In this document: positions 1 through 64,000 of the stretch, piece after piece | Numbering within the stretch: the first letter of the stretch is position 1 | How the letters are laid out: the number at the start of each line of letters is the position of its first letter | Origin: Nocardia farcinica | GTDB taxonomy: Bacteria > Actinomycetota > Actinomycetes > Mycobacteriales > Mycobacteriaceae | NCBI RefSeq assembly: GCF_001182745.1 | Contig: NZ_LN868939.1 | Coordinates: 1,426,001-1,490,000 of the forward strand | Length of the DNA: 64,000 bases | Reading direction: 5' to 3' | Notes under the pieces: model-generated | What the model saw: the letters and a program-made list of their open reading frames with translations, nothing else | Told to the model about the DNA's origin: nothing | Database searches by the model: none | Made by a program: the position numbers and the translations under genes

Positions 1-208
1 CGGCCACGCCGTAACCGACCCCGGGGTGCGACATCTGCATCGCGACATTGGCCGCGGCGCCCGCGAACGACCAGAAGTCCAGTGCGTCACGCAGTTTCAG
101 GGGGCGCTTGGTGAACGGCCGGTGCGCGGTGGGGATGTGGATGCGCGTCTGCTCCGTGGTCAGGGGCGTGGATCCGTGCCGGTGATCCGGCGCAGCGACT
201 GCGGTCAT
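1..208 (-). CDS. MpaB-family (DUF2236) oxygenase-like protein, N-terminal fragment
   Basis: The reverse strand encodes about 69 residues from an ATG at 208 to the window edge. They contain the stretch DFWSFAGAAANVAMQMSHPG, which I recognise as the N-terminus of the MpaB/DUF2236 family (latex-oxygenase-like heme proteins common in mycobacteria and nocardiae). A strong ribosome site (GGAGGAAGG) sits just before the ATG and fixes the start. The heme-binding part lies outside the window, so activity cannot be judged. It is divergent from the mce locus and probably unrelated to it. The family call rests on one conserved stretch. Confidence 0.6.
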   Translation of the reverse strand, partial: MTAVAAPDHRHGSTPLTTEQTRIHIPTAHRPFTKRPLKLRDALDFWSFAGAAANVAMQMSHPGVGYGVA

Positions 209-555
209 GAGCGTCCTTCCTCCGGACCGGCGCCGACGGTCGGCGTCGGCCCCTGGTCATTATGTTACCGCTGATTCTGCCAGGCAACAGGCCGTTGGTC
301 CTCGAGTTCAGAACGAGAATAATCAATAACTTATCCCGTCCGGGCGCGGAACTCGGCCGATCGATCCGCGCTGGTCGGTCGGTGGCGTACCGGCCGCGAC
401 GGATTTGTCCCCAGTGCTTCCGTAAACCGATGAATCGTGCGTAACATACCGGCGGATACCGGACCGGGTGCCACCGGTGCGGGCCCGGCGCCACCACGCC
501 GGAGCCGCGCCACACCGGGCCGCGCGCGGTCGCCGGCAGAAAGGAAGCGACGTAC
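209..555. promoter_or_regulatory. Divergent intergenic region upstream of the mce locus
   Basis: This 347-bp stretch holds no convincing gene. It must contain the promoters of the leftward MpaB-like gene and the rightward membrane-protein genes. An AT-richer patch around 305-335 is the most promoter-like part, but I see no clear -35/-10 pair. Confidence 0.4.
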
Positions 556-780
556 ATGCTCAAGAGGCTGGATCGAATATTCAGCTACGAGATGAAGGTA
601 TCCGAGTTCCTCGGCACCCTGATCATCCTCGGCATCCCCTACGGTCTGGTGGGGGTCGTCTGGACGTTGACGCACACCTCGCATCTGCGGGACATGCACG
701 GGGTCGATGTGATCGTGTCGTTCCTCGGATCGATCGTGTTCTGGCCGGTGCTCACCTTCGCGAATGTGTGCATGACATGA
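556..780 (+). CDS. Small two-helix membrane protein at the head of the mce locus
   Basis: A 74-residue protein with a good ribosome site (AAAGGA about 11 bases before the ATG). Hydrophobic segments at about residues 17-38 and 49-70 suggest two membrane helices joined by a short polar loop. No enzymatic motif is visible and I do not recognise the family. Its stop overlaps the ATG of the next gene (ATGA), so the two are translationally coupled. The position before yrbE suggests an accessory role in the Mce transporter, which is inference from context only. Confidence 0.6.
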   Translation: MLKRLDRIFSYEMKVSEFLGTLIILGIPYGLVGVVWTLTHTSHLRDMHGVDVIVSFLGSIVFWPVLTFANVCMT

Positions 781-965
781 TGGCGCTGGTCTGGCTCATC
801 GACATCCTGGTCATCGGCGTGAAGATCCTGGGCGGGCGGATGAAGGTCAATCCGGTACTGCGCCTGGCGCTCTGGCTGGCCGTGCTCGGCACCGCGGCGG
901 CGGGGGTGGCCGCGCTCGGTCTCGGCATGTTCGCCTTGCAGCAGTATCTGAGCAATCCAGCGTGA
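777..965 (+). CDS. Small hydrophobic membrane protein, coupled to the preceding gene
   Basis: A 62-residue protein beginning at the ATG that overlaps the previous stop codon. A second ATG follows at once, so the exact first residue is uncertain. Two hydrophobic segments (about residues 3-18 and 28-56, the latter Ala/Gly/Leu-rich) predict two membrane helices with a short basic linker (GGRMK). No known domain is apparent. With its partner it may form a small membrane complex transcribed ahead of the mce genes; the 309-bp gap to yrbE leaves open a separate transcript. Confidence 0.55.
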   Translation: MMALVWLIDILVIGVKILGGRMKVNPVLRLALWLAVLGTAAAGVAALGLGMFALQQYLSNPA

Positions 966-1274
966 ACCGGCGCGGGTCGGTGCGCGGCACAGTGTGAAAC
1001 GATGATGAACTTGAATCACTCGTTGGTTCCGGAGTCGCGTCCGGCATTCACCCACGATTTGGACGATATCCGCTGATCAGCGCCTCTTATGCGGTGTGAT
1101 CGGCGATGCCGCCGCATGGGGATCAACGCCAATGCAAGACAGAATATCTATTCACATAGAACTTGTGGTGCGCAGCCAGACTGTGTAACACTTCACACGC
1201 TCCGCGCCCTCGCCGGGGAGAGCCGCTATCGGCAGGCGAGCGAGCGAAGAACGCCCAGAAAGGACTCGGGCAGC
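966..1274 (+). promoter_or_regulatory. Probable promoter/operator region of the yrbE-mce operon
   Basis: A 309-bp non-coding stretch before the first YrbE gene. It contains the near-palindrome GTGTAACAC at 1183-1191, followed by CACAC at 1195-1199, about 85 bp upstream of the GTG start. It could be an operator for a TetR-type regulator such as the two encoded downstream. The assignment is inference; no canonical -10/-35 pair is obvious. Confidence 0.4.
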
Positions 1275-2129
1275 GTGACAATCACGGAAAGCCCTACGGC
1301 GCGAACCGATCTCGAACGCGCCGTCGACGATCTGAAGGGTCTGTGGCGACGCCACCCCCAGCAGTCGCTGGAGACCCTCGGTCGCCAGGTCACGCTCGGC
1401 CGGGACGCGGTGATCGAACTGTTCCGCGCGCTGGCCGCGCGGCGGTTCCCTTACCACGAGTTCATCCGGCAGTGCGCGTTCATGTCGAACGTCTCGGCGG
1501 CGCCGACGGTGTTCGTCGCCATTCCGATCGCGGTGGTGGTGTCCATCCAGGTCGGCGCGCTGGTCAACCAGGTCGGCGCGACGACGTTCATCGGCGCGGT
1601 CGCCGGCCTCGGCATCATCCGCCAGGGCGCGCCCCTGGTCACCTCGCTGATGATCGCCGGCGCGGTCGGTTCGGCCATCTGCGCCGATCTCGGCTCGCGC
1701 ACCATCCGTGAGGAGATCGACGCCATGATGGTGATGGGGGTGAACCCGGTGCGCAGGCTGGTCGCGCCGCGCCTGGTGGCGGCGGTGCTGGTGAGCATGC
1801 TGCTGTGCGGGTTCATCGTCTTCGTCGGCTTCGCGACGGCCTACATGTTCAACGTCTACGCCCAGTCCGGCACGCCCGGGTCGTTCATCGGCTCCTTCGC
1901 GTCCTTCGCGGTGGCGAGCGACCTGATCGTGGCGCTGGTCAAGGCGGCGATCTTCGGTGCGCTCACCGCGATCATCGCCTGCGACATCGGCCTGCACGCC
2001 AAGGGCGGCCCGGGCGGGGTGGCCAACGCGGTGAACTCCGCGGTGGTCACCTCGGCGCTGATGTTGTTCGCCACCAACATCATTCTCACCCAGCTGTACA
2101 ACACGCTGTTCCCCACGAAGGTGATCTGA
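1275..2129 (+). CDS. yrbEA: YrbE-A type Mce permease (MlaE family)
   Basis: A 284-residue integral membrane protein of the MlaE/YrbE family, the permease half of Mce lipid importers. The family signature EEIDAMMVMGVNP is visible, with about five hydrophobic segments (for example around GAVAGLGIIRQGAPLVTSL and LVSMLLCGFIVFVGFATAY). The start is the GTG at 1275, preceded by AAAGGA. The open frame extends upstream, but the extra residues are not family-like. The next permease begins one base after its stop. Permeases of this kind dimerise and pair with an Mkl-type ATPase, which is not encoded here. Confidence 0.92.
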   Translation: MTITESPTARTDLERAVDDLKGLWRRHPQQSLETLGRQVTLGRDAVIELFRALAARRFPYHEFIRQCAFMSNVSAAPTVFVAIPIAVVVSIQVGALVNQVGATTFIGAVAGLGIIRQGAPLVTSLMIAGAVGSAICADLGSRTIREEIDAMMVMGVNPVRRLVAPRLVAAVLVSMLLCGFIVFVGFATAYMFNVYAQSGTPGSFIGSFASFAVASDLIVALVKAAIFGALTAIIACDIGLHAKGGPGGVANAVNSAVVTSALMLFATNIILTQLYNTLFPTKVI

Positions 2130-2130
2130 G

Positions 2131-2994
2131 GTGGGATCGAAATACACGCCGCCCGCCCTGCGGCCCGTGCGGGTCGTCGGCGCCGCGGTCGCCGTGCCCT
2201 ACCAGGCCAACCAGCGGCTCGGGCACCAGGCCATCACGTTCTTCCAGGCACTGGGTGCCGTCCCGTTCGTGCTGAGGCACTACCGCAAGGAGGTGTTGCG
2301 GCTCACCGCCGACGTGGGCTGGGGCAACGGCTCGCTGGTGGTGGGCGGCGGCACCATCGGCGTCGTGGTCATCCTGTGCGCCTTCGGCGGCATCACCGTG
2401 GGCATGGAGTCGTTCAACGCGCTCAACCTGCTCACGATGGGCCCGCTCACCGGCGCCATCTCCGGGTTCGCGACCACCCGTGAACTCGCGCCGATCCTGG
2501 CCACGCTGGCCTTCGCCATCCAGGCAAGCTGCCGGTTCACCGCGCAGCTGGGCTCGATGCGGATCTCGGAGGAGATCGACGCGCTGGAGTCGATCGCGAT
2601 CCGGCCGCTGCCGTACCTGGTCAGCACGCGGATGATCGCCGCGACACTGACGATCGTCCCGCTCTACACCATCGGCCTGGCGACGGCGTACCTGGCGACG
2701 AAGCTGTCGGTGCTGTTCCTGGGGGGCACCTCGGCGGGCACCTACGACCACTACTTCTTCCAGTTCCTCATCGGCACGGACGTGTTCTTCTCGCTGCTCA
2801 AGGTCGTGATCTTCGTGCTGCTGGCGACCTTCATCCAGTGCTACCACGGCTATGTCGCCACCGGCGGGCCCGAAGGGGTCGGGGTGGCCGCCGGGCGCGC
2901 GATCAAGATGGTGATCGTCGTGATGGTCTTCGCGAATCTGTTCCTGACACTGGCCATCTGGGGCATCGACCCCGGCTTCCGGATCTCGGGATAG
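2131..2994 (+). CDS. yrbEB: YrbE-B type Mce permease (MlaE family)
   Basis: A 287-residue MlaE-family permease, starting at a GTG immediately after the yrbEA stop. The signature SEEIDALESIAIRPLPYLV is the YrbE-B form of the EEIDA motif. Several long hydrophobic segments, such as GTIGVVVILCAFGGITVGM and LLKVVIFVLLATFIQCY, are membrane helices. It should form the heterodimeric channel with YrbE-A that accepts lipid delivered by the Mce needle. A ribosome site (AGGGGGAAACG) between its stop and the next ATG leads directly into mceA. Confidence 0.92.
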   Translation: MGSKYTPPALRPVRVVGAAVAVPYQANQRLGHQAITFFQALGAVPFVLRHYRKEVLRLTADVGWGNGSLVVGGGTIGVVVILCAFGGITVGMESFNALNLLTMGPLTGAISGFATTRELAPILATLAFAIQASCRFTAQLGSMRISEEIDALESIAIRPLPYLVSTRMIAATLTIVPLYTIGLATAYLATKLSVLFLGGTSAGTYDHYFFQFLIGTDVFFSLLKVVIFVLLATFIQCYHGYVATGGPEGVGVAAGRAIKMVIVVMVFANLFLTLAIWGIDPGFRISG

Positions 2995-3003
2995 GGGGAA
3001 ACG

Positions 3004-4452
3004 ATGCTTCTCGATCCCAGTGGCCGCGGCCCGACCGCGCGCCAACTCTCCCTGGCCGGGCTCGCGATGATCCTGGCCACCCTGCTGGTGCTCGGCCTGC
3101 TCATGCTGCGCTACAACGGCTACTTCGAGGACGAGGTGCCGGTCACCGCCGAGCTGACCAGCACCGGCGACGGCCTGCCCACCCGGGCCGACGTGAAGTT
3201 CCGCGGCATGGTCGTGGGCATGGTCGACGACGTCGAGGTGGTTGCCAAGGGCGAACGCCAGCTCGCCCGGATCCACCTGAAGCCCGAGGTCGCGCCGACC
3301 ATCCCGGCCAATGTCACCGCGCGCGTGATCCCCAACAACATCTTCGGTGTGACCGCGATCGAGCTGGTGGACAACGGCTCCGCGGGTGCCACGCTCACCG
3401 CGGGCGCGACCATCCCGGAGGACACCAGCGCCGAGACGACGCAGTTGCAAACCACCCTCACCACCCTGCGCGACGTGCTGGAGAACATCCAGCCCGAGAA
3501 GCTGGGCCGGGTACTGGCCACCCTGGCCGCCGCCCTCGATCCGGCCGCCCGCGTGCCGGGATCGACGGTGGAGCGGCTGGACCGGTGGGTCACCGAGGTC
3601 AGGGCGATCCCCGGCATCGGGGAACTGCTCGGCGATCTGGGGGCCGCCACCACAGCGCTGAGCCGGTCGGCGCCGGAGCTGGTCGGCGTGCTCGCCGAAT
3701 CGGTCACGGCCGCACGGACATTGACCGAGCGCCGGGCCAATCTGGTGGCGCTGCTGGCCAACGCTTCCAGCACCATCGACTCGGTCAACAGCCTGTTCGC
3801 GCGGAATCCGAACGCCGCCAAGGAACTGGTGCCCGGCCTGGACCAGCTGTTCGGCGGCCTGGCCGAGGATCCCGATGCCATCCCCTACACCGCGCGCAAC
3901 CTCAACGACACGCTCGCGAAGATGGCCGAGGTGTTCACCTGGGGGCCGAAGAAGCAGATGGTCTGGAAGATGGACGTCAGCTTCACCCCGTTCCAGCAGT
4001 ACACCGCCGAGGACTGCCCGCGCTACGGCGAGCTGGCCGGTCCGCGGTGCGGCGGTCCGACGGTGCCCACCGAGGCGCCCGCGCAGGAATACCCGCCGCA
4101 GCTGATGCCGCGCTGGCTGGACGCGGCGGGCCCGGCTCCGACGGTGGTGGTGCCCGGCGTGCCGGGGGCGCCGGGCACCACCACCGCACCGTCGGCGATT
4201 CCCACCATCCCGGGTCTGCCGGCCATTCCCGGCCTGCCCGCGATCCCCGGAATCACCGTTCCCGCAGGCGATCCCGGCACCACCGAGCCCGCGAGCACGA
4301 TGCGCCCGATCGCCTCGGGCCGCGGCTACGCCGGGGTGGCGGCGGTGGTCGGCGGCCGGCCGACGGCCGCGCAGCTGCTGCTGCTGACACCGGTGTTGGC
4401 CGGCGGCGAGGTGACGATGTACGAAGAGGTCCCCGCGGAAGGGGGTGCGTGA
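3004..4452 (+). CDS. mceA: MceA, substrate-binding subunit of the Mce importer
   Basis: A 482-residue Mce protein: one N-terminal membrane helix (about residues 14-37), an MCE/MlaD beta-barrel domain (about 42-125, including DVKFRGMVVGMVDDVEV), a helical needle region, and a C-terminal tail rich in Pro, Gly and Ile. The tail (about residues 380-430) repeats IPGLPAIPGLPAIPG-like units, giving a low-complexity collagen-like stretch. MceA proteins sit in the cell envelope and line the path for lipids or sterols. It opens a run of six mce genes; its stop overlaps the GTG of mceB. Confidence 0.92.
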   Translation: MLLDPSGRGPTARQLSLAGLAMILATLLVLGLLMLRYNGYFEDEVPVTAELTSTGDGLPTRADVKFRGMVVGMVDDVEVVAKGERQLARIHLKPEVAPTIPANVTARVIPNNIFGVTAIELVDNGSAGATLTAGATIPEDTSAETTQLQTTLTTLRDVLENIQPEKLGRVLATLAAALDPAARVPGSTVERLDRWVTEVRAIPGIGELLGDLGAATTALSRSAPELVGVLAESVTAARTLTERRANLVALLANASSTIDSVNSLFARNPNAAKELVPGLDQLFGGLAEDPDAIPYTARNLNDTLAKMAEVFTWGPKKQMVWKMDVSFTPFQQYTAEDCPRYGELAGPRCGGPTVPTEAPAQEYPPQLMPRWLDAAGPAPTVVVPGVPGAPGTTTAPSAIPTIPGLPAIPGLPAIPGITVPAGDPGTTEPASTMRPIASGRGYAGVAAVVGGRPTAAQLLLLTPVLAGGEVTMYEEVPAEGGA

Positions 4453-5477
4453 GCGTGAAATCCGGAAAGGCGCTGGCCGGGTTCAGCCTCTTCGCCGTCC
4501 TGGCGATCGTGCTGACCTACACGATCTGGTCCACCCTGCAACGCTCGGTGCCCGGGGACACCCATTCCTACTCGGCGACATTCACCGACGTGATGGGGGT
4601 TCGTGTCGGTGACGACGTCCGCATGGCGGGCGTCCGGGTGGGCCGGGTCGACAAGATCGACTTCGACGAGGGGTACCTGGCCCGCATCGACTTCCGCATC
4701 GAGCACAAGCAACGGCTGACCACCACCACGAAAGCCCTGGTGCGCTACCAGAACCTGATCGGCCAGCGCTACATCGCGCTGGTGCCCGGCGAGGGGGAGG
4801 GGGAGCCGCTCGCACCCGGCGGGCACATCCCGGTCGAGCGCACCGAGCCGTCCTTCGACGTGTCGGCGTTGTTGTCGGGGTTCGAGCCGCTGTTCTCGGT
4901 GCTGCAACCCGACCAGGTGAACTCGCTGTCGGAGACGTTGGTCCAGGCGTTGCAGGGCGACAACGTGTCGCTGTCGACGCTGATCATGCAGGCCGCCGAC
5001 CTGGCGGCCACCTTCGGTCAGCGCGACGAGATCCTCGGGCAGGTGATCGCCAACCTGAGTTCGGTGATCTCCGGCCTGGCCAATCGCAGCACCGAACTGG
5101 AAACCCTCATCACCCAGTCCAAGGCGCTGGTCGAGGCCCTCTACGCCGAGGGTGAGCTGCTGAAGTCCTCGGTCGATCAGGTCGCGACCTCCACCGATTC
5201 GCTGGTCGGCCTGCTCCAGCAGGTCAAGCCGGACATGGCGCGGGCGCAGAACGAGGCGACCACCGGTGTGGCACTGCTGCTGCTCAACGGCGCCGCACTG
5301 GACCGCGCCGCGGTCGAGGTGCCCGGGCTGCTGACCTCGCTGGCCCGCTTCACCAGCTACGGCGCCTACGGCAACGCCTACTTCTGCAGCCTGGACGTCT
5401 CGCTGTGGGGTGTCGTCCTGCCCCCGGGCCTGTTCTCCCAGGTCGGCGGCAACTCGCATTCGGAGGTGTGCCGCTGA
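4449..5477 (+). CDS. mceB: MceB, Mce importer subunit
   Basis: A 342-residue Mce-family protein. The GTG at 4449 overlaps the mceA stop (GTGA), giving VSVKSGKALAGF and then a membrane helix (about 9-28). The MCE domain follows (DVMGVRVGDDVRMAGVRVGR, about residues 50-125), then long alpha-helical segments. It ends with a cysteine-containing region (FCSLDVSLWG, SEVCR) typical of MceB C-termini. The same frame is open far upstream, but that part only shadows yrbEB and mceA. Its TGA overlaps the ATG of mceC by one base. Confidence 0.9.
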   Translation: MSVKSGKALAGFSLFAVLAIVLTYTIWSTLQRSVPGDTHSYSATFTDVMGVRVGDDVRMAGVRVGRVDKIDFDEGYLARIDFRIEHKQRLTTTTKALVRYQNLIGQRYIALVPGEGEGEPLAPGGHIPVERTEPSFDVSALLSGFEPLFSVLQPDQVNSLSETLVQALQGDNVSLSTLIMQAADLAATFGQRDEILGQVIANLSSVISGLANRSTELETLITQSKALVEALYAEGELLKSSVDQVATSTDSLVGLLQQVKPDMARAQNEATTGVALLLLNGAALDRAAVEVPGLLTSLARFTSYGAYGNAYFCSLDVSLWGVVLPPGLFSQVGGNSHSEVCR

Positions 5478-6487
5478 TGGCGCGACTGCCCCTGCCCCGG
5501 TTCGGGGCCAACCGCTTCCTCTGGCTCGGCCTCGCCGCGGCCGCAACGGTGGTGCTGCTGCTCGTCGGCTCCAGCATCGTCAAACAGGCGAGGGTGTCGG
5601 ACAAGACCATCCATGCCGAATTCGCCCAGGCCGCCGGGTTGCGTCCGGGTGCCACCGTGGACGTGGCCGGTATCGAGGTCGGCGCGGTACGCGCGGTGCG
5701 CCTGGCCGGCGACAAGGTCGTGGTCGACCTGCGGGTGCGCCGCGATCTGCGCCTGGGCGCCAACGCGCGGGCGGCCATCAAGATGTCCACCATCCTCGGT
5801 AGGTTGCATGTCGAGCTGGTCCCCGGTGACGGCAACGGCCTGCCCGGCGACACCATCCCGCTGGAGAACACCTCGGTGCCCTACAACCTGGGCAAGGTCA
5901 TCCAGGACACCCAGTACAAGTCCTCCTTCGAGCGCATCGAGCGCATCGACCCGGAGAAGCTGCGCCAGGCCCTGGACGTGCTCGACGCCCAGATGGGTGA
6001 CTCGCCGCAGCTCACCGTGGCCGCGCTGGACAGCATCGGCGCGCTCGCCGAGGTCATCAACGATCGCCGCGACGAGGTCGACAAGCTGCTGAAGAGCATG
6101 GACGAGGTCTCGGCGCTGGTGGCCGACAACCAGAACTCCGTGCTGCTGCTGCTCACCCGCGGCGAGGCGATCGGCAACGCCGTGGCGCAACGGCAGCAGC
6201 TGCTGAAGCAGCTGCTCGACAACGTCGCCGCGCTCTCGGCGCTGCTGCAGGAAATGGGCATCGAGAACAACGGCCAGCTGGGACCGCTCATCCACGACCT
6301 GAACACGATGACCGAGGGCCTGCAGAAGAACAAGGAGAACCTCGACCGGCTCTACGAGGTCATGCCCGTGGCCGTGCGGCAGTTCAACAACGCGCTCGGC
6401 AACGGCCCCTACGGCGAGGTGTGGGCGCCGTGGGTCCTACCCGACAACTGGCTGTGCTTCGCGCAAGCGATTCCGGGGTGCAACTGA
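5477..6487 (+). CDS. mceC: MceC, Mce importer subunit
   Basis: A 336-residue Mce-family protein with an N-terminal helix (about residues 14-34) and an MCE domain from about 44 (AEFAQAAGLRPGATVDVAGIEVG). A helical stalk continues to the C-terminal WVLPDNWLCFAQAIPGCN, which has the two cysteines common in this subfamily. The start is the ATG overlapping the mceB stop. It lacks the long proline-rich C-terminal tail seen in many mycobacterial MceC proteins, so it is short for the family. Order in the operon assigns it as C. Confidence 0.88.
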   Translation: MARLPLPRFGANRFLWLGLAAAATVVLLLVGSSIVKQARVSDKTIHAEFAQAAGLRPGATVDVAGIEVGAVRAVRLAGDKVVVDLRVRRDLRLGANARAAIKMSTILGRLHVELVPGDGNGLPGDTIPLENTSVPYNLGKVIQDTQYKSSFERIERIDPEKLRQALDVLDAQMGDSPQLTVAALDSIGALAEVINDRRDEVDKLLKSMDEVSALVADNQNSVLLLLTRGEAIGNAVAQRQQLLKQLLDNVAALSALLQEMGIENNGQLGPLIHDLNTMTEGLQKNKENLDRLYEVMPVAVRQFNNALGNGPYGEVWAPWVLPDNWLCFAQAIPGCN

Positions 6488-7602
6488 TGAAGAGACTGAT
6501 CCACCGACTCGGGCTCGCGGCGAAACTCGTGACGCTGTGCCTGACCGCCGCCGTCGCGTCGGGATGTTCCCTGCTGCCCGACAGCATCGCCGGCCTGCCG
6601 GAGGAATACCTCGGCGAAAAGCTGCGCATCAGCGCCGATTTCGAGAACGTCGCCGGGCTGTACGCGGGCAACGAGGTCGCGGTGCTCGGCGTGCCCGTCG
6701 GGCGGGTGGACACCGTCACCCCCAAGGGCAGCTACGTCCAGGTGACGATGTCGCTGGACAAAGACGTTCAGGTGCCCGCCGACGCGATGGCGGCGCTGGT
6801 GTCGCCGCAGCTGATCACCAACCGGCACGTCGAACTGGCCCCCGCCTACACCGGCGACGGCCCGACGCTGGCCGACGGCGACCACATTCCGCTGGCCCGT
6901 ACCCGCGTGCCGGTCGAGCTGGACCGCATCCTGGAGAACTTCGACCAGCTCGGCGCCGCGTTGAAGGGGGACAACCAGGAGGGCCCGATGGCCAGCCGGG
7001 TGCTGTTCCCGCTGCTCGACGGCAACGGTGACCGGCTGCGCGAGACGCTCGACGAACTGGCCGGCGCGTTCGAGGTGACCTTCGCCAACAAGGACCAGAT
7101 CTCCAACACCATCATCAAGCTCAACGAGATCACCCAGGTCATCGCCGCCAACGATCAGACCGTGCGCGATTTCAGCGGCAGGCTCACCGAACTGGTGCAG
7201 CTGATGGGGGAGCAGGCCCCCGGTCTGCACGCGGTGCTGACCCAGCTCAACGACTTCGTCGCCAACACCTCCGCCGTGGTCGGCCAGAACCAGGACCAGC
7301 TGGCCGGCGCGCTGACCCGCTTCGTCGCCATCACCGAGCAGATGCGCGCCAATGCCCGCCAGCTCACCGAGATCGTGGACGTGACCCCGCTGTTCTTCGA
7401 AAATCTGGCCAACGCCACCAGTTTCGAGCACCGGGCGATCCGGTTGCACGGCCTGCTGGACAAGGCGGTGCTCGACGGCGAGGCGCTCGCCCTGTTCTGC
7501 GAGCGCGTGCAGATGCGCTTGGACGGGTGCCGCACCGGCAGGATCATGGACATGGGGCCGGACTTCGGCCTCACCGCCGCGCTGCTGGGGCTCACCAAAT
7601 GA
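6487..7602 (+). CDS. mceD: MceD, Mce importer subunit with a lipoprotein signal
   Basis: A 371-residue Mce protein. The N-terminus MKRLIHRLGLAAKLVTLCL ends in ASGC, so Cys27 fits a lipobox and the protein is probably lipid-anchored. The MCE domain (ISADFENVAGLYAGNEVAVL onward, about residues 45-130) is followed by helical repeats that predict a coiled needle segment. In mycobacterial operons the lipoprotein is usually the fifth Mce protein; here both the fourth and the fifth carry lipoboxes. The start overlaps the mceC stop (TGATG) and the end overlaps mceE (ATGA). Confidence 0.88.
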   Translation: MKRLIHRLGLAAKLVTLCLTAAVASGCSLLPDSIAGLPEEYLGEKLRISADFENVAGLYAGNEVAVLGVPVGRVDTVTPKGSYVQVTMSLDKDVQVPADAMAALVSPQLITNRHVELAPAYTGDGPTLADGDHIPLARTRVPVELDRILENFDQLGAALKGDNQEGPMASRVLFPLLDGNGDRLRETLDELAGAFEVTFANKDQISNTIIKLNEITQVIAANDQTVRDFSGRLTELVQLMGEQAPGLHAVLTQLNDFVANTSAVVGQNQDQLAGALTRFVAITEQMRANARQLTEIVDVTPLFFENLANATSFEHRAIRLHGLLDKAVLDGEALALFCERVQMRLDGCRTGRIMDMGPDFGLTAALLGLTK

Positions 7603-8699
7603 GGGCCGCGCGCATCGCCGCCGCGGCGCTGAGCCTGGCTGTGCTGGCCGGCACCACCGGGTGCGCGGTGACCGTGGACAACGTGCCGCTGCCGAAACCG
7701 GGCATCGGCGGACCGGGCTACACCATCCACGTCGTCTTCGACGACGCGCTCAACCTGCCGGAGCGGGCCCATGTGAAGATCGGCGGCACCGACATCGGTG
7801 TGGTCGAGGAGATCAGCACCACCAACTTCCTCGCCGACGTGGAACTCGAGATCCGCGAGGACATCCGGCTGCCGCGCGGCACCACCGCCGAACTGCGCCA
7901 AGCCACGCCGCTCGGCGACATCTTCGTGGCGATGACCCTGCCCGAGCACGACCCGAACGCGCCCGTGCTCCAGCCCGGCGACACCATCGGCACCGATCTG
8001 ACCTCGGCGGGCGCGTCCGTGGAGCAGCTGATGGTCTCGATCTCCATGCTGCTCAACGGCGGCGGCCTCAACCAGGCCGCCAAGATCACCTCCGAGATGA
8101 ACTCGATGTTCGCCGGGCGCGCACCGCAACTGGCGCACCTGCTCAACGAGCTCGGCGCCGCGATCACGGCGCTGAACCAGCGCACCGCCGACATCGACAG
8201 CGTGTTGCACGGGCTCACTGTGCTCACCGGTGAAATGGCCGCGCGCAAAGCCGAACTCGGCGAAGCCGCCGACACGTTCCCGGCGCTGCTCGGCCTGGTC
8301 GCGGAGAACAACCGCGACATCTCCGCGTTGATCGGCAAGGTGTCGGTGACGATGGCCGCGCTCGGCGACTTCACCGAGACCACCGGCGGCGATTTCGTGA
8401 GCCTGTTCGACAGCATCCAGAAGCTGATGGGCGGATTCACCGCCATGGGCGACGACCTGGGCCAGATGCTGCAACGCTACGAGCAGCTCTATCCATCGAT
8501 CGCGGCGTCGTTCGAGGGTGAGGCGCTGTCGGTGGCGGCCACCGTGTCGTACCTGAGCATCGGCGCGCTCACCGACCCGTCCGGTAGCCGTCCGCCCGAA
8601 CTGAACGACGTGCCGCTGTTCATCGGCAGTCTCGCGCAGGTCATCGAGAAGGTGATCGGCAGGCTCACCAGCCCGCCGCGACAGGAGGGCGGCCGATGA
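7599..8699 (+). CDS. mceE: MceE, LprK-type Mce lipoprotein
   Basis: A 366-residue Mce lipoprotein starting at the ATG that overlaps the mceD stop. The signal sequence MRAARIAAAALSLAVLAG ends in TTGC, with Cys22 as the likely lipidated residue. The MCE domain covers about residues 40-125 (VVFDDALNLPERAHVKIGG), followed by long helices (AKITSEMNSMFAGRAPQLAH). In other actinobacteria this subunit caps or stabilises the Mce hexamer. It ends by overlapping the mceF ATG. Confidence 0.9.
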   Translation: MRAARIAAAALSLAVLAGTTGCAVTVDNVPLPKPGIGGPGYTIHVVFDDALNLPERAHVKIGGTDIGVVEEISTTNFLADVELEIREDIRLPRGTTAELRQATPLGDIFVAMTLPEHDPNAPVLQPGDTIGTDLTSAGASVEQLMVSISMLLNGGGLNQAAKITSEMNSMFAGRAPQLAHLLNELGAAITALNQRTADIDSVLHGLTVLTGEMAARKAELGEAADTFPALLGLVAENNRDISALIGKVSVTMAALGDFTETTGGDFVSLFDSIQKLMGGFTAMGDDLGQMLQRYEQLYPSIAASFEGEALSVAATVSYLSIGALTDPSGSRPPELNDVPLFIGSLAQVIEKVIGRLTSPPRQEGGR

Positions 8700-9877
8700 A
8701 CATCCCGCTGTGGAACTACCTGGTGCGCCGCCGGGTGGCGATCGCCAACCTGGGCCTGGTCGCGGTACTGCTGGCCGGGTCGGCCTACCTCGGGCTGGCC
8801 GTGCTGCGCATCAACCCGCTGCCCGACACCTACACGGTGACCGTGGAACTGAGGAACTCCGGCGGACTGCTGGCGAACAACGACGTCACCTTCCGCGGCA
8901 GCCGGGTGGGCCGGGTGGCCGAGGTCCGGGTGGCCGAGGTCGGCATCGTCGCCGAGGCCGAGATCCAGTCCTGGGCCAAGATCCCGGTCGGCGGCACCGT
9001 GGCGGTCGGGCGCCTGTCCGCCGCGGGCGAGCAGTACCTCGACTTCCGCCCGGACGCCGACAGCGGCCCCTACCTGCGCGACGGCGACGTGGTGGAGGTG
9101 GCCCGCACCACGACGCCGGTGACCGTGCCCTCGGTGCTCGACAACATGAGCGGCCTGATCGGCGGCATGAACCCGGCCCGGTTGAACGTCATCATCGACG
9201 AACTGGACAAGGCGCTGGCCGGCGGCCCGGACCGGTTGCGCAACATGATCTCCGGCATCAGCCGCGCGATGGCCGGACTGGACGAGCTGCTGCCACAGAC
9301 CAGGCAACTGATCGAGAACCTCGAGATCATCGCCGACACCACCTCGCACGCGCAGCCCGACCTGACCACCTTGACCACCGGCGCGGGCGCGCTGTTCGAG
9401 CAGCTCACCGCCGCCGACCAGGAACTGCGCCGTTTCCTCGACCTCGCGCCCGGCCAGCTGGCCACCGTCGGCGGCTTCATCGCCGACACCGAGGACCCGA
9501 TCACCAACCTGACCACCAATTTCGTGGCCATCACCCGCGCGGCGAAGCTGCGCCAGCCCGCCATCGAGGCGCTGTTCCCGGCACTGCGGGCCGGCTCGGC
9601 CGCCATCGGCGTGCCCGCGCACGACGGCGCCTACCACACCCTCGTCGACCCGTGGCCCCGCCCGACCTGCGATTACCCCACCGTCCCGAAGATCCCGGTG
9701 GTCGCCGCCACCGACAGCAGGGTGCGGCTCTACAACTACTGCGTAACCGACGATCCGGCGTTGCAGATCCGCGGCTCGGCCAACGCGCCGCGGCCGAACG
9801 TGCCCGACAACGGCTCCGGCCCGCCCCCCGGCGTGACCGGCGACGAGATGTCCCAGCCCGCCCCCACACACCGGTAG
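8696..9877 (+). CDS. mceF: MceF, Mce importer subunit
   Basis: A 393-residue Mce protein with a membrane helix at about residues 14-38, an MCE domain (VELRNSGGLLANNDVTFRGS onward, about 46-135) and a helical stalk. The C-terminal tail after about residue 335 is polar, with Pro, Asn and Thr (IRGSANAPRPNVPDN). The tail holds a Cys pair (RPTCDYP and YNYCVTD) plausibly forming a disulfide. It is the last of the six mce genes; the next gene starts 36 bp later with its own ribosome site, so the transcript probably continues. Confidence 0.9.
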   Translation: MNIPLWNYLVRRRVAIANLGLVAVLLAGSAYLGLAVLRINPLPDTYTVTVELRNSGGLLANNDVTFRGSRVGRVAEVRVAEVGIVAEAEIQSWAKIPVGGTVAVGRLSAAGEQYLDFRPDADSGPYLRDGDVVEVARTTTPVTVPSVLDNMSGLIGGMNPARLNVIIDELDKALAGGPDRLRNMISGISRAMAGLDELLPQTRQLIENLEIIADTTSHAQPDLTTLTTGAGALFEQLTAADQELRRFLDLAPGQLATVGGFIADTEDPITNLTTNFVAITRAAKLRQPAIEALFPALRAGSAAIGVPAHDGAYHTLVDPWPRPTCDYPTVPKIPVVAATDSRVRLYNYCVTDDPALQIRGSANAPRPNVPDNGSGPPPGVTGDEMSQPAPTHR

Positions 9878-9913
9878 GCCCGCGCCACGCCGGAGACAAG
9901 GAACCGAACTGCC

Positions 9914-10660
9914 ATGAGTGACAACGACGTCGACAAGGCCGCCACTCCCGAGCCGGACCGCGACGCCGCGGAACCGGCCGAGGGGGCGGGCGCGACGACC
10001 GGCTCGGCCGCGACCTCGGCGGGCAAGGACGCGACCGACGACAAGGCGGTCACGCTCGACAAGACGGAGCCGGCGGCGGCCCGAGATTCCGCCGATGATC
10101 CCGGAAAAGCCGCCGTCGCATCGGGATTCGCGGCGAAGCTGCGCTGGCCCGCAGGCCGTGCCCGCACCGTCACCGCCGGTGCGGCGGTCGCGGTGCTGGT
10201 CGGCGCGTCGGTCGGCGCGGCGGGCTGGTTCTCCAGCCAGAACAGCGAGCACGAGGGCCTGCTGGCCGCGCACGAGGAGGCCAGGCAGGCCGCCTGCGCC
10301 TACGCGCCGGTGCTGGCCGACTACGACGCGAAGAACCTCGACGCCTATTTCGCCAAGGTGCTCGACGGCGCGACCGGCGACTGGCGCAAGCAGTTCGACG
10401 ACACCAGCAGGGAACTGCGCGAGGTGCTCACCCAGGGCGAGGTGGTGTCCAAGGCCGACGACGTGCAGTGCGCGATCAAGACCGGCGACGAGACCTCCGC
10501 CGAAGCGATCGTCGTCATCGGCCAGACCATCACCAGCGTCGGCACCCAGGGCAAACCTTCGCCGGGGCAGCTGTCGATGATCATGCGGATGGAGAAGACC
10601 GACGGCCGCTGGCTGGTCAACCACGTCAACTCGCCGCTGGCCTCGGTCCCCCAGCAGTGA
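9914..10660 (+). CDS. Mce-associated membrane protein (Mam type)
   Basis: A 248-residue protein with a long charged, Ala/Glu/Asp-rich N-terminal region (1-80), one membrane helix (about 86-108, VTAGAAVAVLVGASVGAAGW) and an outer domain of about 135 residues. The outer domain has the Mam pattern: a Cys-containing helix (RQAACAYAPVLADYDAKNLD), DGATGDWRKQFDD, and C-terminal GRWLVNHVNSPL. Such proteins follow mce operons and are thought to stabilise the importer. The acidic, disordered N-terminus would lie in the cytoplasm. Only one Mam gene is present, fewer than the two to four often found. Confidence 0.82.
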   Translation: MSDNDVDKAATPEPDRDAAEPAEGAGATTGSAATSAGKDATDDKAVTLDKTEPAAARDSADDPGKAAVASGFAAKLRWPAGRARTVTAGAAVAVLVGASVGAAGWFSSQNSEHEGLLAAHEEARQAACAYAPVLADYDAKNLDAYFAKVLDGATGDWRKQFDDTSRELREVLTQGEVVSKADDVQCAIKTGDETSAEAIVVIGQTITSVGTQGKPSPGQLSMIMRMEKTDGRWLVNHVNSPLASVPQQ

Positions 10661-10724
10661 CGCCGCGCCGCCGCACCCGGTCCACGGAGTGACCCGGCGC
10701 GGCCGCCGCCCCTGCCGACCGCGC

Positions 10725-11978
10725 TCAGGCGGAGGCCGGGCGGCCGAACAGGATGACCTGCATCAGGTGGATCACCCGGGCCTGCGAGCAGATCGGGTTG
10801 TCCGGCCCCAGCCACTGGCCGATGTCGACGACCTGCGCGAGCGCGGCATGCACCAGCACGCGCGCCTCGGCGGGGGAGAGCTCCGGGCGCACCCCGACCA
10901 CCAGCTTGGCCCACTCCTCCACGTTGAGCCGCTGGATGTTCCGCAGCACCGTCCGGTCCTCCGGCGGCACGTTGCTGATCTCGGCGTAGTAGACGAAGGT
11001 CAGCTCCCGCTCGGCGAACGAGCCCGCGACATACAGCTCGATCAACGTCACCAGGGCCTGCTCGGGGCCGTCGGCGCCGGCGATCGCGGGACCGATGGCC
11101 GCCGAGACCCGATCGGCCGCCCGCCGGAACGCCGCGGCCAGGATGTCGCCCTTGCTGCGGTAGAACCGGTAGACCGCCGAGGACGCCGGTAACCCCGCGG
11201 CATTGGCGATGTCCTCCACGCTCACGTTCGGGTAGCCGCGCTCGTGGAACAGCTCGATCGAACGTTTCAGCAGCAGTTCGTGTTTGAAGGTCAACGGCAC
11301 TTCCGAGGGGGTGTGCGCCGCGGTGCGCTCGCCGATCGGCGGCAGCTCACAGGCGAGCACGGCATCCGAAGCCGAACGCAGCAACTTCGCCAAGGCGCGC
11401 ACCGGAATCGACACGTGGTGATCGGAGATGCTGCCGATCACACTGAGCACCGAGGTCGCCAGTACCGCCCGGTCCGCCCGGGACAGCTCGGGCCGGCTGT
11501 CGGCCAGCAGGGAGCGCAGCATCGCGTAGACGTCGCCGAGTTGCCCGATGAGCACCCGGTAGTCCTCGGGCCGCAGGTAGCGGGACTGCCAGCGCAGCAA
11601 CGACGCTCCGCGGCGATCGGTGATGGACCGGTCGACCAGCGCGTCGAGAATGTGCGCGAGCCGTTGCTGCGCGGGCGCGTCGAGAAGGTGCTCGGGCAGG
11701 TGGACGGCCTGCTCGCACAGCGCGCTCAAGCGCAGCGCCTCCTCCCGGAACAGCGCGTATTTGCTGGGGTAGTGGCGGTAGAGCGCGGTGGAACTGATGT
11801 CGAGGCGGGAGGCGATGTCCTCCATGCTCACCCCGTGGTAGCCGAGCGCTCCGAAGGCCTCCGCGGACGCGGCCGCGATCTGCGCACGCCGATCCCGCGG
11901 ACGTTTGCGGACCACTCGCCCGGTGACGGGATCGCCGCCTGCCGAGCCGCGTGTGGTGCGGCGTTTGTGCGCGTCCAT
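10725..11978 (-). CDS. Mce3R-like regulator with two TetR-type DNA-binding units
   Basis: A 417-residue protein about twice the usual TetR length. The first helix-turn-helix is at about residues 49-72 (VSMEDIASRLDISSTALYRH) and a second at about 248-272 (VSVEDIANAAGLPASSAVYRFY), each followed by a ligand-domain-like region. This tandem TetR architecture is that of mycobacterial Mce3R, a repressor of an mce operon and of lipid-metabolism genes. It lies tail-to-tail with the mce operon, a natural candidate for its control. The neighbour at 12146-13405 is a close paralogue. A palindrome just upstream of its start suggests autoregulation. Confidence 0.85.
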   Translation of the reverse strand: MDAHKRRTTRGSAGGDPVTGRVVRKRPRDRRAQIAAASAEAFGALGYHGVSMEDIASRLDISSTALYRHYPSKYALFREEALRLSALCEQAVHLPEHLLDAPAQQRLAHILDALVDRSITDRRGASLLRWQSRYLRPEDYRVLIGQLGDVYAMLRSLLADSRPELSRADRAVLATSVLSVIGSISDHHVSIPVRALAKLLRSASDAVLACELPPIGERTAAHTPSEVPLTFKHELLLKRSIELFHERGYPNVSVEDIANAAGLPASSAVYRFYRSKGDILAAAFRRAADRVSAAIGPAIAGADGPEQALVTLIELYVAGSFAERELTFVYYAEISNVPPEDRTVLRNIQRLNVEEWAKLVVGVRPELSPAEARVLVHAALAQVVDIGQWLGPDNPICSQARVIHLMQVILFGRPASA

Positions 11979-11991
11979 TCCGGCATGTTAT

Positions 11992-12011
11992 CCCAAACAG
12001 ATGCTTGGGAA
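11992..12011. promoter_or_regulatory. Palindrome upstream of the first Mce3R-like gene, possible operator
   Basis: TCCCAA at 11992-11997 and TTGGGA at 12006-12011 form a perfect six-base inverted repeat with an eight-base spacer, starting 14 bp upstream of the regulator's start codon. Size and symmetry suit a TetR-type operator. I did not find the same sequence ahead of the mce operon or of the second regulator. Confidence 0.4.
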
Positions 12012-12145
12012 CGGCCTGTTCCTGCGCCCCGACGCGAACTGAACGAAAGGTCACAAAAAGCCGGTAACGCTGCTGCTCATGTGGCCGATGATAAGGACCA
12101 GGGTGGGAATACCCGTTAACATCCAGCGGATTCCGGCGGACCGGT

Positions 12146-13405
12146 TCACCGGGCGGTGACGGGACGGCCGAACAGCACGATCTCCATCGCCGTGCGCACC
12201 CGCTGCTGCCCGGCGACGGGGTCGCTGCCGAATGCCCGGCCCAGGTCGACGACGAGCGCGAAGGCCGCGTGCACCAGGAAACGCGCTTCGGCGGGGGACA
12301 GTTCGGTCCGCACGTCGCGCACGAGCTTGCTCCACTCCTCCACGTTGAGCCGCTGGATGTTACGCAGCACAGTGCGTTCCTCGGCGGGCACGTGCTGGAA
12401 CTCGGTGTAGTAGACGAAGGTGAGCTCGCGCTCGGCGAACGATCCGGCCACGAACCGTTCGATCAGAATGCTCATCGCCGCTTCGGGATTCGGCGCCGCG
12501 GCCACCGCGGGACCGATCGCCGCGGAGACCCGGTCGGCGGCGCGGCGGAAGGCGGCCGCGAGCAGGTCGCTCTTGCCGCGATAGAAGCGGTAGACCGCCG
12601 AGGCCGCCGAAAGCCCCGCCGCACCGGCGATCTCCTCCACGCTGACGTTCGGGTAGCCGCGGTCGTGGAACAGCTCGACGGCCTTGCGCAGCAACAGCTC
12701 GTGCTTGAACGAGTCGGGGATCTCCACCGGCGGCGCCTCCTCCGACTCGGCCGAGGCCGGCGGCAGGTCGGCGTGCGCCAACGCCAGGCAGGCCGAGGAG
12801 AGCAACCGCACCAGCGCCTTGGCAGGCATCGCGGCGTGGTGGTCGGCGATGCTGGTGACCACGCTGAGGATGGCCGCCCGCAACACGCGCGTGTCGTCGG
12901 CGGTCAGTTCCGGTCGCAGCGCGCGCAGTTCGGCGCCGATCGCCTCGAGCACGGTGTGTTGCTGGTCGGCGAGGGTCTGCTGATCCTGCTCGTCGAGGTA
13001 GCGCACCTCCCAGCGCACCAGCGTCAGGGTGGGCCGGTTGTCGATGGCCGCGCCGATCAGGGCCTCCAGCAGATGGCGCAGGCGGTGCTCGGGGTCCTGG
13101 TCGGCGGCTTCCTCGGGGAGCCGGACCGATTCGGTGAGCGCCTGGCCGACGCGCAGCAGCTCCTCGCGGAACAGCGCGTACTTGCTGGGATAGTGCCGAT
13201 ACAGCGCCGCGGAGCTGATGCCAAGACCCGAGGCGATGTCCTCCATGCTGACACCGTGGTAGCCCAGGGCGCCGAACGCGGCGGCCGAGGCGGCGGCGAT
13301 CTGGGCGCGGCGGTTCTTCGGCCTGCGCCGGATCTCACGGGGTGCCGAGTCGCCGTCGACCACGTTTCGCGCCGTGCGGCGGTTGTCGACACTCATGCCC
13401 TTCAT
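12146..13405 (-). CDS. Second Mce3R-like double TetR regulator
   Basis: A 419-residue paralogue of the protein at 10725-11978, sharing most of both DNA-binding units: VSMEDIASGLGISSAALYRH at about residue 55 and VSVEEIAGAAGLSAASAVYRFY at about 250, plus the C-terminal block RTVLRNIQRLNVEEW. Start choice is between the ATG at 13405 and one nine bases downstream (MSVDNRR); neither has an ideally spaced ribosome site. The pair probably arose by tandem duplication. It is divergent from the DJ-1-like gene with a 110-bp shared promoter region. The first helix-turn-helix differs at several positions, so the two may recognise different sites. Confidence 0.84.
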   Translation of the reverse strand: MKGMSVDNRRTARNVVDGDSAPREIRRRPKNRRAQIAAASAAAFGALGYHGVSMEDIASGLGISSAALYRHYPSKYALFREELLRVGQALTESVRLPEEAADQDPEHRLRHLLEALIGAAIDNRPTLTLVRWEVRYLDEQDQQTLADQQHTVLEAIGAELRALRPELTADDTRVLRAAILSVVTSIADHHAAMPAKALVRLLSSACLALAHADLPPASAESEEAPPVEIPDSFKHELLLRKAVELFHDRGYPNVSVEEIAGAAGLSAASAVYRFYRGKSDLLAAAFRRAADRVSAAIGPAVAAAPNPEAAMSILIERFVAGSFAERELTFVYYTEFQHVPAEERTVLRNIQRLNVEEWSKLVRDVRTELSPAEARFLVHAAFALVVDLGRAFGSDPVAGQQRVRTAMEIVLFGRPVTAR

Positions 13406-13515
13406 CGTAACGACCCGGACATCCGGCGGATTTGTCCAGGTCGGGCCTGTGCCACCCCCGTGTGCTCCGGGCCGGTGCTACGGTCTGTCCACCGGTTCGA
13501 CGAAGGGGGTGCGCC

Positions 13516-14259
13516 GTGCCCGCCCGACAGGTGGCGATCGTGCTGTATCCGGGGATGACCGCGTTGGATGCCATCGGGCCCTACGAGGTGCTGCGCTTCG
13601 CGCCCGACACCGAGATCCGCTTCGTCGGCCACGAGGTCGGCCCGGTGGTCACCGACAGCGGCGTGCTCGCGCTCGGCGTCACCCACACCTTCGCCGAGAC
13701 TCCCGCCCCGCAGATCGTCGTCGTGCCCGGCGGGCCCGCGGCCACCGCCGTCGCCGCGGACACGGCGGTGCTGGACTGGCTGCGCGCGGCGCACCGCACC
13801 GCCGAATGGACCACCTCGGTGTGCACCGGCGCCCTGGTGCTCGCCGCCGCCGGACTGCTCGACGGCAAACCAGCCACCACCCACTGGGCCGCCCAGTCCG
13901 CGCTCGGCCTGCTCGGCGCCCAGCCGCGCAAACAGGAGCGGGTGGTGCGCGCGGACGCGCGGATCGTCACCGCCGCGGGCGTCTCGGCGGGCATCGACAT
14001 GGCGCTGTGGCTGGTCGCCGAGATCCACGGCGCCGACCGGGCCCGCACCGTGCAGCTCGACATCGAATACGACCCGCGGCCGCCGGTGGACGCGGGCCAT
14101 CCGAGCAAGGCGTCCTCGGCGGTGCGACGGGCGTCCTTGGCCGATCAGGCGAAGTTGATGCGCGCGTTGACGGCGGGCGAGCTGGTGCGCACGGTCACCG
14201 GCGCCCAGCTGGCCCTGTGGCGGGGCGCGCTGCGCCGGGTGCGGGCCCGGATCGGCTGA
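13516..14259 (+). CDS. DJ-1/PfpI-family protein, isonitrile-hydratase-like
   Basis: A 247-residue protein starting at a GTG behind GAAGGGGG. It has the DJ-1/PfpI fold signature: VAIVLYPGMTALDAIGPYEVL at the N-terminus, VVVPGGPAA in the middle, and the nucleophile elbow SVCTGALVLAAAGLLDG with Cys103. Asp18 plus this cysteine match the catalytic pair of isonitrile hydratase (InhA), the closest named family. The C-terminal 50 residues are extra and basic, without the AraC helix-turn-helix of GlxA regulators. Substrate is unknown. Its stop lies inside a 27-bp tandem repeat shared with the end of the convergent synthetase gene. Confidence 0.75.
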   Translation: MPARQVAIVLYPGMTALDAIGPYEVLRFAPDTEIRFVGHEVGPVVTDSGVLALGVTHTFAETPAPQIVVVPGGPAATAVAADTAVLDWLRAAHRTAEWTTSVCTGALVLAAAGLLDGKPATTHWAAQSALGLLGAQPRKQERVVRADARIVTAAGVSAGIDMALWLVAEIHGADRARTVQLDIEYDPRPPVDAGHPSKASSAVRRASLADQAKLMRALTAGELVRTVTGAQLALWRGALRRVRARIG

Positions 14260-14309
14260 GTCCGCTCAGCGCGCGGCCGGGCCTGAGCCCGCTCAGCGCG
14301 CGGCCGGGC
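14256..14309. repeat. 27-bp tandem repeat across two convergent gene ends
   Basis: Two adjacent 27-bp copies (14256-14282 and 14283-14309) differ at one base. Each starts CTGAG, has CTCAG five bases later (a small hairpin), and continues GCGCGGCCGGGC. The first copy carries the stop of the DJ-1-like gene; the second encodes the last codons and stop of the acetoacetyl-CoA synthetase on the other strand. The hairpins may act as a bidirectional terminator. Confidence 0.7.
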
Positions 14310-16239
14310 GGACCGCGGCGTACCAGTCCAGCAGGTCCGGATTGTCGACCGCGCTGCGCTCCACCACCGCGCCCGGCTCGGCGCCCTGCAACAGCTTCTT
14401 GATCGGCACCTCGAGCTTCTTGCCGGTGCGGGTGTGCGGAATGCCGGGCGCGAGCAGGATCTCGTCGGGCACGTGCCGCGGGGAGACCTCGGTGCGGATG
14501 GTCTCGCGGATGCGGGCCACGAGGTCGTCGGTCAGCTCCGCGCCCGGGGCGAGCAGCACGAACAGCGGCATCCAGTAGCCGCCGTCGGATTGTTCCACCC
14601 CGATCACCAGCGCCTCGGCGATCTCGGGCAGGCCCTCCACCGCCTGGTAGATGTCGGCGCTGCCCATCCGGATGCCGTGCCGGTTCAGCGTGGAGTCGGA
14701 GCGGCCGTGCACGATGACGCTGCCGTGGTCGGTGATGGTGATCCAGTCACCGTGCCGCCACACGCCGGGGAACATGTCGAAGTAGGCGTCGTGGTAGCGC
14801 TTGCCGTCCTCGTCGCGCCAGAAGGACACCGGCATCGACGGCATCGGCGCGGTGACCACCAGCTCGCCGACCTCGCCGCGCACCGGCCGCCCCGACTCGT
14901 CGTAGGCGTCCAGCGCCACACCGAGGTAGGGCACCGACAGCTCACCCGGCCACACCGGCACCGTGCGGGCCCACCCGAGGAACGCCGACACCACGTCGGT
15001 GCCGCCGCTGATCGAGGCCACCGGCACGTGCTCGCCGACGTTGTCGCGCAGCCACAGCGCCGAGGACGGCGGCAGCGCCGACCCGGTGATACCGACCAGC
15101 CGCAGCGCCGACAGGTCGTGCTCGGTGCGCGGCACCGCGCCCGCCTTGATGCAGGCCAGCACGTAGCCGGGGCTGGTGCCGAGCACGGTCACGCCCAGCT
15201 CGGCGGCCAGCCGCCACAGCCCGTCCGGGCCGGGATGGGTGGGGCTGCCGTCGTAGGTGACGATGGTCGACCCGGTGAGCAGCCCGGCCACCTGGAAGTT
15301 CCACATCATCCAGCTGGGGCTGGTGTACCAGAAGAAGGTGTCCGCGGGACCGATGTCCGATTGCAGCGCGACCGCCTTGAGATGCTCGAGCAGCACGCCG
15401 CCGTGCCCGTGCACGATGCCCTTGGGCAACCCGGTGGTGCCGGAGGAGAACACGATCCACAGCGGATGGTCGAAGTCGACCGGCTCGGTCTGGATGAGCG
15501 GGGCCGCGTTGTCGGTGTCGGCGACGGCGTCGGCCCAGCTGGTGGCGTCCGGCACCGCCGCGCCCAGGCGCTCCACCACCACCGTGGCCCGCAGTGTCGG
15601 CAGGCCCGCGCGCAGCGCCGCGATGTCGGCGCTCTTGTCGTGCGCCTTGCCGCCGAAGCGGTAACCGTCGGCGGTCACCAGCACGGTCGGCTCCAGCTGG
15701 CCGAGCCGGTCCAGCGCCGCCTTGGGGGAGTAGTCCTGCCCGCACGCGCTCCACACCGCCCCGATGCTCGCGGTGGCGAGGAAGGCGATCACCGCCTCGG
15801 GAATGTTGGGCAGGTAGCCGACCACCCGGTCGCCGGGCCGGACCCCCAGCGACCGCAGGGTGCGGGCGAACGCCGCGGTGCTGTCGATCAATTCGGCCCA
15901 CGACACCTCGCGCACCGGCGCGCCCTCGCTCGCGGCCAGGATGGCGGGCCGGTCGGTGCGCGCCTGCCGCACCACCTGATCGACATAGTTCACCCGGGTA
16001 CCGGGAAACCACTGCGCGCCCGGCATGTCGGCCGTCGCCAGCACGTCACCGGCGACCTCACCGAGTTCGAAATAGTCCCAGACCGCCCGCCAGAAACCGG
16101 GCAGATCCCGCACCGACCACTGCCACAGCGCCCGGTAGTCCGGTGCCGCCGAGCCGCTGCGCGCGGCGGCGAACCGGGCGAAATCGGTGATCCTGGCCTC
16201 GGCGACGTCCTGCTCGGTGGGCACCCACTGTGGTTGCAC
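14293..16239 (-). CDS. Acetoacetyl-CoA synthetase
   Basis: A 648-residue adenylate-forming ligase of the acetyl/acetoacetyl-CoA synthetase type. It has the AMP-binding loop SSGTTGLPKGIVHGHGG, the acetoacetyl-specific run TFFWYTSPSWMMWNFQVAGL, GISGGTD, and the catalytic lysine motif TRTGKKLEVPIKKLL near the C-terminus. The start is GTG with GGAGGAGA before it. It is the last gene of the minus operon, 24 bp after the CitE-like gene. It would activate acetoacetate, a product of leucine breakdown through HMG-CoA, so it fits the pathway encoded upstream. Length matches the family. Confidence 0.9.
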   Translation of the reverse strand: MQPQWVPTEQDVAEARITDFARFAAARSGSAAPDYRALWQWSVRDLPGFWRAVWDYFELGEVAGDVLATADMPGAQWFPGTRVNYVDQVVRQARTDRPAILAASEGAPVREVSWAELIDSTAAFARTLRSLGVRPGDRVVGYLPNIPEAVIAFLATASIGAVWSACGQDYSPKAALDRLGQLEPTVLVTADGYRFGGKAHDKSADIAALRAGLPTLRATVVVERLGAAVPDATSWADAVADTDNAAPLIQTEPVDFDHPLWIVFSSGTTGLPKGIVHGHGGVLLEHLKAVALQSDIGPADTFFWYTSPSWMMWNFQVAGLLTGSTIVTYDGSPTHPGPDGLWRLAAELGVTVLGTSPGYVLACIKAGAVPRTEHDLSALRLVGITGSALPPSSALWLRDNVGEHVPVASISGGTDVVSAFLGWARTVPVWPGELSVPYLGVALDAYDESGRPVRGEVGELVVTAPMPSMPVSFWRDEDGKRYHDAYFDMFPGVWRHGDWITITDHGSVIVHGRSDSTLNRHGIRMGSADIYQAVEGLPEIAEALVIGVEQSDGGYWMPLFVLLAPGAELTDDLVARIRETIRTEVSPRHVPDEILLAPGIPHTRTGKKLEVPIKKLLQGAEPGAVVERSAVDNPDLLDWYAAVRPAAR

Positions 16240-16263
16240 CGCGAATCTCCTCCCTGGTGCTGT

Positions 16264-17088
16264 TCAGTCCTGGCCCGCGCGGCGCAGGATCTGTTCGGCG
16301 TGCCGCAGCACCGGACCGTCGACCATCCTGCCCTCGAAGGCGAACACACCCCGATTGTCCGGCACCGCCGCCAGTACCCGCCGCGCCCAGTCGATCTCCG
16401 CCGGCGCCGGCGCGTACGCGGCCCGGATCACCGGCACCTGGCTCGGGTGGATGGCGACCTTCACGTCGAAACCGACCGCCACCGCGTCCTCGGCCTCGGC
16501 GCGCAGGCCGTCCAGGTCGGCGATGTCGAGGTAGACCGAGTCGAGCGCGAGCTTGCCGTAGGCCTTGGCCGCCAGCAGCGACGTCGAGCGCACGTGCCGC
16601 GCGACGTCCCGGTAGGAGCCGTCGGCGTGCCTGCTTCCCGTGCCACCCAGTCCGGCGACCAGATCCTCCGCACCCCACATCACGCCGATCGCGTTGCGCG
16701 CCAGCACTGCCCGGCCCACGGCCAGCGCACCCAGCGGCGATTCGATCAGCGCGATCACCTCGTAGTCGGCCAGCCCGGAGAGCTGTTCGGCCGATTCGGT
16801 CTTGGGCAGCATCACCCGCCGGTAGCGGGTGTCCGCCAGCGCCAGCAGATCGAGTGCGTGCTCGTCGGTGCCCACCGCGTTCACCCGCACCACGGTGCGC
16901 TCGGGGTCCAGCGGTGTCGACACCAGCGCGGTGCGGGCCGCCGCCTTGTCCGCCGGTGCCACCCCGTCCTCGAGGTCGAGGATCACGACGTCGGCCGCGG
17001 CGGCGGCCTTGGCGTAGCGCTCGGGCCGGTCGGCCGGGCAGAACAGCCAGGCCGGGCCGGGCGGCTGCCAGCTCGTCGCCGCGGTCAC
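16264..17088 (-). CDS. CitE-like HpcH/HpaI-family acyl-CoA lyase
   Basis: A 274-residue protein of the citrate-lyase-beta / malyl-CoA-lyase family: FCPADRPERYAKAAAAADVVILDLEDGV (the DLEDGV loop), the metal-binding glutamate in IALIESPLGA, and GAEDLVAGLGG. It stands alone without CitD or CitF partners, so it is not a classical citrate lyase. The mycobacterial homologue in the same gene order (Rv2498c type) cleaves short beta-hydroxyacyl-CoA compounds. Here it could split HMG-CoA or a related thioester. Start is GTG, overlapping the MaoC stop by four bases. Confidence 0.85.
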   Translation of the reverse strand: MTAATSWQPPGPAWLFCPADRPERYAKAAAAADVVILDLEDGVAPADKAAARTALVSTPLDPERTVVRVNAVGTDEHALDLLALADTRYRRVMLPKTESAEQLSGLADYEVIALIESPLGALAVGRAVLARNAIGVMWGAEDLVAGLGGTGSRHADGSYRDVARHVRSTSLLAAKAYGKLALDSVYLDIADLDGLRAEAEDAVAVGFDVKVAIHPSQVPVIRAAYAPAPAEIDWARRVLAAVPDNRGVFAFEGRMVDGPVLRHAEQILRRAGQD

Positions 17089-17588
17089 GACGCCGCCGGC
17101 CGCAGCCGGACCAGGGTCTTGCGGGTGGCCGTGGCGACCACCTCGCCGTGCTGATTGCGGGCGGTGTGGGCGAAGGTGACGATGCCCTCGCCGGGCCGCG
17201 ACTTGGACTCCCGCTTGTCGGTCACCACCGTCTCGGCGTAGATCGTGTCGCCGTGGAACAGCGGCTTGGGGAAGGCGATGTCGGAGAAGCCCAGGTTGGC
17301 CACGATGGTGCCCTGGGTCAGCTGCGCGACCGAGAGCCCCACCAGCGTGGACAGCGTGAACATCGAGTTCACCAGCCGCTTGTTGAACGGCGGCAGCGCG
17401 TCGCTGAACGCGGCGTCCAGGTGCAGCGCCTGGGTGTTCATCGTCAGCGTGGTGAACAGCACGTTGTCGGCTTCGGTGATGGTGCGGCCCGGCCGGTGCT
17501 CATAGACCACGTCGGTCTCGAACTCCTCGAACCACAGCCCGCGCTGCACGATCCTGCGCGGTTCGCTACCGGTGTGCTCGGTGCTCAC
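17085..17588 (-). CDS. MaoC-like hydratase
   Basis: A 167-residue single hot-dog-fold protein of the MaoC / mesaconyl-CoA-hydratase-like group. The active-site region reads TMNTQALHLD, where classical R-hydratases have a GD-x-N-P-x-H-x-D pattern; the His and following Asp are kept but the first Asp is replaced by Asn. The beginning of the domain (GRTITEADNVLFTTLT) is typical. It would hydrate or dehydrate a short branched acyl-CoA between the carboxylase and the lyase. Coupled on both sides by four-base overlaps. Confidence 0.82.
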   Translation of the reverse strand: MSTEHTGSEPRRIVQRGLWFEEFETDVVYEHRPGRTITEADNVLFTTLTMNTQALHLDAAFSDALPPFNKRLVNSMFTLSTLVGLSVAQLTQGTIVANLGFSDIAFPKPLFHGDTIYAETVVTDKRESKSRPGEGIVTFAHTARNQHGEVVATATRKTLVRLRPAAS

Positions 17589-18745
17589 AGGCCCAGCTCC
17601 CGTCCGATCAGCATCAGCTGCACCTCCGTCGTGCCCTCACCGATTTCCAGGATCTTGCTGTCGCGATAGTGCCTGGCCACAGCGTATTCGTTCATGAAGC
17701 CGTTGCCGCCGAAGATCTGGGTGGCATCGCGCGCGTTGTCCATCGCCGCCTCGCTGGCGACCAGCTTGGCGATGGAGGCCTGCTTCTTGAACGGCTTGCC
17801 CGCCAGCATCAGCGCGGCGGCGTCGTAGTAGGCGGCCCGGGCCGCGTGCGCGCGCGCCTCCATGCGGGCGATCTTGAACGCGACGGCCTGGTAGCTGCCG
17901 ATCGGTTTGCCGAAGGCCAGCCGCTCCTTGGCGTAGCGCACGCTCTCGTCCACGCAGCCCTGCGCCGCGCCCACCGAGAGCGCCGCGATGGCGATGCGGC
18001 CCTCGTCGAGGATGCGCAGGAAGTTGGCATAGCCGCGGCCGCGCTCGCCGAGCAGGTTCTCCTGCGGCACCCGCACGTCGGTGAAAGAGAGCGGGTGGGT
18101 GTCGGAGGCGTTCCAGCCGACCTTGTTGTAGGCGGGCTCGGCGACGAAGCCGGGGGTGTCGGTGGGCACCAGGATGGTGGAGATCTCCTTGCGGCCGTCC
18201 TGGCTGCCGGTCACCGCGGTCACCGTCACGAGCTTGGTGATGTCGGTGCCGGAGTTGGTGATGAACTGCTTGCGGCCGTTGATGACCCAGTCCTCGCCGT
18301 CGGCGACCGCGGTGGTCCTGGTGCCGCTCGCGTCGCTACCCGCGTCCGGCTCGGTGAGGCCGAAGGCGGCCAGCGCGCGGCCGCTGGTCAGCTGCGGCAG
18401 CCACTCCTGCTTCTGCTTGTCGTTGCCGAAGCGGTAGACCGGCATCGCGCCGAGCGAGACGCCCGCCTCCAGCGTGATCGCCACGCTCTGGTCGACCTTG
18501 CCCAGCTCCTCGAGCGCCAGGCACAGCGCGAAGTAGTCACCGCCCATGCCGCCGTACTCCTCCGGGAACGGCAGGCCGAACAGGCCCATGTCGGCCATGC
18601 CCGCCACCACCTCGTACGGGAAGGTGTGCGCGGCATCGTGTTCGGCGGCGACCGGCGCGACGACCTGCTGGGCGAAGTCCCGCACCGTCAGGGCCAGATC
18701 GCGGTAGTCCTCGGGCAGTGTGCCGGTGGACAGGAAGTCGGTCAT
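17585..18745 (-). CDS. Acyl-CoA dehydrogenase (FadE19-like)
   Basis: A 386-residue FAD acyl-CoA dehydrogenase. It shows [21 protein letters not shown] (flavin/substrate region), the central helical domain, [22 protein letters not shown] and the C-terminal [20 protein letters not shown]. The Glu in GEGT sits where short-chain and 2-methyl-branched acyl-CoA dehydrogenases keep their base, whereas isovaleryl-CoA dehydrogenases have a non-acidic residue there. That favours a SCAD or 2-methylbutyryl-CoA type activity. It starts at an ATG overlapping the carboxylase stop. Role in branched-chain acid oxidation is inferred from neighbours. Confidence 0.9.
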
Positions 18746-20837
18746 GCGGAAAGTCCTTCTGCTCTGTCGGTTTCGGGTTCGGCCGCGTCGGCGGCGGTGA
18801 TGCGGGCCAGCGGCTGGTCCAACCGCACCTGGGTGCCCGGTTCGACCAGGATCTCGACGGTGCCCGCGACCGGGGCGGTGAGGGTGTGCTCCATCTTCAT
18901 GGCCTCGACCACCACCACCGGCGCGCCCGCGGCGACCACGCTGCCGGTGGCGGCCGGGACGGCGATCACCGCGCCCGGCATGGGGCTGCGGATCTCGGCG
19001 TCGCCCACGTGCTCGTCACCGCCGCGCACGCTCGCCTCGGCCACCGCGCGCAGCATGGTGACCCAGCCCGGTCCGGCCACCCACAGCGCGTCGGCGTGCT
19101 CGGCCACCCGGTAGGTCTGCCGCACCCCGTCGAGGGTGAGGGCCAGCAGGCCGCGGCCCGGCGCGGTCGCCGTGAATTCGGCACGCACCGCGCGGTTCTC
19201 GCCGTCGCCGACCCGCACCCGCCCGTCCCCCGGCAGGCCGGTCAGGTAGACGTGCTCGGTCCGGTCGTCGGCGGCCAGCCGGATCGGGATCGGCGCGTGT
19301 TCGCCGACCCGCCAGCCGGTCGGCACCGCCCACAGATCCCGGGCCGACGACAGCGCGGCGTCACCACGCGGACCACCCTGCTCCTGCGGGAACAGGCCCA
19401 GCCAGTGGTAGGCCGCGGCCGCGACGAACGCCTCGTCGGTGGCGGGCGCCGGGCTGAAGTCACCGACGCGGCGGTCGAGCAGACCGGTGTCGAGCCTGCC
19501 GGCGGCCACGTCGTCGTCGGCGAGCAGGAACCGCAGGAACTCGATGTTGCTCGTGACACCGAGCAGCACCGTGTCGGCGAGTGCGCGATCCAGGCTCGCC
19601 AGCGCGGACGCGCGGTCCGGGCCGTGCGCGATCACCTTCGACAGCATCGGGTCGTAGTCGCTGCCGACCACTGTGCCCACCCGCAGGCCCGAATCCACCC
19701 GCACCCCCGGCCCTTCCGGCTCGCGCAGATCGAGCACGGTGCCGCCGGTGGGCAGGAAGCCGCGCCCCGGGTCCTCGGCGTACACCCGGGCCTCCACGGC
19801 GTGCCCGGTGAGCCGGATCTGCCCCTGGTCCACGCCCAGCTGCTGCCCGGCCGCGATCCGCACCTGGCACTCCACCAGGTCCACCCCGGTCACCATCTCG
19901 GTCACCGGATGCTCCACCTGGAGGCGGGTGTTCATCTCCATGAAGAAGAACTCGTCGGGCCGGTCGGCCGAGACGATGAACTCCACCGTGCCCGCGCCCA
20001 CGTAGTCGACGCTGCGCGCGGTGTCGCAGGCCGCCGCGCCGATGCGCGCGCGGGTCTCGGCGTCCAGCAGCGGCGAGGGCGCCTCCTCGATCACCTTCTG
20101 GTGCCTGCGCTGCAGGCTGCACTCGCGTTCGCCCAGGTGCAGGACGTTGCCGTGCCGGTCGGCCAGCACCTGCACCTCGATGTGGCGCGGATTGGTGACG
20201 AAACGCTCCAGGAACAGCGTGTCGTCGCCAAAGGCCGCCCCCGCCTCGCGCCGGGCGCTCACCAGGGCGGCGGGCAGGTCGGCGGGGTCGTCGACGCGGC
20301 GCATGCCCTTGCCGCCGCCGCCCGCGGAGGGCTTCACCAGCACGGGATAGCCGACCTCGGCGGCCGCGGCGATCAGGTCGTCGTCGCTGAGGCCGGGCTC
20401 GGCGATGCCGGGCACCACCGGCACGCCGAAGGCCGAGACGGTGTTCTTCGCCGCGATCTTGTCACCCATGATCTCGATCGCCCGCGCGGGCGGGCCGAGG
20501 AAGACGATGCCCGCCTTGTCCAGCGCGGTCGCGAAGGCGGCGTTCTCGGAGAGGAATCCGTAGCCCGGATGCACGGCCTGTGCCCCGGTGCGCACCGCGG
20601 CGTCGACCACCTTGTCGATGTCGAGGTAGCTCTCGCGGGCGGGGGCGGGTCCGAGCCGCACCGCGACGTCGGCCTCGCGCACGTGCCGCGCACCGGCGTC
20701 GGCGTCGCTGTAGACGGCGACCGAGCGCACGCCGAGCGCGCGCAGCGTGCGGATGACCCGCACCGCGATCTCGCCGCGATTGGCGACCAGCACGGTGTCG
20801 AAGCCGATGGGGTGGGAGTTGTTCATCATCATCGCGC

Positions 20838-20841
<4 letters not shown>
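18742..20841 (-). CDS. accA1: Biotin-dependent acyl-CoA carboxylase alpha subunit, AccA1/methylcrotonyl type
   Basis: A 699-residue subunit with a biotin carboxylase part (about residues 14-460: [27 protein letters not shown], the glycine-rich SAGGGGKGM loop, [14 protein letters not shown]), a linker domain, and a C-terminal biotin carrier domain. The biotinylated lysine is Lys649 in EAMKMEH. I take the GTG overlapping the accD stop (GTGA) as start, giving VSAMMMNN; one of the following ATGs is also possible. With the partner at 20838-22433 it forms a 3-methylcrotonyl-CoA-carboxylase-like enzyme of leucine catabolism, as in the mycobacterial AccA1/AccD1 pair. Confidence 0.9.
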
Positions 20842-22433
<1,592 letters not shown>

Positions 22434-22480
22434 CCCGCCTCGCTTCTCGAATGGAGGTGGAGCGGCCGATCCGGCCGATC

Positions 22481-22524
22481 CAGTTAGTCGCCGATAACTG
22501 AGATTCAGGTTAATCTTGATTAAC
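22481..22524. promoter_or_regulatory. Two palindromes between accD1 and the TetR gene, probable operator
   Basis: Site one is CAGTTA (22481-22486) and TAACTG (22495-22500) with an eight-base spacer. Site two is the perfect GTTAATC-TT-GATTAAC at 22509-22524. Both share a TTAA(C/T) core and lie in the only AT-rich stretch of the divergent region. They are good candidates for binding by the adjacent TetR repressor, controlling both the operon and itself. Confidence 0.65.
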
Positions 22525-22572
22525 TGAGTTGTCCAGGCCCGGGTCAGGGGCGTGTGGGAGAGGGGTGTGCGC

Positions 22573-23181
22573 GTGGTCGGCACCGAGGCGTCCGAAGGCA
22601 CCCGCCGCGAGCAGTTGAAAGCCGAGCGGCGCCGCAGGCTGCTCGAGGCCGGCGCCCGCCTCATCGCCGACCGCGGCTTCCTCGGCGTCCGGCTCGACGA
22701 CCTCGGCGCGGCCGTCGGCATCAGCGGCCCCGCGGTCTACCGGCACTTCCCCAGCAAGGAAGCGCTGCTGGTGGAACTCCTGGTCGGCGTCAGTGAACGC
22801 CTCCTCGACGGCGGCCGGGCCGTGCTCGCCGACCACGCCGGCGGAGACCCGCGATCGGTCATCGCCGGACTCGTCGACTTCCACCTCGACTTCGCCCTCG
22901 GCGAGCCCGAACTCATCCGCATCCAGGACCGCGACCTGGACCAGATGCCCGACGACGCCCGCCGCCGCGTCCGCCGCACCCAGCGGCAATACGTCGAACT
23001 GTGGGTGGACGCGCTACAGCGGGTCCACCCACAGCTGTCCGAAGGCGAAGCCCGCGTACGGGCCCACGCGGTGTTCGGCCTGATGAACTCGACCCCGCAC
23101 AGCGCCACCGCCTCCGACGCGGAGCGCGTCCGACCGGCCCTACGCGAAATGGCGTTGGCGGCGCTGGTGGGGGTGAGCTGA
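22573..23181 (+). CDS. TetR-family regulator of the branched-acid operon (BkaR/LiuR-type role)
   Basis: A 202-residue TetR regulator. The helix-turn-helix is at about residues 39-60 ([24 protein letters not shown]). A longer reading frame starts at 22552, but GTG 22573 is seven bases behind the ribosome site GAGAGGGG and gives a normal TetR N-terminus, so I prefer it. It is divergent from accD1, matching the mycobacterial arrangement where a TetR repressor (BkaR) controls the branched-chain keto-acid operon. The probable inducer is an acyl-CoA or other pathway intermediate, which is inference. Confidence 0.82.
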
Positions 23182-23217
23182 CCCTCCTGCTCCGAAATTG
23201 GAACAGCCGCCGTCAAA

Positions 23218-23306
23218 GGGGTCGACCTCCGCGCGGGAGGGCGATGGCAGCGCCTTCACGACCGCGGAAAGCGGCGCCCCAGCCATTTCCGCGTTCGCGG
23301 GGGCAT
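23218..23306 (-). repeat. Two decayed CRISPR repeats beyond the tail of array 1
   Basis: About 61 and 122 bp left of the first clear repeat lie two degraded copies: 23279-23306 keeps CAT, CCGCGT and CGCGGGG in register, and 23218-23245 keeps GGG, a CTCC/GGAGG-type stem and GGGC. The spacer-sized gaps are 32-33 bp. Position at the leader-distal end, where repeats typically decay, supports the reading. Confidence 0.5.
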
Positions 23307-23338
23307 CTCGTAGCCGTCGACGCAGGACACGAGAGCCA

Positions 23339-23672
23339 GGGCTCATCCCCACATGCGCGGGGAGCACGGCGGCCACACCCAGAGCGAGGAAGTTGCGGCG
23401 GGCTCATCCCCGCGTGCGCGGGGAGCACGTCAAGCCGAAGAAGGCTCAGGTCACGATGCGGGGCTCATCCCCGCGTGCGCGGGGAGCACTTACCGGTCTC
23501 GTTGCGGACCAGTGTCAACCCGGGCTCATCCCCGCGTGCGCGGGGAGCACGGGCTGGCGGTCGCGGTGGGGTCCGGCGCCGGGGGCTCATCCCCGCGTGC
23601 GCGGGGAGCACCTCATGCTGTGCTCGCGGGCGGGGTTGGCCCGGGGCTCATCCCCGCGTGCGCGGGGAGCAC
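23339..23672 (-). CRISPR. Type I-E CRISPR array 1 (6 repeats, 5 spacers)
   Basis: Six 29-bp repeats start at 23339, 23400, 23461, 23522, 23583 and 23644, separated by unique 32-bp spacers (exact 61-bp period). On the plus strand each begins GGGCTCAT, has the stem CCCCGCG / CGCGGGG, and ends AGCAC, the actinobacterial type I-E class. By analogy with the E. coli repeat, the functional strand is minus (GTGCTCCCC... to ...ATGAGCCC). The leftmost repeat has three substitutions (CCCCACATGCG), as expected of the leader-distal end. No cas genes occur in the window. Confidence 0.96.
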
Positions 23673-23810
23673 ACTTCTTGACCTGCGGGTTCTCGGCCCC
23701 GAATCCCGGTTTTCATTCACTTTCAATCGATGTACCTCGCTGAGGGACAGAATGGGCAGGCCGCCGCCATCGTACGTCGCCGGTCCCGTGGAACTCCCAT
23801 TCAAGTTGCC
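23673..23810 (-). promoter_or_regulatory. CRISPR leader of array 1
   Basis: A 138-bp segment directly right of the last repeat, closely similar to the segment right of array 2 (31563-31699). Conserved blocks on the minus strand include GGCGACGTACGATGGCGG and the A-rich GAAAGTGAATGAAAA next to the array. Conservation between two otherwise different loci, and its place at the undegenerate end, mark it as the leader where transcription and spacer uptake occur. The TACGAT block could be a -10 element. Confidence 0.8.
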
Positions 23811-23846
23811 TTTCGCCGGGGTCGCGAGCCGCCCAGCAATGCCCAC

Positions 23847-23863
23847 ATTCCCGGGCCGGGAAT
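23847..23863. terminator. Inverted repeat downstream of argS, possible terminator
   Basis: ATTCCCGG and CCGGGAAT flank a single G, so RNA from either strand can form at least a six-pair stem with a GGGCC loop. It lies about 70 bp beyond the argS stop and before CRISPR leader 1. No U-tract follows, so a protein-binding site is the alternative. Confidence 0.4.
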
Positions 23864-23931
23864 CTCGGGGCTTGTCGTCCCGCATGAACAACAGGACCTC
23901 GTCGGCGGAGTTCGGGCTACCACGCCCCTGT

Positions 23932-25707
23932 TCAGAGTCGTTCCGGTGCGGCGATTCCCAGGAGTCCCAGGCCGTGGGCGAGGGTTCGGGCGGTGAGCTG
24001 GGTGAGGGCCAGGCGATTGTCGCGGACCTGGTCGGGGGCGGTGAGGACGGGGCAGGTGTCGTAGAAGGCCGTGAAGGCTCGGGCGAGATCGTAGAGGTGA
24101 CCGGCCAGGCGATGCGGTTCCAAGGTTGCGGCGACTTCGGTGAGCACCGTTCCATACCCATCCAGGGTGAGCGTGAGGTCTCGTTCGGCCGGCTCGAGGG
24201 ATATGCCCGAGTCCACCGAAATACTGTTGAAGTCTTCCGCTTTGCGCAGGATCGACCGGGTTCGGGCATGAGCGTATTGCAGGTAGACGCCGGTGTTGCC
24301 GTTGAGTGCGGTCATACGGGCTGGGTCGAAGGTGTAATCCTTGATCCGGCTCGTGGACAGATCCGCGTACTTCACCGCACCGATCCCGGCCTGCTCGGCA
24401 ATACGGTCGAGCTCGACCGCGGGCAGGTCGGGGTTCTTCTCGGTGACCACACTGCGGGCGGCGGTGACGGCATCGTCGAGAAGGTCCATCAGGCGGACGG
24501 TGCCGCCGGCGCGGGTCTTGAATGGTCGGCCGTCGGGGCCGAGGACGGTGCCGTACGGGACATGGTCGACGGTGACGGCGTCGGTGAGCCAGCCGGCCCG
24601 TCGCGCGGCTTCGAATACCAGCCGGAAGTGCAGGGCCTGGCGCGAGTCGGTGACATAGAGCAGTCGGTCGGCGTGCAGGTTCATGATGCGGTAGCGGATG
24701 GTGGCCAGGTCGGTGCTGTCGTAGCCGTAACCGCCGTCGCTCTTGCGAACCATCAACACCGCCGGGGCGCCGTCGGGACCGGTCACTTCTTCCGAGGCCA
24801 CCACGATTGCGCCGTCACTGTCCACGGCAACGCCCTTGTCGAGAAGCTCGGTGACAGTGTCGGCCAGCATCGGGTTGTAAAACGACTCCCCTGCATAGTC
24901 TTCTGGCCCGAGCAGCACACCCAGCCGGTCATAGATCGCGGCGAACGCTTTCTCCGACTCGGCCACGATCTCCCGCCACCGTGCCACCGTGGTCTCGTCA
25001 CCCGATTGCAGTGCGACCACGCGCCGCCGGGCGCGGTCTGCGAAGTCCGGATCGGCGTCGAACTGGGCCCGCGCGGCCTTGTACAGCGAATCCAACGCCG
25101 AAACCGCACTGATCCCACGGTCGCGGCCGAGTTCGGCTTGATGCCATGGTGTTTCGGGGTGCTCGTCGATAAATTGGATGAGCATCCCGAACTGGGTTCC
25201 CCAGTCCCCCAAATGATTCGCACGGACCACGTCCGCACCCAGAAAGTCCAGGATGCGGGCGAGGCTGTCCCCGATGATCGTGGTGCGCAGATGCCCGACG
25301 TGCATCTCCTTGGCCACGTTCGGCCCCGAATAGTCGATCACCACCCGCCGCCCGGCCTCGGCGGCGGGGACACCGAGCCGCTCATCGGCCAGCCGGGTCG
25401 CGACCTGTGACCAGATCGCGGCATCGGAGACAGTGATATTGAGGAAACCCGGTCCCGATACCGTCACAGATTCGATCACCTCGAAGCCGTCGGCGTCGAG
25501 CTGCCGTACCAGTGATTCGGCCAGGTCGACGGGCTTTGTCCCGGTTTTCTTGGCCAAAGGCAGCGCGGCGTTGGACTGGAAGTCGGCGCGGTCAGAGCGT
25601 CGCACCACCGGATCGGCTCCTGCCAGGTCGGGTCGGACTCGGCCGATCGCCTCCGCCACAACGGCAGCGACAGATCCGAGCAGCGGCATAACACCGGCAG
25701 AACTCAC
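23932..25707 (-). CDS. argS: Arginyl-tRNA synthetase (class I), cluster-associated copy
   Basis: A 591-residue class I ArgRS: N-terminal Add1-like domain (1-110), HIGH-type motif HVGH at residues 136-139, the catalytic-loop equivalent FKTRAGGTVRLMDLL in place of KMSKS (as in many ArgRS), and the all-helical anticodon-binding C-terminus (YLQYAHARTRSILRKA). The GTG at 25707 follows AAAGGA at good spacing. All catalytic landmarks are intact. The gene sits in a small operon with a nucleotidyltransferase, a methyltransferase and a PLP decarboxylase, not with housekeeping genes, so it may be a second ArgRS serving a special pathway or resistance. This cannot be proven from the window. Confidence 0.9.
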   Translation of the reverse strand: MSSAGVMPLLGSVAAVVAEAIGRVRPDLAGADPVVRRSDRADFQSNAALPLAKKTGTKPVDLAESLVRQLDADGFEVIESVTVSGPGFLNITVSDAAIWSQVATRLADERLGVPAAEAGRRVVIDYSGPNVAKEMHVGHLRTTIIGDSLARILDFLGADVVRANHLGDWGTQFGMLIQFIDEHPETPWHQAELGRDRGISAVSALDSLYKAARAQFDADPDFADRARRRVVALQSGDETTVARWREIVAESEKAFAAIYDRLGVLLGPEDYAGESFYNPMLADTVTELLDKGVAVDSDGAIVVASEEVTGPDGAPAVLMVRKSDGGYGYDSTDLATIRYRIMNLHADRLLYVTDSRQALHFRLVFEAARRAGWLTDAVTVDHVPYGTVLGPDGRPFKTRAGGTVRLMDLLDDAVTAARSVVTEKNPDLPAVELDRIAEQAGIGAVKYADLSTSRIKDYTFDPARMTALNGNTGVYLQYAHARTRSILRKAEDFNSISVDSGISLEPAERDLTLTLDGYGTVLTEVAATLEPHRLAGHLYDLARAFTAFYDTCPVLTAPDQVRDNRLALTQLTARTLAHGLGLLGIAAPERL

Positions 25708-25747
25708 CTGGGATTCCTTTCCTGAACGACAGTAGGCACCGAGTATC

Positions 25748-26473
25748 TCAGGGGCCCGTGCATACGTGAGGGGTCGTGCGGTGGGATCGGGCCGTCGCCC
25801 GAACACGGAGACCAGGAAGTACCTCGAGGTCGCCTGCTCTGACGAGCGCCGAAACTCCTGCTGCAACTGCCGAATGAAGATAGGAGCTGGATGTATATCC
25901 GAGAAAATCTTTGCCGCAGGCACCGACGGAACTTCGGGACAACGCCTCAACCGCATCCGCGATCGTAAGCGAGGGGTTGACGATCATCGAGACGGCGAGC
26001 CGGGCGATGCCGTGCTCGGCCCGTTGCCGATCGAACCGGTAGCGCTGTACGTCGCCGCCGAGGAAGATGTGCTCGCTGGTGAGTGCGTTGAGCAGCAGTC
26101 GCCGGCCGAATTCGGTCGAGTTCAGCCACCACGGTTCGACGATCACCGGTGAGGGGGCGAATCGACCGTCGACCTGGTCGAAGCACCGCAACTCCACCGC
26201 GGCATTCACATCCTCGTGGGTTGCGAAGAGCTTCGTCCGATAGTCCACCTCGGTGTCGAGGTCGAGCCCGAACGCATGGTGCAACGAGACCACCCGGCTG
26301 ATCAATGTACTCATCCGTTCACTCTCCGGCCGGTGCCGGCCGATCAGGACGAGATCGAGGTCCGAGTTCGGACCGGCGAGCCCGCTGGCATGCGAGCCGT
26401 AGGCGAGTCCGTAGCCGTCTGGAGCGAATTCCGCCGTGATGGCCGCCGCCTCAGCGAACAACTCGCCGGTCAT
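25748..26473 (-). CDS. Nucleotidyltransferase-domain protein (pol-beta fold)
   Basis: A 241-residue protein with the nucleotidyltransferase signature near its N-terminus: GS at residues 26-27 in YGSHASG and the metal-binding Asp38 and Asp40 in SDLDLVLIG. A third acidic residue may be in LDLDTEVDYRTK. The C-terminal half is helical and unrecognised. Such proteins adenylylate small molecules, antibiotics or proteins. The ATG overlaps the methyltransferase stop (ATGA), and argS starts 40 bp after its stop. The target is unknown. It is longer than the minimal MNT antitoxins and has no HEPN partner nearby. Confidence 0.75.
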   Translation of the reverse strand: MTGELFAEAAAITAEFAPDGYGLAYGSHASGLAGPNSDLDLVLIGRHRPESERMSTLISRVVSLHHAFGLDLDTEVDYRTKLFATHEDVNAAVELRCFDQVDGRFAPSPVIVEPWWLNSTEFGRRLLLNALTSEHIFLGGDVQRYRFDRQRAEHGIARLAVSMIVNPSLTIADAVEALSRSSVGACGKDFLGYTSSSYLHSAVAAGVSALVRAGDLEVLPGLRVRATARSHRTTPHVCTGP

Positions 26474-27387
26474 GGCAGTACCTGGGGCAGGGACGCGCGG
26501 GGATGGTCTGCCCGGTGGAAGTCGACCAGGTGGACGCCGCTGGGAAGTGCGACAGCGCCGTCGGGCAAGGTATGCCGGTCGATGAAGTCGTCGACGATCC
26601 GGGCCAGGTCCGGATCGTTCGTGAGCTGGGGGTGGTGTTTGAAGTGTACTCCGAAGAACCAGTCACGAGAGGCCGCCTGATCCGCTGCCAAGGCGACTCC
26701 GCCAATCCGGGTGTGGTTCAGCGTTCCTCGACCGGCCTCTTCCGACTGCCGGAGAGCATCGATCAGGAGATTGCGGGTGTAGGAGCGGCCACCTTCCGGG
26801 AAGGGCGCGACTCGTTCCCAGCCGTGGGTGACGAGTCGTTGTTCCGGGCTTTCGGCGTCGAACAACAGCACGGTCAAGTGTCCGTTCGGGGCGAGAAGGT
26901 CGATCATCTGGTGTATGAAGGAGATCGCCTGTTCCCGTGCGGAACCTGGTTCCGGGTTCGGCACGATACCGGACGCGGACAGGGTTTCGAAGAACTCGCC
27001 GAGTGGATAACTCAACGACCAGAACGCCGCCACCACATCGAAACTCGCCTGCCGGCCCTCGACGAGGAGGGCTGCGACGGCATCCCGGGTATCGGCGCAC
27101 AGTGTCCGCGCGTGCGGAAAGCCCTGGGAGACTGCGGTGATCATTGCCGGGCTGTAGTCGGCCAGGACGAGCTCACGGGCGTAGGGAGTGAGCATGTGCG
27201 TGATCCGGCCGGTGCCGCACCCGAACTCAGCGATCCGCAGTGCTGGGTCGGGAGTGCCGAACAGGTCGGTCATCCGGCGCCGTACGAGTTCGGTGTCCTC
27301 GATCCCGCCGAAGTAGTGGCGCAGCAGCAGGCGGTCGTAGACGCCCTCGGTCTCATAGACCGAGCGGAACAGATCGGTGGTCCTCAT
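26470..27387 (-). CDS. Class I SAM-dependent methyltransferase
   Basis: A 305-residue protein with SAM motif I (IAEFGCGTGRITH, about residues 52-64), an acidic motif II (LVLADYSPAMI) and a post-motif FDVVAAFWSLSYPLGEFF. The C-terminal 120 residues include a basic/aromatic run (RDWFFGVHFKHHPQL) that may shape the substrate pocket. Its ATG overlaps the stop of the decarboxylase gene, so the two are co-translated. Substrate is not predictable; a decarboxylated amine or a nucleotide-modified product of the neighbours would be logical, as inference. Confidence 0.8.
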   Translation of the reverse strand: MRTTDLFRSVYETEGVYDRLLLRHYFGGIEDTELVRRRMTDLFGTPDPALRIAEFGCGTGRITHMLTPYARELVLADYSPAMITAVSQGFPHARTLCADTRDAVAALLVEGRQASFDVVAAFWSLSYPLGEFFETLSASGIVPNPEPGSAREQAISFIHQMIDLLAPNGHLTVLLFDAESPEQRLVTHGWERVAPFPEGGRSYTRNLLIDALRQSEEAGRGTLNHTRIGGVALAADQAASRDWFFGVHFKHHPQLTNDPDLARIVDDFIDRHTLPDGAVALPSGVHLVDFHRADHPRASLPQVLP

Positions 27388-29003
27388 ACGGCACCGTCCA
27401 GGTCGGTGGCGAGGTGGTCGAGGTAGAGCACCACGTCGCGCATGTGCTCGGTGGTCAGGTGGGGATTGTTGGCCATGAGCCGCAGCGGGCGCAGGATTGC
27501 ACCAGGGCGCAGCCGACCGAGATCGTCGGGCAGGGTGAACTGATGCAGGTGCCACCGGCCTTCATCGAGCATCCGCTGATGGATGGCGAGGTTGAACGCG
27601 TTGACGGCGGCAGTGTCGGCCTCGGACAGCGGAAAGGACTTGTCGACTCCGCCGGGAAGGTAGACGAACACGACGGCCGCCAGATCGGGATCGTTGAGCC
27701 GGACGAGCCGGGGATGCGCATCGACAAGCGCGGCAAAACAACGAGCGGCCGCGACCCGCTCAGCGGCGAGAGCAGCCAAACCGGAGCGGCCACGGCCGAG
27801 CATCATCATCCACAGTTTCAGCGAACTCCAGTCCTTGGTCCCGAGAAACGGGGTGACCTGGCCGAATGCAAAATCCTCCTGCATGATCAGATCCGAATAG
27901 GTGGACACCGCCCGCAACGCCCCCGCATCGCGGACCAGCAGCGCGCTCAGCCCGTAGGGCACAGCCATGATCTTGTGGGGATCCACAGTGACGCTGTCGA
28001 ATTCCGCGATACCGTCCAGGAGTGGCCGCAACCGCGGGCTGAACGCGGCGAGCAATCCCCAGCAGGCATCGGCGTGCAGCCAGATTCGGGGATCGATCGA
28101 GCGCACAAGACCATGCACGGCACGGAGATCATCCACAGTCTGCGTGCGGCTGTCGCCGGCGTAAGCGACGACCGCCATCACCTGTCCGAGACGCTCACTC
28201 AGCGTGCGTTCGAGGGCCGCGAGGTCGTAGCGGAATCCGATGGTCGGGACTGCGATGATACGGGCGCCGCAGCCGATCCATGTCAGCGCGGCCTTGACAC
28301 TGTAGTGCCCGATTCCTTCGGGGACGACCACCGAGAGCCTCTCCGGATCGGTGACACCCGAACTCATGGTGCCGGGAGCCGCAGTCTCGCGTGCCAGCAT
28401 CATCGCGATCGTGTTGCTCATCGTCCCGCCGGGACCGATCACACCACCTACATCCCACACCGAGATCACCTTGGACACCGGCGGATTCGTGAATCCGAGA
28501 AGGTCGCGTAGCCACCGCAGGACAGTGATCTCGATGAAGGTGGCGCTGGGCGAGTCGAACGATTGGTTGATCATGTTCTGCTGGGTCAGCAGTGACAGGA
28601 CACCGCCCATGAGGGCGGCCGGGTCATCGCCGGTGTCGCCGAAACCCAGAAACCGCGGCGATGCCTCGTTCTTGCACAGTGGCAGCACCTGGTCACGGAA
28701 CTGCCGATAGACCTCCTCATACCTCATCGGTACTTCCGGGAGCTCGGTCAGCAGCAGGTCACGAATCTCGGTCGGCGGCATACGTTTGCCGTAGATATCA
28801 TCACCAACCTTGAACGCCAGACCAAGATCCAGCGCACGATGCAGCAGCTCGAGAACATCCGTCCCGGTGGCGTCCCTCGCCGAACCCGGCTGGGGGTGCT
28901 CCGGCCGGATGTATCCGTCGTCGTTTCCGGCGCCGCCGGCGCGAGCGTCCGTGCCGGCTGGTTCACTTCCGGGCAGGGGCAGGAGCGAGGTCGGTTCGAG
29001 CAT
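27384..29003 (-). CDS. PLP-dependent group II decarboxylase family protein
   Basis: A 539-residue fold-type I PLP enzyme of the glutamate/aromatic-amino-acid decarboxylase superfamily. Visible features are GGTMSNTIAMMLARE (residues 192-206, phosphate contact), His233 in EGIGHYSVKAA (stacks on the cofactor), Asp312 in HADACWG and the Schiff-base Lys344 in VTVDPHKIMAVPYG. The first 50 residues are Gly/Pro-rich and probably flexible. The start ATG follows AAAGG. As first gene of the minus operon it may supply an amine from an amino acid; arginine is tempting because of the ArgRS two genes on, but this is speculation. Confidence 0.82.
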   Translation of the reverse strand: MLEPTSLLPLPGSEPAGTDARAGGAGNDDGYIRPEHPQPGSARDATGTDVLELLHRALDLGLAFKVGDDIYGKRMPPTEIRDLLLTELPEVPMRYEEVYRQFRDQVLPLCKNEASPRFLGFGDTGDDPAALMGGVLSLLTQQNMINQSFDSPSATFIEITVLRWLRDLLGFTNPPVSKVISVWDVGGVIGPGGTMSNTIAMMLARETAAPGTMSSGVTDPERLSVVVPEGIGHYSVKAALTWIGCGARIIAVPTIGFRYDLAALERTLSERLGQVMAVVAYAGDSRTQTVDDLRAVHGLVRSIDPRIWLHADACWGLLAAFSPRLRPLLDGIAEFDSVTVDPHKIMAVPYGLSALLVRDAGALRAVSTYSDLIMQEDFAFGQVTPFLGTKDWSSLKLWMMMLGRGRSGLAALAAERVAAARCFAALVDAHPRLVRLNDPDLAAVVFVYLPGGVDKSFPLSEADTAAVNAFNLAIHQRMLDEGRWHLHQFTLPDDLGRLRPGAILRPLRLMANNPHLTTEHMRDVVLYLDHLATDLDGAV

Positions 29004-29138
29004 GCGCGACGCCTTTCGAGACGGTGGACGATGTATCCAGTAAGACAAGGCGCGCAAGGATTTTCGATCACACGGCGGGGATATCACCGGCCAGCCTGAT
29101 AATCTCGCGGCGCGATAGAACCCAGGTGGGTGTTCGGG
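29004..29138. promoter_or_regulatory. Divergent promoter region of the aaRS-containing cluster
   Basis: A 135-bp region between the decarboxylase and the HTH regulator. It contains the perfect palindrome TCGCG-G-CGCGA at 29105-29115 and a GATAAT hexamer at 29098-29103 that could serve as a -10 for the rightward gene. A palindrome overlapping or next to the promoter suggests control by the adjacent regulator. Confidence 0.45.
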
Positions 29139-29984
29139 ATGGGGGCAGCCGTGCAGGGATCCGCGTTCACGCCGGTCGTCGTGCCTGCCGAGGTGTGGGA
29201 CCGTGCAGAAGTCCGATGTCTTCTCGCCGAGCGTGATGTCGCCGGCATCCTCCGTCTGGTGCAACAGCACACCGGCGCCAGCCAGCAACGACTGGCCACT
29301 GCCCTCGCCATCTCCCAAGGCCGAATCAACGAACTGATCAACCGGCGCCGGCAAGTCACCAGCCTCAGTTCGTACCAGCGACTGGCCGACGGCCTGGGTA
29401 TGCCGGACCCGGCCCGCGTCGCCCTGGGACTCGCACCCCGGAGCGCCCCGGTGATCTCGGCCGATCCCACCGAGATCACGCACACCTACCCATCCCAAGC
29501 CGATGCTGCCGCAGATATCCGCACTGCGGTCCACGACGCTGACACTGTTGATGTCATGGCAGTGCGCGGGCTCGGCATCCTGGGGTTGAAGGACTCACTC
29601 CTGCGCGAGGTCATCCCGGCCGACGCACAGCTACGCGTCCTTCTGCTCGACCCTGACTCGGCTGCCGCCGCCTACCGTGCACAGGAGATCGGCGAATCAG
29701 CCGAGTCGTTCGCCGCCGGCATCCGCCTGGCCCTTTCACGACTGCGGGAGCTCGTCGATGCTGGACGTCGGGTCCAGATCTACCTCTACGACCACGTGCC
29801 GGTATGGCGGATCATCAGCGTCGACGGACCACACGGAACCATGTTCGTCTCCGCGTTCACCGACCACCGCGAAGCCCACGCCTGCCCCACCCAACGGATC
29901 GAACCCAATCCCAGCGGGGTCCTGCACCACGCCTTCCGCCGAACCGTGGAACAGACCGTCACCGCCGCGCACCGCGTCGTCTGA
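29139..29984 (+). CDS. XRE-type helix-turn-helix regulator with a C-terminal sensor-like domain
   Basis: A 281-residue protein. An XRE-like helix-turn-helix occupies about residues 46-85 (SQQRLATALAISQGRINELI). The rest (about 110-281) is an alpha/beta domain with VMAVRGLGILGLKDSLLREV and RRVQIYLYDHVPVWRIISVDG, which I take to be the DUF5919-like domain found in actinobacterial XRE regulators. The ATG at 29139 is nine bases behind AGGTGG; a GTG nine bases upstream is an alternative. It is divergent from the decarboxylase operon and leads a short plus operon with the CYTH and NUDIX genes, making it the likely controller of both. Confidence 0.75.
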   Translation: MGAAVQGSAFTPVVVPAEVWDRAEVRCLLAERDVAGILRLVQQHTGASQQRLATALAISQGRINELINRRRQVTSLSSYQRLADGLGMPDPARVALGLAPRSAPVISADPTEITHTYPSQADAAADIRTAVHDADTVDVMAVRGLGILGLKDSLLREVIPADAQLRVLLLDPDSAAAAYRAQEIGESAESFAAGIRLALSRLRELVDAGRRVQIYLYDHVPVWRIISVDGPHGTMFVSAFTDHREAHACPTQRIEPNPSGVLHHAFRRTVEQTVTAAHRVV

Positions 29985-30006
29985 CCAGCGACAGAAAGGC
30001 AGCACC

Positions 30007-30594
30007 GTGATCGAGGCCGAATACAAAGCCCGCCTGACCGCCCCGGACCAAGTCCGCGCCGCCCTACACGAGCGAGCCACCCCCGATACTGTGTCCTACC
30101 AGGACACCTACTACGACACCTCCACCGGCGACCTCGACCGCACCGGTCGCGAACTCCGGCTCCGCACCATCGAAGACCGCTGCGGCAACCGCCACCATGT
30201 CCTCACCTTCAAAGACCCCGCAGTCGACGAAGCGACCGGATCCAAACCCGAGTTCGAAACCCTCGTCACCGACCGCGACGGCATGCACGACATCATCACC
30301 CGACTCGGCTACCAACCCAACCTGTCCTTCACCAAACGCTGCGAAAACTTCCAGTTCACCGCCGCCGGCAGGCGCATGCTCGCCACCATCGCCCAGGTCC
30401 CGGAAATCGACGGCACCTACCTCGAGCTCGAAACCCAAGCCGAAGAACCCGACCTGCCCCAAGCCTTCGCAGAACTGCGCGCGATCCTCACAGAACTCGG
30501 CGTCACCCCAGAGGAATTGACCACCGAGCTGTACACCGACGCAGTCCGACACGCACGCCAACCGTCGGCTGCTCCTTCCGGGCGAAATGGATGA
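30007..30594 (+). CDS. CYTH-domain protein (class IV adenylate cyclase / triphosphatase fold)
   Basis: A 195-residue protein starting at GTG behind AGAAAGG. The CYTH hallmark ExExK is present as EAEYK at residues 3-7, followed by basic and acidic tunnel residues: RELRLR, LTFKDP, KPEFET and LELETQ. These chelate metal and bind triphosphate. Members are adenylate cyclases, thiamine triphosphatases or inorganic triphosphatases, and sequence alone does not say which. It lies 22 bp after the HTH gene and overlaps the NUDIX start (ATGA), so the three were one operon. Confidence 0.8.
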   Translation: MIEAEYKARLTAPDQVRAALHERATPDTVSYQDTYYDTSTGDLDRTGRELRLRTIEDRCGNRHHVLTFKDPAVDEATGSKPEFETLVTDRDGMHDIITRLGYQPNLSFTKRCENFQFTAAGRRMLATIAQVPEIDGTYLELETQAEEPDLPQAFAELRAILTELGVTPEELTTELYTDAVRHARQPSAAPSGRNG

Positions 30595-30815
30595 ACCTGA
30601 TGCCGACCCGCCTCGAAGACCTCACCGCCCGAGCCGAATGCGACGGCGTCCAGCAACTCGTCGTCGGCGCGATCGTGGAACACGACGGCCGCATCCTGCT
30701 GCTGCGCCGACCCGGCAACGACTTCATGGGCGGCATCTGGGAACTGCCCAGCGGCAAAGTCGACGAGGTCGAAGAGGAAACCGGCCTCCGGGTTACCGGC
30801 GTCAACCGCTACATT
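30591..30815 (+). pseudogene. NUDIX hydrolase remnant truncated at CRISPR array 2
   Basis: The ATG at 30591 opens a NUDIX-like N-terminus (QQLVVGAIVEHDGRILLLRR, then GGIWELPSGKVDE). The Nudix box should read G-x5-E-x7-REU-x-EE-x-GU. Here GKVDE is joined directly to VEEETGLRV, so roughly a dozen residues carrying the first Glu region and RE are missing in frame. After VTGVNRYI the homology stops at about 30813, and the frame runs into CRISPR repeats, so at least half the domain is lost. It is very likely inactive. The break coincides with the leader-distal end of array 2. Confidence 0.75.
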
Positions 30816-30892
30816 CCCTGCATGCGGGGGGCACCCCGCTGGCGGGACAACGCGTCGAGCCTTCGGGCTCATCCCTCCCGCGCGGGAGGCAC
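30806..30892 (-). repeat. Decayed leader-distal repeats of CRISPR array 2
   Basis: 30865-30892 is a clear but altered repeat: GGGCTCATCCC and the ending GCAC are kept, with the stem changed to CTCCCGCGCGGGAG-like bases and one base lost. A fainter copy may lie at 30806-30834 (GCATGCGGGGGGCAC end). The spacing of 30-31 bp to the next unit fits array periodicity. The fainter copy overlaps the point where NUDIX homology ends. Confidence 0.6.
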
Positions 30893-30923
30893 TGCTCGAA
30901 GGAGACGACAAAGCCGCAATCCG

Positions 30924-31562
30924 GGGCTCGTCCCCGCGTGCGCGGGGAGCACTGCGGCGTGCCGAAACGGGGAATCGAGCAGCCGGGCTCATCCCCGCGT
31001 GCGCGGGGAGCACTTGAGGCTGGAGCGGGAACTCCGGCCTCAAGGGGGCTCATCCCCGCTTGCGCGGGGAGCACTTCGACAATGTGCCTCGCGTGCGCGA
31101 TTTGTGGGGCTCATCCCCGCGTGCGCGGGGAGCACGCTGACCTGACCAGGACATTCCCCGTGACGCCGGGCTCATCCCCGCGTGCGCGGGGAGCACCGGG
31201 GCACGGTGGTCGGGCCGCCTCGAGGACTGGGCTCATCCCCGCGTGCGCGGGGAGCACACCGGCACGCTGCTCGACGGCTTTCTGAGCTGGGGCTCATCCC
31301 CGCGTGCGCGGGGAGCACACCTACGAGGTCCCTGACCCCGACGGCGGCGAGGGCTCATCCCCGCGTGCGCGGGGAGCACCGCAGGGTGTTCGTGAACAGC
31401 GTGTGCGACCTGGGCTCATCCCCGCGTGCGCGGGGAGCACGTCGAGGGGGTGCGGGTGCCCGCGGCGCCGCCGGGCTCATCCCCGCGTGCGCGGGGAGCA
31501 CAGCAATGTTTTCACGACCTTCGAGCACCGCCTGGGCTCATCCCCGCGTGCGCGGGGAGCAC
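30924..31562 (-). CRISPR. Type I-E CRISPR array 2 (11 repeats, 10 spacers, plus decayed tail)
   Basis: Eleven 29-bp repeats at 61-bp intervals start at 30924, 30985, 31046, 31107, 31168, 31229, 31290, 31351, 31412, 31473 and 31534. The sequence is the same as in array 1, with single changes at the left end (GGGCTCGT at 30924; CGCTTGCG at 31046). Spacers are all 32 bp and none is shared with array 1. A twelfth, degenerate repeat precedes them. Orientation is the same as array 1, with the leader on the right, so transcription runs leftward toward the NUDIX remnant. No cas genes are nearby. Confidence 0.96.
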
Positions 31563-31699
31563 ACTTCCTGACCTGCGAGTTCTCAGCCCCCAACCCCGTT
31601 TTTCATTCACTTTCCACCGCTGTACCTCGCTGAAGGACAAGACGGGCAGGCCGCCGCCATCGTACGTCGCCGATCCTGCGGGATCCCATTTCAGTTGCC
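31563..31699 (-). promoter_or_regulatory. CRISPR leader of array 2
   Basis: A 137-bp segment right of the last repeat, aligned over its whole length with the leader at 23673-23810. It has the same blocks (GGCGACGTACGATGGCGG; GTGAATGAAAA near the array) and many scattered substitutions. Similarity ends abruptly after the shared GTTGCC on the far side. The substitutions show that the two leaders have diverged for some time. Confidence 0.8.
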
Positions 31700-31816
31700 G
31701 GCGATCTTCCCAAGGGTCGCGTGAGAGACCGACCACGCCCTACGTGCCTGGTCCGGCGACGACCCATGACCACCGCAGCCCGGACCGCCCATCCGGGGAT
31801 CCCTACACTCGCCCTC

Positions 31817-32572
31817 ATGACCGTGCATTTCATCGGGGCCGGGCCGGGCGCGGCGGACCTGCTGACCGTGCGTGCGGTGAATCTGCTGCGCGCGAGTCCT
31901 GTCTGTCTCTACGCGGGGACCTATCTCGATCCGGCGGTGTTGGCGCACTGTGCGCCGGAGACCGAGTTGATCGACACCCAGCATCTGGATCTGGACCAGA
32001 TCACCGCGCATCTGGTGCGGGCGCATGGCGCGGGCAAGGATGTGGCTCGGTTGTGTTCGGGTGATCCGTCGGTGTACTCGGCGCTGACCGAGCAGACCCG
32101 GCGGCTGGACGCGCACGGTGTGCCGTGGGATGTCACGCCCGGTGTGCCCGCCTACGCGGCGGCGGCGGCGTTGCTGGGGACCGAGCTGACCGTTCCCGAA
32201 GTGGTGCAGTCGGTGGTGCTGACCCGTACGCAGCGCCGGTCGACGGCGATGCCCGAGTCCGAGGCGCTGGGGGAGTTCGCGCGCACCGGCGCCACCCTCG
32301 TGCTGCATCTGGCGATCACGCGGACCAGGGAGCTGGCCGCCGAGCTGGCCGCGCATTACGGCGCCGACTGTCCGGTCGCGGTGGTTTACCGGGCCAGTCA
32401 GCCCGAGGAACTGGTGCTGCGCGGCACTCTCGCCGACATCGCCGACCGGGTGGAGGCGGCGGGGCTGCGGCAGGCGGCGGTGATCCTGGTCGGGCGGGCC
32501 CTCACCCCGGCCGTCGCCTGTACCACCTCACACCTGTACGACCCGGCCCGTGAGCGACATCTCACCCCCTGA
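31817..32572 (+). CDS. cobM: Precorrin-4 C11-methyltransferase
   Basis: A 251-residue tetrapyrrole methyltransferase. GAGPGAADLLTVRAVNLL at the N-terminus and the SAM-pocket motif VTPGVPAYAAAAALLGTELT are typical of CobM/CbiF. It would methylate C-11 of precorrin-4 in cobalamin synthesis. The ATG at 31817 gives the family-like MTVHFIGAGPG start; the frame is open upstream, but that part overlaps sequence next to the CRISPR leader. No ribosome site is obvious, so leaderless translation is possible. No other cob gene lies in the window. Confidence 0.88.
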   Translation: MTVHFIGAGPGAADLLTVRAVNLLRASPVCLYAGTYLDPAVLAHCAPETELIDTQHLDLDQITAHLVRAHGAGKDVARLCSGDPSVYSALTEQTRRLDAHGVPWDVTPGVPAYAAAAALLGTELTVPEVVQSVVLTRTQRRSTAMPESEALGEFARTGATLVLHLAITRTRELAAELAAHYGADCPVAVVYRASQPEELVLRGTLADIADRVEAAGLRQAAVILVGRALTPAVACTTSHLYDPARERHLTP

Positions 32573-32946
32573 TCTGGGCCGGGCCGATGACCTGCGGTGT
32601 CCAGGATGTGAGATGGGTGACAGGGGTTTGCCGGAAGGGTGCCGCCCCGTTCTGCCTGGTGTGATGCACTGGAACTATGGATCTTGGTTGGTCGGGTGCC
32701 TGCGGCGACGGTAGATTGGTCCGGTGATCAGCAACGAACGTCCCGGCTCGGCCGGTCGGTGGGTAGCGAGCACAGTCGGGCCGATGTAACAGCGGCGGCC
32801 ACAGACAGATAGTGCCAGTGAACTTTTTTGCCTGATTTGTTCGAGAACTGAAACCGGGACGCAGGCGCCACGATCTCAGTCGTGCGCGTCGGCGTCCGGG
32901 TGTCGTCGGGGAGCGCTTGCGTGGTGTTCCGGAAGCGAGGTTACGG
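32573..32946. other. Intergenic region before the giant NRPS
   Basis: This 374-bp stretch has no gene I can support. A T-run at about 32824-32829 may mark the end of the cobM transcript. CACGA-tctcag-TCGTG at about 32868-32883 is a short hairpin. No IdeR-type iron box is visible, which argues against a classic siderophore locus. A tiny GTG frame near 32724 lacks support. Confidence 0.45.

Positions 32947-64000
<31,054 letters not shown>

Follow-up and report, generated by a model that had tools for sequence, protein, structure and literature searches.

The window, a stretch of 64,000 nucleotides of Nocardia farcinica DNA, encodes a second arginyl-tRNA synthetase (ArgRS-2) in one operon with a PLP-dependent decarboxylase, a methyltransferase and a nucleotidyltransferase (NTase). 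We consider it rather probable that these genes form a miniature biosynthetic cluster: its product would be a nucleotide-linked arginine analogue that poisons the other ArgRS of the genome (ArgRS-1), and ArgRS-2 would act as the self-resistance enzyme, where product, target and insensitivity are all what we infer.

Re-derivation of the locus from the sequence reproduced the gene order, the 4 bp overlaps (decarboxylase/methyltransferase and methyltransferase/NTase), the 40 bp gap between NTase and ArgRS-2 and the intact ArgRS that the initial annotation had described, and sequence and Pfam together bore out the XRE-type HTH regulator, CYTH protein and broken NUDIX gene that it had placed on the divergent strand (Table 1). 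The G+C content of this island is ~65%, against ~71% in its surroundings. The decarboxylase, for which positions 27384-28961 (525 aa) served as the query in the searches, has a D327-P328-H329-K330 motif that is invariant across 24 aligned rows, and in which we assume a role for K330; it rose above the cut-off of no curated model, the best being those of aspartate and diaminobutyrate decarboxylases, all below. Sequence searches against solved structures recovered weak matches only for the methyltransferase and the NTase, and Foldseek, with an E threshold of 0.001, returned no match to the NTase, whose top VIA rows (Tam41, MntA and AadA) do not fix its substrate. Compared with its relative in locus L004, the NUDIX gene is damaged twice, with an 11-residue gap within the NUDIX box and a match that ends at residue 86 of 148, near the start of CRISPR array B.

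Table 1. Features of the ArgRS-2 locus and its flanks, in window coordinates
Feature	Position	Strand	Remarks
CRISPR array A	23338-23672		61-nt period; leader-like stretch on right; outside the proposed system
ArgRS-2	23932-25707	-	GTG start, 591 aa; N-terminal, catalytic and DALR domains (Pfam)
Promoter-like element CTGAGATACT	25742-25751	-	44 nt upstream of ArgRS-2; predicted
NTase, PF01909-like	25748-26473	-	motif YGSHA...SDLDL...DTEV present; Pfam marginal (22.0 bits, cut-off 21)
Class I SAM-dependent methyltransferase	26470-27387	-	305 aa; Methyltransf_12 1.4e-9; model pLDDT 90.2
Group II PLP-dependent decarboxylase, PF00282	27384-about 29003	-	likely ATG at 29003 (539 aa); Pfam 1.9e-38
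Inverted repeat TATCA-N10-TGATA	29082-29101		divergent region; candidate operator
XRE regulator	29130 (or 29139)-29984	+	Pfam; weak DUF5919 match
CYTH-domain protein	30007-30594	+	195 aa, GTG start; PF01928 6.8e-19
NUDIX gene remnant	30591-about 30815	+	Pfam and comparison with L004 relative
CRISPR array B	30924-31562		61-nt period; leader-like stretch on right; outside the proposed system

ArgRS-2 is full-length and strongly diverged, being 30% identical to the ArgRS-1 of the same genome. It scores 454.4 bits against the argS equivalog model TIGR00456 (cut-off 261.65) and shows 47.5% identity across 551 columns with the best-matching solved ArgRS, which we take to be the E. coli enzyme; the HVGH motif and the residues that bind arginine are in place. 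Judged by its sequence, ArgRS-2 looks like a working ArgRS. The second, housekeeping-type argS for which the initial annotation had proposed a check was found in the host's own genome, and ArgRS-1 had a match in all 150 Nocardia genomes (in three only partly, among the matches listed); with a threshold of 900 bits, ArgRS-2 was detected in 54 of them. In five Frankia-family genomes, where the catalytic core is missing from ArgRS-1, no intact ArgRS other than ArgRS-2 was found. Comparison of ArgRS-2 with other ArgRSs of its type yielded six signature positions, none of which we could link to resistance. At roughly half of the loci ArgRS-2 is preceded by its own promoter-like element, which is absent at 9/22 type A loci (see below; L113, a type A locus, is placed with the orphans in this count) and at 3/3 type B loci, and similar elements occur at orphan loci; both this element and the inverted repeat were counted in the very sequences that had been used to define them.

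The decarboxylase, methyltransferase, NTase and ArgRS occur together (type A) in 18 of the 24 loci fetched by the decarboxylase, while the remaining six carry neither the methyltransferase nor an ArgRS inside the fetched flanks. The same gene order recurs in many actinobacteria of several families, and there are loci that are rearranged but still linked, with the ArgRS 3.3 kb upstream in L022 and inverted in L025. Pairwise-distance correlations between the cluster genes were 0.89-0.93 over 17 loci, and none of 2000 permutations gave values as high. This conserved four-gene operon supports the earlier claim that the arrangement is not a housekeeping one, and the random neighbours around argS that would have marked it as coincidental are not seen for the cluster. 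Linkage of the second synthetase to putative biosynthetic genes, a feature of duplicate-synthetase clusters, is likewise conserved. NUDIX and HIT neighbours are found at a minority of loci, as in L025, where a HIT-domain gene adjoins ArgRS-2. A survey of neighbour families, as distinct from a dedicated transporter search, saw no exporter recurring around type A clusters. In P0022 an apparent decarboxylase-methyltransferase 'fusion' seems to stem from a frameshift close to the decarboxylase end; we left it out of the evidence.

Three Nocardia carry a second kind of cluster (type B), where the decarboxylase is replaced by two proteins, a homologue of aldehyde dehydrogenase and an ArgRS-like catalytic domain. 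Type B retains the methyltransferase, ArgRS-2 and the NTase (the last seen in 2/3), which are thus the genes common to both architectures. It holds both the free-standing ArgRS-like catalytic domain, which probably has a biosynthetic job, and a full ArgRS-2.

In the pathway that we propose, the decarboxylase would modify arginine, or something closely analogous to it, at the carboxyl end, a step that the ArgRS-like domain and the dehydrogenase may carry out instead in type B; the NTase would then add a nucleotidyl group and the methyltransferase would cap the product. The resulting arginyl-adenylate mimic would block the ArgRS-1 of competitors, and the diverged ArgRS-2 would keep the producer translating. 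Where present, NUDIX, HIT, CYTH or phosphotriesterase neighbours might clear stray product, and XRE-type regulators might turn the cluster on.

This logic has precedents. According to PMC9437257, the producers of albomycin (SerRS), mupirocin (IleRS) and indolmycin (TrpRS) possess a second synthetase that is insensitive and about 30% identical to the first; the likeness extends to the full length of the second enzyme and a housekeeping copy elsewhere, whereas here the synthetase is ArgRS, the enzyme set and its size (three enzymes) are different, and product and insensitivity are only conjectured. Agrocin 84 is described, in PMC5059758 and PMC7916415, as a nucleotide that mimics an aminoacyl-adenylate and against which a resistant synthetase, the LeuRS AgnB2, confers immunity; it shares the proposed combination of mimic and resistant enzyme but comes from Agrobacterium and concerns LeuRS, and the resemblance is one of logic only. 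The microcin C family likewise comprises nucleotide-linked synthetase inhibitors, and HIT hydrolases cut the phosphoramide of microcin C according to PMC7157772; MccH-type immunity has a possible counterpart in the HIT-domain gene of L025; in contrast, the ThiF-type adenylyltransferase (MccB) is absent among the seven window proteins by Pfam. Streptomyces and Kitasatospora loci place members of the same decarboxylase family (56-61% identical) in small metabolite-like operons, with an aminotransferase and an MFS transporter (L013, L015 and plasmid L119) or with an NTase and a phosphotransferase (L016, L019, L021 and plasmid L120), L023 being a further locus that shares the decarboxylase; unlike in type A, neither ArgRS-2 nor the methyltransferase occurs in their fetched flanks (for the plasmids, according to incomplete gene tables). 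Streptomyces probably has an ArgRS of the E. coli type.

ArgRS-2 could alternatively be a biosynthetic partner, whose arginyl-tRNA or arginyl-AMP is the pathway substrate in the making of a tRNA-dependent natural product or a tRNA modification. The strict co-presence (18) or co-absence (6) of methyltransferase and ArgRS in the 24 fetched loci is consistent with this, as is the probably biosynthetic ArgRS-like domain of type B; however, type B has a full ArgRS-2 besides that domain, and no aminoacyl-tRNA-dependent transferase was recognised by Pfam among the window proteins. Moreover, ArgRS-2 retains its three ArgRS domains, stands alone in many genomes and is sometimes the only intact ArgRS found, as would be expected of a translation enzyme. 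We hold such a role to be unlikely; of the two pathways put forward in the initial annotation, an arginine-derived metabolite with a self-resistance ArgRS fits best and the tRNA-dependent modification is disfavoured. It is quite unlikely that ArgRS-2 guards against an outside poison, such as an arginine analogue or a foreign ArgRS inhibitor, with the three enzymes decarboxylating, nucleotidylating and methylating it to render it harmless: three enzymes in one tightly overlapping operon are more than detoxification would seem to require, and type B swaps the first step only.

A defence or stress system, as suggested by the CRISPR flanks, the NUDIX and CYTH domains and the MNT-like NTase, is very improbable. 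The window cluster does sit between arrays A and B, which have similar leader-like stretches after them and a repeat that we take to be I-E-like, and the NTase resembles the MNT-type fold. However, in a search limited to this repeat type, arrays were found in the fetched flanks of only 2/23 type A loci (the window and L009), which does not support CRISPR as a part of the system; the genome has additional arrays with this repeat on contig C2, around 2.14-2.28 Mb, and the flanking arrays look incidental. The PADLOC-DB 2023 models gave single weak partial matches only (best mad2, 40.1 bits, to the methyltransferase domain) and no described anti-phage system was matched; in Pfam, none of the seven window proteins reached the cut-off for a toxin, nuclease or HEPN domain, and a decarboxylase is a misfit for defence. 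The divergent genes also fail to make with the operon the seven-gene unit that had been supposed: this XRE-CYTH pair occurs in 3/23 type A loci (the window, L004 and L005) and also at an orphan ArgRS-2 (L054), and XRE-CYTH-NUDIX is a local module. The search for a shared operator in the divergent region did succeed, with the inverted repeat present in the window, L004, L005 and L054 (expected 0.01 per window). Elsewhere the HTH proteins are different ones, in L006 with a peptide deformylase fused to them and in L018 with an FGE-sulfatase domain.

Among the 57 ArgRS-2 copies of Nocardia, 43 are orphans. C-terminal remnants of the NTase lie directly upstream of the orphan ArgRS-2 in L044, L049 and, at a contig start, L045, and in L088, next to an intact ArgRS-2, the decarboxylase and the NTase each contain the same open frame for a transposase. 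As 39 of the 42 fetched Nocardia orphans have no remnant of the three enzymes (one weak methyltransferase match, in L076, was not counted), only a few cases demonstrate loss. The cluster-linked ArgRSs do not form a clade of their own, the point on which a tree had been proposed as a check: in a quick tree the type A label needs 15 changes in place of one gain, and a single clade of A plus B was rejected (AU p 0.0002; L113 is type A in the final tree, and L090, on the same contig as L010, was left out of trees and counts). That an ArgRS merely lies beside unrelated genes is scarcely credible, for although the neighbours of most Nocardia ArgRS-2 copies differ between subclades, four genes co-occur in conserved order across several families, and linkage kept despite rearrangement, correlated distances and a shared core in two architectures are not the marks of coincidence.

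No gene cluster targeting ArgRS was found in the open-access literature searched, where the papers listed by the looser searches were judged by title or the opening of the abstract. More tentatively than the cluster's function itself, we suggest that at least two alternative pathways make arginyl-adenylate mimics, their clusters being, to our knowledge, the first in nature that would be directed against ArgRS; that pressure from these pathways might have carried a resistant ArgRS into about one in three Nocardia species; and that in some Frankia-family lineages the ancestral ArgRS may have given way to the resistance enzyme and afterwards lost its catalytic core, making self-resistance a possible motor of synthetase replacement. 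If the proposal is true, ArgRS would join the synthetases with a dedicated natural inhibitor, three short genes would be enough for a testable pathway, and a decarboxylase or ArgRS-like domain beside ArgRS-2 would be a search handle for an unexplored compound class. It would also account for the many Nocardia with two arginyl-tRNA synthetases, and would tie antibiotic self-resistance to the replacement of an essential enzyme.

The gene layout claimed in the initial annotation, with 4-bp overlaps between the enzyme genes, an argS 40 bp further on and divergent XRE, CYTH and broken NUDIX genes, was found in the sequence of this 6.46 Mb genome. Compared with its relative in locus L004, the NUDIX protein shows an 11-residue gap within the NUDIX box and lacks its C-terminal part. 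The block is flanked on both sides by CRISPR arrays and has a G+C content of about 65% versus about 71% in its surroundings. The arrays (30924-31562 and 23338-23672) have one repeat in equal orientation on either side of this low-G+C island, the leader-like stretches following them are 87% similar, and further arrays of the same repeat sit about 0.7 Mb off. Adjoining the island is a 9397-aa open frame (32917-61110) that, judged by eye, resembles a very large nonribosomal peptide synthetase.

Genes of the low-G+C block in the window
Feature	Position	Strand	Remark
PLP decarboxylase	27384-about 29003	-	4-bp overlap with methyltransferase
Methyltransferase	26470-27387	-	4-bp overlap with each neighbour (decarboxylase, nucleotidyltransferase)
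Nucleotidyltransferase (NTase)	25748-26473	-	4-bp overlap with methyltransferase
ArgRS (ArgRS-2)	23932-25707	-	40 bp after nucleotidyltransferase
XRE regulator	29130-29984	+	
CYTH protein	30007-30594	+	
Damaged NUDIX gene	30591-about 30815	+	

Searching the genome_contigs collection with the decarboxylase recovered 24 loci, 18 of which contain the decarboxylase, methyltransferase, NTase and ArgRS-2 together (type A). The methyltransferase and ArgRS-2 are absent from the fetched flanks of the other six, from Streptomyces or Kitasatospora, three of which keep the NTase. Gene order and orientation are identical in 16 of the 18 four-gene loci, the exceptions being L022, with the ArgRS 3.3 kb upstream, and L025, with the ArgRS inverted. 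Adding the window, L031, L088, L093 and L113 gives a type A set of 23 loci, in which some genes are broken: the same 396-aa transposase open frame (PF01609) lies inside both the decarboxylase and the NTase of L088, frames are split in L093 and L027, and the NTase is split in L026. Pairwise distances of the four proteins correlate at 0.89-0.93 across 17 loci, values that partly reflect shared species history and that none of 2000 permutations reached.

The distribution of type A is sporadic. The methyltransferase was detected in 14 of 150 Nocardia genomes (11 with type A and 3 with the sister cluster, type B), in all of which its match lies within 4 kb of one to ArgRS-2. Decarboxylase matches as strong as those of type A (over 890 bits) occur in 11 of the 150, and in four more genomes the only match is a weaker relative (about 440 bits). 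Among 396 genomes sampled across the phylum, the methyltransferase was found only in the window's own. A protein search that scored 7999 candidates sharing most words returned at least 154 methyltransferase relatives (E 1e-20 or better; best 120 of 154 listed). Small operons with the window's decarboxylase family also occur on two Streptomyces plasmids (L119, L120; NZ_CP108839.1, NZ_CP108746.1), where its partners are a histidinol-phosphate-type transaminase and an MFS transporter, or an NTase and a phosphotransferase. Two small genes, of families F9 and F34, adjoin type A operons and orphan ArgRS-2 genes, i.e. those outside types A and B, in L011, L012, L017, L049 and L054; they have no Pfam match in L011, and F34 was not called in L012.

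The second, housekeeping argS that the initial annotation had suggested looking for is present in the host on contig C1, and encodes a 552-aa protein (ArgRS-1) with a KMSK motif that is 30% identical to the window's ArgRS-2. The latter retains all three ArgRS domains, reaches 454 bits against the argS equivalog model (cut-off 261.65) and is 47.5% identical, over 551 columns, to its best match among solved ArgRSs, presumably the E. coli enzyme. ArgRS-1 was matched in all 150 Nocardia genomes (E 1e-100 or better), in G040, G109 and G130 over only part of its length among the matches listed, and the ArgRS-2 profile matched 66 of the 150 (E 1e-60 or better). By our count of the profile matches, 57 copies in 54 of the 150 reach at least 900 bits; the remaining matches are copies of about 700 bits or fragments, and the seven about-700-bit copies placed in the tree all fall outside the ArgRS-2 clade.

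The ArgRS tree, which was built by a quick method and has several long branches, places 83 rows on one side of a branch with an SH-aLRT of 99, comprising 23 type A, 3 type B and 57 orphan copies (15 orphans from outside Nocardia), the other 17 rows being different ArgRSs of ArgRS-2's type. To the question, raised in the initial annotation, whether cluster-linked copies form a clade of their own, the tree answers no: a single clade is rejected (AU p 0.0002), and A and B are scattered, with 15 changes for A versus a shuffled mean of 20.8. In our reading the biosynthetic genes were probably lost repeatedly while ArgRS-2 was retained, repeated gain being the less likely alternative. Outside A and B there are 43 Nocardia copies of ArgRS-2, and all but that of G106 were fetched (42 loci); the genes around them vary from one subclade to another, and some subclades have neighbours in common (e.g. 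L069-L072). C-terminal NTase remnants lie directly upstream of the orphan ArgRS-2 in L044 (54 residues, 50%) and L049 (53 residues, 60%). The remnant so placed in L045 (62 residues, 89%) is in a locus starting at a contig end, which could be a truncated type A cluster; neither a methyltransferase nor a decarboxylase of the type A kind turned up when that genome was searched. L054 is the second ArgRS-2 of a genome also holding a type A cluster, and is accompanied by XRE, CYTH and NUDIX genes without the three enzymes.

Outside the genus, ArgRS-1 is complete or almost complete in 13 of 22 genomes tested. In five Frankia-family (f92) genomes (G616, G557, G829, G703 and G633; loci L122, L123 and L124) only its two ends are matched, without the catalytic core, in open frames of about 350-395 aa (348 aa in G616). 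A tblastn check of three of these genomes bore out the core-less form, and no intact ArgRS other than ArgRS-2 was found in any of the five. Among the 22, G680, G739 (probably a Streptomyces) and G865 gave no ArgRS-1 match, and G632 gave a weak one only, to its other ArgRS. The core-less protein of G616 has its best curated match, along its entire length but below the cut-off (276.8 versus 340 bits), to the model 'ArgS-related anticodon-binding protein NrtL'; since NrtL is a named family, the core-less form may serve a separate function and is not necessarily just a remnant. A third ArgRS-like gene of G616 (L121, about 7900-11450) is interrupted by an IS66-type transposase open frame.

The type B loci (L038, L039 and L040) encode an ArgRS-2 61-62% identical to that of the window and a methyltransferase 41-43% identical to its counterpart, with an NTase present in L038 and L039 and undetected in L040. 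The decarboxylase is replaced by an aldehyde-dehydrogenase homologue (PF00171 in L038) and an open frame of 494-514 aa with the ArgRS catalytic domain alone (PF00750, 57 bits in L038), whose HIGH motif we read as HLGS. A divergent phosphotriesterase gene occurs in all three loci, a divergent deaminase gene in L038 and L039, and a NUDIX gene near the cluster in L038. The free-standing ArgRS-like protein has at least 24 relatives (E 1e-5 or better, 7996 candidates scored), the five weakest of which have domain lists like those of ordinary ArgRSs; among solved structures, the relatives of this protein are ArgRSs (best 42 bits). The pairing of two differing first steps with like NTase, methyltransferase and ArgRS-2 is, in our view, the strongest hint that these common parts define the product class.

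A shared operator had been suggested for the divergent region, and a candidate emerged there as an inverted repeat, TATCA-N10-TGATA, between the XRE and divergent genes of the window (29082-29101), L004, L005 and L054. This pattern, picked after the alignment was seen, has a chance expectation of 0.01 per 64-kb window, and occurs at that position in no other independent locus of 118 (L029 being the same locus as L005). A promoter-like motif, CTGnGAyAnT (y = C or T), sought with two positions relaxed within 70 nt upstream of ArgRS-2, was found in 13/22 type A and 30/58 orphan loci (the latter including L113, which is type A), and in 0/3 type B loci, 0/17 outgroup loci and 0/709 control windows, though it was derived from the same sequences in which it was counted. 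Its presence suggests that ArgRS-2 often has its own promoter within the operon. Near 18 of the 23 type A loci there are HTH proteins, which differ in architecture; the scans covered only some of the remaining five. In eleven loci (window, L006, L007, L009, L011, L014, L018, L022, L024, L026 and L093) they were recognized through Pfam matches with an E-value of at most 0.01, several of which stay under the curated cut-off. In the other seven (L004, L005, L012, L017, L020, L025 and L031) they are homologous to proteins of this sort, the L025 call depending on a below-cut-off match in L023. Near and divergent from type A operons, an HTH domain is fused to a peptide deformylase domain in L006 (3693-5297) and to an FGE-sulfatase-type domain in L018 (7962-8891).

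Duplicate insensitive synthetases are described from producers of albomycin, mupirocin and indolmycin (PMC9437257), AgnB2 provides a precedent from agrocin 84 (PMC5059758), and microcin C is countered by HIT hydrolases (PMC7157772). The main text of PMC9437257 does not contain 'ArgRS', and 'arginyl' appears once, in its reference list. Here the cluster is conserved, its synthetase duplicated and intact, its neighbours decay in relatives, and some genomes have ArgRS-2 as their sole intact ArgRS found; from the precedent of known synthetase-inhibitor systems we infer its chemistry, its target and the insensitivity of ArgRS-2. The cluster is real, is undescribed as far as our searches reach, and probably belongs with the known kind of 'cluster with a self-resistant synthetase'; its product class is testable.
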